Source of the DNA: Acidobacteriaceae bacterium
GTDB taxonomy: Bacteria > Acidobacteriota > Terriglobia > Terriglobales > Acidobacteriaceae
NCBI GenBank assembly: GCA_903642235.1
Contig: CAHJWL010000002.1
Span: forward strand, 186,001-250,000
DNA: 64,000 bases
Direction: 5' to 3'
The notes under the pieces are model-generated. The model was not told the origin of the DNA and ran no database searches. It saw only the letters and a program-made list of their open reading frames with translations. Shown here one piece after another: positions 1 through 64,000 of the stretch. A program made the translations under genes and the position numbers. Every line of letters starts with the position of its first letter. Position 1 is the first letter of the stretch.

Positions 1-642
1 ATAGCGCAGACGTATGAACGGCAGACCGGCGTAAAGCTGGCGGTCACCGCCGGAACCGCAAGTGATCAGGTAGCGCGGCTCGAGCGCGGTGAAAAATCCG
101 ATCTGTTTCTTGGCGCCGACTTCACCTTTCCCGAAAAGCTGGTGGCGGACGGTCTGGCCGATGCGAAAGCCCCTGTTCCGTACGCCAAAGGAACGCTCGT
201 CCTCTTTGCACGCAAAGACTCTCCACTGCAGCCGCTGAACCTTGAACGGCTCAGCGATCCTCGGCTGCAGAAGCTCGGTGTCGCTGACACTCTGCACACC
301 CCGTTCGGCCGCTCCGCCGCGGCTGCTCTCGCCAGGCTCAAGCTGATGCCGTCTCTCGAGCCGAAGCTGGCCGTTGTGGAGGATATTCCGCAGGTTGCGG
401 AGCTGGTCGAATCCGGCGGCGTTCAACTCGGTCTTATCTCGCTCACGCTGGCAATGTCCGCGCACTACCGTCAGGTCGGATCGTATGTTCTGGTACCCGC
501 ATCCCAGTATCCCGAGATGAAGGAGTACGCCGTCGTGCTTGGGAGTGGAGACCGCGCCGCCGCCCATCGCTTCCTGGACTGGCTCCTGTCCTCGGACGTT
601 CAGACGAAGCTGCCGAACATCGGCCTGGATCCTGTCCGCTAG
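1..642 (+). CDS. modA: Molybdate ABC transporter substrate-binding protein ModA (5' end cut by window)
   Basis: Periplasmic binding protein that delivers molybdate or tungstate to a ModBC importer. The reading frame is open from base 1, so the signal peptide and first lobe lie outside the window; 213 residues remain. Visible family features are the TAGTASDQ stretch with its GADF segment near residue 40, the PYAKGTLVLFAR hinge region, and a second lobe ending in the usual FLDWLLS helix. It ends at the TAG at 640-642, which overlaps the stop of convergent murB by 3 bases. Transporter partners modB and modC are presumably outside the window. The family call is secure; specificity between molybdate and tungstate is inferred. 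Confidence 0.88.
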   Translation: MAQTYERQTGVKLAVTAGTASDQVARLERGEKSDLFLGADFTFPEKLVADGLADAKAPVPYAKGTLVLFARKDSPLQPLNLERLSDPRLQKLGVADTLHTPFGRSAAAALARLKLMPSLEPKLAVVEDIPQVAELVESGGVQLGLISLTLAMSAHYRQVGSYVLVPASQYPEMKEYAVVLGSGDRAAAHRFLDWLLSSDVQTKLPNIGLDPVR

Positions 643-1724
643 AACGGATCCCTGGTCTCCGGACCGAGCTCTACCGGCTCCTGTTCGAGCCGGATTGAGA
701 ACCGGGCGTACACCTCCTCCCGTATGCGATCGCGCAAACGAGCAACATCAGAGAAGTGAGCGCCGCCCCGGTTTACAAGCGCCAGAGAGTGCCGGGAGGA
801 GATCCCGACAGCGCCGTCCGAGAAGCCCTTGGGAAAGCCGGCCATCTGCACCAGCCAGGCGGCCGCAAGCTTCACATGCGGGGCTGACCTGTCCTCGAGC
901 GCCGCTGGCCAGTGCGGCACGCTCGCGGGTGCGACAGCGGCCTCCTCGGCAATCTCACCCAGACGGCTGGCCGGAACGAAAGGATTCTTGAAGAACGACC
1001 CGGCAGAGCGGCTGTCAGGATCGCTCGCCGAGAACAGCATCCCCTTCGCTCGACGGATCTCCCGGACCACGTGGTACACCTCAAGCGGGAGAGGTGTGCT
1101 GTCCAAAAAGCGGCTCTTCAACTCCGGATAGCGAAGCGCCGCCGAAGCGCCTGCCTTGAGATCGAAGCTGACCTGCGTCACCAGATAGCGGCCGGAGGGC
1201 TGGGTATTGAAGCATGAAGTCCGGTAGGCAAAACAGCACTGCTCATTTGTGAGTACAAGAAAAGCTCGCACCACACGGTCATAGACGCGCACACTCCCGA
1301 TCGTCTGTGAGACCTCCTGGCCGTACGCCCCCACGTTCTGCACCGGAGTTCCCCCCGTAAGTCCCGGAATACCGGCCAGACACTCGACCCCTGTCAGCCC
1401 GTGTTCGCACGCTGACAGCACGAAGTCGTCCCAGCTCACACCTGCAGGAACGTCGTAGCGAATGCCATCGCCTGCCCCGCTCATCTGCATCTCGCCCCCG
1501 ATCGCCAGATGAAGGACCAGCCCGTGAAAGCCTTCATCCCGGATGACAAGGTTTGATCCGCCCCCAAGCGCGAAGAGCGGCAGTGAATGCTTCGTGGCAA
1601 AGGCTACGGCTTCTTCGAGCTCGTTCTCAGAGGCAACGCGGGCGAAGAAGCGTGCCGACCCACCCACGCCGAGTGTGGTAAACGGCGCCAACGCAACCTG
1701 TTCCTGCACCTGGAGAGTGGCCAC
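639..1724 (-). CDS. murB: UDP-N-acetylenolpyruvoylglucosamine reductase MurB
   Basis: FAD- and NADPH-dependent reductase that makes UDP-N-acetylmuramate, the second committed step of cytoplasmic peptidoglycan precursor synthesis. The N-terminal FAD-binding half has the TTLGVGG and LGGGSN motifs, then GIPGLTGGTPVQNVGAYG. The substrate domain has the type I YRTS loop and SAGSFFKNP, which carries the catalytic serine. I chose the GTG at 1724 (361 residues), giving a start about 15 residues before TTLGVGG as is usual. An upstream in-frame TTG at 1793 would add 23 unconserved residues and lies inside a perfect inverted repeat without a ribosome binding site. Convergent with modA and divergent from the bacilliredoxin gene. 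Confidence 0.93.
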   Translation of the reverse strand: MATLQVQEQVALAPFTTLGVGGSARFFARVASENELEEAVAFATKHSLPLFALGGGSNLVIRDEGFHGLVLHLAIGGEMQMSGAGDGIRYDVPAGVSWDDFVLSACEHGLTGVECLAGIPGLTGGTPVQNVGAYGQEVSQTIGSVRVYDRVVRAFLVLTNEQCCFAYRTSCFNTQPSGRYLVTQVSFDLKAGASAALRYPELKSRFLDSTPLPLEVYHVVREIRRAKGMLFSASDPDSRSAGSFFKNPFVPASRLGEIAEEAAVAPASVPHWPAALEDRSAPHVKLAAAWLVQMAGFPKGFSDGAVGISSRHSLALVNRGGAHFSDVARLRDRIREEVYARFSIRLEQEPVELGPETRDPF

Positions 1725-1775
1725 AGGTCTCAGAGTACCCCAGACGATGTGCCTCTGCCCCCACGCGATCAGCTC

Positions 1776-1806
1776 GTAGTGCCTCAATTTCAAACTGAGG
1801 CACTAC
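1776..1806. promoter_or_regulatory. Perfect 11-bp inverted repeat in the murB/bacilliredoxin divergent region
   Basis: Arms 1776-1786 (GTAGTGCCTCA) and 1796-1806 (TGAGGCACTAC) are exact reverse complements around a 9-base AT-rich spacer. There is no T-run on either side, so a terminator is unlikely, and it sits between the two divergent start codons. It could be a repressor or activator operator, or an mRNA hairpin in a leader. No specific regulator is recognised. Confidence 0.5.
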
Positions 1807-1899
1807 CGATCATCAGCACGCAGACGCACTCGTCTCAGGGTCAGATAGACCGTTACAATAAGAAGAGGCTCCGATGTGGCGGCCCTTGGGGGAAGCAAA

Positions 1900-2325
1900 A
1901 TGTATCCAGAGATTATGGTGATTCCGATGCGCGAGGAACTAACCCGCGCTGGTCTGAAAGAAACCCGTACCGCGGCAGAGGTCGACGCGGCCGTCAGCGA
2001 GAAGGGCACGACCATGGTCGTCGTGAACTCCATCTGCGGCTGCGCTGCAGGCAAGATGCGGCCAGGCGTTCGCCTTGCCATGCAAAATGCCACCATGCCG
2101 GATCATGCTGTCACCGTCTTTGCTGGTCAGGACCGTGAGGCAACGGAGCGGGCACGCAGCTACTTTGGCGGTCATCCTCCCACTTCGCCTGCGATCGCGA
2201 TCCTTCGCGACGGGCAACTCGTCTATCTCATGCAGCGATCCGCGATTGAAACCTCCACGGCTCCGGCGATCGCCCAGGAACTGCAGCGAGCCTTCGATAC
2301 CTACTGTGTCAAGACCACGGCCTAG
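1900..2325 (+). CDS. BrxA/BrxB (YphP/YqiW) family bacilliredoxin
   Basis: Small thioredoxin-fold protein of the family that in Bacillus removes bacillithiol from mixed disulfides on oxidised proteins. The 141-residue product has the signature MYPE start, the CGC active site (ICGCAAGKMRPG) near residue 46, and the FGGHPPTSP block. The ATG at 1900 is preceded by GGGGGA six bases upstream, so it is preferred over an in-frame start at 1876. The family is common in acidobacteria; whether bacillithiol is the actual thiol here is not shown by the sequence. It has its own terminator and is transcribed alone. Confidence 0.9.
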   Translation: MYPEIMVIPMREELTRAGLKETRTAAEVDAAVSEKGTTMVVVNSICGCAAGKMRPGVRLAMQNATMPDHAVTVFAGQDREATERARSYFGGHPPTSPAIAILRDGQLVYLMQRSAIETSTAPAIAQELQRAFDTYCVKTTA

Positions 2326-2339
2326 AGCCGGGCTCACTG

Positions 2340-2377
2340 AGAGAGGCGCCCCGCCAGGGGTGTCTCTCTGGTCTTTT
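2340..2377 (+). terminator. Rho-independent terminator after the bacilliredoxin gene
   Basis: A 13-bp stem pairs 2340-2352 with 2357-2369 (two G-U pairs) around a 4-base loop, followed by GGTCTTTT. It lies 15 bases after the bacilliredoxin stop codon. Confidence 0.8.
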
Positions 2378-2529
2378 ATGGCGTAATTAGAGTCCGCTCC
2401 TCTGTACGCCCGCGTGCCTGCTCCGTTGCGACGTAAGTTCTACCAGGTCTTCCGCTCAGCTAGCCGTGCTTACCGGACGGTCCGTCACATCTCTCATGCA
2501 TAACGCTCAGAGATGCCTCTGTTAGCTTG

Positions 2530-3378
2530 ATGGCTATGACTCAGCCGACGGCCTCCCGTGAAGCGATGAAGGACGTTCACATTGCTGTTCTTGGCGCAGG
2601 CAAGATGGGCGGCATCCTGCTCGATGCCTTCCTTGCCAACAACCTGCTCCGTCCTGACCAGATCGCGGCAACGGTTCGCCATGCGGAGCGCGCTCGCAGC
2701 CTGGATGATCGCTGGGGTGTGCCTGTAGGCACGGACAACCTGGCAGCAGCGCGTTCTGCCGATGTCCTTCTGCTTGCCGTGAAACCCGTCCAAATCGCTG
2801 ATCTGGTCGAGGAGATCCGTCCCGCGCTGCACCCGGGAAAGATCCTGATCTCACTCGCCGCCTCCGTGCGGACTCGGACCATTGAAGAAAGCGCTGGCTG
2901 CGACCTCCCCGTCGTGCGCGCGATGCCGAACACACCGGCGACGGTCGCTGAAGGTATGACCGCGCTCTGCGGCGGCCGCTTTGCCGGCGCGGGCGCCCTC
3001 GCTCTTGCGACCAGTATGTTTGCCACCGTAGGCCGCACTGTTGTGCTCGATGAAAAGCACATGGACGCCGTCACCGGGCTCTCCGGATCAGGTCCCGCAT
3101 TTCTGTACATCATCATCGAAGCCCTGGCTGAGGCAGGTGTGAACGTCGGTCTGCCGCGCGATGTGGCCACCCTGCTGGCAGCTCAGACAACGCTTGGTTC
3201 GGCAAAGATGGTACTCGAAACCGGAGCGCATCCAGCGCTGCTCAAGGACGCCGTGACCACACCGGCAGGATGCACCGTGGACGGCATCCTGGAGCTTGAG
3301 GAGGGCGGCTTAAGAGTGACCCTCATCAAGGCTGTCAAGAGATCAACCCAGCGGGCCCGCAAACTTGCAAACAGCTAG
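2530..3378 (+). CDS. proC: Pyrroline-5-carboxylate reductase
   Basis: Cytoplasmic NAD(P)H-dependent enzyme for the last step of proline biosynthesis. The N-terminal Rossmann fold opens with AVLGAGKMGG near residue 20. The core has LLLAVKP, VRAMPNTPA and the C-terminal signature SGSGPAF...EALAEAGV, followed by the DAVTTPAGCT block that binds substrate. At about 282 residues the length is normal. The start is uncertain among TTG 2527, ATG 2530 and ATG 2536; the first residues are not conserved. The stop lies 15 bases from the stop of the convergent VWA gene. No other proline genes are nearby. Confidence 0.93.
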   Translation: MAMTQPTASREAMKDVHIAVLGAGKMGGILLDAFLANNLLRPDQIAATVRHAERARSLDDRWGVPVGTDNLAAARSADVLLLAVKPVQIADLVEEIRPALHPGKILISLAASVRTRTIEESAGCDLPVVRAMPNTPATVAEGMTALCGGRFAGAGALALATSMFATVGRTVVLDEKHMDAVTGLSGSGPAFLYIIIEALAEAGVNVGLPRDVATLLAAQTTLGSAKMVLETGAHPALLKDAVTTPAGCTVDGILELEEGGLRVTLIKAVKRSTQRARKLANS

Positions 3379-3393
3379 CCGCGGGTGAGGTAA

Positions 3394-4560
3394 TCACTCC
3401 ACCGGCAGCTTGGCGCGGTACCCGTCCCGGGCAACAACGGAGTACTTCAGGGGCTTGCCTTTTTCGTCCTGCATCCGCAGCGGGTGTCCTTCGTTGTCGA
3501 CCAGCTGTACTTTGACACGGCGAAAGCCGCCGTCGTTCGCCGTGTTCGTGGGCCGGTATGTGAGCACGTACTGATTGCGGATCGAGTCATTTATCTGGTG
3601 AAAAACGTCCGGTAATGCTCCCTGGAACAGGGGGTTGAAGTACAGGCCACCCGTCATCTGTGCAAAGGTCTTGAGCTGGTTCTCTGCCTGCAGGTAGTCC
3701 ATCCGCTGACTGCCCCCCAAACCGCCGCGCGAATCCGCGATCTCCCGGATGAAGGCCCCCGTTCCAATCGAGAAAATTGTGATGTCCTGTGAGGCTTTGA
3801 CCTTCGCCAGCATCTTGTCCAGCGTCAGCTTTGAGAATGTATCCCGTCCTGTCCCGATCAGAATGATGTACTTGCGGCCTTCGATACGGGAGATGCGGTC
3901 CAACGTCTCATACAGCGCGTCGAAGACGTCTGTATCGGAGAAGCCGGGGATCACCAGACTCCGCAGGGCATCGGCGACGATCTGCTTGTTATTTGTAAAG
4001 TCGGTGAGGATATGTGTGCGGAGATCGTAGGTGACAACGGCAATGTAGTCGTCCGGCTTAAGCGTCTGAAAGAAGCTCACAGCGGCGTTCCGCATGTCGT
4101 TGATGAAGTAATAGCTGTTTGCCGCGAACTCGAGCAGCATGACAGCTGTGATGGGTGTTTGCGCGACGCGAACGCTTTGCACCTGCTGCACAACGCCATC
4201 TTCAATCACCTGAAAGTTGGGCTGTTTCAGACCGGGGACGAACTGATGCGTCTTGTCGAGAATGACATTGACATCGAGGTTCACGATCGGCACGTCGACC
4301 CGGATGGAGTAGGTCTCATTATTCGGGTTCTTGACCCTCGGTTCTTCCGGTGCGGCCGGCGGCGGCGGCTCTGCGGGCTCTTTCTTCTTTTTCAGAATGA
4401 TAGGGCCGTCGTCCGTCTGCGGGCCGGCATCGGGCGTTCCTTGTTGCTGGGCCGGCGTTGATCCAGGCGCATCCTGGGCCATACCGAAGGGCGCAAACAG
4501 AGCTGTGACAAGCAGAACAGAAAGCGCAGACCGGCAGCGAAGAGAGAGAGCTTGCATCAT
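3394..4560 (-). CDS. Secreted VWFA-related acidobacterial-domain protein
   Basis: 388-residue exported protein of the von Willebrand A-like family that is expanded in Acidobacteria; its function is unknown. A signal peptide ends near residue 28 (FGMAQ). A proline/lysine-rich linker follows (about residues 30-75), then a short beta domain (SIRVDVPIVNLDVNV) and a VWA fold from about residue 135. The metal-ion site normally begins with a DxSxS motif. Here the equivalent strand reads MLLEFAANS, so metal coordination is probably lost. The C-terminus has the family's NQYVLTYRPTN and GFRRVKV motifs. Transcribed away from the S55 peptidase gene, from which it is separated by about 100 bases. Confidence 0.85.
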   Translation of the reverse strand: MMQALSLRCRSALSVLLVTALFAPFGMAQDAPGSTPAQQQGTPDAGPQTDDGPIILKKKKEPAEPPPPAAPEEPRVKNPNNETYSIRVDVPIVNLDVNVILDKTHQFVPGLKQPNFQVIEDGVVQQVQSVRVAQTPITAVMLLEFAANSYYFINDMRNAAVSFFQTLKPDDYIAVVTYDLRTHILTDFTNNKQIVADALRSLVIPGFSDTDVFDALYETLDRISRIEGRKYIILIGTGRDTFSKLTLDKMLAKVKASQDITIFSIGTGAFIREIADSRGGLGGSQRMDYLQAENQLKTFAQMTGGLYFNPLFQGALPDVFHQINDSIRNQYVLTYRPTNTANDGGFRRVKVQLVDNEGHPLRMQDEKGKPLKYSVVARDGYRAKLPVE

Positions 4561-4663
4561 GGTTACTGTACTCCGGCGAGAGCAGGCTCAGCGGCTCTAG
4601 TGACCCGCATAGAAGCACGTCAGTTTCCCCGCGGAGCGTCCGACACTCTAGTCTGTAGACGTG

Positions 4664-6448
4664 ATGCTGCATAAAAGGACGCTCCGCGCCGCACTCGGTT
4701 GCTTGATGATCGGAACAGGAACCAGCGGCGTTGCGCGAGTACAGACGGCTGCTGAGACGAGCGGGCCGCCTTCAAAGACCATTCTCTACCCCCTCGAGGA
4801 TGTTCACCCCGGTCAGCAGGGCGTGGCCTACACCGTCTTCACTGGTGTTCATCCCGAGGCCATGTCCGTCGAGATCCTCGGGCGACTTACAAACGCTCTC
4901 GGACCGAAGCGCGATCTCATCCTGGCACGCCTGCATGGCAGCAAGCCGGAGTACACCGGCGTCGTCGCCGGTATGAGCGGCAGCCCGGTCTACATCGACG
5001 GCAAGCTTGTCGGCGCGCTGAGCTATCGCATTGGGCAGTTCAGCAAGGAGCCCATCGCAGGAATCACACCGATCGGGCAGATGCTGGAGGTCAGCGGAGA
5101 GGACACCTCTCCGACGCAGTCCCTTCAGGCAACAGGAGCCGCGGACCTGCAGCCCATGGAGGCGCCGCTGGTCTTCAGCGGCTTCAGCCAGGAGACGATC
5201 GACCGCTTCGGCGACCGCTTCAAAGCGCTGGGACTCACTCCGGTAAGCGGCCTGGGCGGAATGGACAGCAGCAAGCGCCAGAGGGAGCCGCTTGAGCCGG
5301 GAAGTGTGGTCAGCGCCGTTCTGGTTCAGGGCGATCTTTCCGTGACTGGAACCTGCACCGTCTCCTTCGTCGAGGCCGACAAATTGCTCGCCTGCGGACA
5401 TCCCCTGACACAATCGGGCGAGATCGACCTGCCCATGGCGAAGGCAGAGGTCGTCGCCACACTTGCCAGCCCTCTGAACTCGTTCAAAATCGTGAACGCC
5501 ACGGAGATCATGGGCGCCTTCACACAGGATCGATCGTCAGCCATCTACGGCAGGATCGGAGCCCAGGCCCGCATGATTCCTGTCACCGTCACCCTGGCGC
5601 CAGAGGGCGAGCGGATGGCAGCGAAGACCATGCACTTTGCCGTCGCAAACCATCGCGATCTGACGCCCCAGCTCATGATGGCCGCAATCTACCAATCTCT
5701 CCAGGAGCTTCGGAGCGGCTCGTCCGAGGCAAGCTACAGGCTTGAGGGAGAGATCCGGCTGGCGTTACGCCCGTCCCAGGGTCGTGCCGAATCACTTCTT
5801 CCGCCGGTCAGGCTCACCGGCTGGCAAGCGCAGGGAAGCTTCAATCCCGGTGCAGTGACAGCTGCGCTGACGGTCGGCGAGCGATTCATACCGCTCTTCA
5901 GCAACCCTCTCGAACAGCCCCGGATGACCGGTGTCGACCTGCGCCTTGAAATTTCCAACCGCCGCCGCATAGCCACTCTCGAGAGTGCGCGCGCGAACCT
6001 GCTTGAAGCTCAACCGGGCCAGGCCGTTGATGTGGAGAGCGTTCTGCAGCCCTATCAGCAAGCCGCGCAGCACGTGCACACCCACCTTACCCTGCCGGAC
6101 ACGCTCGAACCCGGACCAGTACGCCTTCTGGTCAGCGACGGAGCGACTCTGGATCGGCTGCTCGAGCCCGGAACGGCGCATCCGCTGTCGCTCGCCGACA
6201 CAGTGAACCGGCTGAATGCCACGCACGCAAATGACCGGGTCTATGTGACCCTTCTGACCCACACGGCGCAGGCCGTGCTGGATGCCGCGCCCCTGGCCGA
6301 GCTTCCGCTGTCAATGGCCAATATCTTCGAGCCGCTCAAGAGTGCACAGCGGCTCCGGCTGACAGGCGAGAGCGTCGTCGAGCTCGGATCCAGCCCGGCC
6401 GGTAACGCGCTCTCCGGATCCCAGGTCTTGACCCTGACCGTGCGCTAA
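4664..6448 (+). CDS. SpoIVB-type peptidase S55 domain protein, exported
   Basis: About 594 residues with an N-terminal hydrophobic segment suggesting export. The conserved block DVHPGQQGVAYTVFTG, then DLILARL and AGMSGSPVYIDGKLVGA, is the S55 peptidase signature; the serine of GMSGSP near residue 106 is the expected nucleophile. A second conserved block, GTCTVSF...ACGHPL near residue 230-250, resembles the strand that carries the catalytic histidine of SpoIVB, but here it follows the serine instead of preceding it. The remaining 330 residues look like beta-rich extracytoplasmic domains. Start is ATG 4664, with GTG 4661 immediately before it. The next gene begins 8 bases downstream with its own AAGG, indicating an operon with the beta-propeller and Lol genes. 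Confidence 0.8.
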   Translation: MLHKRTLRAALGCLMIGTGTSGVARVQTAAETSGPPSKTILYPLEDVHPGQQGVAYTVFTGVHPEAMSVEILGRLTNALGPKRDLILARLHGSKPEYTGVVAGMSGSPVYIDGKLVGALSYRIGQFSKEPIAGITPIGQMLEVSGEDTSPTQSLQATGAADLQPMEAPLVFSGFSQETIDRFGDRFKALGLTPVSGLGGMDSSKRQREPLEPGSVVSAVLVQGDLSVTGTCTVSFVEADKLLACGHPLTQSGEIDLPMAKAEVVATLASPLNSFKIVNATEIMGAFTQDRSSAIYGRIGAQARMIPVTVTLAPEGERMAAKTMHFAVANHRDLTPQLMMAAIYQSLQELRSGSSEASYRLEGEIRLALRPSQGRAESLLPPVRLTGWQAQGSFNPGAVTAALTVGERFIPLFSNPLEQPRMTGVDLRLEISNRRRIATLESARANLLEAQPGQAVDVESVLQPYQQAAQHVHTHLTLPDTLEPGPVRLLVSDGATLDRLLEPGTAHPLSLADTVNRLNATHANDRVYVTLLTHTAQAVLDAAPLAELPLSMANIFEPLKSAQRLRLTGESVVELGSSPAGNALSGSQVLTLTVR

Positions 6449-6456
6449 GGACAACG

Positions 6457-8706
6457 ATGATACGAGGACAACGAGTGATCGTGTATGCCCGAAGACTGAT
6501 TGCAGCAGCCGCGCTCTTTGCAGGCTTGGCGGCCTCGCCTCTGGCATCCGCGCAGGGAACCAGGCAATGGACGACCGACAGGTATGACGAGTTCCAGCGC
6601 GGCACACAAGACGGCATCGCACTGCGCAGCGACGGCCGCCTGGAGGCTGGTCTGGCCGTTGCGAAGCTATACACAGCAAGTGAAAGCTACATCTGGGCTC
6701 TGGCCCAGGGTCCGAAAGGAGCAGTCTACGCGGGACTCGGTGGAAGCGCCGGCGGCGCAGCGGCTGTCGTCCGCATAGCGGCAGATGGTACGGCTGAAAA
6801 GATCTTCAGCGGCAAGGAGATTGGCGTACAGGCTGTCAAAGCAGCACCGGACGGCACAGTCTTTGCCGCGACCTCACCTGGCGGACGGGTCTACAGACTC
6901 GACAGACTAGGCGCGAGACCTGGCACTGACAAGGTGGTCTTCGACCCCGAGGCAACCTCGGAAAGGCCGAAGTACCTCTGGGACATGGCTGTAGCGGCCG
7001 ATGGAACGCTCTACGTGGCAACCGGCGCACCGGCTGCGGTATACCGGCTGGCTCCCGATTCGACCACACCGGATCTGCTCTTCCGGACTGCCGATCTTCA
7101 TATTCGCTCTCTGCTGCTCACCAGTGCCGGCGTGCTCTGGGCCGGGTCTGACGGAGCCGGCGTCATCTACCGGCTGGATACGCGACACCCCGGCGCAAAG
7201 CCCTTTGCGGCGTACGCAGCAGCGCATCGGGAGATCACCTCGCTCGCAACCGACGGGAGCGGAGCCATCTATGCAGCAGCCGTGGGCGCAAAGGGTCCGG
7301 GCTCCCTGCCGCCGCTTCCTGTCACCGGCGCAGTCGGCGTCAGCATCACCCTGCTTCAGCCCGGCTCAACCAGCGCGGCGGGATCCAATAGTGTGGTGCC
7401 TGACGGGTCGGAGATCGACCGCATCGCGCCGGATGGAACACCGCAGCGGCTGCTCTCGCTCAAGGACGACGTCATCTACGCGCTGCTGGTTCATAAAGGT
7501 CAGGTGCTGGCCGCGACAGGAAACAGGGGACGCGTGTACCGGATCGATCCCGCGATCGCCGGCCGCTTCTCCGAGGTCGCGCACACGGAGGCAGGCCAGG
7601 CGACAGTTCTTGCAGACGGGCCGGCTGGTCTTCTCGCCGGAACCAGCAACAGCGGAAGCGTCGTACGGCTGCAGGATGAGCCCCCCAAACCCGTCTACAT
7701 AAGTGAGGTCTTCGACGCTGGCCAGTACGCGCGCTGGGGGCGCGCCGAGACTCAGACTGATGGTCGGGGGGCGGAGTTCTCCGTACGGACCGGCAACGTG
7801 CCGGGTGCTGCGCAAGGCTGGAGCGACTGGATCCCTCTAGTCGCCAGCGGTGACGCTCGCGGACTGCCGGAAGGCCGGTACGCCCAGTGGCGAGCGGCCC
7901 TGCTGCCCAGCGGAGCGGTCAGCTCCGTCACCCTGAACTACCTTCCACGCAATGTCGCGCCTGTCGTCGATGATGTCGTGGTTGCGACCGGTGCCCGCAT
8001 CACCTCCACCGTCTCCCCGCAACAGCCTGCGACCGTTCAGGTTGTCTTTCCCTCTGGAAACGCGGCCGCCGCCCAGGCCATCAATCTGGTGCAGCAGGAG
8101 ACGTCAACAAGTCCGCTCACCGCACAGAAAGATCGGAATGGCATCGTCATCCGCTGGGCGGCGCACGATGACAATAACGACGATCTAACCTTCGCTGTCT
8201 CATACCGAAGTCCGGGCGAGACAACATGGAGGCTTCTCAAGGACAAGATCTCCGATCGCTTTCTAAGCTTTGACGCGTCCCTGCTTCCCGACGGCCGGTA
8301 TGAGGCGAAGGTCACTGCCAGCGACGCTCCGGTGCATACGGATGCCGAAACACTAAGCGGCGATCGCGTCAGCGCGCTCTTCACCGTCGATACAACACCG
8401 CCAGTGCCGGGTCCGCTCCATGCTCATCTTGAGCAGGGCGCCGTGCTGTGGACCTTTGAAGCACATGATGCCACCTCGCCCATTGCGCACGCGGAGTTCT
8501 CGATTGATGCCGGGCCGTGGCAGTACGTCGAGCCGGTCGGCGGCCTGTCCGATGCCCTCAGCGAACAGTACGAGGTACGTTCGCCGCTTCCCGCGAAGAT
8601 GCCGGCTGAACCAGCGACCCGGGCGGGTTCCACCGAACACACGCTGGCGGTGCGTGTCTACGATCGCGCGGAGAACATGTCCAGCGTGAAGACGGTGGTT
8701 CGCTGA
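6457..8706 (+). CDS. Secreted beta-propeller protein of unknown function
   Basis: 749 residues. A signal peptide of about 33 residues ends in ASAQG. The first 420 residues contain repeated propeller blades of the form PDGTVFAATSPGGRVYRL, ADGTLYVATGAPAAVYRL and SAGVLWAGSDGAGVIYRL, roughly every 45-50 residues. The C-terminal 330 residues look like two or more beta-sandwich domains of fibronectin or Ig type (for example DDLTFAVSYR and ARVYDRAENMSSV-like endings). No catalytic motif is seen. The start ATG is preceded by AAGG 6 bases upstream and lies 8 bases after the S55 peptidase stop. It probably acts as a periplasmic or surface scaffold with that peptidase; this is inferred only from context. 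Confidence 0.7.
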   Translation: MIRGQRVIVYARRLIAAAALFAGLAASPLASAQGTRQWTTDRYDEFQRGTQDGIALRSDGRLEAGLAVAKLYTASESYIWALAQGPKGAVYAGLGGSAGGAAAVVRIAADGTAEKIFSGKEIGVQAVKAAPDGTVFAATSPGGRVYRLDRLGARPGTDKVVFDPEATSERPKYLWDMAVAADGTLYVATGAPAAVYRLAPDSTTPDLLFRTADLHIRSLLLTSAGVLWAGSDGAGVIYRLDTRHPGAKPFAAYAAAHREITSLATDGSGAIYAAAVGAKGPGSLPPLPVTGAVGVSITLLQPGSTSAAGSNSVVPDGSEIDRIAPDGTPQRLLSLKDDVIYALLVHKGQVLAATGNRGRVYRIDPAIAGRFSEVAHTEAGQATVLADGPAGLLAGTSNSGSVVRLQDEPPKPVYISEVFDAGQYARWGRAETQTDGRGAEFSVRTGNVPGAAQGWSDWIPLVASGDARGLPEGRYAQWRAALLPSGAVSSVTLNYLPRNVAPVVDDVVVATGARITSTVSPQQPATVQVVFPSGNAAAAQAINLVQQETSTSPLTAQKDRNGIVIRWAAHDDNNDDLTFAVSYRSPGETTWRLLKDKISDRFLSFDASLLPDGRYEAKVTASDAPVHTDAETLSGDRVSALFTVDTTPPVPGPLHAHLEQGAVLWTFEAHDATSPIAHAEFSIDAGPWQYVEPVGGLSDALSEQYEVRSPLPAKMPAEPATRAGSTEHTLAVRVYDRAENMSSVKTVVR

Positions 8707-8730
8707 TGCCATGCCGGCCGGAACACTCCG

Positions 8731-9987
8731 ATGCGCTTTGAATTCTTCCTCGCGTTCCGCTATCTGCGGGCGAAACGGCGGCAGGCGGTAGTCGGCATCG
8801 TCACGTTCATCTCTGTTCTGGGCGTAGCGGCTGGTGTCGCATCGCTCATCATCGCACTGGCCATCACCAATGGCATGCGCCGGGATCTGCAGGAGCGGCT
8901 GATCGGCTCAACCTCGCATGTCTCGCTGATGCGTGTCGCGGCCGATGGCATCCGTGACTGGCGGCCCTTGCTGACCAGGCTGAGGCGCGTCCCGCATGTG
9001 ACGGCCGCTGCTCCAGGCCTGTATGGACAGGTCCTGCTCTCGCGCAATGCCCGGAGTGGAGGAGCGCTTGTGGAAGGCATTCTTCCCGCGGATCAGATGC
9101 AGGTCGGCGACCTGCTGCAATCAATCAAACAGGGCAGCGCCGCGGAGCTTGCACCCTCTCACGACACCGCGCTCCTTGCCGCAGGCGTGGCAGCAGCGCC
9201 CCCTCTCGTCATCGGCAGTGAACTCGCAGCCGACGTTGGCGCGAGAGTTGGCGATACAGTTCTGGTCACCAGTCCACAGGGCGAGCTGACACCCTTCGGA
9301 CTCATCCCGCGGTATCAGCGCTTTCGCGTGGTTGGAGTCTTTACCTCAGGCTTCTTCCAGTACGACCAGGCCTACGCCTTCACCCGCCTCTCCGACGCCC
9401 AGCGACTCTTCTCCGAGCCGGACCTGATCTCGGTCATCTCCTTCAAAGTCGACGATCTCTACCGCGCGAAAGAGATCGGCGACGCGATCGCCCAGGCGGC
9501 CGGGCCCGGCTTTCAAACAACAAACTGGATGGAGCAGAACCGTGAGCTGTTTCGCGCGCTGAAGCTGGAGCAGGTTGTAACCTTCATCGTATTAGCCCTG
9601 ATCGTCTGCGTTGCCGCGCTCAACATCCTCATCGCTCTGACCATGGTTGTGATGGAAAAGACGCGCGACATCGCTGTGCTGATGGGCTTCGGCGTCACAG
9701 GTGCGCAGATTCGCCGCATCTTCCTTTTGCAGGGCTTCCTTATCTCCGCCGTCGGAACCGTCCTCGGCCTGTGTCTCGGGTATGGCCTGAGCTGGGCCGG
9801 CGCCCACTACCGCTTTATCCATCTGGACGCATCCGTCTACTCGATCGACTACCTTCCGTTTGCCCTTCGAGTGCGGGATGGCCTTCTCGTCTCCCTTGTA
9901 AGTCTGGGCGTCAGCCTGCTCGCCACTCTCTACCCGTCGGCATCGGCAGCCTCCGTCCTGCCCGCGGAGGCGCTGCGCTATGAATGA
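8731..9987 (+). CDS. ABC transporter permease, LolC/LolE family
   Basis: 418-residue inner-membrane subunit of the lipoprotein-releasing Lol ABC system or a close relative. It begins with the family's FEFFLAFRYLRAKR and a first transmembrane helix at about residues 22-45. A large periplasmic domain of some 220 residues follows, then three transmembrane helices of the FtsX type between about 275 and 405. VVMEKTRDIAVLMGFG is the usual coupling segment. It overlaps the ATPase gene by 8 bases. Only one permease gene is present, so the complex would be a homodimer (LolF-like), unlike the LolC/LolE pair of E. coli. Confidence 0.88.
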   Translation: MRFEFFLAFRYLRAKRRQAVVGIVTFISVLGVAAGVASLIIALAITNGMRRDLQERLIGSTSHVSLMRVAADGIRDWRPLLTRLRRVPHVTAAAPGLYGQVLLSRNARSGGALVEGILPADQMQVGDLLQSIKQGSAAELAPSHDTALLAAGVAAAPPLVIGSELAADVGARVGDTVLVTSPQGELTPFGLIPRYQRFRVVGVFTSGFFQYDQAYAFTRLSDAQRLFSEPDLISVISFKVDDLYRAKEIGDAIAQAAGPGFQTTNWMEQNRELFRALKLEQVVTFIVLALIVCVAALNILIALTMVVMEKTRDIAVLMGFGVTGAQIRRIFLLQGFLISAVGTVLGLCLGYGLSWAGAHYRFIHLDASVYSIDYLPFALRVRDGLLVSLVSLGVSLLATLYPSASAASVLPAEALRYE

Positions 9988-10690
9988 CGACAGAAGGAGC
10001 GGAACGGCCATCCTCCGCGCCGACCGGTTGTGCAAGCAGTACGCCTCCGTGACACGGGGCGACGCCGGTGAGCTTCAGCTCTTTCGTGATCTCACCTTCG
10101 ATCTCCAGCCGGGCGAGTTCGTCTCCATCATCGGTGAAAGCGGCGCCGGCAAGAGCTCGCTGCTGCATCTGCTCGCTGCGCTCGATCGGCCGACCGCAGG
10201 GGAAGTTTGGTACGGCGAACAAAGACTCAGCCGGATGTCAACAGCGGAGGCGGCCCGCTTTCGGAACCGCAGCATCGGCTACGTCTGGCAGCTGCACTAT
10301 CTTCTGCCGGAGTTCACCGCACTTGAAAACATCGCACTCCCTTTGATGGCCGGTGGCCTCGGCCGTCGGCCAGCTCTCGCGAGAGCAGCACACTGGCTCG
10401 CGGAGGTCGGCCTTTCTCATCGCGTCCATCACCGCTCGGGAGAGCTGAGTGGCGGAGAGCAGCAGCGCATCAGCCTGGCCCGCGCCTTGGTCACAGAACC
10501 TCGAATCCTGCTGGCCGACGAACCGACGGGCGATCTGGACGAGGAAACGGCCGAGGCTATCTTCAGTCTCATCCAGCGTCTGCACGCGTCAAACAGCATA
10601 TCCAGCGTCATGGTGACCCATAACCGGACCTTTGCCCGGCGCTGCGATCGCATGCTGCTGCTGCACAAGGGCCAGCTTCAATCCGTGTAA
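9980..10690 (+). CDS. lolD: ABC transporter ATP-binding protein, LolD-like
   Basis: 236-residue ATPase that powers the adjacent LolC/E-type permease. It has Walker A GESGAGKSS near residue 49, the Q-loop VWQLHYLLPEFTALENI, the signature LSGGEQQRISLARAL and Walker B ILLADEPTGDLDE, followed by an H-loop in MVTHN. The order and spacing match the LolD/MacB-type ATPase group. Its ATG overlaps the end of the permease gene, which implies translational coupling. Release of lipoproteins from the inner membrane is the likely role; a MacB-like export function is the main alternative. Confidence 0.9.
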   Translation: MNDDRRSGTAILRADRLCKQYASVTRGDAGELQLFRDLTFDLQPGEFVSIIGESGAGKSSLLHLLAALDRPTAGEVWYGEQRLSRMSTAEAARFRNRSIGYVWQLHYLLPEFTALENIALPLMAGGLGRRPALARAAHWLAEVGLSHRVHHRSGELSGGEQQRISLARALVTEPRILLADEPTGDLDEETAEAIFSLIQRLHASNSISSVMVTHNRTFARRCDRMLLLHKGQLQSV

Positions 10691-10988
10691 CACGCCGCCC
10701 AGCATCAGGTACCTCTGCATGCTGCAGACACATGCAAGTACCAAGGAGTGCACCGTTGGTACCATTGCGGGTCACTTTTGCACACCATACAAGTGTGCTT
10801 TGCGGTACGGTGGCGATAGATTCGCCGTTATTTCACCGATCTGTGCAGAGGTCTACACTTGGAGATGCAGGATGGCTGTTCCACCGGGCAGCCTGGGTGC
10901 CCCGGTCTGAAGCAAAGCGGGGTGTTGCAGCATCAGTAGAGGTTGGACCGGCTTTACCGGCCGGGCCAAGGGCTGAGAAGGGGAAAAC
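10691..10988 (+). promoter_or_regulatory. 298-bp leader/promoter region of clpC with two inverted repeats
   Basis: No gene is seen here. An imperfect inverted repeat surrounds TGCATG (10716-10721) and CATGCA (10731-10736), flanked by GGTAC and GTACC. A second repeat is GCACAC (10780-10785) with GTGTGC (10793-10798). Neither has a T-run, so they are more likely operators or leader hairpins than terminators. No CIRCE or CtsR-box sequence was recognised, and no convincing sigma-70 promoter. The 3' end carries the clpC ribosome binding site AAGGGG. Confidence 0.35.
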
Positions 10989-13463
10989 ATGTTCGAACGC
11001 TATACGGAAAAGGCGCGGCGAGTCATCTTCTTTGCGCGCTATGAGGCGAGTCAGTTCGGCTCACCCTATATCGAGACGGAGCACCTGCTGCTCGGTCTGC
11101 TGCGTGAGGACAAGGCACTAACGAATCGATTCTTGCGGTCGCATACGTCTGTAGAGTCCATTCGCAAGCAGATTGAACAGCACACCACCATTCGCGAGAA
11201 AGTGTCGACTTCGGTTGATCTGCCGCTCTCAAACGAGTGCAAGCGGGTTCTTGCGTATGCCGCGGAAGAGGCCGAGCGCCTCAGCCACAAGCATATCGGC
11301 ACGGAGCATCTGCTGCTCGGACTTCTGCGCGAAGAGAAGTGCTTTGCGGCCGAGATCCTGACGGAACGCGGCCTGCGCCTGCCAACCATTCGCGAAGAAC
11401 TGCAGCGCACCACCCAGGAAAAGACCCCCGCGCAAGGCAAGCAGGCAGGAAGCGGCGGCCGGCAGGAGCAGAGTATGCTCGCCGAGTTCAGCCGTGATCT
11501 GACGCAGTCAGCGATGGACCAGCAGCTTGATCCTCTGGTTGGACGAGATACAGAGGTCGACCGCGTCATCCAGATCCTCTGCCGCCGGACCAAGAACAAT
11601 CCAGTGCTCATTGGCGAGCCCGGTGTCGGTAAAACGGCTATCGTGGAAGGTCTGGCGCAGAAGATCGCTGACGGCGAAGTGCCTAGTTTCCTCGCGGACA
11701 AAAAGGTTCTTGCGCTCGATCTTTCCCTCATCGTTGCGGGAACAAAGTACCGCGGCCAGTTCGAAGAACGGCTGAAGACCATCATGAAGGAGTTGATGGA
11801 GAATCAGAACTCAATCGTCTTCATCGATGAGTTGCATACCCTGGTTGGTGCTGGCTCGGCGGAAGGATCGCTCGACGCGGCGAACATCTTGAAGCCGGCT
11901 CTCAGCCGCGGTGAAATTCAGTGCATCGGTGCTACAACGCCGGCGGAATACCGCAAGTCGATCGAGAAGGATCGCTCGCTTGAGCGGCGCTTCCAGGCCG
12001 TCAAGGTTCCGCCGCCGAACGAAGAAGATGCCATCAAGATCATCATGGGTATCAAGGAGAAGTACGAGAAGTTCCACGCCGTCAGCTACACCGATGACGC
12101 AATCTCGTTCTCCGTCTCGCACTCCAGCCGCTACATTCCGGACCGTTTTCTGCCGGACAAGGCCATCGATCTGATCGACGAAGCCGGCGCACGCGTCAAG
12201 CTGCGCCAGACCTCTCTTCCAGAGGAGCTGACCGAGGTACAAAAGCGAATTAAGTTCATCGTGCACCGGATGGAAAATGCCATTGCGAACCACGAGTTCG
12301 AAAAGGCGCGCTTTTATTCAGACGAGGAGCGGAAAGAGCGTGAAAACCTTCGCCTTCTTCGCGACAAGTACCACCTCGACGACTCCTCCGCAGGGATCGT
12401 CACGCGTGAAGACATCGAAGATGTCGTAAGCCGCTGGACCGGCGTGCCGATCACGTCACTGAAGGAAGAGGAGACGCAGCGTCTGCTCCGAGTCGAAGAA
12501 GAGCTGCACAAGCGCGTCATCTCGCAGGAGAAGGCGATCTCGGCGCTCGCGCGTGCCATCCGCCGCTCGCGAGCCGGCCTCAAAAATCCGGCTCGTCCTA
12601 TTGGAAGTTTTCTCTTCCTCGGGCCGACGGGCGTCGGCAAGACGGAGATGGCGCGCACTCTGGCGCAGTTCCTGTTCGGCAGTGAAAAGTCGCTCATCCG
12701 CTTCGACATGTCGGAGTTCATGGAGAAGCACTCGGTGTCGAAGCTCATCGGCTCGCCTCCAGGCTACGTCGGCTACGAGGAAGGCGGTCAGCTCACGGAG
12801 CGCGTCAAGCGCAGCCCGTACTCCGTTGTGCTGCTCGACGAGATTGAAAAGGCTCACCCGGATGTATTCAACCTTCTCTTGCAGGTCTTCGAGGACGGTC
12901 AACTGACGGACGGGCTGGGAAACACAGTCGACTTCAAGAACACGATCCTGATCATGACCTCGAACATCGGTGCAAAACACCTGATGAAACGCGAGGGTCT
13001 CGGCTTTCAGTCGCGTGTTGAAGACGTCGTTCTCGACAAGATTGAGGAAATGGTTAAAGGTGAGGTCAAGCGGACCTTCAACCCGGAGTTCCTGAATCGG
13101 CTGGACGAGATCATCATCTTCACGGCTCTCAGCGACTCTGACCTCATGCAGATCCTTGAATTGCTGGTGCAGCAGCTGAATACAAATCTGGTGCACAAGG
13201 CAATCACTCTCAGCGTCAATGACGACGCCAAGAAGTGGATCCTTGAGAAGACACTGGTGGATAGAAGTTATGGGGCTCGGCCGCTTCGCCGCGCTCTGCA
13301 GCGCTATGTCGAAGATCCCCTCTCTGAAGCTCTGATCGCGGGTGCCATCAGCCAGCGGCCAGCGTTCCTGGAGGTCTACCTCGACAACAATCAGCTCTTC
13401 TACCGGCCGATCTCATCAGACGGGACCGAGCGGGTTGGCGGTCTGGCACTCTCTCTCGCGTAA
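10989..13463 (+). CDS. clpC: ATP-dependent Clp protease ATP-binding subunit ClpC
   Basis: 824-residue Hsp100 unfoldase that feeds substrates to ClpP. Two N-domain repeats occupy about residues 1-145 (both with [11 protein letters not shown]). The first AAA+ module has Walker A GEPGVGKT at about 209. The UVR-containing middle region lies at about 417-455, and the second AAA+ module has Walker A GPTGVGKT at about 545. The short middle domain distinguishes ClpC from ClpB and the two N-repeats separate it from ClpA. The ATG is preceded by AAGGGG. It forms a single-gene unit with a terminator directly behind it; clpP and clpX follow about 3.5 kb downstream. Confidence 0.96.
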
Positions 13464-13472
13464 ACGCAAGCG

Positions 13473-13505
13473 GAGCCTCGGCACTCTTCCCGCCGGGGCT
13501 CTTTT
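13473..13505 (+). terminator. Rho-independent terminator after clpC
   Basis: A 10-bp stem pairs GAGCCTCGGC (13473-13482) with GCCGGGGCTC (13492-13501), one G-U pair, followed by TTTTG. It begins 9 bases after the clpC stop. Confidence 0.82.
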
Positions 13506-13532
13506 GCTTTCTCTACCGAAACTCATCCGGTC

Positions 13533-13829
13533 TCACACCAGGGACTTCGCCTGCCTCAGGGCTGAGTTCGCCAGATCTCCAACGACATCGACCGCATCTT
13601 CGACCTGTACGCGGGTGCGTGCCAAAGCCGCCTGTGCCTCGTCACTCAGGCGCTCCGCCTGTGCCTTGAGGTACTCTCTCGCATCTTCCAGGTAGTCTCC
13701 GGCGTCTCCGATGCCGTTCTTCAGCCGTCGCCTGGTCTTCATCCCTGTTTGTGGGGCGTAGAGCAGCGCAACAGACGCTCCTGCGGCCACGCCGATCGCA
13801 AATGTAAACCAATATCCCTTCGAGTTCAT
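13533..13829 (-). CDS. YtxH-domain small membrane protein
   Basis: 98 residues. The N-terminus KGYWFTFAIGVAAGASVALLYAPQTG is the hallmark of the YtxH family: one transmembrane helix with a glycine-rich face ending in the APxTG turn. An amphipathic, coiled-coil-prone cytoplasmic tail follows, rich in Ala, Glu and Arg. These proteins are general-stress associated in other bacteria; the molecular role is unknown. Convergent with clpC and divergent from the aldose-epimerase-like gene. Confidence 0.85.
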   Translation of the reverse strand: MNSKGYWFTFAIGVAAGASVALLYAPQTGMKTRRRLKNGIGDAGDYLEDAREYLKAQAERLSDEAQAALARTRVQVEDAVDVVGDLANSALRQAKSLV

Positions 13830-13974
13830 TCCGTTCCCTCATGCCAGAAGCTTTGACAAATTCTGTGATTCTCTCGCCTGCAACGAGGTTGGATTCCAAA
13901 GATGGTGCTCCGTTTCCCCTCTCGACAGAGGCAGTCATCTGAGCGCGTAGAATTCCCAGACCGGATGGTGAGCC

Positions 13975-15294
13975 ATGGAAGATCCTCGACTAAGCCGCAT
14001 GTACGCGAAGCTGCTGACTGGCGATATCAAAAAACGGCAGCAGCAGACCTGGAGATGGACAGGCGAGAACCGGACGGCTGTGATGGCCTTCCTCACGGCA
14101 ACGGCTCTGATCATCTTCATCATCGGCTATGTGGCCCATCTCCATGGCAGATTTCGCAAGCTCAAAACGGAGCTGTCCATGAGGACGCCGCAGGTAGAGC
14201 TCCCGCCCATGCCCGGCGGCCAGGAGGCCGTCGTCATGCAGCGGACACTGCTTGCTGAAGGCAGCACCCCCGAGTTCCTCTCCGCCACGCTTCTGCCCGG
14301 TCGTGGACTGAACGTCTTTCAGATCATGCTGTCGCTTCCCGGCCGCGGCGCCGTCCCTTTGCTCTCATCTCCGTCGCTTGACGATGCCGTAAAGCTCATG
14401 TCAGGAACGCAGGCGGATGCTCATGGCGCGGAGAGCCTTCGTCTCGGGTCGCCAATTGAGGCTCCATGGGCCGGATTCATCCCGAGTACACGGGACGACT
14501 CGCCCACAGAGGTCCTCACCAATTGGAGAGGTCGATCCCTGACCCTTCCCGCGACCGGCCTGCTCGGCAGTACACCAGTCAGCCAGGGCGGGTCCCTTCT
14601 GAAGATGGAGGCGGACTCCGTAAAGCACAACATCATGCCGAATGGTGGGACGGTGCAAGGCAGCTTCGTAGCCAGCGACTTCGGCGGCCGATGGCCATCC
14701 CACACCAGCGTTTCGATCACTGCTCTGCTGAGCAGCCGGGCATTTGAGCTCAAACTTGTCGCGCGCAACGAGGGCAGTGAGCCGGTTCCCTTTGGCCTCG
14801 GCTGGCGGCCCCAGATCCTGCTGCCCAGCGGAGCGCGAACCGGAGTCCGTCTGCGTCTGCCCGCGGAGGCCCATGAAGAGATGATGAACGGCCGCGCGAC
14901 CGGACGTTTGACCGCCGTTGCTGGAACACCGCTCGACTTTACGGATCGTGCAGGAAAGGTTCTGCGCGAGATTGAACTCGAAGATACCTTTGCTAATCTT
15001 CGCTCCGGCTTTCTCGATAACGGGCCGGTGATGGAGATTCGCGACACACGCAGCGGCGTAGGGATCCGCATGACAGCCATGTCCCCGCAGATCCGAGCCA
15101 TCCATCTGCACACGTCACCCACGGAGAACAGGATCGTTGTCGGTTTTCAGACAAACTATGACGATCCCTTCAGCCGCGCCTGGACCTCGGATGACTCTGC
15201 CGGCATCAACGTTCTGCAACCTGGCCAGACCTTGCAGTGGAGACTTCGCATGGAGGTGTTTGCACTCCCAGACAACGGTCAGCCGCCCCTCTAA
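13975..15294 (+). CDS. Membrane-anchored galactose-mutarotase-like (aldose 1-epimerase fold) protein
   Basis: 439 residues. A short cytoplasmic N-terminus is followed by one transmembrane helix at about residues 38-58. A stretch of some 45 residues then leads to a large beta-sandwich domain. That domain has features of aldose 1-epimerases: WPSHTSVSITALLSSRAFELKLVARNEG as the central strands, then PFGLGWRPQILLPSG, and VVGFQTNYDDPFSRAW at the C-terminus where the family places its glutamate. The glutamate of the usual E-x-x-T motif is not evident (VGFQTN), so catalysis is doubtful. It may bind a sugar or glycan in the periplasm. It is followed by trigger factor in the same direction. Confidence 0.6.
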   Translation: MEDPRLSRMYAKLLTGDIKKRQQQTWRWTGENRTAVMAFLTATALIIFIIGYVAHLHGRFRKLKTELSMRTPQVELPPMPGGQEAVVMQRTLLAEGSTPEFLSATLLPGRGLNVFQIMLSLPGRGAVPLLSSPSLDDAVKLMSGTQADAHGAESLRLGSPIEAPWAGFIPSTRDDSPTEVLTNWRGRSLTLPATGLLGSTPVSQGGSLLKMEADSVKHNIMPNGGTVQGSFVASDFGGRWPSHTSVSITALLSSRAFELKLVARNEGSEPVPFGLGWRPQILLPSGARTGVRLRLPAEAHEEMMNGRATGRLTAVAGTPLDFTDRAGKVLREIELEDTFANLRSGFLDNGPVMEIRDTRSGVGIRMTAMSPQIRAIHLHTSPTENRIVVGFQTNYDDPFSRAWTSDDSAGINVLQPGQTLQWRLRMEVFALPDNGQPPL

Positions 15295-15409
15295 ACAGAT
15301 CAAATCCGCCGGCAGTTTGACCCCCCCGGTGAAAGACTCGTAGAGTGAGAGCAGGGGTTTGGCGACCACGCGCGACGTTGCGAAGGCGCACTTCTCTTCC
15401 CCGGAAGGC

Positions 15410-16837
15410 ATGATTTTGACTGTGAATGAGACGACCGAACTGACTGCGCCGACAGAGGCTTTAGCAGACGAGCACGCAGCAGCGCACCAGGGCGAGCACG
15501 CCCACACCCATGACCACGTCCATAACGCTTCCCCTGCCATGAATCCTGCGCTCACGAAGGAGATCAGTGTTGAGGCGGATGCAGACGAGGTCACGAGGAG
15601 CTTTCGCAAGGTGATCAAGCGCTATCAGACCCAGGCGCGCATACCCGGGTTTCGCGCAGGAAAGGTTCCTGAAAGTCTGATCCGCTCCAAGTTCAACAAG
15701 GAGCTGCGGCAGGAGGTGCTCGAGAGTCTGGTGACGAATCGGTTTCGGCAGGCACTCGAGCAGCAGAATCTTCAGCCGATCTCTGAGCCTCAACTGACAA
15801 ATCTGCTGCTGCAGGATGGGCAGCCACTGCGTTTCACGGCAACCTTCGAAGTGCGGCCGGAGTTTGAGATCAGTGGCTATGAGGATCTCACCGTAAAGCG
15901 ACCCGACGTCGAGCTGACGGACGCAGAGTACAAAGCCGAACTCGACCGCGTCCTCGATGGCTTCTCCACTGTTGAGACAGTGGAAGAGGACAGGCCGCTT
16001 GTGGAGGGCGACTGGGCCGAGATCGAGTTCAAAGGGGATGTAAAAGCGCTGGCGGAAACGGTGGGCGAAGACGGTGCGCAGAGTGCCGAGCCTATGGAAC
16101 CGATCGTCGGCCAGGATGTTCTGGTCGAGGTAGGTGGAGCGAACACCTTGCCCGCCTTCAACGACGCTCTTAAGGGAGCAAAGCCCGGGCAGGAGCTTGG
16201 CTTTGAGGTTGATTACCCGAAGGAATTCGGCGAGCCCCGGCTTGCCGGTCAGACCGTCGCCTATGCGGTCACGGTAAAGGCGATTAAGCGCAAGTCTCTT
16301 CCGGAGCGGGACGCAGATCTGGCGAAACAGCTCGGCTCCTACGAAAGTTTTGAGGATTTCGAAGGGAAGCTTCGCGAGATGGCGTCGCAGCGTAAGAAGG
16401 AAGCGCTTCAGGGCCGGGCCAAGGACGAGATGCTGGAGCAGCTCATCGCCCGCTTCGAGTTCCCTGTTCCGGAGGCCTTCGTGCAGCAGCAGATCGAGGC
16501 CAGGCTGGACCGCGGTCTACGTGCGCTCGCACAGCAGGGAATGCAGGCCGACGAGATGCGCAAACTCGACTTTGCCCGCTTGCGCGACGCGCAGCGCGAT
16601 CAGGCCATCAACGAGGTGAAAGCCTCGATGATCCTCGATAAGCTGGCTGAAAAGGAGCAGGTCGAGATCAGCGATGCCGACTTTGATCGCGAACTGCTGC
16701 TGCTCTCCATTCAATCCCGTGAACCGCTCGAGACACTTCGCGATCGTCTGTCGAAGGATGGCAGTCTGGAGCGCATTCGCGAGCAGATGCGCCGGGAACG
16801 AACCGGATCGATCGTGTTCGAGAAGCTGGCGTCCTAG
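15410..16837 (+). CDS. tig: Trigger factor with a histidine-rich N-terminal extension
   Basis: Ribosome-bound peptidyl-prolyl isomerase chaperone. From the ATG at 15410 it is 475 residues. Residues about 21-38 form a His-rich stretch (nine His within about 20 residues), ahead of the normal N-domain, which carries the ribosome-docking GFRAGKVP motif. The PPIase domain lies at roughly 185-275 and the C-terminal chaperone arms after it. An in-frame TTG at 15359 could extend it by 17 residues. GGAAGG lies close to the chosen ATG. It leads the tig-clpP-clpX-lon order known from many bacteria, coupling folding of new chains to proteolysis. Confidence 0.93.
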   Translation: MILTVNETTELTAPTEALADEHAAAHQGEHAHTHDHVHNASPAMNPALTKEISVEADADEVTRSFRKVIKRYQTQARIPGFRAGKVPESLIRSKFNKELRQEVLESLVTNRFRQALEQQNLQPISEPQLTNLLLQDGQPLRFTATFEVRPEFEISGYEDLTVKRPDVELTDAEYKAELDRVLDGFSTVETVEEDRPLVEGDWAEIEFKGDVKALAETVGEDGAQSAEPMEPIVGQDVLVEVGGANTLPAFNDALKGAKPGQELGFEVDYPKEFGEPRLAGQTVAYAVTVKAIKRKSLPERDADLAKQLGSYESFEDFEGKLREMASQRKKEALQGRAKDEMLEQLIARFEFPVPEAFVQQQIEARLDRGLRALAQQGMQADEMRKLDFARLRDAQRDQAINEVKASMILDKLAEKEQVEISDADFDRELLLLSIQSREPLETLRDRLSKDGSLERIREQMRRERTGSIVFEKLAS

Positions 16838-16907
16838 TCCTGGTCGCAGTTCGTAAACCCAGTCAACAACGTAGAACACAGCGCATGCTGAGAAGGAAGT
16901 GAGACCC

Positions 16908-17504
16908 ATGGGACTTGTACCGATGGTCATTGAGCAGACGAGCCGGGGCGAACGCGCCTACGACATCTACAGCCGTCTGCTTCGGGATAACATTATCTTT
17001 CTTGGAACGCCGATCGATGACAACATCGCCAACGTCATCATCGCGCAGCTGCTTTTCCTGAGCGGTGAGGACCCCGAGAAGGACATTCAGCTCTACATCA
17101 ATTCGCCAGGCGGATCGATCACAGCCGGAATGGCAATCTACGACACGATGCAGTACATCAAGAATGATGTGCAGACCCTCTGTATCGGTCAGGCTGCCAG
17201 TATGGGGGCCTTCCTTCTTATGGCCGGCAAAAAGGGAAAGCGCTTTGCTCTTCCAAATGCCCGTATCCTGATCCATCAGCCGCTGATTATGGGCGGCGGC
17301 ATCAGCGGACAGGCGACCGAAATCGACATCCATGCTCGCGAGATTCTTCGCATCCGGGAGCTGATGAACAAGATCATGGCAAACCACACCGCGCAGTCGC
17401 TCGAGCAGATTGAGCGGGATACGGACCGCGACTTCATTATGACGGCCCTGCAAGCCAAGGAGTATGGATTGATCGACGACATCATCGATCGTCCACGCGT
17501 TTAG
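16908..17504 (+). CDS. clpP: ATP-dependent Clp protease proteolytic subunit ClpP
   Basis: 198-residue serine protease that forms the tetradecameric chamber used by ClpX and ClpC. The catalytic serine is in GQAASMGAF (Ser98) and the histidine in ILIHQPL (His123). The acidic residue lies in the DTDRDF segment near 171-175. The start is taken as ATG 16908, after AAGGAAG; a GTG at 16899 in frame would add three residues. [10 protein letters not shown] is the normal short propeptide-like N-terminus. A terminator follows, so clpX is transcribed at least partly from its own promoter. Confidence 0.96.
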
Positions 17505-17519
17505 CGAATCGTCAGCCGC

Positions 17520-17558
17520 AGAGCCAGGGTCTAGGAAATGGGCCTTGGCTCTTGTTCA
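17520..17558 (+). terminator. Terminator after clpP
   Basis: AGAGCCAGGG (17520-17529) pairs with CCTTGGCTCT (17543-17552) over 10 bp with one G-U, and TGTTCATT follows. The T-run is weak, so some read-through into clpX is possible. Confidence 0.6.
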
Positions 17559-17661
17559 TTGCGGCGCCTTTGGTACTCCGCCTCGAGTCTCTACGCAGGT
17601 CTTCGGGGTGTAAACTGAGTGTCGCAACCGAGTTTGGGTTGTCCGGAGTACAGTCATCGCC

Positions 17662-18948
17662 ATGAAGACATCCCGCGGTACCGACGATTCCCTTCGATGT
17701 TCGTTCTGCCACAAGTCTCAGGAGTCGGTCGCGAAGCTGATCTCGTCTCCCTCTGACTATCCACGCGCGTACATCTGTGATGAATGCGTCGCGGTTTGCA
17801 ACTCGATCCTTGAAGACGATCGCACCGAAGCTCAGCCAGGTACCGCGCCCGCTCATCTGCCAAAACCGCAGGAGGTCAAGGCCTTTCTCGATGAGTACGT
17901 GATTGGCCAGGAGCAGACCAAGAAGAAGCTCGCAGTAGCGGTCTATAACCACTACAAGCGCATTCAGATGAACAAGACACGCGGCAATGATGTCGAACTG
18001 GCAAAGTCGAACATCCTCCTTGTCGGCCCGACTGGTTCAGGAAAGACCCTCCTCGCGCACACTTTGGCGAAGATGCTTGATGTTCCCTTTGCAATCGTTG
18101 ACGCTACAACGCTGACCGAGGCAGGATACGTCGGCGAGGATGTGGAGAACATCATCCTCAAGCTGCTCCAGGCCGCTGATGGCGACGTCAGCCGGGCACA
18201 AAGCGGCATCATCTACATCGATGAAATCGACAAGATCGGCCGAAAGGACGAAAACCCGTCGATCACTCGCGACGTCTCGGGCGAGGGAGTACAGCAGGCG
18301 CTGCTCAAGATCCTGGAGGGTACGGTCGCGAATGTCCCACCGCAAGGTGGCCGCAAGCACCCCCATCAGGAGTTCACGGCCGTGGATACCACCAACATCC
18401 TATTTATCTGCGGAGGCGCCTTCGTTGGTCTTGAGAAGGTGATCGGCCGGCGTGTCGGAAAGAAGGCTCTCGGCTTCAAGGCTGTAGGTGAGATCGAGGC
18501 GAAGGATGGAGATGTCACGCCGATCCGCGCACAGCGCGACTCGGAGTTGCTGCGTCAGGCACAGCCCCAGGATCTCCTCAAGTACGGCTTGATTCCTGAG
18601 TTCGTCGGACGTCTGCCCGTGATGGGCGTGTTGGACGAGCTGGACGAAGCCGCACTCATCGACATCCTGACCAAGCCTCGGAACGCCATTCTTAAGCAGT
18701 ACAGCAAGCTCTTCGAGTTTGAGGGCGTGAAGGTGACATTCACCGAGGATGCCGCACGGGAGATCGCGCGGGAAGCTCTGGACCGCAAGGTCGGTGCCCG
18801 CGGTCTGCGTATGATTCTCGAGGAACTCATGCTCGACCTGATGTACTACGTTCCAGGCAACAAGAAGGTTAAGGATCTCTCCATCTCTGCAGAGATGGTC
18901 CAAAAGCGCTCCCTGACGCTGCACACACTGCTCGAGAAGGCAGGATAG
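17662..18948 (+). CDS. clpX: ATP-dependent Clp protease ATP-binding subunit ClpX
   Basis: 428-residue AAA+ unfoldase. The N-terminal zinc-binding domain has Cys13, Cys16, Cys39 and Cys42. Walker A GPTGSGKT starts at about residue 122, and Walker B lies in [10 protein letters not shown]. The ClpP-contacting IGF-type loop is in the region around 270. The length matches the family. It sits 157 bases behind clpP with a terminator between, and ahead of lon. Confidence 0.97.
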
Positions 18949-18971
18949 AGTCTCCAGGTCTGCGCTTTTCT

Positions 18972-18998
18972 GACGCTCCGCAGCCTTGCGGAGCGTCT
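18972..18998 (+). terminator. Hairpin after clpX, probable terminator
   Basis: A perfect 10-bp stem GACGCTCCGC (18972-18981) with GCGGAGCGTC (18988-18997) surrounds a 6-base loop, 24 bases after the clpX stop. The downstream sequence is only modestly T-rich (TCTGCATCTT), so termination may be partial. Confidence 0.55.
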
Positions 18999-19183
18999 CT
19001 GCATCTTCCACCGGCAACAGCCAGTCCTCGCCTCCAGTGCCCTCCGTATTCATCTGCTCAACCAAGCTTGCTCAATCGCGCACCCGGCGCGATCTTTGCT
19101 GCTTCATGAAGAAGTACAATCACTCAATGCCATGAGCCGTTGCACCGTTCCCGAGCGGCAAACGTCTTATTTGGAGGAGATCT

Positions 19184-21607
19184 ATGACGAACCAATCCAA
19201 AGAAGTTCTCGCTGGCGACATCCGCAAACTGCCGATGATGCCGATTCGGGACATGGTCATCTTTCCGTACATGATGACGCCATTTGTTGTGGGCCGCGAA
19301 TCGAGCGTGCGCGCGCTTGAAGAGGCTCTGAACGGCGATCGAAAGATCTTCCTGGCAACACAGCACGATGCGTCAGTGGACGAACCGACTGCAAGTGACA
19401 TCTTTCAGACCGGCACCATCGGAAACATCGTGCAGAGCGTCAAGATGCCGGACGGCAACATCAAGGTCCTGGTGGAAGGTGTCGAGCGTGCCCGTGCCAG
19501 CGAAGTCAATGATGAGGACGGCTTCTTCGTCGCAACGGTGAGGACCGCTGGCGCAACGCCGGACATGACTCCGCAGATTGAGCAGACCATGCAGCGGGTC
19601 ACGTCGCTGTTTGAGCAGTACGTCAAGCTTCAGCAGTCACTGAACTACGAAACGATGGCCGCCAGCGTACGCACGGACGAGCCCGCAAAGCTGGCTGACA
19701 CAATCGCTGCAAACCTGCAGCTTTCCATTGAGGAAAAGCAGCAGTTGCTGGATGTGTTTGACACAGAGGAGAGGCTGGCTCGCGTTGCGGACACTCTTGA
19801 TGTCGCAATTGAGAAGCTCAACGTTGACCGCACGATTCAGTCTCGGGTCAAGCGTCAGATGGAAAAGGCGCAGAAAGAGTACTACCTCAACGAAAAAATC
19901 AAGGCGATTCAGAAGGAACTGGGACGCGGCGAAAAGAGCGAGTTCGATGAGCTGAAGAAGAAGATCGAGACCGCAGGCATGCCCAAGGACGTGCTTGAGA
20001 AGAGCCTCCAAGAGCTCAAAAAGCTTGAAGCCATGCCGCCCATGTCGGCTGAGTCCACAGTCTCCCGCAACTATCTGGACTGGCTGCTGGCTGTGCCATG
20101 GCGCAAACGATCCAAAGAGATTCGCTCGATTGAACATGCGGAACAGATCCTCGATCAGGACCACTATGGCCTGGAGAAGATCAAAGAGCGCATTCTCGAG
20201 TTCCTCGCAGTGCGCCAGTTGGTCAAGAATCCGAAAGGGTCCATCCTCTGCTTTGTTGGGCCCCCGGGTGTAGGGAAGACCTCCCTCGGCATGTCAATCG
20301 CCAAGGCGACAGGTCGAAAATTTATCCGCATGTCGCTCGGCGGCGTTCGCGACGAAGCAGAGATTCGGGGACATCGGCGAACCTACATCGGTGCCTTGCC
20401 TGGACAGATCATTCAGAATATGAAGAAGGCTGGCACCAAGAACCCTGTCTTCATGCTGGACGAGATCGATAAGATGGCGTCGGACTTTCGCGGCGATCCG
20501 GCGAGTGCTCTGCTGGAGGTACTGGATCCGGAGCAGAATACGGCTTTCCAGGATCACTACCTCGACGTCGAATACGATCTCTCGCAGGTTCTGTTTGTGG
20601 CCACTGCCAATGTGCTCCACACCATCCCTGGGCCGCTCCAGGATCGTATGGAGATCCTTCGTCTGCACGGATATACAGAAATTGAGAAGCTCGAAATCGC
20701 CAAACAGTACTTGGTCAAGAAGCAGCGCGAAGGTGCTGGCCTCACCGAAAGCCAGATCGACTTCGAAGATGATTCCCTGAAGCAGGTCATCCGTGGATAT
20801 ACGCGCGAGGCTGGCGTCCGAAACCTCGAACGAGAGATTGGCAATGTCGCGCGAAAGGTCGCTCGCCGCGTCGTGAAAAACGGAGCCGAGCATCACGAGA
20901 CGGTCACAGGAGAAAACCTCTCCGACCTCCTCGGCGTAGCCAAGTTCCGGGATTCCCTTGCTGAAGAAAAGAGCGAGATCGGGCTTGTTACAGGCTTGGC
21001 CTGGACTGAAGTCGGCGGGACCATCCTCCAGACCGAAGTACAGGTGCTGGACGGGCGCGGCAAGCTGACGACAACCGGTCAACTCGGTGAGGTGATGCAG
21101 GAGTCCGCACAGGCTGCCCTCAGCTACATTCGTTCCCGATCGCATCATCTTGGGCTGCAAAAGGATTTCTACCGCAACCTGGACATCCACGTGCACGTGC
21201 CGGAAGGAGCCATCCCCAAGGATGGACCATCCGCCGGCATCACGCTGGCAACAGCTCTGGCCAGTGCTCTTACGAAGATCAAGGTGCGCAGGGACATCGC
21301 CATGACGGGCGAGATTACCCTTCGCGGAAAGGTTCTTCCGATCGGCGGTCTGAAGGAGAAGCTGCTGGCGGCGCACCGGGCAGGCATCTTCGAGGCCATT
21401 GTTCCGGAACAGAACCGGAAGGATGTTGCCGATCTCCCGGAGCTTCTGAAAACATCCATGAAGCTGCACTTCGTCACGGAGATGGATCAGGTCCTTCAGA
21501 TTGCACTGGAGAGCGCTCTTCCGGAGCTCCAGGAGGAGACGCCGGATGCTCTTGCGAATGTCATACCGCCGCCGGTAGAACACGCTCCCTCGCAGGCACA
21601 TCAGTAG
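19184..21607 (+). CDS. lon: ATP-dependent Lon protease
   Basis: 807-residue cytoplasmic AAA+ protease for misfolded and regulatory proteins. The N-terminal LON domain starts with [15 protein letters not shown], and a coiled-coil region covers about 190-300. The AAA+ module has Walker [10 protein letters not shown] at about 359. The C-terminal protease domain has the catalytic dyad Ser683 (PKDGPSAGI) and Lys724 ([14 protein letters not shown]). GGAGGA precedes the ATG at normal spacing. A palindrome CTTCATGAAG at 19102-19111 lies in its upstream region, but no specific regulator is recognised. A strong terminator follows. Confidence 0.97.
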
Positions 21608-21631
21608 CTCTCGCAGCAGTCCAGCGCAAAG

Positions 21632-21660
21632 AAAGGACCGAGCCTAGGCTCGGTCCTTTG
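21632..21660. terminator. Strong symmetric terminator after lon
   Basis: AAAGGACCGAGCC (21632-21644) is exactly complementary to GGCTCGGTCCTTT (21647-21659). The A and T runs at both ends let it work on both strands: for lon on the plus strand and for the small membrane peptide gene on the minus strand. Confidence 0.88.
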
Positions 21661-21692
21661 TACGTTAGATCCTTGATAGTGGCTGTTGGAGC

Positions 21693-21839
21693 CTAGGCAC
21701 GCCGGCCAGTGACAAAGTTTAAAATCACGGAGATGATGGCGAAAAGTATCAGCAGATGAATTGCGAAGCTGCTGATATGCATGACAAAAAAGCCGCCAAC
21801 CCAAAGAACAAGGAGTACAACCGCAAGGATCAGGAACAT
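21693..21839 (-). CDS. 48-residue membrane peptide, lmo0937 family
   Basis: A short minus-strand frame encodes MFLILAVVLLVLWVGGFF..., with two hydrophobic segments (residues 1-19 and 24-43) around a HISS turn and a basic end GRRA. This matches the lmo0937/DUF5670 family of tiny two-helix membrane proteins, which have no known function. It starts with ATG at 21839 and stops at 21693-21695, ahead of the bidirectional terminator. It is 132 bases downstream of the sulfur-carrier gene and may be its own unit. Confidence 0.75.
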   Translation of the reverse strand: MFLILAVVLLVLWVGGFFVMHISSFAIHLLILFAIISVILNFVTGRRA

Positions 21840-21971
21840 GGAAGTGCCTTCTTTCTGGTGCAGGAGATAAACCTGAAGTCAATACTTCCTGTAAGAGTTT
21901 CTTTTCAGAAGGATCGTTGCTTCAAAGTTTGCTGGGTCCTGGCAACATCATGAAAGCCGAGCCGAGCTTAT

Positions 21972-22250
21972 CTATCGCCCTCCGGCAATGGACGGAATAA
22001 GCATCACCTCGTCGCCATCCTGGAAGGCATACGTCTCCCCTCCCAGGAACCGGATATCTTCATCGTTCACGTAGATATTTACAAAGCGGCGCAGCTGTCC
22101 CTGCTCGTCTTTGATCTGTGTTCCCAGAGCTGGGAAGGTCTGATCGATGTCGCTCAGCAGTCCCGGCAGGTTCTCTGCGCCAGAGTTAAAGGTCTTCTTG
22201 CCCCCGGTATGACGCGTAAAGGCTGTGGGCAGCGTTACTTGGATCGGCAT
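21972..22250 (-). CDS. MoaD/ThiS-family ubiquitin-like sulfur carrier protein
   Basis: 92 residues with a beta-grasp fold: a first strand IQVTLPTAF, the LPGLLSDID helix, FVNIYVNDEDIRFLGG, then DGDEVMLIPSIAGGR. The Gly-Gly near the end is where such carriers are adenylated and thiocarboxylated, but here one arginine follows it. A peptidase (a Mec+/JAMM type in related systems) or a tolerant activating enzyme would be needed. Its ATG overlaps the stop of the threonine-synthase-like gene as TGATG, so the two are translationally coupled. This argues that it supplies sulfur to that enzyme, as CysO does for CysM in Mycobacterium. No E1-like activating enzyme is in the window. Confidence 0.85.
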   Translation of the reverse strand: MPIQVTLPTAFTRHTGGKKTFNSGAENLPGLLSDIDQTFPALGTQIKDEQGQLRRFVNIYVNDEDIRFLGGETYAFQDGDEVMLIPSIAGGR

Positions 22251-23530
22251 CAGTAAGCTCCTACGGTGGCAAGCTCCGGTTCGCTCACCTGCTCCAACTG
22301 CTGGATATAGGCCGTGAAGTCCGCCAGCCTCGGCCGGATGCTCTGCTCTGTCGGGTAGCTTCCGGCCAGAGCATCTGTCGTCTTTAGACCATTACCCGTA
22401 ATCACCGACACTGTAACCTGGTCGCGTGTGATGCGGCCGTGCGCATACAGCCGAGCCGTTACAGCCGTTGTTACGCCGCCCGCGGTCTCCGTAAAGATGC
22501 CTTCAGTCTCGGCCAGTTCCTGAATACCGGAGACAACTTCGAGGTCAGAGACGTCCTCCGCATACCCTCCCGTGTCCTGAATCATCTTCGAAGCAGCGGG
22601 TCCATCCGCCGGATTGCCGATAGCAAGAGACCGGGCAATTGTGTTCGGCCGCTGCGGCTCAATGTAGTCCAGCCCTTGCTTTACGGACTGTGCAATCGGC
22701 GAGCATCCGGTTGCCTGCGCGCCAAAGAAGCGAACTGGCTTCTCTTCAACCAGCCCGAGCGCGATGAGTTCCTTGAAGGCCTTGCGAATCTTGCGGATCA
22801 GCGATCCGCCGGCCATCGGGCACACGATGTTGTCAGGCAGCCTCCATCCAAGCTGCTCCGCGATCTCGTATCCAACCGTCTTTGATCCCTCAGCGTAGTA
22901 GGGCCTTAGATTTACATTGACCAGACCCCACCGATACTCCTCCGCGATCTGTGTGCAAAGACGATTTACGTGATCGTAGTTTCCTTCCACCCTGACCAGT
23001 CGAGCGCCATAGACCAATGTGTTCAGGATCTTTGCGGGCTCAAGATCAGCAGGAACCAGAATGGTCGCCTTCAAGCCAAGGCGAGCCGCCTGGGCCGCTA
23101 CAGCATTGGCCAGATTTCCGGTCGAAGAGCAGCCAACCGTCGTGAACCCGAATGCCTGCGCATTTGCCAGCGCCACGGAAACCACTCGATCCTTGAAAGA
23201 GAGCGTCGGGAAGCATACAGCATCATTCTTGATGTAGAGCTTTTCCGCCCCAATGCGCCGACCGAGTGAACTGGCTCGAACAAGGGGTGTGAAGCCGACC
23301 GGCAGATCCGGCTCAAAGCCGTCAGGGAGCGGGAGCAGCGCTTTATAACGCCATATGTTGAACGGACCAGCCGCGATCGATGCGCGGCTTACGTGCGGCC
23401 GAATCGCTTCCAAATCGTAGTGCACTTCGAGGGGAGCCAGGCAGACGTCACAAGCCGAAAGCGGTTGATTCCCAAAAGATCGACCGCATTCGTTACAGTG
23501 TAGCTCGTACGTTCTACAGGAATAAGCCAT
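22250..23530 (-). CDS. Threonine-synthase-family PLP enzyme; possible homocysteine synthase
   Basis: 426 residues of fold-type II PLP enzymes. An N-terminal zinc ribbon has Cys12, Cys15, Cys27 and Cys30, followed by the PLP lysine in LSFKDR (Lys113) and the phosphate-binding CSSTGNLANA loop. By homology it would turn O-phosphohomoserine into threonine. Two sequence features suggest another product: a SAM-type riboswitch lies in its leader, and a sulfur-carrier gene is fused to it by a TGATG overlap. Replacement of the phosphate by sulfide from a carrier thiocarboxylate would give homocysteine for methionine. I recall a similar threonine-synthase-like/carrier pair described in Streptomyces but cannot verify it. 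GGAGAG precedes the ATG; an upstream CTCC could mask it. Confidence 0.85.
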   Translation of the reverse strand: MAYSCRTYELHCNECGRSFGNQPLSACDVCLAPLEVHYDLEAIRPHVSRASIAAGPFNIWRYKALLPLPDGFEPDLPVGFTPLVRASSLGRRIGAEKLYIKNDAVCFPTLSFKDRVVSVALANAQAFGFTTVGCSSTGNLANAVAAQAARLGLKATILVPADLEPAKILNTLVYGARLVRVEGNYDHVNRLCTQIAEEYRWGLVNVNLRPYYAEGSKTVGYEIAEQLGWRLPDNIVCPMAGGSLIRKIRKAFKELIALGLVEEKPVRFFGAQATGCSPIAQSVKQGLDYIEPQRPNTIARSLAIGNPADGPAASKMIQDTGGYAEDVSDLEVVSGIQELAETEGIFTETAGGVTTAVTARLYAHGRITRDQVTVSVITGNGLKTTDALAGSYPTEQSIRPRLADFTAYIQQLEQVSEPELATVGAY

Positions 23531-23653
23531 TGCACTCTCCAGTGGAGGAGGGGTCTGGCTGGCTAGAACGCTGACTCACTCTGGGGTGCCTACACGGCAA
23601 AGGAAGGAAATACGGGGTGCAGCCATGCTGGAAGAACGGCTGCGTTCTCCGAA
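23531..23653 (-). promoter_or_regulatory. Leader between the riboswitch and the threonine-synthase-like gene
   Basis: About 120 bases without a gene. It should hold the expression platform. The Shine-Dalgarno sequence (complement of 23535-23540) can pair with CTCC encoded at 23544-23547 in a small hairpin. No T-run terminator is visible, so control of translation is more likely than attenuation. A plus-strand open frame across this area (23586-23837) has no homology or start-site support and is not called. Confidence 0.45.
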
Positions 23654-23756
23654 TCTCATGTTCCCTGTCTCCAGGAGAGAGTTGACACCGGTACGAAGTA
23701 TTCTGTCCGGTTGTCGTGGCGTCGTAGGGCTCGTCCCTCAACCACTCTGCATGAAA
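23654..23756 (-). ncRNA. SAM riboswitch (SAM-I/SAM-IV superfamily)
   Basis: Read on the minus strand, the leader contains the core of SAM-I-type aptamers in order. P1 5' strand TTTCATG (23756-23750) is closed by CATGAGA (23660-23654). GGTTG pairs with CAACC to form P2. Between them lies GAGGGACGAGCCC then TACGACGCC, matching the conserved GAGGGACnGGCCC kink-turn region. GACA pairs with TGTC in P3 around a TAC-TTC-GTA hairpin, and GGTGTCAACTC matches the conserved GGUGCnAAnUCC strand. A short TCTC/GAGA stem replaces P4. The gene it precedes encodes a threonine synthase homologue plus a sulfur carrier, consistent with control by methionine status. Confidence 0.78.
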
Positions 23757-23833
23757 TTCAAATCTGCCGAGGCAGACTGGAATGATTCAGTTGTAGCACA
23801 GCTCTCTATGATCCGCAACCCGGCGGCATACAT

Positions 23834-24208
23834 TTAGTGTCTGTGTACCGCTCCGCGTACACCGGCAACAAAGGCAGCCGGGTCAAACTCCGTGCGCAGA
23901 ATCTCGTCCGGGCAATCTGTCAGGTTCGCAACTCTCCAGTTACAGACAAAAGCGACCTTCTGCGTATGCTGCGCCGTCTTGATCTCGGAGCACAGACTTT
24001 CGGCTTCCCCTACACCTGCTTGCCCTTCGACATCCACCAGAACGAGATCGTAGTGGCGAGCCCAGAACATGGCCAGACCGTCAACGGAACTGATCGTAGA
24101 ATCCACAAGGAATCCAGAGAGACGCAGGATCTGGTCCCGTAGCGGGCGAAGCGTCTCGCGCCGGCAGATGTGCAGAATGGCAGGTTTGGACGATTGGTCG
24201 GGAAGCAT
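23834..24208 (-). CDS. Receiver-domain-like protein (CheY fold)
   Basis: 124 residues. AILHICRRETLRPLRDQILRLSGF is a typical first strand and helix of response regulators, but the acidic pair normally at the end of strand 1 is not present. HYDLVLVDVEG supplies the strand-3 aspartate near residue 58. The later KVAFVCNW replaces the usual threonine/serine strand and the conserved lysine is missing. It therefore looks like a stand-alone, probably phosphorylation-independent receiver. It lies 28 bases after nuoI in the same direction. No kinase or output domain is adjacent. Confidence 0.6.
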   Translation of the reverse strand: MLPDQSSKPAILHICRRETLRPLRDQILRLSGFLVDSTISSVDGLAMFWARHYDLVLVDVEGQAGVGEAESLCSEIKTAQHTQKVAFVCNWRVANLTDCPDEILRTEFDPAAFVAGVRGAVHRH

Positions 24209-24236
24209 AATCGTTGAAAAGCAGAAGGCGAGAACT

Positions 24237-24746
24237 CTAGGAGAGCACCTCTGCCTGATCTTTATCGGAACGCACGTTATCTGGCAAAGAGGAGATCGGG
24301 ACCAGCATATCTTCCTTTCGCATCACCAGATTCGTCGCATTCAGCGATGCCAGTTCGAAACCGTGACCATGGGTGATCGCATCCGTAGGACACGCTTCAA
24401 CGCAGTATCCGCAGAAAATGCAGCGGTTATAGTCGATGTTGTACACCTTGGCGTAGCGTTCCGCAGAGGAGATTCGCACCTCCTCCGTGTTCTCTGCAGC
24501 TTCGATATAGATGCAATTGGAGGGGCATGCCGCCGCACACAGGAAGCAGGCAACACACTTCTCCAGACCATTCTCGTCGCGCTGCAGCTGGTGCTTACCC
24601 CGGAAGCGCTGCTCGAACTTCGCACCCCGCATCGGCCCCTTGCCATCCGGATAGTTCTCCACCTCGGTCGGCTGGAAGGCCTCCTTCAAGGTAATACTCA
24701 TCCCCTTGGCAATCGCTGCAGCATTACGGACAATCGACATAGGCAT
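24237..24746 (-). CDS. nuoI: NADH-quinone oxidoreductase subunit I
   Basis: 169-residue ferredoxin-like subunit that carries iron-sulfur centres N6a and N6b of respiratory complex I. It has two 4Fe-4S motifs, CVACFLCAAACP near residue 65 and CIFCGYCVEACP near residue 110, preceded by the amphipathic N-terminus that contacts the membrane arm. The ATG at 24746 is followed two codons later by a second ATG (24740). No other nuo gene is adjacent, so this is an isolated copy, either a detached part of the nuo operon or an extra paralogue. Confidence 0.92.
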   Translation of the reverse strand: MPMSIVRNAAAIAKGMSITLKEAFQPTEVENYPDGKGPMRGAKFEQRFRGKHQLQRDENGLEKCVACFLCAAACPSNCIYIEAAENTEEVRISSAERYAKVYNIDYNRCIFCGYCVEACPTDAITHGHGFELASLNATNLVMRKEDMLVPISSLPDNVRSDKDQAEVLS

Positions 24747-24823
24747 AGTATAGCTGCACCCTGGCCCGTACCCTCCTCACATCCCGCGCGGAGAGGAGGT
24801 AATTTCGCTCGTAGGATGGCTTG

Positions 24824-25393
24824 ATGAACCCCTTTGCTCCCCGTCAGATAAAACTTGCCTTGCTGGTCGCTCTTCTCGCCTCGACCGCCTGCCCGCACCA
24901 GGCCCTGGGCCAGACCGAAAGCCAGGCAGTTGGTCAGAGCGCCGCGCCCGGAAGACACGCACCGCCGCAACGTTCGGGTGTGCTTACCCTCACTCTCAAT
25001 GGTGTCTCCCGGCAGATCTCTCCGCCGGACTTCGCCAGCATGCCCCAGAGCACGCTCAAGGTGCACAACACGCACTCCGGCCGAGACGAAGTCTACACAG
25101 GAGTCGCAGTCTCTGATCTTCTTCGCGCATCTGGTCTCACCTTCTCTCCGGAGACGCAGTCGACCTTTCTGCGAAGCTATATGCGGGCGCAAGGCACTGA
25201 CTTCTATTTCGTCCTCTACTCCGCGTCCGAGATCTCGCCTGATCTGAATACTGCCTCCGTCATCGTCGCAACCCGTGTCGACGGGCATGACCTCGGCGAC
25301 GATGGTGCCTTCAAGCTTGTCAGTAGCGGCGACAAACGCCCGCTTCGCTGGGTGCGCAATCTCCTTTCGCTCACGCTTGCTACCGTCAACTAA
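24824..25393 (+). CDS. Exported molybdopterin-binding-fold (sulfite oxidase-like) protein without the cofactor cysteine
   Basis: 189 residues with an N-terminal signal peptide (cleavage near ALGQ, residue 30). The mature part has landmarks of the oxidoreductase molybdopterin-binding fold: EVYTGVAVSDLLRASG, FYFVLYSASEISPDLN, DLGDDGAFKLVSSGDKRPLRWVRNL. These are the C-terminal half of that domain. It contains no cysteine after the signal peptide, so the molybdenum ligand of sulfite oxidases is missing. It may be a scaffold or binding protein. It is divergent from nuoI and 61 bases upstream of the MscS gene. Confidence 0.65.
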   Translation: MNPFAPRQIKLALLVALLASTACPHQALGQTESQAVGQSAAPGRHAPPQRSGVLTLTLNGVSRQISPPDFASMPQSTLKVHNTHSGRDEVYTGVAVSDLLRASGLTFSPETQSTFLRSYMRAQGTDFYFVLYSASEISPDLNTASVIVATRVDGHDLGDDGAFKLVSSGDKRPLRWVRNLLSLTLATVN

Positions 25394-25454
25394 CTCCGCG
25401 ACGAACCAGAGCAGCCATGCTTGACCAACTCCCCCGTACGCAGACAGGAACGAA

Positions 25455-27623
25455 GTGATTCTGAAGCTCCTTGCACGCGAGAAAAGGACGCCCTCTTCTC
25501 GTACGACTCTCTCCCGCGCGGGCGAATCGAATCGCCTGCGAGTCACTCTTCGCAGATCCGGCTCGGCCGCGGCAATCTCGCTCGTGCTGTTTGCCCTGAG
25601 CTCCTCCATCCCGTCACAAGGTCTGGCAATGGCACCGTCGCAGGCACCCCAGACCGCGACCAACCAGACCGCGGCCAACCAGGCGCGGGCATCTCAGGCC
25701 GTTCCGGCCAACATACCAGCGGCAGGGAGTGCGGCACATCCACCTCCCCCGGGCGAGGTCCTTCCGGCCCCGCAGAGCTTCGATCTGCAAGCCCGCAATA
25801 CAGCCATTCTCAGCCACCTCAACGCGGTCGTCCGCGTCTTCCGCCTGGCGGTTGCCCCGATCCAAAAAATCGGGGAGCCTAGTGACCTGCTCTATCGCGA
25901 TCAGGCCCTCGCGCAAGCCACGCAGGTCGCGGATCTCGCCTTTCAGTCCAGCCGTGCGGAGGCCTCTCTTCTCGCCGCGTTCGCCAGACAAAACGGCATT
26001 CAGAGTGCTGCGGCGCCCGAGGGCGAAGCGCAAAAACTGCAGACCGTGCGCATAGGTGTGACGCAGCGCCTTGCTGATCTCAAGGCGCAGCTGCAGGTGA
26101 TCAATCAGCGTCTCGATGTCGCAAAAGCTCGGCAGAAGACAGCGCTCTTACAGCAGCAGGAAGAGACCGAGGGTGGCATCGAGCTTTACCAGGCCATGTC
26201 TGATTCCATGCGCAAGATCACCGAAACCTCGGATACAGGAGCGAACGGCGGACTTCCCGGTGACATCGATCGGTTGCAGCGCAGCGTGCCTGAACTCATC
26301 GCCAGCAAGGGCAAGACGATTGTTCCCGGATCGCTCGAAAGCCTCAGCGCAGCCCGGTCGTCCGGTGTAAGTACACAGGCCGTCGTACTCTTTCAGCTGC
26401 TAGCCACACGCCACTCGATCGATTCCTGGGTGAAGGAATCAGACAGCCTGCGCGACCAGACGATAGCCCTTCGTCAGCCGCTGACACAGCTGGTGCGCGG
26501 TGTGATCGCCAGCAGTCAGACCCTGGCGCAGCAGACCGAGGCACAGAATGGCGCCGCCATCAACGCCCCCATCTCCGCAAACATCGCGCCGCCTGTCGTC
26601 AACATCCAGGCAGTGCGACATCACTACGACGTCATCACCTCAACCTTCAATGCCCTTTCGGGCGCACTTGTGCCGCTCTCGCAGGAGATCATCACTCTCG
26701 AGCAGAGCCGTGCCAATCTGCTTGCGTGGCGCGCCGTCGTTGACTCGGAGTATCGCACCGTGCTCCGCCAGCTGCTGCTGAAGGTCCTCGGGATCGCCAT
26801 CGCCCTTGGCATCCTTTTCCTGCTCAGCAATCTCTGGCAGCGAGCCACTACGCGCTACGTACAGGACATCCGCCGCCGCCGTCAGCTGATCGTTACGCGT
26901 CGCGTCGTCATCGGCTTCCTGAGCGGTCTGATCCTCATATTCGGTTTTGTCACCCAGTTCAATTCGCTGGCTACCTTCGCCGGCTTCATCACCGCCGGCA
27001 TTGCAGTCGGCCTGCAGACCATTCTTCTCTCCGTCGCGGCCTACTTCTTCATCGTCGGCCGCTTCGGTGTACGTGTCGGCGATCGCATCACCGTGGCCGG
27101 CGTCACCGGCGATGTGATCGATGTTGGCTTGGTGCGCTTCTACATGATGGAGCTTGCGGGCAGCGGCACGGAGCTGCAGCCCACCGGTCGCATTGCTGTC
27201 TTCGCGAACTCAGTCCTCTTCCAATCCGGAACGCCGCTCTACCGGCAGATGCCCGGCGCGGACTACGGCTGGCATGAGCTCTCTGTGAAACTCGCACTCA
27301 CGGCCAACTACACACAGGCATCCGCACGCCTCACGAAACTGATCGAAGGCGTCTACGACACCTACAAGCCACGCATCGACAGTCAGCACCGGCAGGTAGA
27401 GGCATGGATGGATTCGCCCATTCCCGCACCCGCCATCAACTCCAGACTGCAGCTTGTTGATGGGGGCCTGCAGCTCTACATCCGCTATCCGATTGAGCTG
27501 CGCGATGGCTCCAGAGTCGATCAGGAGATCACGCAGGCCGTGGTGACCCTCATGGAAGCGGATGCTGACATAAAAAATGCAGTAATGGCGCCGCCGACAA
27601 TTCGAGCCTTGATGAAGTCCTGA
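25455..27623 (+). CDS. Large MscS-family mechanosensitive channel
   Basis: 722 residues. An N-terminal hydrophobic segment (about 30-55) is followed by a Gln/Ala-rich periplasmic region with coiled-coil character to about residue 430. Transmembrane helices lie at about 437-458, 478-498 and 505-530. The pore-lining helix region contains GFITAGIAVGLQTILLSV, and the MscS beta domain follows with GVRVGDRITVAGVTGDVIDVGLVRF. A cytoplasmic C-terminal domain completes it. The layout resembles MscK/MscM-type channels with long periplasmic parts. The start codon is GTG at 25455; the first 30 residues are uncertain. Convergent with the UbiD gene, 13 bases apart. Confidence 0.82.
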   Translation: MILKLLAREKRTPSSRTTLSRAGESNRLRVTLRRSGSAAAISLVLFALSSSIPSQGLAMAPSQAPQTATNQTAANQARASQAVPANIPAAGSAAHPPPPGEVLPAPQSFDLQARNTAILSHLNAVVRVFRLAVAPIQKIGEPSDLLYRDQALAQATQVADLAFQSSRAEASLLAAFARQNGIQSAAAPEGEAQKLQTVRIGVTQRLADLKAQLQVINQRLDVAKARQKTALLQQQEETEGGIELYQAMSDSMRKITETSDTGANGGLPGDIDRLQRSVPELIASKGKTIVPGSLESLSAARSSGVSTQAVVLFQLLATRHSIDSWVKESDSLRDQTIALRQPLTQLVRGVIASSQTLAQQTEAQNGAAINAPISANIAPPVVNIQAVRHHYDVITSTFNALSGALVPLSQEIITLEQSRANLLAWRAVVDSEYRTVLRQLLLKVLGIAIALGILFLLSNLWQRATTRYVQDIRRRRQLIVTRRVVIGFLSGLILIFGFVTQFNSLATFAGFITAGIAVGLQTILLSVAAYFFIVGRFGVRVGDRITVAGVTGDVIDVGLVRFYMMELAGSGTELQPTGRIAVFANSVLFQSGTPLYRQMPGADYGWHELSVKLALTANYTQASARLTKLIEGVYDTYKPRIDSQHRQVEAWMDSPIPAPAINSRLQLVDGGLQLYIRYPIELRDGSRVDQEITQAVVTLMEADADIKNAVMAPPTIRALMKS

Positions 27624-27636
27624 TCGCTGTCTTGGA

Positions 27637-29235
27637 TCAGCCGATGCCCAGCTTCGACCAGATTGCGTCAACTCGACTCTTCACCTCGGCAGGCATCGCC
27701 AGCATCTGAGGCCATGGCCGGGTGAAGCCCTCTGCCGCCCACTTCCGCGTCGCGTCAATACCCATCTTCGATCCGTAGTTCGGCAGCCTGCTGGCATGGT
27801 CGAGCGAGTCCACAGGCCCGAGCGTGAACTGAATGTCGCGCTCGGGATCAATGTTGTTCGCGGTTCTGAGCGTGACCTCGGCAAGATCATGGACGTCGCA
27901 GTCCTCATCGACCACGACGATGCACTTGGTAAACATCGCCTGCCCTAAAGCCCAGATCCCGCTCATCACCTTGCGTGCGTGGCCGGCGTAGGACTTCCGG
28001 ATCGAAACAATCATCAGATTGTGGAAGACGCCGGCCGGCGGAAGGTTCACATCGACGATCTCCGGCAGAGTAAGCTGCATCAGCGGCAGGAAGATCCGCT
28101 CTACCGCCTTGCCCATCCACGCGTCTTCCATCGGTGGCTTGCCTACCACCGTCGCCGCGTAGATCGGCTTCTTGCGATGCGTGATGCACGTCAGATGGAA
28201 GACCGGGTAGTCATCCGGCATGGTGTAGAAACCGGTGTGATCACCAAACGGCCCCTCAGAGCGAAGCTCGGCAAGATCGACATACCCCTCAAGGATGTAC
28301 TCCGCATGCGCCGGCACCTCAAGCGCGACGGTCTCAGCCTTGACCAAATCAACCGGCTTGCCGCGAAGAAACCCTGCAATCAGGTACTCCTCGACCTCTG
28401 GCGGCGCCGGTACGATGGCGGAAAATGTTGTCGCCGGATCGGTCCCGATCGCCACCGCAACCTCAAGCCGATTGTTGCGGATGGCTGCAATGGTGTGCTG
28501 CGCCAGCCCTGTCGGCAAGCCCGCATTCTGTGCCGTTGTGATGCCACCGGCGGTCATCGCCATCAGATCGACTGCCTCCGCTGGCGTGCCCACGCTCGCC
28601 CGCAAGCGGTCGCGCATCTGCTCCGCCGCAACCTTCTGCCGTTGCCAGTGCATGCCGGTCGTCTGGCCGTCATACACCTGCATGCGGTACATACCCACGT
28701 TCCGCTTGCCCGACCGCGCATCCCGCGTGATCACGCAGGGCAGCGTGATAAACGGTCCGCCATCTCCCGGCCACGTCGTGAGCACCGGCAGCTTCCTGAG
28801 GTCGACGTCAGCCCCACGCAGGATGACCTCCTTACAAGGAGCCTCTTTGGCCGCCACCAGCTTCGGAAAGAAACTTCCGACCTCCGCCAGCTTCGGCAGC
28901 AGCTTCAGCTTGTCGAGCAGGCTGACAGGTGTCTCCGGATGGATCAAGGCCCGGATCCGGTCGGCAATGTCGTCAAAGGAGTCCGCATCGACAGCCAGCT
29001 TCATTCGCGCCTCGGAGCCGAACTGATTCATCAAGACGCGTGCGCCCGGGTGTCCGACAACATTCTCAAAGAGCAGGGCCGGGCCACCCCACGGCCGTCC
29101 ACCGCGCTCGAGCTTTGCCGTCCGGTCCGCGATCTCCGCCATCTCCAGATAGGGCGAGACAGGTGCGGCAATACGCTTCAACTCCTTCGCCCGATCCAAA
29201 CGGGCGATCCATTCACGCAGATCCGTATACGGCAC
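27637..29235 (-). CDS. UbiD-family prenyl-FMN-dependent decarboxylase
   Basis: 532 residues from the GTG at 29235, which follows AAGGAG by 7 bases; the longer open frame to 29439 would run into the upstream gene and lacks conservation. VPYTDLREWIARLDRAKELKRI is the standard UbiD start. Family landmarks include LLFENVVGHPGARVLMNQFGS, GPFGDHTGFY and the C-terminal DVDVHDLAEV-type stretch. Substrate could be the 4-hydroxy-3-polyprenylbenzoate of ubiquinone synthesis or, as often in acidobacteria, the menaquinone futalosine-route intermediate (MqnL-type) or another aromatic acid. No UbiX is nearby. Confidence 0.88.
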   Translation of the reverse strand: MPYTDLREWIARLDRAKELKRIAAPVSPYLEMAEIADRTAKLERGGRPWGGPALLFENVVGHPGARVLMNQFGSEARMKLAVDADSFDDIADRIRALIHPETPVSLLDKLKLLPKLAEVGSFFPKLVAAKEAPCKEVILRGADVDLRKLPVLTTWPGDGGPFITLPCVITRDARSGKRNVGMYRMQVYDGQTTGMHWQRQKVAAEQMRDRLRASVGTPAEAVDLMAMTAGGITTAQNAGLPTGLAQHTIAAIRNNRLEVAVAIGTDPATTFSAIVPAPPEVEEYLIAGFLRGKPVDLVKAETVALEVPAHAEYILEGYVDLAELRSEGPFGDHTGFYTMPDDYPVFHLTCITHRKKPIYAATVVGKPPMEDAWMGKAVERIFLPLMQLTLPEIVDVNLPPAGVFHNLMIVSIRKSYAGHARKVMSGIWALGQAMFTKCIVVVDEDCDVHDLAEVTLRTANNIDPERDIQFTLGPVDSLDHASRLPNYGSKMGIDATRKWAAEGFTRPWPQMLAMPAEVKSRVDAIWSKLGIG

Positions 29236-29297
29236 GACACAGCTCCTTCGACATCCTCCCTCATCGTACCTGCGCTTAGAGGGACGACCGAAGACGA

Positions 29298-30602
29298 CTA
29301 GACCTTGAGGAAGATGCGCTTCCGCCAAAGCAACAGATTCGGTAGAAAGCAGATCGCCACATAGCTGAGCGCAAAGGCGAGCGACGTGTTGCTGGTCGAG
29401 TGACCGTGAGCAAAGATGTGCTGGTAGATCCATCCCCACAACGACACCGGCCGGCCATCAATCGCGCTCGCATCGCTGAAATGAAGCAGGCCGCCTGCCT
29501 CAATCAGCAGCTCAGAGACGGCATACGCTGTAATGGCGTTCGATCCAAAGACCAGCCAGGGCCAGAGCGCAGCACGAAAGATCTTTGATCGCCGCTCCAG
29601 CCGCAATGTATCAATCAGCCCGTAGCAGACCGAGAGTCCCAAAAGACTGAAGCCGGCAGCGGCAAAGACGTAAGAGCTCGTCCAAAGCTTCTTGTTGATC
29701 GGAAAGGCCGCATCCCAGGCAAACCCCAGAATCAGGCAAAGCGCACACGCCGTCACCAGTCCGGCCAGAGTTCTCCCAGGTGTCTGAACCGCCTGCTCCG
29801 TTCGCCCCAAAGCTTCGCGTTTGGCCTCATTGGCCGGCAGGGCTAGATCGAGACTTCCCTGATGCTGGACCGCCGTGGACCGGCGCAGCCATAGACCGGC
29901 CAGTGCGCCGAACAGCGCCGTTGCGATCGACGGCAACGTGCTCAGCAGACCTTCAGGATCACGTGTGACCTCATACAGGTGCCCGGTGTGAAAGACCGAC
30001 TGCGTAAACGCGTTGAAGCCACGATCGATGTACGCTGCCAGGTTCCTGTCAGGATCGAGCAGCGGGATGTCATGCGTCGGCACGCCGAAGCCGGGAACGG
30101 GCACAAAGCGCATGAGAATCCAATAGCTGACCAGAAGGGTTATAGCCAGAGAAAGCAGAACAGCCGCCCGGCGCGTGACCAGACAGAGCAGCCCGACGAT
30201 CAGATAGCAGATCGCGATGCGAGTCAGAACACCGTAGATACGCAGCTGTGTAACGTGAAAGAAGGGGAACAGAGCGATAAGCCAGTCGATCAGAAGTATG
30301 GTGAATGCGCGCCGGACGATATTGCGAGCCAGAGCGGCACGGGACTCTCCCCGGGCGACACGGTTTGCCAACGAAAAGATGATTGAGGCACCGACCAGGA
30401 ACAAAAATGTAGGGAAAACGAGGTCGGTTAAGGTCAACCCGCTCCACTGTGCGTGCTCCAGCTGCGCATAGGTGTGTCGGCCATCACCAGGGTCGTTCAC
30501 AAGGATCATGAGCGCAATCGTAAGTCCGCGAAGGATATCAACAGACAAAATGCGGTTCGGCGCGGCATGGGTGGCGGACAGGTTGGCAGGCATGACAACC
30601 AT
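29298..30602 (-). CDS. HGSNAT-like multi-pass acyltransferase family protein (DUF5009/NagX type)
   Basis: 434 residues with about ten hydrophobic segments. The N-terminal signature RILSVDILRGLTIALMILVND and LTDLVFPTFLFLVGASI are typical of the heparan-alpha-glucosaminide N-acetyltransferase-like family found in many Bacteroidetes and Acidobacteria. These proteins are thought to acetylate amino sugars across the membrane or to act in N-acetylglucosamine uptake (NagX); neither is certain here. ATG at 30602, with a second possible ATG at 30593. It is 62 bases upstream of the UbiD gene on the same strand. Confidence 0.82.
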   Translation of the reverse strand: MVVMPANLSATHAAPNRILSVDILRGLTIALMILVNDPGDGRHTYAQLEHAQWSGLTLTDLVFPTFLFLVGASIIFSLANRVARGESRAALARNIVRRAFTILLIDWLIALFPFFHVTQLRIYGVLTRIAICYLIVGLLCLVTRRAAVLLSLAITLLVSYWILMRFVPVPGFGVPTHDIPLLDPDRNLAAYIDRGFNAFTQSVFHTGHLYEVTRDPEGLLSTLPSIATALFGALAGLWLRRSTAVQHQGSLDLALPANEAKREALGRTEQAVQTPGRTLAGLVTACALCLILGFAWDAAFPINKKLWTSSYVFAAAGFSLLGLSVCYGLIDTLRLERRSKIFRAALWPWLVFGSNAITAYAVSELLIEAGGLLHFSDASAIDGRPVSLWGWIYQHIFAHGHSTSNTSLAFALSYVAICFLPNLLLWRKRIFLKV

Positions 30603-30688
30603 AATCGCTCAAAACCGCCGCTTTGCGTACCCTCTTGCACACAGGTAAGACCTGGTCGGCCATCCTTCAGCCACGAGGAGAAACGGCC

Positions 30689-31684
30689 CTAACTGGCGAG
30701 AACCGCCGCCGTTCGGCTGGCCTGCTCGGCCGGCGCAACGTAATCTTCAAGCGGATATCCCGCATCGCGCCAGCGTTCAAAACCCCCGCGAAGGGGTCGC
30801 ACCCGGTAAATTCCCAGGCGCAGCAGTTGCTTGGCCACACGGGCGCTTGTCTCTTCACTCGGGCAGGTGCAGTAGAGGATCACATCCCGATCCCGGGGAA
30901 TCATCTCGCTTTGTGCGGCGATCTCGCTTGGGCTGACGCGGACCGCACCCGGAAGCACGCGAGGATCCGGCAGGTAGTCAAGAGGATGGCGCAGGTCGAC
31001 GATAAAGGGAGCCGTGTTTCCCTGCGCTGCAGCCGTATCCAGCATCCGTTTCAACTCCTCGGGCTCAAGTCTCAACTCGCGTATCTCAAGGAGAAAACGG
31101 CGATTCTTCCATACCCTGTAAGCCATGAGAGAGAACACCAGCAGGATCACAATAGCGAAGGCAAAGCGGCTGATGATCTCGAAGAACCGCTGGCTCTTCT
31201 GCGCGATGTCACCAAAGAAGCGGCCGGCCAGCAGATAGGTCTCGGCCCAAAGAACAGAACCGGCGAGATCCCAGAGCAGAAAGCGGCTGTACGGCATCCC
31301 GGCCTGGCCAGAGATCGGTGCAGCCAACGTGGAGAGCCCCGGAATGAACTTCGCAAACAGCAACGTCACCGGGCCGCGCCGTGTGAAGTAGCCTTCTGTC
31401 TTGGCAACGCAGGTGGAAGCCTCGAGCGAAAATCGACAGAGCAGTCGCAGCACCGCACCGCCATACCTCTGCCCCAGAACGAACCACATGCTGTCCGCGA
31501 TCAGACACGCCAGCACCACATCCGCCAGCGCGTACGACGCATGAATGCGATGCGTGGCGGACAATGTACCGGCCGTCAGCAGCAGCGGTATCGAGGGGAT
31601 CGGAATGCCGAGCTGCTCCAGCAAAACCCAGAAAAACAGGATTCCGTAGGCGTACTGGACGAAAAAGGCGAGGGCGATCGGCAT
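30689..31684 (-). CDS. DedA-family membrane protein fused to a C-terminal rhodanese domain
   Basis: 331 residues. Residues 1-205 are a DedA (SNARE-associated) membrane domain, with LEQLGIPIPSIPLLLTAG, the FAKFIPGLSTLAAPISG signature and five or so helices. These proteins flip or maintain undecaprenyl-phosphate or phospholipids in other bacteria. Residues 225-315 form a cytoplasmic rhodanese domain with PFIVDLRHPLDYLPDPRVLPGAV and an active-site cysteine in ILYCTCPSEETS, ending in LRGGFERWRDAGYP. The fusion suggests redox or sulfane-sulfur control of the transporter; that is inference. It stands alone between other minus-strand genes. Confidence 0.85.
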   Translation of the reverse strand: MPIALAFFVQYAYGILFFWVLLEQLGIPIPSIPLLLTAGTLSATHRIHASYALADVVLACLIADSMWFVLGQRYGGAVLRLLCRFSLEASTCVAKTEGYFTRRGPVTLLFAKFIPGLSTLAAPISGQAGMPYSRFLLWDLAGSVLWAETYLLAGRFFGDIAQKSQRFFEIISRFAFAIVILLVFSLMAYRVWKNRRFLLEIRELRLEPEELKRMLDTAAAQGNTAPFIVDLRHPLDYLPDPRVLPGAVRVSPSEIAAQSEMIPRDRDVILYCTCPSEETSARVAKQLLRLGIYRVRPLRGGFERWRDAGYPLEDYVAPAEQASRTAAVLAS

Positions 31685-31790
31685 AGAAATTCAGGGTACT
31701 CCCGTGTAGATGTGCGGGAAGTTGGAACGATCCTAAATCCGGCGTATCGCAGGCGTTGTACCTTCCCCTGACTGGCGGCTCCACTCATGC

Positions 31791-31823
31791 TTAAACAAGA
31801 AAGCCCTGCATCGGCTGCAGGGC
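31791..31823 (-). terminator. Terminator after the EmrA-like gene
   Basis: On the minus strand GCCCTGCA and TGCAGGGC pair perfectly around GCCGA and are followed by TTTCTTGTTT. It starts 20 bases after the stop of the membrane fusion protein gene. Confidence 0.82.
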
Positions 31824-31842
31824 CTCCTCACACCATGGAGAG

Positions 31843-33219
31843 CTAATTCTTGACCGTCACAGTTGGAACCACGGAGAAGCCAGGACGCAGTGCAAAGTCC
31901 TTGTTCTCATCCTGCAGGTTAGTGAAGTCGATCCGGACGGGAATCCGCTGGACCACCTTCACATAGTTTCCCGTAGCGTTCTCCGGAGGAAACAGTGACA
32001 GCCGCGATCCCGTCGCGCCGCCCACCTGAGTTACAGTTCCCGAGAACTTCCGCCCACCCAGCGCGTCAACCTCGATCGAGACCCGCTGACCTGGACGAAT
32101 CTTGTTAAGTTGGGTCTCCTTCAGATTCGCCGTGACCCAGAGATTGTTCACAGGCACGACCGTAAGCAGATCCTGCCCGATGCTGACGTTGGCTCCCAGC
32201 TGAACATTCTTCTTGTTCACAATGCCTGAGACTGGCGCAACGATGTGAGTGTAGGAGAGATTCAATTTCGCTTGGTCGACCCTCGCCTGCGCCTGCTTCA
32301 CATCCGCAATGGCTGAGTCGGCACGCGCCTGCTGCACTTTGATCTGCTGCGGCCCGTTCTTGAGAGCTTCACTTGCCTGCAGCCTCGACTGGTTTGCCTG
32401 CTGCTGCATCTGCCGCACTGCATCCTGCTGCGCGATCAGAGTCGCCTGCGTGTTGAGCACTGTCGCCTTGTCAGCGGCAGCCTGCGCCACCGCAGCGTCA
32501 AACTGCTGTTTCGAGATCACGTCTTTCTGAACCAGCGGTGTGTAGCGCTCCACATCCAGCTGTGACTTGATAGCGTTGGCTTGAGCCTGATCCACGCGCG
32601 CCGCAGCAGCCTGCACCTGCTTTTGTGCCTGCGAGACTCCAGCCTCCGCGCTCAGCACGCCCGATGACGCCGTTCCCGTCGACGTACGCGTTGTGAGACT
32701 TGTAATCGGCACATTCGAGATCGCCTGCGTTGCCGACGCTTGAGCGCTTGCCAGATTGGCCTGCGCCTGTTCGAGCGCCACCAGATAATCACGCGGATCG
32801 ATCTCCGCAATAGCCTGTCCCGCTTCGACCTTCTGGTTGTCGTCGATGTAGACCTTGGTCACTTGGCCCGTCACACGGGAGCTCACCTGGTACAGATCAC
32901 CATCCACCTGAGCGTCATCCGTATCCTCAGAATAGGTGGAGTGCCAGTAGAAGAGACCGGCAATGATCACAAGCAGAATGACGACGGCGATGATGATGAA
33001 CTTGCGTCGTGACTTCTTTGCCGGGCTTTCAGCCTCTGCGTCCGGCTTGCCGTCCTTCTCATCCTTCTGATCTTTCTTCTTGCCATCTCCCTCGGGCTGT
33101 CCTTCGGCTCCAGCCTGTCCTTGCTGCTTGATCTGAACAGTCCCGGTAATCTGCGCAGTCTGCTCGCCACCTTCACCACCGCCCTGCTGGTTCTGATCTG
33201 TTTGCTCTGCCACGCTCAC
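31843..33219 (-). CDS. HlyD/EmrA-type membrane fusion protein of an efflux system
   Basis: 458 residues. A charged cytoplasmic N-terminus rich in Gln, Lys and Asp runs over about 80 residues and is longer than in E. coli EmrA. It is followed by one transmembrane helix at about 72-92. Then come the EmrA-like STYSEDTDDAQVDG motif, a lipoyl half (VTKVYIDDNQKVEAGQAIAEIDP), a long coiled-coil hairpin rich in Ala and Gln, and the second half with SGIVNKKNVQLGANVSIGQDL. Starts with GTG overlapping the TolC stop as GTGA. With TolC it forms the periplasmic part of a drug exporter, but no MFS or other inner-membrane pump is in the operon. Confidence 0.9.
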   Translation of the reverse strand: MSVAEQTDQNQQGGGEGGEQTAQITGTVQIKQQGQAGAEGQPEGDGKKKDQKDEKDGKPDAEAESPAKKSRRKFIIIAVVILLVIIAGLFYWHSTYSEDTDDAQVDGDLYQVSSRVTGQVTKVYIDDNQKVEAGQAIAEIDPRDYLVALEQAQANLASAQASATQAISNVPITSLTTRTSTGTASSGVLSAEAGVSQAQKQVQAAAARVDQAQANAIKSQLDVERYTPLVQKDVISKQQFDAAVAQAAADKATVLNTQATLIAQQDAVRQMQQQANQSRLQASEALKNGPQQIKVQQARADSAIADVKQAQARVDQAKLNLSYTHIVAPVSGIVNKKNVQLGANVSIGQDLLTVVPVNNLWVTANLKETQLNKIRPGQRVSIEVDALGGRKFSGTVTQVGGATGSRLSLFPPENATGNYVKVVQRIPVRIDFTNLQDENKDFALRPGFSVVPTVTVKN

Positions 33220-34766
33220 TTACCTCCGAGAAAGTCATTGAAATTTGTCTGCGCGACACCCATCGCCCGCGCAAGAGAGAGCTTTGCCACATTGTGCTGG
33301 TAAAGCGCACTGATGTATTGATTGTTGGCCTGTTCTGTCTGGCTCTGCGCCTGGGAGACAGGAAGGTTATCGCTGACACCGGCACGGAAGCGCTGTTGTG
33401 CCTCATCCAGGACCTCCTGCGCGAGAGCAAGGTTCGACCGCGCGACATCGACCAGCTTTGCAGCCGCCTGGATGTCCAGAAGACTGTCCCGGACATCGGC
33501 GTTGACCTGCTGAATCTGATCGGAGAGATTGGCTTTGGCGGACTCAAACTGCGCGTCCGCCACCGCCTTCTCTCCGCGCGTGCGGGCAATCTGCAGGATG
33601 GGCGCGCTTACCTGCCCCGTCGCAGTGAAGGTGCCGTGCGAGTGGCCAGGCGTCTCGCCAATATCCCCGAAATCCCCATTCGCGCTCAGAACCGGCAACT
33701 GGTCGGCGAAGGCGGCCGTCTTCGCGTTCTTGGCCCCTTTGACCGACTCAACAGAGGCTGCCAGATCCTTGCGGGTCTTCAACGCTCGTGCAAACGCGGC
33801 GTCTGGATCCATGCCGTCAAGAGCCTTGTACGGCACCAGGTCTGTCAGCCGATATCGCTGCTCGAGCGGCAGACCGATCGTTCGTGCAAGAGCCAGCTTA
33901 TCCTTCGCCAGCTGATTCGCGGCCGAGATCAGAGTCTGCTGCTCATTCTGATAATCCACCTGTGCCCGCAGCACATCGATGCGTGGGCTTGTTCCCGCTT
34001 CGTGTGAAGCAACGGCCTGATCAAGCGTCACCTTTGACGTCGCAAGCTCGGCATTGACGGCCTCAATGCGCGCGCCATCCGCGATGCACAGAAGATATGC
34101 ATTGCCGACCGTGAGCACCACCAGGTCGCGCGCATCTTCGGCCGAAAGCTTGGCGCTCTGAAAATTATGCTTTGCCGCAAGATAGCTCTCGAGCGCCTGA
34201 ACGTTCACCAGATTCTGCGTGAGATACGCGCGAAAATCTACAACCTGAAAGGGGCCGATAATCGGGTTGAGGCCGGGAAACTTCAACCCGAACGCAGCCA
34301 GGTTAATCTGTTCCACCTCGATGCTGGCAGTACCGGTGACGGTCGGAAGAAGCGACTGTAGCTGCTCCAGCCTCTGTCCATTCGAACTCTTCTGGTTAGA
34401 GGTTTGAAGAATAAGACCGAGGTTCGTGCGCAGACCGCGGCGCAGCGCATCTTCGAGCGAAAGATCGATCTCCGTGCCGGTCGCCTTTCCTTCAATCAAC
34501 GATCCCTTGTACGAGTCCTGCGTGACCTGTGCCCCGTTCTGGCCGCCGGCGGAGTACAGCTGTTGCTGCGCCCCAGAAACGCTGACCGCGCTGGTGGAGC
34601 CGCTGGACGTCGCACTCGAGGATCCTCCGCTGGTGCTGCCGCTCGATCCGGCCTGCCCTCCAGCAGCTCCGCCAGCTTGCGCCTGCGCCAGTACGCCTCC
34701 GCAGCCAAGCACAGCCAACGCGACAAAGCCGCGCCCAAGCGCCCTCACCCTTGAACTTTGAGTCAT
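33216..34766 (-). CDS. TolC-family outer-membrane efflux protein
   Basis: 516 residues from ATG 34766. The signal peptide starts MTQSSRVRALGRGF and ends about residue 31 at QAQA. A Gly/Ser-rich stretch (about 32-65) follows, then two homologous TolC halves with EIDLSLEDALRRGLRTNLGL and periplasmic coiled coils (for example LEVYREAS-like Ala/Gln/Asp heptads near 400-500). Upstream in-frame ATGs at 34847 and 34889 would give an unlikely 40-residue hydrophilic extension overlapping divergent xylB's leader. It is the first gene of a two-gene operon with the EmrA-like protein. Confidence 0.88.
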   Translation of the reverse strand: MTQSSRVRALGRGFVALAVLGCGGVLAQAQAGGAAGGQAGSSGSTSGGSSSATSSGSTSAVSVSGAQQQLYSAGGQNGAQVTQDSYKGSLIEGKATGTEIDLSLEDALRRGLRTNLGLILQTSNQKSSNGQRLEQLQSLLPTVTGTASIEVEQINLAAFGLKFPGLNPIIGPFQVVDFRAYLTQNLVNVQALESYLAAKHNFQSAKLSAEDARDLVVLTVGNAYLLCIADGARIEAVNAELATSKVTLDQAVASHEAGTSPRIDVLRAQVDYQNEQQTLISAANQLAKDKLALARTIGLPLEQRYRLTDLVPYKALDGMDPDAAFARALKTRKDLAASVESVKGAKNAKTAAFADQLPVLSANGDFGDIGETPGHSHGTFTATGQVSAPILQIARTRGEKAVADAQFESAKANLSDQIQQVNADVRDSLLDIQAAAKLVDVARSNLALAQEVLDEAQQRFRAGVSDNLPVSQAQSQTEQANNQYISALYQHNVAKLSLARAMGVAQTNFNDFLGGK

Positions 34767-34975
34767 GCCTGTAATCGTACCTGCTCCCGTCAAACCGCTA
34801 TATGGAGGCGACCTTGGTCCGTCCTCAGGATCTTTCTCAGTAGTCATGGATGCAAGCCTGCTGGCAGAATCTTCAAAAAAGTCGGCCATGGCAGAGAATG
34901 CCGGCCTGTAACTGCCGCTGCGAAGAGCGCCCGGACAGAGATAAACTCGTCTGGCGGCAAAGGGAGCCGGTCAGC

Positions 34976-36442
34976 ATGCTTTTGGGTATTGACGTCGGAA
35001 CAGGTGGAACACGGGCCGTCATCATCAGCGACGACGGCAGCGTCGTCTCGTCCGCCTCCGCGGAGCACCCCGGTATCCAGTCCGACCACTTCGGTTGGGC
35101 TGAACAGAATCCCGCTGACTGGTGGATCGCTGCGCAACGAGCGATTCAGGAGGCGCTTGCCGCTCTGGAGTCGCCGGACGCCCTTCACGCCGTTGGGCTC
35201 ACAGGCCAGATGCACGGCTGCGTAATGCTCGACGCCGCCGGAGCTGTTCTCCGTCCGGCGCTCATCTGGTGCGATCAACGGACGCAGCCTGAGTGCGATT
35301 GGCTGACGGCTACAGTTGGCTTTGAACGGCTCATCGAGCTTGTGGGCAATCCAGCTCTGCCCAACTTCACGCTCACCAAGCTGCTTTGGGTCAAGCGCCA
35401 CGAGCCGGAGATCTTCGCCCGCATCGCTCACGTGCTGTGCCCGAAGGACTATATCCGCTACCGTCTCACCGGCGAGTTTGCGATGGACGTCCAGGAGGCA
35501 AGCGGAACGCTGCTGCTCGATGTGAAACGGCGCCAGTGGTCGACCGAACTCGCAGAGCTCGCCGGCATACCCGTCCGCTGGTTGCCTCCCCTCTTTGAGA
35601 GCCCTGAAATCTGCAGCCGTATCAGCTCCGAAGGAGCCGCCGCAACCGGCCTTTCTTTGGGTCTGCCTGTAGCCGCCGGAGCCGGCGATCAGGGAGCGGG
35701 CGCAATCGGCATGGGTATCCTCTCGCCCGGCAGCGTCTCCGCCACCATCGGCACCAGCGGCGTCGTCTTTGCCGCTACCGACGAGCCCGTCAAGGATCCG
35801 CGCGGGCGACTGCACACCTTCTGCCATGCCGCGCCGGACCTCTGGCACGTCATGGGTGTCACAAACGGAGCAGGCCTGAGCCTTCGCTTCTTCCGCGACA
35901 CCTTCGCGCCATCAACCAGCTATGACGATCTGCTTGCCGAAGCAGCAACGGTGCCTCCGGGTTGCGACGGTCTGATGTGGGCCCCTTACCTCTTCGGGGA
36001 ACGAACCCCCCATCTCGACGCCGAAGCGCGGGCCGCCTTCGTCGGGGTAACCGCGACCCATACGCGGGCCCACTTTCTCCGCGCCGTGCTCGAAGGTGTC
36101 GCGATGAGCCTGCGAGACTCCCTGACTCTCTTCGCCGATCTGAACGTCCCTGTCACCTCCATCCGGCTTGGCGGCGGCGGTGCCCGCGGAAGACTCTGGC
36201 GTCAGATCCAGGCCGATGTGTACGGCAGGCCGGTGCAGATGCTGGCGGCCGAAGAGGGTGGCGCATTCGGAGCAGCGCTTCTCGCCGGCACCGGAGCCGG
36301 CGTCTGGCCCAGGATTCAGGCAGCGTGCGCCGATGCGGTTCACGTTGCGGAGACCATTGAACCCTTCCACGCGGCGGCGATGGATGAGGTCTATCGGCGA
36401 TACCGTCGCATTTACCCCGCCCTGCACGAGATACGAGGCTAA
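34976..36442 (+). CDS. xylB: Xylulokinase
   Basis: 488-residue FGGY-family sugar kinase that phosphorylates D-xylulose. It starts LLGIDVGTGGTRAVI, with GLTGQMHGCVMLD containing the MHG motif typical of xylulokinases, PKDYIRYRLTGEFAMD, ATIGTSGVVFA in the nucleotide site, and LGGGGARGRLWRQIQADVYG near the C-terminus. ATG 34976 is chosen, with AGGGAG upstream; a longer open frame from 34850 has no support. It is divergent from tolC and 4 bases upstream of the Gfo/Idh/MocA gene, in an operon likely devoted to pentoses. Confidence 0.92.
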   Translation: MLLGIDVGTGGTRAVIISDDGSVVSSASAEHPGIQSDHFGWAEQNPADWWIAAQRAIQEALAALESPDALHAVGLTGQMHGCVMLDAAGAVLRPALIWCDQRTQPECDWLTATVGFERLIELVGNPALPNFTLTKLLWVKRHEPEIFARIAHVLCPKDYIRYRLTGEFAMDVQEASGTLLLDVKRRQWSTELAELAGIPVRWLPPLFESPEICSRISSEGAAATGLSLGLPVAAGAGDQGAGAIGMGILSPGSVSATIGTSGVVFAATDEPVKDPRGRLHTFCHAAPDLWHVMGVTNGAGLSLRFFRDTFAPSTSYDDLLAEAATVPPGCDGLMWAPYLFGERTPHLDAEARAAFVGVTATHTRAHFLRAVLEGVAMSLRDSLTLFADLNVPVTSIRLGGGGARGRLWRQIQADVYGRPVQMLAAEEGGAFGAALLAGTGAGVWPRIQAACADAVHVAETIEPFHAAAMDEVYRRYRRIYPALHEIRG

Positions 36443-36446
36443 ACGC

Positions 36447-37538
36447 ATGCAAGACATCGGAGTTGCAGTGATCGGGTTTGGGCTTGCCGGGCGCGTCTTT
36501 CATGCACCCTTCGTCTCCGCCGTACCCGGCCTGCGGCTGCAGGCCATCGTTCAGCGCCGGGGCGACGAAGCAGCCATCGCCTATCCTCAGCAAAGCACAG
36601 GAGTCCGGGTGCTTCGTTCAGTCGAGGAAGCCATCACAGACCCGCAGATCCAGCTGGTTGTGGTTGCCACACCGAACGACACCCACGCCGCGCTTGCCCG
36701 GGACATGCTCCGGGCCGGAAAACACGTTGTAGTGGATAAGCCTTTCGCCGCAAGCGCGGGGCAGGCATGCGAGCTCGCCTCGCTCGCGCAGGAATGCAAA
36801 CTCGTTCTGGCTCCATTCCACAATCGCCGCTGGGATGGCGACTTCCTCACCGTAAAAGAGCTGCTTGCGGCGGGAACTCTGGGCCGCCTGGTCACATTCC
36901 AGTCCCGTTTCGATCGATTTCGCCCCTCCCCACGAGAAGGAACCTGGAAGGAGACGGCCAACCCGGCCAATGGCATTCTCTTCGACCTCGGACCGCACCT
37001 CGTCGATCAGGCCCTGGCGCTCTTTGGCACTCCGCAGACCATCACAGCCAGCGTTCGACAGGAGCGGGATCAGAGCTCCATCGAGGACGCCTTCGACATC
37101 GTCCTCACCTTTAGTCATCTCCGTGCAACTCTGAGCGCCACCATGATCGCCGCCGAGGCTGCACCCCGGTTTCTGCTGCACGGGACGAAAGGCAGCTACC
37201 GCAAGGCCGGTCTGGATCCTCAGGAACCCGCGCTCGTCGGCGGAGCCACGGTACCGCGGATGGGAGCCGAAGAGGAATGGCTGCGTGAACCGCAAGCCAT
37301 GTGGGGAGACCTGGTGATCGCCCCTGATCCGGTGACCGCTCCAGGCAAGCTGGAGCGATCCACAGTCCGAACCGAACCCGGAGATTACCGCGGCTTCTAC
37401 GCCAACGTACGTGACGCAATCCGCGGCACGGATCAGCTGGCCGTCACGGCAGACGACGGCCGGCGCGCCATCCGCCTGCTCGAAATGGCGCGCGAGAGTT
37501 CACGCGAGGGACGAACTCTTCAGGTCGACCTCTCCTGA
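36447..37538 (+). CDS. Gfo/Idh/MocA-family NAD(P)-dependent oxidoreductase
   Basis: 363 residues. The N-terminal Rossmann fold opens with GVAVIGFGLAGRVFHAPF, followed by LVVVATPNDTHAALARDMLRAGKHVVVDKPFA, which holds the family's EKP-like motif in the form DKP. The C-terminal domain (GILFDLGPHLVDQALALFG) carries the GxxxDxGxHxxD signature histidine. It begins 4 bases after xylB, so it is co-transcribed. The substrate is probably a sugar or sugar acid related to the pentose pathway; its exact identity cannot be read from the sequence. Confidence 0.9.
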   Translation: MQDIGVAVIGFGLAGRVFHAPFVSAVPGLRLQAIVQRRGDEAAIAYPQQSTGVRVLRSVEEAITDPQIQLVVVATPNDTHAALARDMLRAGKHVVVDKPFAASAGQACELASLAQECKLVLAPFHNRRWDGDFLTVKELLAAGTLGRLVTFQSRFDRFRPSPREGTWKETANPANGILFDLGPHLVDQALALFGTPQTITASVRQERDQSSIEDAFDIVLTFSHLRATLSATMIAAEAAPRFLLHGTKGSYRKAGLDPQEPALVGGATVPRMGAEEEWLREPQAMWGDLVIAPDPVTAPGKLERSTVRTEPGDYRGFYANVRDAIRGTDQLAVTADDGRRAIRLLEMARESSREGRTLQVDLS

Positions 37539-37649
37539 ACTTGGGGAAAAGTCACAGGGACGAGTCGTCTGCAGCCACAGACATCGCCCCGGATCGGCTT
37601 CCAGACCGGCAGAGTGCAGGGCCGCGGACTCACAGACCGGCATCGCCGG

Positions 37650-38195
37650 TCAGATCAGCCGGCGAACCGTCCGCCGGACCAGCTCCGTGGTAGCGCCGTA
37701 GAGCAGATGCGCTGCCGCGGGCGTGGCATAGGAGGCCGCCGATGCGTCCTTCGGCGATCCGGAGAGGTTCAGAGCCGGAACAGCCAGCAGATCGGCCCCG
37801 GCAAAGAGCACACCGCCAAAGGTCAGCCCGAAGCCAGAGCGAACGGCAGGCAGGTACTCCGCGAGACCGCCATACACACCGCCCATCAGCGCACCGAAGC
37901 TGTAGTGAACGAGAGGGCCGCCGGTCTGCTTTGCCGCCCAGGAGAGATGCTCGCCGCGGGTCACCGTATTGACGAGCGCGTCGGCGGCCTTCATGGTCGC
38001 GTCCGGCTGCGGATCCTCCTTTTGCTGCTCCCTCTGCTCGTGTAGCTCCTTGTTCTCTTCGTCGCTCTGAAGAGCCTCCTGCAGCTTCGGTCCAGCGCCG
38101 GTGGTGAACTGGTTCATGACCCAGGCGGCAACGACGCCGCCGATGGCGCCCGCTAGAATGCCGCGTACCGGGTGCTTGCCCGCCTGACTACCCAT
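37650..38195 (-). CDS. YagU/DUF1440-like membrane protein
   Basis: 181 residues from the ATG at 38195, which follows AAGGAGA by 6 bases; the longer open frame to 38330 is rejected. RGILAGAIGGVVAAWVMNQF is a first glycine-rich membrane segment, a charged cytoplasmic stretch rich in Glu and Gln follows (about 40-70), and two or three further hydrophobic helices (HYSFGALMGGVYGGL, GLTFGGVLFAGADLLAVPAL). This pattern is that of the YagU (DUF1440) family. Function is unknown, with acid-resistance roles suggested for the E. coli member. A GACCGGC/GCCGGTC hairpin lies at its 3' end. Confidence 0.7.
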   Translation of the reverse strand: MGSQAGKHPVRGILAGAIGGVVAAWVMNQFTTGAGPKLQEALQSDEENKELHEQREQQKEDPQPDATMKAADALVNTVTRGEHLSWAAKQTGGPLVHYSFGALMGGVYGGLAEYLPAVRSGFGLTFGGVLFAGADLLAVPALNLSGSPKDASAASYATPAAAHLLYGATTELVRRTVRRLI

Positions 38196-38292
38196 TCTGT
38201 TCTCCTTGTGCTCGCTGCTTTGTTGAGAGATGCGGCGGACTCCTGTGCCGTGGTCTTCGCGAACAGTATCATCGCGCGGGAACGCGGTTGCT

Positions 38293-39105
38293 TTACGTCG
38301 GATCCTGGCCGTACGTGGCTGTCTCGCCATGCTTGCGGAAGTAGTGCCGGTCGAGCAGCGCCTGCGACACGACGTCAGCCTCGCTCTTCAGCGTCAGTGT
38401 TCGGTAGGCCATACGAGCAACCGTCTCGAGAATGACGGCGGTTCGGGCGGCGTCGTGCACGCTTCTGCCCCAGACAAAGGGGGCGTGGCCGGCGACGAGG
38501 CAAGCAGGAACGGCAAGCGGGTCGAGAGCGAAGGCAGAGCCACCGGTTTGGCTGGGGTCCGGGCTCATGGCGCCGCCGGCATCGGCGGCGTGGGTGGCAT
38601 CGCCGGGGACGGGTCTGGTCTGGATGGAACCGGAGGCGGAGAGGCGGAAGCACCGGACGATGGCCAGACCGGTCTCATGCTCGTAATGGCCGGCAATCGC
38701 GTCATCGTGCAGCGGCTTCGTGCAGGGAATCGCTCCGTGAAAGGTATCGGCGTGAGTGGTGCCAAAGGCGGGAAGGGAGAGACCGGCCTGAGCAAAGGAG
38801 GTGGCAAACTCGGAATGGGTGTGCACAACGCCACCAATGGCAGGGAACTCGCGGTAGAGCAGTGTGTGTGTTGCGAGATCAGAGGAGGGCTTGAGAGCGC
38901 CTTCCACGATCGTTCCGCGGAGGTCAGTCACCACCATGTGTTCAGGCCGGAGATCGTCATACTCGACGCCCGAAGGCTTGATCACGATCAAGCCCTGCTC
39001 TCGATCAACACCCGAAGCATTGCCGAAGGTATAGAGAACCAGACCTCGCCTGACAAGTTCAAGGTTGGCTTCAAGGACCTGTTCGCGAAGTGACTGAAGC
39101 AGCAT
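38293..39105 (-). CDS. araD: L-ribulose-5-phosphate 4-epimerase (class II aldolase family) with internal insertion
   Basis: 270 residues against about 231 in E. coli AraD. EANLELVRRGLVLYTFGNASGVDRE, VIKPSGVEYDDL and KPSSDLATH match AraD. Zinc ligands His95 and His97 (VVHTHS) and His207 (VAGHAPF) are present. Residues about 155-197 are an extra stretch rich in Gly, Ala, Ser, Pro and Asp that has no counterpart in E. coli AraD. It lies just before the third zinc ligand. The C-terminal LLDRHYFRKHG is normal. GGAGAA precedes the ATG. It would join the arabinose pathway to xylulose 5-phosphate and so to neighbouring xylB. UlaF-type epimerases are the alternative. Confidence 0.88.
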   Translation of the reverse strand: MLLQSLREQVLEANLELVRRGLVLYTFGNASGVDREQGLIVIKPSGVEYDDLRPEHMVVTDLRGTIVEGALKPSSDLATHTLLYREFPAIGGVVHTHSEFATSFAQAGLSLPAFGTTHADTFHGAIPCTKPLHDDAIAGHYEHETGLAIVRCFRLSASGSIQTRPVPGDATHAADAGGAMSPDPSQTGGSAFALDPLAVPACLVAGHAPFVWGRSVHDAARTAVILETVARMAYRTLTLKSEADVVSQALLDRHYFRKHGETATYGQDPT

Positions 39106-39200
39106 GGCGCCTGGTTCTCCGTATGGTAGATACCTGCATGGTAAGCGGGTGATGGCATTACGTGTAGAACGACACCCGCTGTGACGCTACACTCGGGTCC

Positions 39201-39836
39201 ATGGAAATCCACGCGCCGCAAGGTCCCGTGCACGGCTTCAAGGACTTTCTTATCCACATCGCCATTGTGACACTCGGCATTCTGATTGCGTTCGGGTTAG
39301 AGGGGTTGAGAGAGACGATTCACAACCGGCATCTCGTGCGTGAGACACGAGAGTCCATGCACGAAGAAATGACAGCAAATCTGGAGCATGTGCAACTCGA
39401 GTGCGGCCATGTTACCCGCTATAGTACGGCCTTAAAGGAAGCGAGCGAGGCGATGCCGGCGCTTGCGCAGCGAAGTCAGGCGGAGTTCGGCGCGAGACTA
39501 AGAGCGGACTACAACCCTGGTTACATCCTTGTCGCGAATGCATGGGAGACGGCGCTCTCAACCGGAGTTCTGGCGCACATGCCTACCCTTGAAGTTGCCG
39601 CATATGCGTATGCGGCGCAGGGCGTCCGCAAATACAACACTGTGCAAGATACAACTCGGCCAGCCGACACGCGTGTGAAGGCATTTGCTGCAGCGCACGC
39701 TACGCTGACACCTTCTGACTTACAGCAAGAGACTGAATTGCTTCTGATCTTTACTTCCACCGAGAGCGATCTTTCCTACATGTGTCCGCAGGTTACGGCT
39801 GATATCGAACGGGCAGTGCGGGCAAGTGCACCCTGA
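39201..39836 (+). CDS. Hypothetical single-pass membrane protein (MEIHAP-type)
   Basis: 211 residues. A short N-terminus with a HAPQGPVHGFKDFLIH stretch is followed by one transmembrane helix (about 20-36) and a helical domain rich in Ala and Glu, with a hydrophilic second half. I recognise the MEIHAP...KDFLIH opening as recurring in acidobacterial hypothetical proteins, but know no function. Divergent from araD; it lies 76 bases upstream of argJ on the same strand. Confidence 0.6.
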   Translation: MEIHAPQGPVHGFKDFLIHIAIVTLGILIAFGLEGLRETIHNRHLVRETRESMHEEMTANLEHVQLECGHVTRYSTALKEASEAMPALAQRSQAEFGARLRADYNPGYILVANAWETALSTGVLAHMPTLEVAAYAYAAQGVRKYNTVQDTTRPADTRVKAFAAAHATLTPSDLQQETELLLIFTSTESDLSYMCPQVTADIERAVRASAP

Positions 39837-39912
39837 GATTGCTAGTAAGTGACAGGACCGCGCTCCTTCGCCGAGTCGAGCAGGAAAAACATCTGCTTGC
39901 TAGAGTAAGTGG

Positions 39913-41190
39913 ATGACAGGTGAGACTCAACAGGTGGAGCGGCCGGCGGCATCGGAGACGCAACACGATGCAGGTCTGCCGCGCGGCTTCCTGTGGGGGG
40001 CGGTACGGGCAGGGATCAAGGCCAGCGGAAACCCTGATCTGGCAGCCGCATCTGTCGCAGGCGGCGGAGTCGCGGCGGCCAGTTACACAAAGAATGCCGT
40101 GGTGGCCGCACCCATTACAGTCGGCCGCGAACACCTGGCCAGGACGGCCGGCCGGGTAAGCGCCGTTCTGGTAAATGCCGGCAACGCCAACTGCGCGACC
40201 GGAGCGCCAGGGATCGAGGCCTGCCGGCAGACCTGTGTGGCGGCCGCGGAGGCGATGGGCTGCATCTTCGACGAGGTCTTCCCTTCCTCTACGGGGATCA
40301 TCGGCGTACCGTTTCCCCTTGACAAGGTTTTGGCAGCGATGCCGGAGCTGCGCGAATCCATGGGCGCGACCATCGAGCACGCAGAGGCGTTTGCCGCGGC
40401 CATCCTGACGACGGATACGCGGATGAAGGTGGCGCGGGCCGTGGTGGATGTGGACGAGGCGGAGGTTCGGCTGCTGGGAGTCTGCAAGGGCGCGGGGATG
40501 ATTGCACCGCAGCTGGGTTTGCCGGTCGAGACTGCCGCGGCGCCGCACGCGACCATGCTGGTGTACCTCTTTACGGATCTCGCCGCCGAGGCGGAAGACC
40601 TGCGCGCGCTGCTGGCACCGGCAGTCGAGGAGAGCTTCAATGCGATCTCCATCGACGGGGATACCTCAACCAACGATAGCGTCCTGCTGCTCGCGAGCGG
40701 CGCGAGCGGCGTCGCGGCAGACGCCCGCGTGCGTGAGGCCTTTCGGAGTGCGATGTCGCTCGTCTGCCGCTCGCTGGCACGGCAGATCGTACAGGACGGC
40801 GAGGGCGTCGGCCACGTCATAACGCTGCATGTCACCGGAGCGGAGACGGAGGCCGAGGCGCATCTGGTCGCGCGAACAGTTGCGAACTCGCCGCTGTGCA
40901 AGACGGCATGGTCGGGCGCGGATCCAAACTGGGGGCGCTTGCTGGCGGCGGCAGGGCGGAGCGGCGTTCCGGTCGAAGCGGAACGCATGCGCATCGCCAT
41001 CGGCGAGGTACCGGTGTTTGCGCACGGCATGGAAGTGGAAGATCTCAGCAAGGACGCCGCGCATGCCGAGATGCTCGAAGCGGAGTACACCATCGCAATC
41101 GATCTGGGGCGAGGTGAGGCAGAGTGCCGCTTCATCACCTGCGATCTCACGGCGGAGTATGTCCGGATCAACGCCGACTATTCCACCTAA
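39913..41190 (+). CDS. argJ: Bifunctional glutamate N-acetyltransferase / ornithine acetyltransferase ArgJ
   Basis: 425 residues. Cytoplasmic enzyme that transfers acetyl from N-acetylornithine to glutamate, recycling the acetyl group in arginine synthesis. Family features: LVNAGNANCATG, FPSSTGIIG, and CKGAGMIAP followed by the ATML segment with the autoprocessing nucleophile threonine (PHATMLVYLFTD). SIDGDTSTNDSVL and WSGADPNWGRLLAAAGRSG follow. The precursor self-cleaves before that threonine. ATG 39913 lacks a clear ribosome binding site. No other arginine genes are adjacent. Confidence 0.95.
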   Translation: MTGETQQVERPAASETQHDAGLPRGFLWGAVRAGIKASGNPDLAAASVAGGGVAAASYTKNAVVAAPITVGREHLARTAGRVSAVLVNAGNANCATGAPGIEACRQTCVAAAEAMGCIFDEVFPSSTGIIGVPFPLDKVLAAMPELRESMGATIEHAEAFAAAILTTDTRMKVARAVVDVDEAEVRLLGVCKGAGMIAPQLGLPVETAAAPHATMLVYLFTDLAAEAEDLRALLAPAVEESFNAISIDGDTSTNDSVLLLASGASGVAADARVREAFRSAMSLVCRSLARQIVQDGEGVGHVITLHVTGAETEAEAHLVARTVANSPLCKTAWSGADPNWGRLLAAAGRSGVPVEAERMRIAIGEVPVFAHGMEVEDLSKDAAHAEMLEAEYTIAIDLGRGEAECRFITCDLTAEYVRINADYST

Positions 41191-41307
41191 GCACGGGCAT
41201 TCCTGTGAAACAGATGACGAACAGGGTGCGCTGCTTATATCGTTAGAAGCGATTGCCGCGGCGGTCCTGGTTAGGGCTGGCGGGACAGACTTTCCCAGGA
41301 ACGAGCC

Positions 41308-44007
41308 ATGACAACGAAGATGGATGATGCCGTAAAGCTGGACTTTTCCGCCGAAGTCGCGGAGTGGATTGAGGCGTTTGACGACGTCGTCGCGGCTGAC
41401 TGGGAGCAGGGTGCGGAGGTGATCGAAGCTCTGCGGGCGCGGGCGCGGGAGGCTGGCGTTCCGGTCGCAAGCGAGCTGACGACGCCTTACCTGAACACCA
41501 TCCCGAAGCATGACGAAGTGCCGTACCCCGGCGATCGCTCGATGGAGAAGCGCGTCGAAGCACTTATTCGCTGGAACGCGATGGCGATGGTGCACGGGCA
41601 GAATAAGAAAGACGCCGGCATCGGCGGCCATATCTCAACGTACTCGTCACTGGCAACGCTTCTGGAAGTCGGCTTCAACCACTTCTTTCGGGCCAGGTAC
41701 ACGGGTGCCACAGGCGAGGAGCAGCCAGGCGATTTCATCTATTTCCAGGGGCATGCGTCGCCAGGGGTCTATGCGCGCGCGTATCTCGAAGGGCGCTTCG
41801 ATGAGAAGCGGCTGGGAAACTTCCGCCATGAACTGCGCGGCGAGCCGGCGCTTTCAAGCTATCCGCACCCCTGGCTGATGCCGGACTTCTGGCGGTTCCC
41901 GACGGTATCGATGGGTATCGGGCCGCTCAATGCCATCTACCAGGCACGCTTCATGCGGTATCTCGAGAATCGCGGGCTCATCGAGAAGACGGATCGCAAG
42001 GTGTGGGCGTTTGTCGGCGATGGCGAGACCGACGAGGTGGATACGCTCGGAGCGATCGGGCTCGGAAGCCGCGAAAACCTCGATAACCTGATCTTCGTCG
42101 TGAACTGCAATCTGCAGCGGCTGGACGGACCGGTGCGGGGCAACAAGCGGATCATCGACGAGCTCGAGGGTGTCTTCCGCGGCGCTGGCTGGAATGTGAT
42201 CAAGGTAGTGTGGGGCTCGGACTGGGATGAGCTGTTCGCGCGCGACCACAAGGGCCTCCTCCTGAAGCGGATGGAAGAGTGCGTCGATGGTGACTTTCAG
42301 GCCTTCAAGGCGAAGGGAGGCGCGTACCTGCGTCGAGAGTTCTTCGGCCGGTACCCTGAACTTCTGGAGCTTGTCGCCGATAAAACCGATGAGCAGCTGG
42401 CGCGGCTGCATCGCGGCGGGCACGATCCGCTGAAGATCTTCAACGCCTATAAGCGGGCGATCGAGCACAAGGGCGGGCCCACCGTCATCCTGGCCAAGAC
42501 TGTGAAGGGATACGGTCTCGGATCGACCGAGGCGCGCAATGCGAGCCACCAGGAAAAGAAGCTGACCGACGACGGCGTAACAGCCTTCGTGCAGCGCTTC
42601 GACATCCCACTGCCGGAGGGCGCGGCGAAGGACGGGGCGTTCTACAAGCCGGGCGACGACGCGCCTGAGATCCAGTATCTGCATGCACGGCGGCAGGAGC
42701 TGGGCGGGTATCTGCCGAAGCGCGAGGTACCGGCGAGTGACTTCAAAGCGCCGGAGCTGAGTGCTCTGGCGGAGTGGACGGGCGGATCGAAGGGCCGTGA
42801 AGTCTCCACCACCATGGGGTTCGTCAGCCTCTTGCGCGGTCTGCTGAAAAATCCAAAGATCGGCAGGCTGATTGTTCCGATTGTTCCGGATGAGGGGCGA
42901 ACGTTTGGGCTCGAATCGGCGATCCGCCAGGTTGGGATCTACGCGCCGGAGGGGCAGAAATACGTTCCGCATGATTCCGACATGCTGCTGAGCTACCGGG
43001 AAGAGTCAGACGGCCAGATTCTTGAGGAAGGAATCACCGAAGCGGGGTCGATGGCTTCATTTACGGCCGCGGGCACAGCGTACGCCAACTACAAGGTGCC
43101 GACGATCCCTTTCTATATGTACTACTCGATGTTCGGCTTTCAGCGCGTCGGGGACATGGTGTGGGCGTTTGCGGACTCCCGCGGCAAAGGCTTCCTGATG
43201 GGCGGGACGGCCGGACGGACGACGATGCTGGGCGAGGGTCTGCAGCACCAGGACGGGCACTCCATCGTGCTGGCCAGCACTGTGCCCACATGTGTTACAT
43301 ATGATCCCGCATACGTCTATGAGCTCGCGGTCATCGTGCAGGACGGCATACGACGCATGTATGAAGAGGGCGAGGACTGCTTCTTCTACATCACCATGTA
43401 CAACGAGGACTACACAATGCCGGCTATGCCGGAGGGTGTTGCAGATGGCATCCTGCGCGGCATCTATAAAGTCAGACCGGCCGCCAAGAACAAGGCGACG
43501 GCCCCGATCAACGCAACCGTCCAGCTGTTTGGCTCGGGACCAATCCTGAACGAGGTCATCCGGGCACAGAGCATCCTGGCCGAAACGTACAACGTACAGG
43601 CCGACGTCTGGAGCGTGACAAGCTACAACGAGCTGCGGCGGAATGCGCTTGAGACGGAGCGCTGGAACCGTCTGCATCCCGCGGAGCCAGAGCGGGTCCC
43701 GACTGTACTTGAGGCGCTCGGCAGCACGAAAGGACCCATCATCGCCGCCAGCGATTATATGAAAGCGCTGCCGGATGGCCTTGCCCCCTGGCTGGGCCAG
43801 CGTCTGGTGACGCTGGGAACGGATGGCTTCGGCCGATCGGACAATCGCGAGCATCTGCGGCGGCACTTCGAGGTGAGCGCCGAAGCGATCGTCGGCGCGG
43901 CGCTTTCGAAGCTGGCGCGGGAGGGCTCGATCAAAACAGCGGTCGCAAAGAAGGCTTTCGAGGATCTGGGCCTCGATGTCGAGGCGAAGGATCCAGCGCG
44001 CGCCTGA
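41308..44007 (+). CDS. aceE: Pyruvate dehydrogenase E1 component, homodimeric type
   Basis: 899 residues, close to E. coli AceE (887). Thiamine-diphosphate enzyme of the pyruvate dehydrogenase complex that decarboxylates pyruvate and acetylates the lipoyl E2. The TPP motif begins at VGDGETDEVDTLGAIG and ends with FVVNCNLQ. GHASPGVYARAYLEGR and the C-terminal GTDGFGRSDNREHLRRHFEV are typical. AGGAACG precedes the ATG. No aceF or lpd gene is adjacent. A terminator separates it from the E1-alpha-like gene, so coupling between them is not direct. Confidence 0.97.
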   Translation: MTTKMDDAVKLDFSAEVAEWIEAFDDVVAADWEQGAEVIEALRARAREAGVPVASELTTPYLNTIPKHDEVPYPGDRSMEKRVEALIRWNAMAMVHGQNKKDAGIGGHISTYSSLATLLEVGFNHFFRARYTGATGEEQPGDFIYFQGHASPGVYARAYLEGRFDEKRLGNFRHELRGEPALSSYPHPWLMPDFWRFPTVSMGIGPLNAIYQARFMRYLENRGLIEKTDRKVWAFVGDGETDEVDTLGAIGLGSRENLDNLIFVVNCNLQRLDGPVRGNKRIIDELEGVFRGAGWNVIKVVWGSDWDELFARDHKGLLLKRMEECVDGDFQAFKAKGGAYLRREFFGRYPELLELVADKTDEQLARLHRGGHDPLKIFNAYKRAIEHKGGPTVILAKTVKGYGLGSTEARNASHQEKKLTDDGVTAFVQRFDIPLPEGAAKDGAFYKPGDDAPEIQYLHARRQELGGYLPKREVPASDFKAPELSALAEWTGGSKGREVSTTMGFVSLLRGLLKNPKIGRLIVPIVPDEGRTFGLESAIRQVGIYAPEGQKYVPHDSDMLLSYREESDGQILEEGITEAGSMASFTAAGTAYANYKVPTIPFYMYYSMFGFQRVGDMVWAFADSRGKGFLMGGTAGRTTMLGEGLQHQDGHSIVLASTVPTCVTYDPAYVYELAVIVQDGIRRMYEEGEDCFFYITMYNEDYTMPAMPEGVADGILRGIYKVRPAAKNKATAPINATVQLFGSGPILNEVIRAQSILAETYNVQADVWSVTSYNELRRNALETERWNRLHPAEPERVPTVLEALGSTKGPIIAASDYMKALPDGLAPWLGQRLVTLGTDGFGRSDNREHLRRHFEVSAEAIVGAALSKLAREGSIKTAVAKKAFEDLGLDVEAKDPARA

Positions 44008-44019
44008 GAGTCTCACCTG

Positions 44020-44053
44020 AAAGGCGAGGGCTCCACAGGAGCTCTCGCCTTTT
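44020..44053 (+). terminator. Terminator after aceE
   Basis: A 15-bp stem pairs 44020-44034 with 44038-44052 (one G-U) around ACA and ends in TTTT. The complementary A-run at its 5' side allows a bidirectional role. Confidence 0.88.
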
Positions 44054-44098
44054 GCTGCCTGCTGTACAGAGGTCCGTGGCGTTGGAAAGGCAGGGGCA

Positions 44099-44857
44099 AT
44101 GAAGAAACAGGCTGAAACATTCGAGAACCCATTAGTTCCCCATGCTGTTCTCCAGCAGATGTATGCAGGGATGAAGGCTCTGCGGGCGCTCGAGCCCAAC
44201 GCTGCGGCTCTCGCCGCCGGAGGGCACAGTCTGCGCGGCGAGGAGGCATGCCGTGCGAGTTCACTCCTGTCACTCGGAGCAGGCGATCTGGTCAGCGATG
44301 TGCCGGGGAGCGCGGTGAGAACGCAACGGCGGGGTGCCGCCGTCCTGGAGACGATGGCGCCCGGAGTTCTGCTCCTGCCGTCCATCGCAGCCGCTATAGA
44401 GCGGCTGTCTCTGGCGGTCGGGGCGGCGAGTGCTCTGCGCGTGCAGGGCGAGAGCCGCCTGGTGCTGCTGTATGCGCGTGCCGGCGAGGTTTCGCCGGCC
44501 GTGTGGAAGCAGAGCTTCGGCACAGCCGGCCGTCGTGAGCTGCCCATCATCTTCCTCGTACTGCCCCGCGCCGGAAAGCAACGTTCAGATCGGATCAGCG
44601 ATCGCGCCCAGAACTGGGGTGTTCCGGGCATGCCGGTGGATGCCGCGGATGCGGTCGCGCTCTACCGTGTCATGCAGGAATCCGTTCTGCGGGCGCGTGG
44701 CGGTGACGGACCGGCGCTGATTGAGTGCGTGTCGTGGCAGCCGGCAGGTGCCGCAACGCAAACTGTCGACGTTCTGAAGGCTATGCGGCGCGTGCTCTCC
44801 GTGCGCGGTCTGCTCCCCGTCAAGGCGCGCAGCCATGCGGTGCCCCAACCAAAGTGA
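44099..44857 (+). CDS. Degenerate dehydrogenase E1-alpha-like protein without TPP ligands
   Basis: 252 residues. The layout follows the alpha subunit of 2-oxoacid dehydrogenase E1. The first helix reads LQQMYAGMKALRALEP, GHSLRGEEACRAS parallels the GQEA region, LSLGAGD the usual GD stretch, and LSLAVGAASALRVQGESRLVLL the TPP domain core. NWGVPGMPVDAADAVALYRVMQES and GGDGPALIECVSW match the end of the domain. Where a functional E1-alpha has GDGA (metal binding) it reads ARAGEVS near 126-132, and the ENN position reads PRAG near 156-159. It should therefore not bind TPP. It follows aceE in the same direction and may be a regulatory or structural pseudoenzyme. Confidence 0.65.
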   Translation: MKKQAETFENPLVPHAVLQQMYAGMKALRALEPNAAALAAGGHSLRGEEACRASSLLSLGAGDLVSDVPGSAVRTQRRGAAVLETMAPGVLLLPSIAAAIERLSLAVGAASALRVQGESRLVLLYARAGEVSPAVWKQSFGTAGRRELPIIFLVLPRAGKQRSDRISDRAQNWGVPGMPVDAADAVALYRVMQESVLRARGGDGPALIECVSWQPAGAATQTVDVLKAMRRVLSVRGLLPVKARSHAVPQPK

Positions 44858-44858
44858 T

Positions 44859-44884
44859 CCGCAGCGGCTGAGTCGCTGCGGTTT
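44859..44884 (+). terminator. Terminator after the E1-alpha-like gene
   Basis: CCGCAGCG (44859-44866) pairs perfectly with CGCTGCGG (44874-44881), followed by TTTG. The hairpin begins directly after the stop codon. The T-run is short. Confidence 0.6.
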
Positions 44885-44994
44885 GCCGTTACACTCCGTC
44901 AGCCGCACAAGAGCAAGGAAGCCACCTTCGTCACAGGAGAAAGCTTACATCGCCAGTTACACTTAGGACGCTCGAAAAACACGCCGGGCTTGAG

Positions 44995-46896
44995 GTGCGA
45001 GTGTCCATCCGATTCAACCTACTCTCTGCCGCGTTGCTGGCCGGCAACGCCGTGCCCTTGCTAGCACAGGCTTCCATGCCCGGTGATCCGGCACAGGCTC
45101 CGGCATCCACGCTCGTCACCGCTACGTCTGTGCCCAGTATCCCGGTCGCGCCGCCACCAGACTCCCTTGCAGCCCCGGTACAGACTGCCTCGGTGCAGCC
45201 TCTGCCAGCTACGGCGACCCCGCGCAATCCGTTCGACGGCTACACCAAATACGGAACCCCGTTGGCCAAAGAGTTTGTCGACCGGTACGGTTCAACCTAC
45301 ATCCCGGTCGACAGCTGGATCTATCCGGCTATGCTGCGGCTGTACTCCATGGGCTACGCCGACTCCATGTTCGTCGGCATGCGCCCATGGACGCGGCGCG
45401 CTGTGCTGCACATGCTGCAGAAGTCCCAGGACGACATCCTGAATGGCGAGAACGCGGAGGCCCAGGAGATTCTGGCGGCGGTGCTCGACGAACTGCACGA
45501 CGAGCAGCCCACCAACCAGGAGCCCCGTGGCGCAGTCTTCGGCCTGTACTCCGGGTACACGCGTCTGATGGGAATCGCCGGAACGCCGCTTCGCGATAGC
45601 TTTCACATCGGGCAGACAGTGGTGAATGACTACGGCCGTCCCTACCAGGGAGGCTTTAACAACATCACGGGCTTCAACAGCGTCAATGAGTCGGGCCGGT
45701 TTTCACTGCATGTTCGCGGCGAATACCAGCACTCGCCGTCGGCGACGGGCTACTCCAATACCCTGGCTGCTGGTCTTTCCGGGCTGGACGGAATCGTGCC
45801 GTATGCGGGCTTCAATCGCCCGCAAGCCACGATTCCCGAAGGGCCACTTGCATCCGAAAACCCGTTCCGCCTGGTGGATGCGGCCATCTCCTACCACATT
45901 GCCGATCATGAGATCTCGCTGGGCAAAACAGACGCGTGGCTTGGGCCCAACGCCGGCGGAGCGATGGCGTGGAGCAACAACGCGGAGAGCATGTACGCCT
46001 TCCGCATCAACCGGGTCGAGCCGCTGTTTATCCCCTATGTGTCGCGCATTCTAGGTCCGCTCCGCTATGACTTCTTCTACGGCAGCTTAAAGGGACACAC
46101 GTTCCCGAACCATCCCTACGCGCATTCAGAGATGTTTTCACTGCGGCCCACGGAGAACTTCGAGTTCGGCTTTCAGCGGACGATTGTCTTTGGCGGCAAG
46201 GGGCACTCCCCTGTTACGCTGCACACCTTCTTCAAGGGTTTCTTCGACATTAACGACACAACGGCTGTGGAGAAGTATTCGCGCGACGATCCTGGTGCGC
46301 GCTTCAGCGACTTCACATTCTCCTACCGGCTGCCATTTGTTCGACGCTACGCAACGCTCACCCTGGACTCCATCACGCACGATGACGTGACTCCGATCAG
46401 CGCGCCGCGCCGGGCAGCTTTTCGTACCGGCCTCTACCTCTCGCAGATCCCTGGACTGCGGAAGTTGGATCTGCGAGCGGAGTCGACCATGGCGGACCAG
46501 TCCGTCCAGCGAAGTATCGCTGGAACCTTCAACTACTACGAGACCATTCAGCGGCAAGCCTACACCAACAAGGGCTTCATCTTGGGCGATTGGACCGGCC
46601 GCGAGGGCAAGAGCGGCCAGGCGTGGCTGACCTATCATCTGAGCGGAAACGAGTGGGTCCAGCTGGAGTATCTGCGGAAGAAAGACGCGAAGGACTTCAT
46701 CCTCTACGGGACTACCCAGAACCAGTTCAAGGCCGAGGTGGTCAAGCGGCTGCGGCCTGACATCGAGCTGGATGCATTGGTTCAGTACGAACGCTGGAAG
46801 GCACCGGTCTACAAAACCGGTCTGCAGACTGACACGACGGCAACCGTGCAGCTTACCTTCTATCCTCAGCTGCACCAGTTCACGGGCTCTCGATGA
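44995..46896 (+). CDS. Wzi-like capsule assembly family outer-membrane protein
   Basis: 633 residues. A signal peptide (about residues 1-25, AVPLLAQA) is followed by a low-complexity Pro/Ala/Val region, then FVDRYGSTYIPVDSWIYPAMLRLYSMGYADSMFVGMRPWTRRAVL. That block is the family's N-terminal lead-in seen in Wzi-like proteins. The remainder is beta-rich: LHVRGEYQHSPSA, EISLGKTDAWLGPNAGGAMAWSNNAE, GSLKGHTFPNHPY, LRPTENFEFGFQRTI, consistent with an 18-stranded barrel. Wzi anchors capsule at the cell surface. GTG start at 44995, with another GTG at 45001. It overlaps rimM by 4 bases. Confidence 0.8.
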   Translation: MRVSIRFNLLSAALLAGNAVPLLAQASMPGDPAQAPASTLVTATSVPSIPVAPPPDSLAAPVQTASVQPLPATATPRNPFDGYTKYGTPLAKEFVDRYGSTYIPVDSWIYPAMLRLYSMGYADSMFVGMRPWTRRAVLHMLQKSQDDILNGENAEAQEILAAVLDELHDEQPTNQEPRGAVFGLYSGYTRLMGIAGTPLRDSFHIGQTVVNDYGRPYQGGFNNITGFNSVNESGRFSLHVRGEYQHSPSATGYSNTLAAGLSGLDGIVPYAGFNRPQATIPEGPLASENPFRLVDAAISYHIADHEISLGKTDAWLGPNAGGAMAWSNNAESMYAFRINRVEPLFIPYVSRILGPLRYDFFYGSLKGHTFPNHPYAHSEMFSLRPTENFEFGFQRTIVFGGKGHSPVTLHTFFKGFFDINDTTAVEKYSRDDPGARFSDFTFSYRLPFVRRYATLTLDSITHDDVTPISAPRRAAFRTGLYLSQIPGLRKLDLRAESTMADQSVQRSIAGTFNYYETIQRQAYTNKGFILGDWTGREGKSGQAWLTYHLSGNEWVQLEYLRKKDAKDFILYGTTQNQFKAEVVKRLRPDIELDALVQYERWKAPVYKTGLQTDTTATVQLTFYPQLHQFTGSR

Positions 46897-47495
46897 CAGA
46901 ACGATGGATCGCGCTGGCTCACCTGCTACGGCCGCAGGGGCGCAAGGGGGAGGTACTCGCCGAGCTGCTGACCGACTTTCCGGAGAAGCTCGTCGGTCGA
47001 AGCCACCTTTATCTCGCACGAGAGGGCTTCGCCGGGGAGCCCGCTGCGGCGCGGGCATGCTCGATCTCTGCAAGCTGGATGCCCAAAGGACGCAACGAGG
47101 GTCGGATCGTGCTCGCGATTAGGGGCGTCGAGACCATTGAGGCGGCAGAAGCCGTATCCGGCTACGACCTCCTCGTCGAGGCCGCCCACCGTGAGGCCCT
47201 TGAGGAGGGCGCGGCCTACATCAGTGACCTGATCGGTTGCTCGGTCTTCGATGGGGATCAGCTGGTCGGCGTCGTTGAAGACGTGGAGTTCCCAACCTCA
47301 TCCGATGGCCGCAGGCGTCTCGAGGACGCCAGCCCTCTGCTGGTCGTCACCCTTGCGGGCGATCTCGGAGAGGCAATGCTTCCCTTCATCAAAGGTTTCC
47401 TGCGCACGATCGATCCCGTCGGCAAGACGATTCACATGGACCTCCCGCCGGGGCTGCTCGACCTGAGCACAGCGACCTCCGGTGAGGAATCGTAA
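46893..47495 (+). CDS. rimM: 16S rRNA processing/maturation factor RimM
   Basis: 200 residues. Ribosome assembly factor that binds S19 and helps mature the 30S head. The N-terminal RimM domain (about 1-85) starts ALAHLLRPQGRKGEVLAELLTDFPE. The C-terminal PRC-barrel domain (about 105-185) has YISDLIGCSVFDGDQLVGVVEDVEF and a MLPFIKGFLRTIDPVGKTI ending. Its ATG overlaps the Wzi stop as ATGA, so translation is coupled to a surface-polysaccharide gene, which is odd. The usual trmD and rplS follow only after a gene on the opposite strand. Confidence 0.92.
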   Translation: MTERWIALAHLLRPQGRKGEVLAELLTDFPEKLVGRSHLYLAREGFAGEPAAARACSISASWMPKGRNEGRIVLAIRGVETIEAAEAVSGYDLLVEAAHREALEEGAAYISDLIGCSVFDGDQLVGVVEDVEFPTSSDGRRRLEDASPLLVVTLAGDLGEAMLPFIKGFLRTIDPVGKTIHMDLPPGLLDLSTATSGEES

Positions 47496-47506
47496 ATCGG
47501 CTCTGC

Positions 47507-48712
47507 TCAGAAGCGGCAGGCAAGACCGAGCGAGACAATGGGATACACCTGCAGAAAGCGCATATCGCTCTGCAGCGTATTGACCTCCTTTGTCAGATTG
47601 CTCTGAACCTGCGGGTCGGTTGCAGCGTTGAAGCAGCCCTGCATGGTGCAGGCAGTCCCGCTCAGCTTCAGATTCAACGTAGGCGCCCGCATGTAAGCGC
47701 CGCCAAACTCGAACGGCATGGAGACATGGCGGCCGCTCCGCGGAAGAATATTGCCAAAGCCCAGCAGCACCATCGGCGCGATCTGCTTGCCATACGCGAT
47801 ACTGGCCGCACCGTGGATCGGATCGTCGACACTGTTGATGTAGTTTGTGCCGCCGAGAGAGAAGGTCTGCGCTTCGACCACGTCAGCTGTTCCGCTGATG
47901 CTGTTGCGAAAGTAGAGCGCACCCGCGCTGACATGGAAGGCCCCACGATGCGGAAACCAGTCGACCGTGGCCCGGCCTGAGGTGAATTTTAGACCGGGGC
48001 TGTAGTCGATTCCGTCAATATTGAATGGGTAATGCAGCAGGACATAGTTCCCGCCCGCCCGCACATTCAGGGTGCGGGCCACCGGAATCGCAAGCTCCGC
48101 CCCCGCTCCAAGGCTGCTGGCCGTGAGCCCGAAGGCCACCGCCCGGAACGGCCGGACACGCGGCTGATCTCCGCGAAGCGGAGACGGCAGATCGCGCACC
48201 TTCGCCGGCTTTGGCGTCAGAATGACAGGGGCCGCCAGCGCCGCAACAGACGCGCCGGGGGACGTGCCCGCAGGCGTAGCCGGCATGGAGGCAGGCGCAG
48301 CCGGAGCGAAAGCGGGTGCAGCTGGAACGGAGGCAGGCGCAGGGAGCACTGGCTCCCCGTAACTTGAAGAGGCTGCCGGGCTCTCTCCGGTCGGCTCCGG
48401 CTCTGTTGCTACCGAAGTGGAGCTGCTCGCCGTCACCATGACGTCGAGCGCTGGTGCGTCCGCTGTGCTGCTGGTGCTGTAAAGATGCGACGAGCTCTCC
48501 GGAAGACTGATGGGCAGCGGCTCCGCGCCGGACACCGGAACCATCTGCGCGCCGGCCTGCAACGACGCAAGCGACAGCGGCATAATGAGAACGGCGGCAA
48601 AGGTGAGCTGCGACACGGGACTGGCCTTTTCGATTCCAAGCTGCGGACCTGCCGGCCGTGCAGGACCGAGATCCATCACGGCTGGTCTGGACAAACCGAC
48701 GGTAGCAGCCAT
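47507..48712 (-). CDS. Outer-membrane beta-barrel protein, hypothetical
   Basis: About 401 residues from the ATG at 48712; the longer open frame runs into divergent trmD. A second candidate start is ATG 48676. A hydrophobic signal-like stretch (LTFAAVLIMPLSLASLQAGAQ) lies unusually far in, at about residues 33-53. Residues 60-145 are low-complexity Ala/Pro/Ser. The C-terminal 230 residues are beta-rich, with FGLTASSLGAGAELAIPVARTLNVRAGGNYVLLHYPF and a last strand IVSLGLACRF ending in phenylalanine, the signature of Omp85-inserted barrels. It lies opposite and between rimM and trmD. Role unknown. Confidence 0.6.
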   Translation of the reverse strand: MAATVGLSRPAVMDLGPARPAGPQLGIEKASPVSQLTFAAVLIMPLSLASLQAGAQMVPVSGAEPLPISLPESSSHLYSTSSTADAPALDVMVTASSSTSVATEPEPTGESPAASSSYGEPVLPAPASVPAAPAFAPAAPASMPATPAGTSPGASVAALAAPVILTPKPAKVRDLPSPLRGDQPRVRPFRAVAFGLTASSLGAGAELAIPVARTLNVRAGGNYVLLHYPFNIDGIDYSPGLKFTSGRATVDWFPHRGAFHVSAGALYFRNSISGTADVVEAQTFSLGGTNYINSVDDPIHGAASIAYGKQIAPMVLLGFGNILPRSGRHVSMPFEFGGAYMRAPTLNLKLSGTACTMQGCFNAATDPQVQSNLTKEVNTLQSDMRFLQVYPIVSLGLACRF

Positions 48713-48796
48713 ACCCGCGCTCGCCGATGCCTCTTCGGTTGTAGGTCGCGGTCCAGCATCATCGGCTGACCACAAGAATCGGAGGGGGGAGACTGC

Positions 48797-49615
48797 ATGC
48801 GCTTTGATCTGGTGACGATCTTTCCGGAGTTCTTCACAGGACCATTGGACTTTGGTGTTCTGCGCCGGGCGCGGGAGCGCGGGCTGGTGGAGGTACAAAC
48901 GATGGACCTGCGCAGCTTCACCTACGATCGGCACCGCACAGTCGATGACCGGCCCTACGGCGGCGGAGAAGGCATGGTGCTGAAAGCTGAGCCGATCTTC
49001 GCAGCCGTGGAGTCGCTTGCGCTCCCGGCAAAAGGAGAGCGCACGGGCGACCGGGTGCTGCTGCTCTCGGCGCAGGGCCGGCCATTCACGCAGGCCGTCG
49101 CCCAGGAGCTGGCCGCGCTCGACCGCGTCGTGCTGCTCTGCGGCCGCTATGAAGGTGTGGATGAGCGGGTCAGCGAGCTGCTCTGTGATGGCGAGATATC
49201 GATCGGCGACTACGTGCTTTCAGGTGGAGAGATCGGCGCCGCGGTGATAGTGGATGCGGTGGTGCGTCTGCTCCCGGGTGTTCTCGGAAACCCGGACTCC
49301 GCGCGGTATGAGAGCTTTGGCGCGGCAGAGCGGCACGACGGAGCCAAAGTGGATGGCGTTCCGCGCTCAACCTACGGCAGCGGCGGTCTGCTTGACTATC
49401 CGCACTACACGCGTCCGGAAAGCTTTCGCGGCGTCTCCGTCCCGGAGCTTCTCAGCGGGGGCGATCACGATGCCATCCGGCGCTGGCGTCGGCGAAAGAG
49501 CCTCGAAAAGACACTGCGGAACCGGCCGGAGCTGCTGGCCGTAGCCGATCTCAGCCCGGAGGACCAAAGTGTCCTGGCGGAGCTGCGGCGCGCTGCCGAA
49601 CCAGTTCCCGAATGA
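48797..49615 (+). CDS. trmD: tRNA (guanine37-N1)-methyltransferase TrmD
   Basis: 272 residues. Methylates G37 of tRNAs to prevent frameshifting. The SPOUT knot region has VLLCGRYEGVDERV and SIGDYVLSGGEIGAAV, and the start MRFDLVTIFPEFF with RPYGGGEGMVLK is diagnostic. It is somewhat longer at the C-terminus than E. coli TrmD (255). GGAGGGGGGAG precedes the ATG. It is followed 58 bases later by rplS; the ancestral rpsP-rimM-trmD-rplS order is broken by the barrel gene. Confidence 0.95.
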   Translation: MRFDLVTIFPEFFTGPLDFGVLRRARERGLVEVQTMDLRSFTYDRHRTVDDRPYGGGEGMVLKAEPIFAAVESLALPAKGERTGDRVLLLSAQGRPFTQAVAQELAALDRVVLLCGRYEGVDERVSELLCDGEISIGDYVLSGGEIGAAVIVDAVVRLLPGVLGNPDSARYESFGAAERHDGAKVDGVPRSTYGSGGLLDYPHYTRPESFRGVSVPELLSGGDHDAIRRWRRRKSLEKTLRNRPELLAVADLSPEDQSVLAELRRAAEPVPE

Positions 49616-49673
49616 ACGGAGAGCCAAATACGTGTACACTTTGGAATTGAGTCCAACCTAGGAAAGTTGTGTC

Positions 49674-50030
49674 ATGTCAATCAATCCAATCATGCAGAAG
49701 CTGGCCGCGAAACTTGAGCGGACCGACCTCCCCGCGTTCGCTCCGGGCGATACCATTCGTGTTCAGGTAAAGATCAAGGAAGGCGAAAAAGAGCGGCTGC
49801 AGGCCTTTGAAGGTCTGGTCATCTCCTCGCGCAAGGGCCCGCAAGGTACCTTTACTGTCCGCAAGATGAGCTTTGGCCAGGGCGTTGAGCGCATCTTTCC
49901 GTACAACTCCAAGGTCGTCGACAAGGTCGAAAAGATCCGTTCCTTCCAGGTTCGCCGCGCCAAGCTGTTCTATCTCCGCGGTCTGCGCGGCAAGGCGGCT
50001 CGTCTGCGTGAAGTAGCCCGCGCAGTCTAA
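49674..50030 (+). CDS. rplS: 50S ribosomal protein L19
   Basis: 118 residues; complete. [46 protein letters not shown] and [18 protein letters not shown] are the family signatures. AGGAAAG lies ahead of the ATG at 49674. L19 sits at the 30S-50S interface. A terminator with a UUCG tetraloop follows. Confidence 0.97.
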
Positions 50031-50052
50031 CTGCGTCTCCGTTCGGCGGTAG

Positions 50053-50084
50053 GACCCTGGCTTCGGCTGGGGTCTCTGTCTTTT
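50053..50084 (+). terminator. Terminator after rplS
   Basis: GACCCTGGC (50053-50061) pairs with GCTGGGGTC (50066-50074), two G-U, around a TTCG tetraloop, followed by TCTGTCTTTT. Confidence 0.85.
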
Positions 50085-50158
50085 GCGGTGCGTCCTCGTT
50101 CGCCTCTGTTTGCGCCGACTTTCAGTCGTCCGCTCGCCACGATAGACTTGAGACTCCA

Positions 50159-51037
50159 GTGGCTGAAAAGTTGTCAAAAGCCGGTGCAACCTCCCGCAAG
50201 CGCCTGACTCCGCATGCGGCAGCGGTACAGGCCGTCACGCGGGCCACTGCAAAGCAGCGCATGCTCAAGCAGCTGATCTGCTCGGACGCGGCCGAGCAGG
50301 CGCTCCGCTATCGCGGCTACGCGCAGATTGCAGGAGTCGATGAGGTTGGCCGTGGAGCTCTTTTCGGTCCAGTGGTGGCAGCAGCCGTCATTCTGCCCAG
50401 GCGCATGGCGCACCTTGCACAGGCGGGTCTGAAAGACTCCAAGCAGATGACGCGAGAGGATCGCGAACGGCTGGATAAACGCATCCGCAGGACAGCCGTG
50501 GCGGTGAGCGTGGCCGAGGTGGACGCGGGCACGATCGACCTGATCAACATCTATCAGGCGACCCGCCAGGCCATGCTGCTTGCCGTTACCTCGCTCGCGG
50601 TTGAACCGGATCATCTGCTCATCGATGCCATGCGGGTCGATCACAGCTGCGCGCAGACGAAGCTCTTCTACGGCGACGCGATCAGCCTCTCGATCGCCGC
50701 CGCATCCGTTGTGGCCAAGGTTCATCGCGACCAGCGCATGCGAGAGCTGGACCTCGTCCACCCGCAGTACGGACTTGCCTCTCACAAAGGCTATGCGACG
50801 CCGGAGCATCGCCGCGCGCTCAAGCTGCATGGGCCGTGTGCGCTCCATCGCAGGAGCTTCGCGCCCGTCGCGGCCGCAGGCCCGGAGTCGGTTGAGCTCG
50901 AGCCGGCAGAGAGTACGCTCGCGGCGTCGGAGCTTCTTGAGGAGGATCTCTCTCCACTGGAGATCCTGTTTGAAGAGGCGGATCTTGAGATCGATCCCGA
51001 TGAAGAGCGCTTTACGGAGGCACGCACATGGGCTTGA
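50159..51037 (+). CDS. rnhB: Ribonuclease HII with N- and C-terminal extensions
   Basis: 292 residues against about 200 usual. Removes RNA from RNA-DNA hybrids and single ribonucleotides. The core spans about 55-235, with IAGVDEVGRGALFGPVVAAAVIL (the DE-x-GRG active site) and LIDAMRVD then ISLSIAAASVVAKVHRD. An approximately 50-residue basic N-terminus and a 55-residue acidic C-tail (many Glu and Asp) are extra. GTG start at 50159. It overlaps the PIG-L gene by 10 bases. Confidence 0.94.
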   Translation: MAEKLSKAGATSRKRLTPHAAAVQAVTRATAKQRMLKQLICSDAAEQALRYRGYAQIAGVDEVGRGALFGPVVAAAVILPRRMAHLAQAGLKDSKQMTREDRERLDKRIRRTAVAVSVAEVDAGTIDLINIYQATRQAMLLAVTSLAVEPDHLLIDAMRVDHSCAQTKLFYGDAISLSIAAASVVAKVHRDQRMRELDLVHPQYGLASHKGYATPEHRRALKLHGPCALHRRSFAPVAAAGPESVELEPAESTLAASELLEEDLSPLEILFEEADLEIDPDEERFTEARTWA

Positions 51038-51759
51038 AGTTGATGTGCGTCGTCGCGCATCCGGACGATGAGTGCTTCGCCTTTGGCGGGGCGCTGGCTC
51101 TGGCCGCAGACCGCGGCATCGAATCCTACGTCCTCTGTCTTACAGATGGCCAGGCGGCGACGGCACGCGGAACAGCCGAGAACGGTGAAGAGCTTGGGCG
51201 GATGCGCCGCGCCGAGTTTGCCGCGTCCTGCGCGGTCCTCGGCGTCCGGCATCACGAGCTGCTCGACTATCAGGACGGCCGTCTGGAGTTTGAGGACTTC
51301 TCCCGGGTGGCCGGACGCATCGTGGAGCGCATACGGCGCTTTCAGCCGCATCTGCTCCTCACCTTCGGTGCGGATGGTGCGCTGAATACTCATGCCGATC
51401 ACATGATGGTCTCGGCCCTTGCAACTGCGGCCTTTCACTGGAGCGGGCGGGAGCGGCGCTATCCCGAGCTCGCCAGACCCTTTCAACCGCAGCGGCTGTA
51501 TACCTTGACGACAAACGTCTTTCTTCCGGACCGTCAACCTCCACTTCCCTCGCCCTGGAGTGTGCAGCTGGACGTCTCGGCTGTGCGGACGCGCAAGATG
51601 GACGCATTCCGGGCGCATGTGTCGCAGGCCCCGCTGATGGAGCGCACCGAGGAATTCTTTCGCGAACACGGCCAGTACGAGTTCTATAGCCTGGCTGCCG
51701 CAGCAAAGCCGCAAAGCGTCGCTTCCACAGACGATCTGTTCGCCGGTGTTGCCGACTGA
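51028..51759 (+). CDS. PIG-L/LmbE-family deacetylase (BshB-like)
   Basis: 243 residues. Zinc-dependent de-N-acetylase family. VVAHPDDECFAFGG (residues 9-20) carries the AHPDDE metal motif and HADHMM near 120 the second histidine motif. LLDYQDGRLEFE and the C-terminal SAVRTRKMDAFRAHVSQ are also family features. With a bacilliredoxin gene at the left end of the window, a role in bacillithiol synthesis (BshB, removing acetate from GlcNAc-malate) is attractive but unproven; mycothiol-type or antibiotic LmbE functions are alternatives. Translation is coupled to rnhB by the overlap. Confidence 0.88.
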   Translation: MGLKLMCVVAHPDDECFAFGGALALAADRGIESYVLCLTDGQAATARGTAENGEELGRMRRAEFAASCAVLGVRHHELLDYQDGRLEFEDFSRVAGRIVERIRRFQPHLLLTFGADGALNTHADHMMVSALATAAFHWSGRERRYPELARPFQPQRLYTLTTNVFLPDRQPPLPSPWSVQLDVSAVRTRKMDAFRAHVSQAPLMERTEEFFREHGQYEFYSLAAAAKPQSVASTDDLFAGVAD

Positions 51760-51866
51760 TTACACGCGGCGAAGCGGTGTTGGTCTGACCGTAAGGACGC
51801 GATACGAAGTGCATGGGGTCGTGAGCAGCCGGTCCCCCTCAGCCCGGGAACGTCTATCCTCCCAGT

Positions 51867-52460
51867 ATGGACGAGCAAGAGTTCACTTCCGCCGACCCGT
51901 TTACGCTCTTTCAGGAGTGGATGAAGGAGGCGGAAGCAAGCGAACCGAACGACCCCAATGCCGTCGCGCTGGCAACTGCCGGCAAGGACGGCATGCCGAG
52001 CGTCCGTATGGTCCTCTTGAAGGGTACGTCTGCGAGTGGCTTCAGCTTCTTTACCAACGACGGAAGCGAGAAGGGGCTGCAGCTGTCAGCAAATCCTCAG
52101 GCCGCGATGTGCTTTCACTGGAAGAGTCTCAGGCGGCAGGTTCGCCTCGAAGGAACGATCAAGGATATGCCAGGCGAGGACGTGGACACGTACTTCCATA
52201 GCCGCTCGCGCCGAAGCCAGCTTGGCGCCGCCGTCTCAGCCCAGAGCCGGCCGCTCGAGAGCCGGGAGCTACTTGAAGCCCAGGTACGCGCCTTTGATGA
52301 GAAGCATCCGGGTGAGGTGCCGCGGCCAGAGTACTGGCGGGGATACTTCCTGTATCCGCTCCGTATGGAGTTCTGGAAAGACGGCCCGGATCGCCTGCAC
52401 GATCGTTTTCTCTTCTCCCGCAAAGACCAGGGCTGGAGTGTTCAGCGCCTGTATCCCTAG
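51867..52460 (+). CDS. pdxH: Pyridoxamine 5'-phosphate oxidase
   Basis: 197 residues. FMN enzyme that makes pyridoxal phosphate from PNP or PMP. ATAGKDGMPSVRMVLLKG, SGFSFFTNDGSEKGLQL and CFHWKSLRRQVRLEG are the FMN-binding signatures; the C-terminus FWKDGPDRLHDRFLF with RLYP is the PdxH-specific end. Normal length. The ATG follows CCTCCCAGT with no clear ribosome binding site. PLP serves the threonine-synthase-like enzyme elsewhere in the window, among many others. Confidence 0.94.
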   Translation: MDEQEFTSADPFTLFQEWMKEAEASEPNDPNAVALATAGKDGMPSVRMVLLKGTSASGFSFFTNDGSEKGLQLSANPQAAMCFHWKSLRRQVRLEGTIKDMPGEDVDTYFHSRSRRSQLGAAVSAQSRPLESRELLEAQVRAFDEKHPGEVPRPEYWRGYFLYPLRMEFWKDGPDRLHDRFLFSRKDQGWSVQRLYP

Positions 52461-52645
52461 CTGGCCGCGCACAGCAGGGGATGACGAAGTATTAACCCTG
52501 GTGATCTGCCCAGGCGTTACCAGAGAGTGATTGAGTTCGCGACTTGCCGTGTCTAAGATGGTGCACCTGCTGCATCCTAGATCAGCAAGAAGCCGGTGCT
52601 CGAGCTTGAGTTCTGGTACTCCCCGCAGTTACCCAAGGAGAAAGT
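52461..52645 (+). promoter_or_regulatory. 185-bp leader ahead of the sortase-substrate gene
   Basis: No gene is seen. It should contain the promoter of the substrate-sortase operon. AAGGAGA sits 6 bases ahead of the ATG at 52646, giving a strong ribosome binding site. I looked for cyclic-di-GMP and other riboswitch cores and found none. Confidence 0.35.
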
Positions 52646-53359
52646 ATGCGCGTTGTACCGATCATTCCTTTGTTTCTTGCCCTGTCCCTTCCCCTTCCTG
52701 TTCTGGCAGCGGGGTCGGAGCAGCCGTCGGCAAAGTTCACAGTCTCACAGCAGACGCTCGTCCCGGGCATGACGCTTCAGCCCGGCTCGTACTCGATCAA
52801 GGTACTGGACCATCTGCAGGACCGCTACATCGTCCGGATCGATGCGGCAAGCGGTAGTCAGCATTCCACTTTCATCAGTGTGCAGGACCCGAAGGTAAAG
52901 AGCGCTGGAAAGACCGGAGCGGTCGCCTGGACCGCAGGTCCGGACGGCGCCTCTGCCCTGCGCGGCTTCACCTTTGGCAGCAGCACACCGGCGCTCGAGT
53001 TCGTCTATCCCAAATCTGATGCTGTTGCCCTGGCAAAACTCAACGACAGCAAAGTACCCGCGATCGATCCTGCGTCAGAGGGCCGGCCCGCTGAGGTCAG
53101 CGGTCTTACAAAAGAAGATATGGAGATTGTGACGCTCTGGCTGCTGTCTTCCTCGACAGTAGGACCTGCGGATGCGGCGCCATCCATCAAGGCGGAGAAG
53201 ATGCAGCAGGTGGCCAGCAACAAGCCGCCAAAGCCGGTCATTGATCGGCTGCCGCACACAGCCAGTGCTCTTCCGGCAACCCTGCTGGCGGGACTCATCG
53301 CAGCGACCGGTGCATCCTTGCTGCGGCGCCGGCGTCTCGCGGACCGGTCCGCCTCCTAG
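52646..53359 (+). CDS. Exported protein with C-terminal LPHTA sortase-sorting signal
   Basis: 237 residues. The signal peptide (1-22) ends PVLAAG. The mature part has a beta-rich domain (about 30-125) and a helical stretch. The end is a textbook sorting signal: LPHTA at 202-206 (bases 53249-53263), a hydrophobic helix of about 18 residues, then RRRRLADR. LPxTA is the motif class of class D sortases. The sortase gene starts 3 bases after its stop, so the pair is an operon. A strong ribosome binding site is present. The first domain resembles small acidobacterial exported proteins, but no function is known. Confidence 0.75.
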   Translation: MRVVPIIPLFLALSLPLPVLAAGSEQPSAKFTVSQQTLVPGMTLQPGSYSIKVLDHLQDRYIVRIDAASGSQHSTFISVQDPKVKSAGKTGAVAWTAGPDGASALRGFTFGSSTPALEFVYPKSDAVALAKLNDSKVPAIDPASEGRPAEVSGLTKEDMEIVTLWLLSSSTVGPADAAPSIKAEKMQQVASNKPPKPVIDRLPHTASALPATLLAGLIAATGASLLRRRRLADRSAS

Positions 53360-53362
53360 GCG

Positions 53363-54016
53363 ATGCTGGCCGATGAATCAGGCAGACGGGCGTTCCATGG
53401 CTTGGAGTGGCTGTTGTGGTTGGCAGCCACTCTTTGTCTAGGCACCATTCTGCTCGCAGCTGTGACATCCCTTCGGTCGCGGCAGCAGGCCTTCGCCATG
53501 TCACTCCCGGGATCGCCCGGGGCGGCACACAGCCAGGGAGATACTTCCGGAGCTTCACAGAACTCCGCCAGCCGCCCGGCTCGTCAGCCCGGAGATGTCA
53601 TCGGAAAGCTCGAGATTCCCATCATCGGTCTGTCCGTTCCCATGACGGCTGGTATTGAGAGTTCAAGTCTGCTCAGGGGCGTCGGCCACATCGAGGGCAC
53701 CGCCTACCCTGGTGGCCTTGGAACCCTGGGGCTGGCCGGCCACCGCGACACCTACTTCCGTCCGCTGCGCCGCATTCAGACGGGCATGGACATCCGTGTG
53801 ACGGATGCCTCCGGCACCTACCACTACGAGGTCGACTCCACAGAGGTCGTCTCCCCCGAGCAGGTGGACGTGCTCGCCATTCGATCAAGGCCCGAGTTGA
53901 CCCTTGTCACCTGCTTTCCCTTCGATTACATCGGCGCTGCGCCGAAGCGTTTCATCGTGCATGCCCACCTGCTCTCAGCATCGCCGGATGCTGCGGCTCT
54001 TCCCAAAGGGAACTGA
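53363..54016 (+). CDS. Class D sortase
   Basis: 217 residues, inner-membrane anchored (transmembrane helix about 14-34) with a periplasmic catalytic domain. The active site is complete: His127 in LAGHRDT, Cys184 in TLVTCFPF and Arg196 in APKRFIV. These motifs and the order match class D (SrtD-type) sortases. A Ser/Gln-rich linker lies at about 45-75. Its substrate is the gene directly upstream. In a diderm the acyl acceptor is unknown: peptidoglycan in the periplasm or an exported glycan could serve. Confidence 0.87.
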   Translation: MLADESGRRAFHGLEWLLWLAATLCLGTILLAAVTSLRSRQQAFAMSLPGSPGAAHSQGDTSGASQNSASRPARQPGDVIGKLEIPIIGLSVPMTAGIESSSLLRGVGHIEGTAYPGGLGTLGLAGHRDTYFRPLRRIQTGMDIRVTDASGTYHYEVDSTEVVSPEQVDVLAIRSRPELTLVTCFPFDYIGAAPKRFIVHAHLLSASPDAAALPKGN

Positions 54017-54088
54017 GCGCGCAAACGCACAGGCACTCTCCGGAATAACAGAGAAGTTGTACAGACCCTAAGGAGACCGTGGGCAACC

Positions 54089-56653
54089 ATGAGAACGCAG
54101 GACGACGGGAACAAGCGGCCCACACGCCGACCAAACCGTCCGGCAACCTTGTCCGCAGGATGGCTGACCCCGATGAAGATTCGCGTACTTCTCGCCTGTT
54201 CCCTGCTGACGGCTGGCCTCGCGCTTGCCGTGGAACGAAAGATGACGGCACAGACCAATCTGCAGGTCACCTATGGTCCGCAGGGAGTGCAGCAGATCAG
54301 CTATCGCGGCGTGTCGCTTGAGGATGTAAGCCAGAATCCAAGTGACGCATTCCATATCTGGCACATGAAGATGACGGACCTTCAGGGGGTCATCAGTACG
54401 AGTGGGCAGTACGGCTGGGGTGAGAGCAACAACGGCAGGCAGTGGGACGCGGGAAGCAAAACCTGGACCTATCCCTTCACGTGGGGATCGATCCGGGTGC
54501 AGTTTCAGCAGGCCGGTGACACTCTCAACATGAACGTGACCGAGACCAACAACGCCTCCTCCGGCATGGTTCTTGAGGGCGCCTCGATCTTCCCCTTCGT
54601 GCTGCACTTCCCTGCCTTGCCGGCAGGTTTTAACAATGCAAGCTACCCCCAGCTCAGCTACAACACGACAGGCCCGAGCGCGCTGGCAGCCGACTTCGGA
54701 TCTGGCCTGGTTGCGGCCGTCGTCCCCAGCGCGTCGAAGCCGCTGTACACCGGCTTCATGCCGGCCAGTCAGCCAAATGCCTATACGCCGCTGATCAGCA
54801 CCACGACACCCGATGGCCTGGCCACCTTCCAACCGCATCTGGACCGGCCCGTGCTTCCCGGGCAGACGGATAGCTTCACCGTCTCGCTGCGCTTTGCGGC
54901 CTCCGGAACGCCGATCGCGTCACTCTCGGCCGATGCAGACCAGAGTTGGACGAAAACATGGCCGTCGGCCCTGAATTGGAGCGACCGGCGCATCATCGGC
55001 ACGGCCTACCTGGCGAGTTCACCAACCGGTGACCCCACAAAGCCGGGCGGCTTCCCGAATAACCCGCGTCGCTACTTCAACGATGCACAGGCCAGCGACT
55101 TCGACATCACGACTGCAGCGGGGCTCGTCAAGTTTCAACGGCGTGTGCTCGATCAGGCGGCAGCAACCGTCGCCAACCTGCAGCACCTGAACGCGCAGGG
55201 TGTCATCACATGGGATATCGAGGGCGAACAGTATCCGCAGGAGACAAGCTACGTCTGCTCGCCGGATCAGATCGGCACGGTTGCGCCGGAGATGGAATCG
55301 ATCGTTCGGGATCCGAGCTCCCGCTACGCCGGCATGAAGCTCGACGATGCGTACTTCAAGACCATCCACGACGCAGGATTTCGCGTCGGTGTCTGCGTGC
55401 GGCCGCAGCAATTTGTGCAGAATGCCGATGGTACGGCGGGCCAGACCTACCTGCCAGACTCTCAGATCGCGTCCCAGATCATTCGCAAGATGAAGGCGGC
55501 CCACGATCGCTGGGGAGCCACCCTCTTCTACCTTGATTCAACGGTGGAGACCAACGGGGCCACGCTCGACGCCTCCATCTTCCAGCAGGCCGCCGCCGCT
55601 CTCCCTGACTCTCTCTTGATTCCGGAGGAGTCGACGCCAAAGTTCTACGCGTACACCGCTCCGTTCAAGACCTTTCTCTTTCACGGGGATCTGGGAACCG
55701 ATGCTTCGGTCTATGGCTTCTACCCCCACGCCTTCAGCGTGAACCTGGTTAACGACGTGGACCCGGCCAGGCTTGCCGCGGCGCGCACTCAGCTGACAGC
55801 AGCTGTGCGCCATGGCGACATCCTCATGGTGCATGCCGACTACTGGCAGGCAAATAACCCGACAGTGGTGCAAATCTACGCCGATGCAGGCTCCGGGCCA
55901 ACAACACCGCCGCCCGTGCCGCAGCCACCTCCCCCTACTCCGACCGCGCCCTCCACTCCAATTGCACCCCCTGCTCCGCCCTCGCCCGTCAGCACCGCTC
56001 CATCTCCGTCCGCCCCCGTACAGGCGCCCACCTCGCCCGCGGTGGCGATCACGCGGCCGGGCGCCAACGCGGTCCTCTCAGGCGCGACCACCGTGTCTGC
56101 TCAGCTGACGCTTTCACTCGATGCGGCCGGCTCCTATCTGATGGTTGATGGCGTTGCCGTTGGTACACGACGCATCACGCAGGCACCCTACCAGTACGCG
56201 CTCGACACGACCACGCTTGTGAACGGGTCTCATACCTTGCAGCTTTGGGCTCACGACACCGGCAATAACACCGTTCTCTCCAGCCCGGTCGCTGTCACGG
56301 TGTCGAATCCGAGTGTCGCAGCAGCTGCCATGGCACCTTCCCCATCCGTGCTGGACCTTCCCGCGACCACCGGCTCCGGACCCGTTCGATTGACCTATCC
56401 GCTCAGTGGACAGGCGCTCTCGGGAATCGTCGAAGCCACTGCCGCAATGACGCGGGCACTGGATGCGGCAGGATCCTACCTGCTGATAGATGGCGTGGAG
56501 GCGGGATGGAAGCACGTAGGCTCCGCGCCCTTCCTCTATGAAATTGATACGTCCACGTTGAGCGTTGGCCAGCATACATTACAGGTCTGGGCGCACGACA
56601 CCGCGAATGAGACGCTCCTGTCGAACATCGTTACAGTTTTTGTCTCTCACTGA
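54089..56653 (+). CDS. Large secreted protein: glycosidase-like domain, Pro-rich linker, two Ig-like repeats
   Basis: Up to 854 residues; an internal ATG at 54173 (MKIRVLLAC) gives a more typical signal peptide and may be the true start. The first ~580 residues resemble a TIM-barrel carbohydrate-active fold. WDIEGEQYP and LFYLDSTVETNG offer acidic residues at strand ends, and an N-terminal beta domain precedes them, as in GH31/36-like enzymes; I cannot assign a family. A Pro/Ser/Thr-rich linker (bases about 55900-56045) leads to two similar Ig-like repeats, each with SLDAAGSYL-type and LQLWAHDT motifs. It follows the sortase operon by 72 bases and faces the EPS cluster, so surface-polysaccharide processing is likely. 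Confidence 0.6.
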   Translation: MRTQDDGNKRPTRRPNRPATLSAGWLTPMKIRVLLACSLLTAGLALAVERKMTAQTNLQVTYGPQGVQQISYRGVSLEDVSQNPSDAFHIWHMKMTDLQGVISTSGQYGWGESNNGRQWDAGSKTWTYPFTWGSIRVQFQQAGDTLNMNVTETNNASSGMVLEGASIFPFVLHFPALPAGFNNASYPQLSYNTTGPSALAADFGSGLVAAVVPSASKPLYTGFMPASQPNAYTPLISTTTPDGLATFQPHLDRPVLPGQTDSFTVSLRFAASGTPIASLSADADQSWTKTWPSALNWSDRRIIGTAYLASSPTGDPTKPGGFPNNPRRYFNDAQASDFDITTAAGLVKFQRRVLDQAAATVANLQHLNAQGVITWDIEGEQYPQETSYVCSPDQIGTVAPEMESIVRDPSSRYAGMKLDDAYFKTIHDAGFRVGVCVRPQQFVQNADGTAGQTYLPDSQIASQIIRKMKAAHDRWGATLFYLDSTVETNGATLDASIFQQAAAALPDSLLIPEESTPKFYAYTAPFKTFLFHGDLGTDASVYGFYPHAFSVNLVNDVDPARLAAARTQLTAAVRHGDILMVHADYWQANNPTVVQIYADAGSGPTTPPPVPQPPPPTPTAPSTPIAPPAPPSPVSTAPSPSAPVQAPTSPAVAITRPGANAVLSGATTVSAQLTLSLDAAGSYLMVDGVAVGTRRITQAPYQYALDTTTLVNGSHTLQLWAHDTGNNTVLSSPVAVTVSNPSVAAAAMAPSPSVLDLPATTGSGPVRLTYPLSGQALSGIVEATAAMTRALDAAGSYLLIDGVEAGWKHVGSAPFLYEIDTSTLSVGQHTLQVWAHDTANETLLSNIVTVFVSH
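56098..56646 (+). repeat. Two tandem Ig-like domain repeats within the large secreted protein
   Basis: The first unit is about 56098-56313 and the second about 56437-56646. Both encode the order DAAGSYL...DGV, an AP-Y/L segment, DTTTL or DTSTL, then HTLQLWAHDT or HTLQVWAHDT and a terminal SSPVAVTVS or SNIVTVFVS. They are separated by about 40 residues. The similarity is at protein level and clear; it indicates domain duplication. Confidence 0.75.
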
Positions 56654-56724
56654 CACTGCCGCCGCGCAGCACGCGCACATCGCCACCAGGAGACAACGTC
56701 ACAGCGCTCGCCAGTGCCGCGTAC

Positions 56725-58164
56725 CTAGGCTGCTCCGGTGGCGACAACCGCTTCGCGGTTCGTCTTCGACTTCAGAAGCAGATGCTCGCGCGCGCGAATC
56801 GTCTGCTGCAAATGATCAAGGACCACCATCATGTGCCGCGGAGAGCTGCTGTCCTGCACGCGTGTGAGGATCAGGTGGCCTTTCTTGCCGAGCGTGACCG
56901 TCAACTTCCATGAGTGATCGTTCAGCCGGTTGAGAAATGTAGCTTCGTACGATTCGTCCTGCAGGAGCATCTGCACGGAGGCAAAGCTAAGGTCATGGCA
57001 GGCCCCACGAACGACCTGCCAGCACTCTTCAATGGAGTTCGCGGCGGCAAGCGATCGTGTGAGCTCCTGCATGTAAATCTCTTCTTTGAGGACGCGCAGC
57101 ACCATGCGGTGCGTCAGAGTCTTGCGAGCGGCGCTGAGTTCCACATAGCCGAGATAGTTCACACCCGTCCAGACAAGGGCGCAGAACACCAGGAGGATCA
57201 ACCCACGAAATTGATAGCTCGTAAAGCTCTGCAGAAGAGCCAGAAAGGCTGCCAGCGCAGAGACGCCGTACAGAATGAGAGCAGCATCGCGCGGCTTGAA
57301 GCCCCGCGCCAGCACCATGTGGTGAATATGCCCGCGATCTCCCTGGAAGATCGGTTTGTTCCGCAGCATCCGCCGGCCGATCGAAAGACTGACGTCGATC
57401 AGCGGCAGCGCCAGCGCCATCAGCGGGGCCGCCATCCCCAAGAGCGTTCCCGTGTGCTGACTCCAGATCAAGCTGAAGCAGCCCAGCATGAACCCGATGG
57501 TCAGACTTCCACTATCACCCAGGAAGACGGAGGCAGGACTAAAGTTATAGCGCAGAAAGGCAAGCAGACAGCCGGCCAGCGGCGCGGTCGCCATGGCGAG
57601 CCCAAGATTGCCCTGAATAATAGCAACAATCAGCGTGGTGGTAGTTGCAAAAAGACCGACACCTGTTGCGAGCCCATCCAGCCCATCGATCAGGTTGACG
57701 GCGTTCGTGCAGCCGATAAGCCAGAGCAGGCTGAGCGGAACCGTGATCCACAATGAGCCGGGGTGTCCGTTGGAGAGTGAGATCCGCGCTCCCAGCGAGA
57801 CGGCAAAACTCGCCGCGAGCAGCTGCCCGCCGAGCTTCTGCCAGGGCTTCAACGTAAGCAAATCGTCAAGCAGCCCCGTCAGGAAGATGATGGCGACTGC
57901 CGGCACAAGCTCCAGAATCAACGTGCTGTGTTGGATCGAAAGGCGAGCTCCTGCAGGAGCAAAAAACAGCATCAGCCCCATAGCCCCGGCATAGGAGAGC
58001 ACGATGGGAATGCCGCCGATACGCGGTATCGGTTTGAGGTGAAACTTCCGCAGCTCATCCGGGTGATCCACGATATCGAAGCGAAGGAACAGATCACGGC
58101 ACAGCGGGGTAAGAACCAGGCAAAGAGCGAACGCAAGTAACAGAAAAGCAGTCAAAGCATGCAT
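56725..58164 (-). CDS. WecA-like undecaprenyl-phosphate sugar-1-phosphate transferase with C-terminal extension
   Basis: 479 residues. Initiates lipid-linked polysaccharide synthesis by moving sugar-1-phosphate to undecaprenyl phosphate. About 11 membrane helices cover residues 1-330, with LDDLLTLKPWQKL, NLIDGLDGLATGVG, FLGDSGSLTIG and GDRGHIHHMVLARG as catalytic landmarks (the last is a WecA rather than MraY trait). Residues about 340-479 form an added cytoplasmic domain with ANSIEECWQVVRGACHDLSFASVQMLLQ, reminiscent of GAF domains. It is the last gene of the minus-strand EPS cluster. Confidence 0.88.
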   Translation of the reverse strand: MHALTAFLLLAFALCLVLTPLCRDLFLRFDIVDHPDELRKFHLKPIPRIGGIPIVLSYAGAMGLMLFFAPAGARLSIQHSTLILELVPAVAIIFLTGLLDDLLTLKPWQKLGGQLLAASFAVSLGARISLSNGHPGSLWITVPLSLLWLIGCTNAVNLIDGLDGLATGVGLFATTTTLIVAIIQGNLGLAMATAPLAGCLLAFLRYNFSPASVFLGDSGSLTIGFMLGCFSLIWSQHTGTLLGMAAPLMALALPLIDVSLSIGRRMLRNKPIFQGDRGHIHHMVLARGFKPRDAALILYGVSALAAFLALLQSFTSYQFRGLILLVFCALVWTGVNYLGYVELSAARKTLTHRMVLRVLKEEIYMQELTRSLAAANSIEECWQVVRGACHDLSFASVQMLLQDESYEATFLNRLNDHSWKLTVTLGKKGHLILTRVQDSSSPRHMMVVLDHLQQTIRAREHLLLKSKTNREAVVATGAA

Positions 58165-58191
58165 CGTCGGGGTTCTCCTTTCGTCAACCGA

Positions 58192-59430
58192 TCAAGTCAG
58201 AGAAGCAGAGTTGGCCGAGCGTACGGGATACGGCGATGGGGAGACGTGCGGTGCGTCGATGCGGTGCGCATCGAGGATGGAAAGAAGGCGCGACACACCA
58301 TGAGGAAGGTCATAGTGATCGAGCAGAGCGCGTCGCGCAGCGATTCCGGCCACGCGAACCTCGTCGGGGTTGTCAGCAAGCCGGCGCAGAAGAGCAGTCA
58401 ACCCTTCCGTGTCGCCGACATTGATGTGCCAGCCGCAGCCTGACCGAGCGATGATGCGCGCCGGCGTCGCCGCAGCAGGACCGATGAAGAGCAAAGGTCT
58501 GCCCGCAGCCAGGAGGCCATAGACCTTGCTTGGAACGACGGACCCGCAGCAGGCGTCCCGCTGCGTGACCAGGCCGATATCTCCAGCAGCCAGACTCTCG
58601 CTCAGGCTCTCGCGCTGCACATACGGCCGCAACTCGACCGAGTCGATACCCTGTTCTTCGACAAAGGTCAGAAGCTCGGCGCGGCGTCCTCCGCTGCCCA
58701 CAAAGAGGAAGCGAAAGCGTGGATCCCCGCGAAGAGCACCGATGCTGGCAGTGATGGTGGAGAGGTCGTGCGCCAGCCCAAGATTGCCTGAATACAGCAC
58801 CACCAGAGCTGCCGTGGTCTCCCGCCGCGCGAGAGGAACGATCGCAGAGCCATCCGCCCAGTTCTCCGCGACGAAGATCCGTGAGGGCACAATGCCACGA
58901 CGCACCAGGCGATCCTTCATGCACTCGCCAAGGGCGATGATCCCGGTGGCCGACCGACGTGAGAAGTCTGCCAGCAAACCCGTGACACGATCCGCCAATC
59001 CACCTGCCTTGAAGTACGCCAGGTCCACCGCAACATCAGGGTAGACGTCCATCTCCCAGATGAAGTGTCGCGAACCGCGAACGGCTTTTATCAGCGTGCC
59101 CAGCAGCGAGAGCAGCGGAGGTGTTGTAAGCGTAAGAACCAGATCCTGCTTCGGCAGCAGCAGGCCGTGGATCGCGGCCGAGACATAGAACGTGAGATAG
59201 GAGAGCAGGCGGCCCACCGTCCCCCGAACAAAGGGCAGAGCTTTCACGCGAAACACACGGACTGGCGGCGCGTCCACAGCATCCGCCGAAAGCGCGTAGC
59301 CGCCCTTGTCCGAGCTGATCGCGGTGACCTCATGGCCCTCCGCCGCCAGCGCTCGTGCAAGATCCGTCAGCAACTGGCTGGTCGCCGCGGAATCCGGCCA
59401 GAAGAACTGGTTCAGCAGAAGGACTCTCAC
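58192..59430 (-). CDS. Glycosyltransferase family 4 (WbuB-like)
   Basis: 412 residues from GTG 59430, after AGGAGG at 7 bases; the longer open frame to 59610 overlaps the neighbour. VRVLLLNQFFWPDSAATSQLLTDLARALAAEG is a GT4 N-terminal donor-domain start. The C-terminal domain has VLYSGNLGLAHDL, FLFVGSGGRRAELL and VVPSKVYGLLAAGRP, with the KxYG-type nucleotide-sugar motif. It overlaps the acetyltransferase gene as GTGA. It probably adds a sugar to the lipid-linked repeat unit. Confidence 0.88.
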   Translation of the reverse strand: MRVLLLNQFFWPDSAATSQLLTDLARALAAEGHEVTAISSDKGGYALSADAVDAPPVRVFRVKALPFVRGTVGRLLSYLTFYVSAAIHGLLLPKQDLVLTLTTPPLLSLLGTLIKAVRGSRHFIWEMDVYPDVAVDLAYFKAGGLADRVTGLLADFSRRSATGIIALGECMKDRLVRRGIVPSRIFVAENWADGSAIVPLARRETTAALVVLYSGNLGLAHDLSTITASIGALRGDPRFRFLFVGSGGRRAELLTFVEEQGIDSVELRPYVQRESLSESLAAGDIGLVTQRDACCGSVVPSKVYGLLAAGRPLLFIGPAAATPARIIARSGCGWHINVGDTEGLTALLRRLADNPDEVRVAGIAARRALLDHYDLPHGVSRLLSILDAHRIDAPHVSPSPYPVRSANSASLT

Positions 59431-60023
59431 CGAATCACCTCCTGCCAGATCGGCTCGAGGACGCCGCCGGCGCGCCGGAGCACACGCTCCTTCACAAACA
59501 CTGCCGGGTTTCCGGCAAAGATTTGGTACGCGGGGACCCGTCCTGAGACAACACTTCCTGCACCCGCGACTGCTCCTTCTCCGATCGAAGTTCCTGGCAG
59601 AAGAAGACACTTCGCACCAGCCCAGGACCCGTGTTCCAGATCAATCGGCGCGATCTTGAGTCCAAATGCTGGATCCGTCCAGTCGTGATTGCCCGTGCAG
59701 AGATAAGCGCCTTGCGACAGGCAGACGCTGCTTCCCAACCTGACCAGCGTAAGGTTATCGATCCAGACCTGCTCGCCTATCCAGCAGTCATCACCCACCG
59801 AGAGATGCCACGGGTACTTGACTGTCACATGCTGGCGGATGACGACCCGCTGACCAATCCGCGCGCCAAAGATCCGCAGCAGCGCAACCCGTGCCGCGGA
59901 GGAGGCAAACCAGGTGGATCGGAAGAGCGGAAGACCGAGAAACATCCACAGGCTTCGCCAGACACAAGAGCGACCGGGCGAGTACCAGGAGTTGTCGTAC
60001 CGGCGAAGATCAATCGGTGTCAT
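59427..60023 (-). CDS. WcaF-like hexapeptide-repeat O-acetyltransferase
   Basis: 198 residues. The left-handed beta-helix region is visible from about residue 50 (GARIGQRVVIRQHVTVKYPWHLSVGDDCWIGEQVWI). GNHDWTDPAFG matches the WcaF catalytic/specificity loop, and GAKCLLLPGTSIGEGAVAGAGSVV closes the helix. The first residues PIDLRRYDNSWYSPGRS are the WcaF opening. Likely O-acetylates the repeat unit in the cytoplasm. Overlaps its neighbours by 4 bases on both sides (ATGA and GTGA). Confidence 0.9.
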   Translation of the reverse strand: MTPIDLRRYDNSWYSPGRSCVWRSLWMFLGLPLFRSTWFASSAARVALLRIFGARIGQRVVIRQHVTVKYPWHLSVGDDCWIGEQVWIDNLTLVRLGSSVCLSQGAYLCTGNHDWTDPAFGLKIAPIDLEHGSWAGAKCLLLPGTSIGEGAVAGAGSVVSGRVPAYQIFAGNPAVFVKERVLRRAGGVLEPIWQEVIR

Positions 60024-61270
60024 CGGCCCGCCTCCGGAAGAAGCAGATCAACATGGACCGGTGCCGGCCCACCTTGTACCCAGCTGTACACCTCATCCAT
60101 CTGCCGGGCGACAGTGGTCCAGTTGTAGTGAGTGCGCACAAACTCCCTGCCTCGCACGCCGATGGCCGCGTTGGTTCGCGGTCTGTTCTGGAGCATCCCC
60201 TCGAGAGCCTGCGTAAGAGGTGCAATCTCGGCCGGAATGACCCAGCCGGCATGAAGGTCAGCCACCTCCGGGAGATTGCAGTGCTCGGAGACGATAACCG
60301 GCAGGCCCACGCCCATCGCCTCCAGAACCGACACGCTAAGGCCTTCTGAAAAAGAAGGCAGAACAAAGCACTCTGCTGCTGCAAGCGCACTCCACTTCAG
60401 ATCGTCACGCAGCATGCCGGTAAAGAGCACAGCCTCACGCAGCTGCTCTTGCTCAATCAAGGTCGTCAGACGAGCGCGGGTGCCTTCAAAGTCCGGACCG
60501 GCAAGAACCAGGTGAGCGTCCGGCCAGCGAACAATTATTTGCTTCCACGCATGCAAGAGCAGATCCAGGCCTTTCTTGAAGTGAATTCTTCCGAGAAAAA
60601 GGACAATTCTCTTCCCTTTGAGCGCAGGATGTTGCATAAGGAAAGCGTCAGAAGAGATCTGGTTCGGAATGCGAACTCCATTTGGAACGACCGCTATCGG
60701 CGCGGTGCAGCCGAAACTTCGGTAATCCTGTGCCTCCGCCCGGGTTAAAGCGTGCAGGCAGCTGGCTCGCTCGAGGTTTGGCCGTTCGAGCAGGGCCGCG
60801 TACACCAGCTTCTTCAGACGCTTGTTCCGTAAGGCCCACGGTTCCAGCATTCCATGCGCGGAAAGCACATACGGCAGCCGCTGTGTGCGCGCGGCGCGTG
60901 CGGCAATCAGGGTGCTGTGCTCCCACAATCCGTGCACGTGAAGGCCATCCGCCTGGCGCAAGAGATCGCGAAAGCGCAGCCGCAACGAGCCGTCACGCAG
61001 CCACGCCCCTCGACCCGCAGGCCATTCTGTCAGTGTGAGTTCCGCAAAGTTCGCCGCGGAGAAGAGCTCGCCGGGAGCGCAGAATGCTGCAAGTGCCATA
61101 GATATATGGCCTTGCGCAGCAACCGCTGTACTCAGCTGCGGCACCACCGCACTCAGCCCCCCGTACCGCGGATCCAGATGCGTCACAACACTGATCCATC
61201 GGCTGGCCGCGTGAGCGGCAGCGCTCGACGGGGTTTCCGCAGAGAATCGGGATGAGGCGGCAAAGGGCAA
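60020..61270 (-). CDS. Glycosyltransferase family 4
   Basis: 416 residues. A TTG start at 61270 is supported by GGAAG 6 bases upstream. ISVVTHLDPRYGGLSAVVPQLSTAVAAQGH is the acceptor-domain start; IVLFLGRIHFKKGLDLLLHAW, LVLAGPDF and LPSFSEGLSVSVLEAMGVGLPVIVSE are the GT4 donor motifs (E-x7-E region). The acceptor and sugar are not identifiable. Overlap with the acetyltransferase gene indicates one operon. Confidence 0.88.
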   Translation of the reverse strand: MPFAASSRFSAETPSSAAAHAASRWISVVTHLDPRYGGLSAVVPQLSTAVAAQGHISMALAAFCAPGELFSAANFAELTLTEWPAGRGAWLRDGSLRLRFRDLLRQADGLHVHGLWEHSTLIAARAARTQRLPYVLSAHGMLEPWALRNKRLKKLVYAALLERPNLERASCLHALTRAEAQDYRSFGCTAPIAVVPNGVRIPNQISSDAFLMQHPALKGKRIVLFLGRIHFKKGLDLLLHAWKQIIVRWPDAHLVLAGPDFEGTRARLTTLIEQEQLREAVLFTGMLRDDLKWSALAAAECFVLPSFSEGLSVSVLEAMGVGLPVIVSEHCNLPEVADLHAGWVIPAEIAPLTQALEGMLQNRPRTNAAIGVRGREFVRTHYNWTTVARQMDEVYSWVQGGPAPVHVDLLLPEAGR

Positions 61271-61347
61271 GGCGTTCTTCCGTTGGTGATTGTGCGCTGG
61301 CGGGCCTGTGTGCGGCTGTAAAGCCTCAGTTACCTGCTGGCCAGAGA

Positions 61348-62619
61348 TTAAGGACGTTCCTGGATATCCGGGGTCGCTGCGCTCGGGGCGCCCGCCCCGG
61401 ACTCGTTCAGTACGCGTGCAATTTCCTGACCGAACTGCTGTGGTGTGTACGCACTAATGATCTGGATAGATGCTTCCCCCATCGCTCTCCGGGCCTCCGG
61501 TGTCAGTTCGGCGATCTGCCGCAGCCTTTCGGTCAGGATCGTGATGGAGGCGGGAACAAAGGTAAAGCCATTCTGGCCTTCGTGGACCAGATCCTCCGCA
61601 CAGCCGCACTGGGACGAGACGAGCACCGGCAGCCCGCAGGCCATGGCCTCGTTGACCACCAGACCCCACGGCTCGCGTGTGCTGGGAAGAACAAAGCAGC
61701 CGGCCCTGGCATAGAAGCGCGGCAGCTCACGCGAGGAGCGAAGGCCAGCAAAGACGATCTCGCTTGCGAAACCGGAGGCCCTGGCTGTGGCCTCGAGCGC
61801 AGGCAGAGTGGGGCCGTCGCCGACCAGGACCAGCGCCCACTGGCCGCCCTCCCGCCGAAATTGGAGCCAGGCAGCTAAAAGCGTCTCAATGTTCTTCTCC
61901 GGTGCGAGCCGCCCCACGTACAGGAAAAAAGGCTGCGAGGGCAGATCGAGGGTCTCCGGGCAGGACGCGGCTCTCTCCTCGACTGCGGCGGCTGCCAGAG
62001 CTGCATTGTCAACGACATCGTAGCGCTCGGCCACGCGGTCCATGGGAAAGCCCAGCTGTGCGAGATAGCGGCGATGCGCACTGCCGCCGGACACCGCCGC
62101 ATCGAAAAGGGTTCGGATCAAAAGAGACTTTGCCGCCTCCCTCCATCCCACCCGTCTGTGATCAAAGGCAGTGCTCTCCGTCATCAGGATGCTGGTGCGG
62201 GAGTGAGCTTTGGCCCACAGCGCGGCTGCAATGGCAGGCAGCGTGTAGTACCCGGGCACCAGCACCGCAGCCGGATCAAGCCGCGTCAGGTGCCGCCAGA
62301 CCAGCCGCGAAAGGTGAAGCTTGCCGGCCTCGTGCCAGCCTGTCTGCGGCAGAAGAGTTTCAACCGGAAGATGCGGCGGAAGCTCCTCGCGAAACTTCAA
62401 GCCGGCATGCACGCCGATGCCCCCGACCAACTCCACGCCCGCCACGCGCCCCGCGAGCTCCGGATGCGCAAGCAGGCCTTCAAAGCGCGCCACATGGTAG
62501 GCATACCAATCGATCCAAACCACCGCCAGTCGCAACGGTCGTAGTCTCGCAGAGACGGGGTTCTGACGCGAAACCCGACTCGGGTCCTCATTCTGGTCCT
62601 GACTCCAGTCCTCGATCAC
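61348..62619 (-). CDS. Glycosyltransferase family 4
   Basis: 423 residues from GTG 62619, which follows GGAGAA by 5 bases; upstream candidate starts would overlap the polymerase gene. LRLAVVWIDWYAYHVARFEGLLAHPELAG starts the acceptor domain. FLYVGRLAPEKNIETLLAAW, LVLVGDGPTLPAL and LPSTREPWGLVVNEAMACGLPVLVS are donor motifs typical of GT4. 77 bases separate it from the next glycosyltransferase gene downstream. Confidence 0.88.
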   Translation of the reverse strand: MIEDWSQDQNEDPSRVSRQNPVSARLRPLRLAVVWIDWYAYHVARFEGLLAHPELAGRVAGVELVGGIGVHAGLKFREELPPHLPVETLLPQTGWHEAGKLHLSRLVWRHLTRLDPAAVLVPGYYTLPAIAAALWAKAHSRTSILMTESTAFDHRRVGWREAAKSLLIRTLFDAAVSGGSAHRRYLAQLGFPMDRVAERYDVVDNAALAAAAVEERAASCPETLDLPSQPFFLYVGRLAPEKNIETLLAAWLQFRREGGQWALVLVGDGPTLPALEATARASGFASEIVFAGLRSSRELPRFYARAGCFVLPSTREPWGLVVNEAMACGLPVLVSSQCGCAEDLVHEGQNGFTFVPASITILTERLRQIAELTPEARRAMGEASIQIISAYTPQQFGQEIARVLNESGAGAPSAATPDIQERP

Positions 62620-62644
62620 CGGGCTTCTCCAATATGTTGCTGTC

Positions 62645-64000
62645 TCAGCCAAAATCAGCGCTCCTTCCGGCCAGCACCGCATGTGATCGCTGCGGCGGTG
62701 ACGGCTGACGGCTCTCAAGCGGCCGGGCCTTGAGTGCCCAGCGCCAGGTAAGCCAGCACGGAGCAGAGAGCAGAAGGGTGCGGAAGATCACTGCCTCCAT
62801 CGTCTGCATCACCAGGTAAATGGAGAGAGCGGAGAGAATGACATACTGGCTGGTCCACGGGCCGCCACGGGTGACCGCGCGCCGCCACACCCAGCCGTAG
62901 CTGAAGCCCAGCACCGCCATGGCCGGCACGGCGAACCACCACAGCTCCACCCACAGGTCGGCAACGATGCCGGGAGCCGAGCCGGCCGCACCCACCCAGC
63001 CTAAGGCGTCGCCAAATCCCTCTCCGGTTCCGGCATTGTGCAGCAGCTCCGGAACGCCGAAGTCCTCGTATTTGGTCGGCCAGATGGCAGACGGAATCGG
63101 GCGCACCAGCACCTGCGCCAGATAGCGCCGCATCCAGAAGTAATGGTCGCGGCGTTCGGCCGAAAGCACTGTGCCCGAGCCGTAGATATATTCGTTGCCG
63201 GTGTCTGGTTTTTCAACGATATTGCTGACATCGGTCGTCACATCGAAGCTCGATCCCAGGTAGATGCTGCTGCGATTGGTGACCAGAAAGAGCACGAGCC
63301 AGCCCAGGCATCCGCCCAGCAGGGCCACCGCCAGCAGAGGCGGTCGCTTCTTCCGGTTGAAGTACCACCCCATCAGCACGACGAGCACAAAGGCGAAGGT
63401 GGGGCCGCGTCGCGCCATGAGCAGAGCCTGCGAGAGCCATGGTGTTCCGTAAAGGGCGATGACCGCCAGACTCCATGCCTTCGGCGCCCCCATCGACAGC
63501 GCGGAGACGGCAAGCAGGATGCCCGTCAGCAGCAGCAGGCTTCCGTCGCGCACATAGCCGCTGTCGTCCCAGCCGCCTGAGTAGGAGGCGCTGTAGGCGT
63601 TGACGAAGCCGCCAACATTCACGATGGTGATGCCCCAGCACAGCAGGCCGAGCGATCCGGCCAGCGCGCCCCCGACCAGCAGACGACGGGCAACCAGCGG
63701 CGATGTCGCCGTGAACGTCTCGCCTGCACGGCGCTGGATGCGCACACCGGCCGCCAGGCACGCCAGAACAAAGGCGAGCACACCCAGAACAAACAGCCGC
63801 TGGACGCTCAGCAGCTGATCTCCATCGAGATACTGTGCCAGCCCGCCGGTGCTCACCAGCTTCCACGGCATCCAGCCGTACAGGAACGCGAACATGGGCC
63901 CGATGAACAGGAGCGGATGGAACACATCGCGGCTGCCGTCGAGCGCGATCGCAGCGCCGCCCAGCGCTATGAGGATAGCGGCGCCGAGCAGGATCTCAAA
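62645..64000 (-). CDS. O-antigen polymerase-like membrane protein (5' end cut by window)
   Basis: The frame remains open to base 64000, where it encodes a further hydrophobic segment; the GTG at 63925 is internal rather than the start. At least 451 residues with about ten membrane helices and a periplasmic loop near IYGSGTVLSAERRDHYFW. FLYGWMPWK and ARRGPTFAFVLVVLMGWYFNRKKR resemble oligosaccharide repeat unit polymerases (Wzy/EpsG class), which share little sequence. It would link repeat units made by the downstream transferases. Confidence 0.7.
   Translation of the reverse strand, partial: FEILLGAAILIALGGAAIALDGSRDVFHPLLFIGPMFAFLYGWMPWKLVSTGGLAQYLDGDQLLSVQRLFVLGVLAFVLACLAAGVRIQRRAGETFTATSPLVARRLLVGGALAGSLGLLCWGITIVNVGGFVNAYSASYSGGWDDSGYVRDGSLLLLTGILLAVSALSMGAPKAWSLAVIALYGTPWLSQALLMARRGPTFAFVLVVLMGWYFNRKKRPPLLAVALLGGCLGWLVLFLVTNRSSIYLGSSFDVTTDVSNIVEKPDTGNEYIYGSGTVLSAERRDHYFWMRRYLAQVLVRPIPSAIWPTKYEDFGVPELLHNAGTGEGFGDALGWVGAAGSAPGIVADLWVELWWFAVPAMAVLGFSYGWVWRRAVTRGGPWTSQYVILSALSIYLVMQTMEAVIFRTLLLSAPCWLTWRWALKARPLESRQPSPPQRSHAVLAGRSADFG

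Follow-up and report, generated by a model that had tools for sequence, protein, structure and literature searches.

A SAM-riboswitch-controlled MetM/MetO-like gene pair in Acidobacteriaceae: a candidate O-phosphohomoserine route to homocysteine

Cysteine is the product of the CysO/CysM/Mec+/MoeZ system of Mycobacterium, which works with a carrier thiocarboxylate, a MoeZ-type E1 and a JAMM peptidase. In Wolinella, HcyS/HcyF/HcyD act together with MetY, a tailed carrier is trimmed by a protease, and homocysteine is synthesised from O-acetylhomoserine. The closest system is MetM with MetO, reportedly described in Streptomyces by Hasebe et al. in 2024 (AEM 90:e01247-24) as an O-phosphohomoserine route to homocysteine, with homologues said to occur in other bacteria and archaea; this is the enzyme-carrier pair from Streptomyces to which a sequence-only reading of the present DNA had alluded. 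According to the part of PMC12172450 that was available, MetM is a homocysteine synthase acting on O-phosphohomoserine to give homocysteine, homologues of it occur in cyanobacteria, and metM of S. albulus carries an upstream SAM riboswitch. Because of this S. albulus case, a riboswitch in charge of such a pair is no novelty as such, and the doubt about novelty voiced in the sequence-only reading was justified. A literature search of openly licensed papers, some available in part, returned no acidobacterial MetM/MetO case, and the parts of PMC12452182 and PMC7311316 that were available held nothing on the MetM/MetO route.

The window analysed here is a stretch of 64,000 nucleotides from an Acidobacteriaceae bacterium (assembly GCA_903642235.1, contig CAHJWL010000002.1, positions 186,001 to 250,000). 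On its minus strand, a SAM riboswitch, a metM-like gene and a metO-like gene follow one another in that order, with the features listed below.

23653..23757, minus strand: SAM-I (S-box) riboswitch aptamer, RF00162 (68.5 bits, gathering score 44.4, E 7e-14)
23537..23550, minus strand: short hairpin, a possible cover of the metM Shine-Dalgarno sequence (putative translational expression platform)
22250..23530, minus strand: metM-like gene, threonine-synthase-family PLP enzyme of 426 aa (PALP/PF00291, TIGR00260)
21972..22250, minus strand: metO-like gene, ThiS-family sulfur carrier of 92 aa ending SIAGG-R (PF02597)

The three elements that the sequence-only reading had named were all borne out: the SAM-type aptamer by RF00162 at 68.5 bits against the gathering score of 44.4, the threonine-synthase-family gene with intact PLP lysine by PF00291, TIGR00260 and K113 in SFKDR, and the carrier gene overlapping the enzyme stop by its PF02597 match and the single base shared between the two genes (TGATG). 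In the covariance search, the aptamer match spanned the whole model and was the only one above the gathering score within the window; it was also the only RF00162 match in the 3.79 Mb genome.

Family models showed a threonine-synthase-like enzyme. The metM-like protein matched PALP/PF00291 with 229 bits, was above the TIGR00260 thrC cut-off (275 bits vs 167) and below that of the PRK08197 threonine synthase model (274 vs 303). Its PLP lysine K113 aligned to K61 of Thermus ThrC, four cysteines (C12, C15, C27 and C30) were invariant in 13 aligned relatives, and its best PDB sequence matches were threonine synthases. Among the matches listed, from which very near records may be missing, the closest named metM genes were those of an uncultured Granulicella (84%) and Edaphobacter lichenicola (82%). 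The phylogeny against true threonine synthases, which the sequence-only reading had proposed as a check, placed the window gene in a separate clade (100/100). This single branch held 24 MetM rows, which by record title represent ten phylum-level groups: besides the window gene, it contained Nonomuraea, cyanobacteria including Microcystis, Nitrospirae, Nitrospinae, Neomarinimicrobiota, Armatimonadetes, Deltaproteobacteria, Kiritimatiellae and Omnitrophota. The Nonomuraea protein stood in for S. albulus MetM, and no row was an experimentally shown MetM. The genome's own thrB-linked ThrC clustered with the structurally solved ThrC of Aquifex and of Thermus (support 100/98), and the window gene lay outside that group. 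Twenty-seven columns that are fixed (23-24 of 24) across the MetM rows differed in the three ThrCs (own thrB-linked, Aquifex and Thermus), 3 of the 27 falling where two solved ThrC pieces have no residue. Thermus T88, S155, N157 and R160, some of which presumably bind the substrate phosphate in ThrC, were L, N, R and Y, respectively, in the MetM group.

The genome, with a completeness of 99.87%, contained 8 PALP genes, three of them of the ThrC family. One of these (C2:184592) overlapped the start of thrB, whose product scored 234 bits vs 168 on TIGR00191. The window gene as the sole threonine synthase of the genome was thus rejected, since two further ThrC-family genes were present, one of them thrB-linked; a second thrC had been looked for on the advice of the sequence-only reading, and the window gene proved to be one of three. 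The third copy (C1:254537-255808, L024:9537-10808), present in addition to the thrB-linked one, had 496 bits vs 303 on PRK08197. The genome also held its own MoaD and ThiS in addition to the metO-like carrier.

Conventional methionine genes were searched for in the same genome. MetA was not found, and a MetX search with NF001209 at E 1e-60, a model above its cut-off in 5 of 14 control genomes, returned nothing; the TIGR01392 MetX cut-off (500) was passed by none of the 14 controls and so says little alone. Two weak MetX-like matches were seen (L021 with 151 bits, L022 with 87 bits). The better gene reached 143 and 151 bits against cut-offs of 331 and 500 and barely passed PRK07581 (334 vs 332), and the other passed PRK06489 (488 vs 305). 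As both fitted best to these models, each titled "hypothetical protein", and showed apparent secretion signals at their N-termini, they were rejected as qualifying MetX, although they may still act as acyltransferases. One full-length PF01053 gene passed cystathionine gamma-lyase PRK07582 (446 vs 440) and was far below every MetY, MetZ or MetB cut-off among the 25 models shown (TIGR01326 MetY, 165 bits vs 495); three further PF01053 matches above the cut-off were partial (109-149 positions, 28-36 bits). PF01837 had no match in the genome, and the HcyBio route was rejected for that reason. A gene for PRK08645 homocysteine methyltransferase/methylenetetrahydrofolate reductase was present (699 bits vs 453). 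The expectation that methionine synthesis would need no O-acyl homoserine agreed with these searches, in which MetA, a qualifying MetX, MetY/MetB/MetZ and HcyBio were not found.

The survey of class Terriglobia covered 299 genomes, 73 of them from the family of the window genome. MetM was found in 164 genomes (157 at E 1e-120 or better), MetX in 95 and MetA in 16, and SAM riboswitches numbered 153 sites in 143 genomes. With 7 genomes of intermediate MetM score (E between 1e-70 and 1e-120) left out of the main table, 14 genomes had MetM together with MetX/MetA, 143 had MetM alone, 90 had MetX/MetA alone and 45 had neither (Fisher 4e-26, shared ancestry ignored); counting the 7 weak genomes as MetM gave 16, 148, 90 and 45, respectively, and the same conclusion. 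MetM and MetX/MetA therefore largely exclude each other across the class. Since relatedness inflates P values, more weight falls on the replacement seen inside a single family: in the family of the window genome, with the weak G072 left out, 8 genomes had both, 49 only MetM, 13 only MetX/MetA and 3 neither. Riboswitch and MetM coincided in 55 family genomes, with MetM only in 2, riboswitch only in 0 and neither in 16. Across the class, riboswitch and strong MetM were found together in 112 genomes, with 45 having MetM only and 31 the riboswitch only.

Sixty of the 153 riboswitch sites were chosen to span genus, family and class. A metM gene stood directly after the riboswitch at 55 of them (20/20 in the genus, 23/24 in the family, 12/16 elsewhere) and metO was present at 20/20, 22/24 and 7/16 sites, respectively; one further site had metO, L079 was a short contig, and L101 was without metM and metO. 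A second set of 30 loci (L029-L058, partly the same sites) had metM in 28, the exceptions being L044, which stops at a contig edge, and L057, with a kinase and a PF01053-like gene. Other genes followed metM in some relatives: thrB, at times separated from it by metO, in L107, L109, L110, L114, L179 and L182; a ThiF-family E1 in L104-L106, followed in L104 by an asd-like gene; and a MoeZ-like E1 in L151, L171, L175, L180 and L182. In G051:C79 (L113, L114), two SAM riboswitches lay about 11 kb apart, one leading into metM-thrB and the other into metO and an amino-acid-kinase gene. L115, without metM, had a riboswitch followed by aspartate-kinase-like, cystathionine-gamma-synthase-like (PRK07811, 511 vs 513) and asd-like genes. 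The genes behind the riboswitch therefore point to O-phosphohomoserine as the substrate and to carrier-borne sulfur. Among named loci, the riboswitch scan covered 34 of 80. Twelve of the 18 acidobacterial loci scanned had the riboswitch, each immediately before metM; of the 16 non-acidobacterial ones, L190 and L195 had it immediately before metM, and 13, including 6 cyanobacterial loci, had none. In Nonomuraea, the riboswitch, metM (52%) and a metO ending AGG were arranged as in the window.

Some riboswitch sites had other surroundings. At L101 (G298:C66), the second SAM riboswitch of a metM genome preceded a cysteine-desulfurase-like gene (NifS model, 453 vs 531), the product of which might donate sulfur to the carrier. 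At L118 (G109), in a genome with MetX and without a MetM match, the riboswitch preceded an ORF that matched no NCBIfam model at E 1e-30 and whose motif GPHGTGKS resembles a nucleotide-binding one. At L194:1131-3501, the riboswitch lay about 2.3 kb upstream of metM, with CysM-like and E1-like genes between in the same direction.

Leader sequences were folded for the genus and family, with start codons picked by script and L080, which lacks a start codon, dropped. In 37 of 43 leaders, that of the window included, three or more bases of the Shine-Dalgarno-like purines were paired, and 32 of 43 folded within the best tenth of mononucleotide shuffles. Both sides differed between leaders in the stems CUCUCC/GGAGAG and CUUUCC/GGAAAG. 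The window hairpin has 4 bp and, with 28.5% of shuffles as good, is not exceptional alone; when the complete window leader is folded at minimum energy, the Shine-Dalgarno GGAGAGU pairs with aptamer bases 76-82 instead. These predicted folds suggest that SAM may control the operon at translation.

The metO-like protein matched PF02597 ThiS with 41.6 bits against a cut-off of 22.5. It ends ...SIAGGR, one residue past the diglycine, and because of this arginine the carrier would need to be unmasked. The same feature was common in relatives: AGG was found in all 49 acidobacterial survey carriers and was terminal in only 2, the other 47 extending past it by 1 to 29 residues (33 of them by 2). The named acidobacterial loci gave 21 carriers from 22 loci (none found in L179), with tails of up to 33 residues; a motif search matched 20 of the 21, 2 ending at GG, and the motif was also present in the remaining one (L132), which had been read from an internal start. 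L143 and L110, with identical carrier tails, were counted once, the named-locus and G-genome sets overlapping there. Cyanobacterial carriers ended at GG in 48 of 48 cases, and those of other phyla in 3 of 9 (none found in L183). Two carriers from deltaproteobacterial-type genomes (L190:4757-5269 and L194:6127-6639) extended 80 residues past the diglycine, so their sulfur acceptor is internal until cut; that of L190 is a ThiS-NIL fusion (PF09383), and the L194 tail looks alike. A cysteine-rich tail after the diglycine, CCSYCGQE(D/E)C..., was common to the acidobacterial carriers of L082, L089, L094, L096 and L124 and is perhaps a metal- or redox-sensing mask.

The E1-like and JAMM proteins that the sequence-only reading had named as worth a search were both located in the same genome, in a cysM-JAMM-carrier-moeZ operon at C1:468061-471201 (L023:6061-9201). 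Its JAMM peptidase matched PF14464 with 83 bits, its carrier, the second, ends in GG plus 12 residues, and its MoeZ-like E1 has a rhodanese domain. Judged by its gene families, this operon may encode a CysO-like cysteine route.

With three ThrC-family genes in the genome, a separate clade for the window gene, a real aptamer and conventional methionine genes not found, the idea of an O-phosphohomoserine route gained support, and the window pair is very probably the acidobacterial form of MetM/MetO, its activity being predicted from sequence. In the proposed route, translation of the carrier would follow directly on that of the enzyme, and the carrier would then lose its C-terminal arginine to leave a bare diglycine, most likely through the JAMM peptidase encoded at C1:468-471k. 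As the protein families suggest, a MoeZ-type E1 would adenylate the diglycine, and the carrier thiocarboxylate would be formed by the rhodanese domain of this E1 or by some other donor. Homoserine kinase ThrB would supply O-phosphohomoserine, made for threonine, from which the PLP enzyme, by analogy with published MetM, would eliminate phosphate and add the carrier sulfur at the gamma carbon to give homocysteine. The PRK08645-type homocysteine methyltransferase would then yield methionine and thereafter SAM; SAM would bind the aptamer and shut the operon, probably at translation, and the separate ThrC beside thrB would keep up threonine synthesis. It is also conceivable, though we lean somewhat against it, that in Acidobacteria a single JAMM peptidase and a single MoeZ-type E1 serve both the CysO-like and the MetO masked carriers, with sulfur for cysteine and methionine split at that point and SAM regulating the methionine branch only.

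The enzyme might instead be an ordinary threonine synthase paralogue whose adjacent carrier serves another pathway, such as molybdopterin synthesis or tRNA thiolation. The TIGR00260 score of 275 above the cut-off and the threonine synthases among the best PDB sequence matches agree with this, as does the cyanobacterial homologue, 51.6% to MetM, which according to the available part of PMC12172450 has weak threonine synthase and threonine deaminase activity and gives cells no methionine; because of that homologue, membership of the clade does not prove activity. However, the gene falls in a separate clade at 100/100, a SAM riboswitch was found in 55 of 57 family MetM genomes, MetM and MetX/MetA largely exclude each other across the class, and the genome has a thrB-linked ThrC and its own MoaD and ThiS, which together make a mere paralogue highly improbable.

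Two other possibilities keep O-phosphohomoserine as the substrate and change the sulfur source. Homocysteine could be made with free sulfide, the carrier being helpful and not needed, given that PLP enzymes of this fold generally often accept free sulfide; the carrier gene beside metM at 20/20 genus and 22/24 family sites, and the carrier gene with its own SAM riboswitch in G051, make this rather unlikely, although outside the family the carrier was beside metM at only 6 of 12 sites. Alternatively, cystathionine could be made from O-phosphohomoserine and cysteine, as by plant cystathionine gamma-synthase, for which a lyase-type PF01053 gene is at hand in the genome. We consider this scarcely credible, since the usual partner of metM is a sulfur carrier and not a beta-lyase, the lyase passes the gamma-lyase model only, among the 25 shown, and the available part of PMC12172450 calls MetM a homocysteine synthase.

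If the window pair is indeed a MetM/MetO system, a methionine route published in 2024 also occurs in a major soil phylum. The absent genes and the shared regulation, taken together, argue that many of these bacteria use it in place of the textbook route. Anyone annotating their genomes with the textbook route in mind would mistake them for methionine auxotrophs with spare threonine synthases, and the masked carriers point to a candidate protease step.

Compared with ThrC (PDB 2zsj, 1uim), the window enzyme is likewise a fold-type II PLP enzyme of the PALP family and would use the same substrate if our reading is right, whereas it stands in a separate clade with 27 fixed differences. The tailed carrier resembles that of Wolinella HcyS/HcyF/HcyD, unlike which no MetY was found in the acidobacterial genome. 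The Mycobacterium CysO/CysM/Mec+/MoeZ system has its likeness in the cysM-JAMM-carrier-moeZ operon, but the window pair is unlinked to that operon and is SAM-controlled. Streptomyces MetM/MetO is the nearest match, with a ThrC-like enzyme, an adjacent ubiquitin-like carrier, an upstream SAM riboswitch and O-phosphohomoserine as branch metabolite, and with no O-acylhomoserine genes found here as a further likeness. Differences from it are that some acidobacterial relatives place further genes (thrB, E1, asd or kinase) behind the riboswitch, and that acidobacterial carriers extend past the diglycine (47/49) whereas Nonomuraea and 48/48 cyanobacterial carriers end at GG, a comparison that does not take in the Streptomyces carrier end. 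The architecture and regulation of the pair are thus already known, and the masked carrier is, to our knowledge, the sole difference in anatomy.
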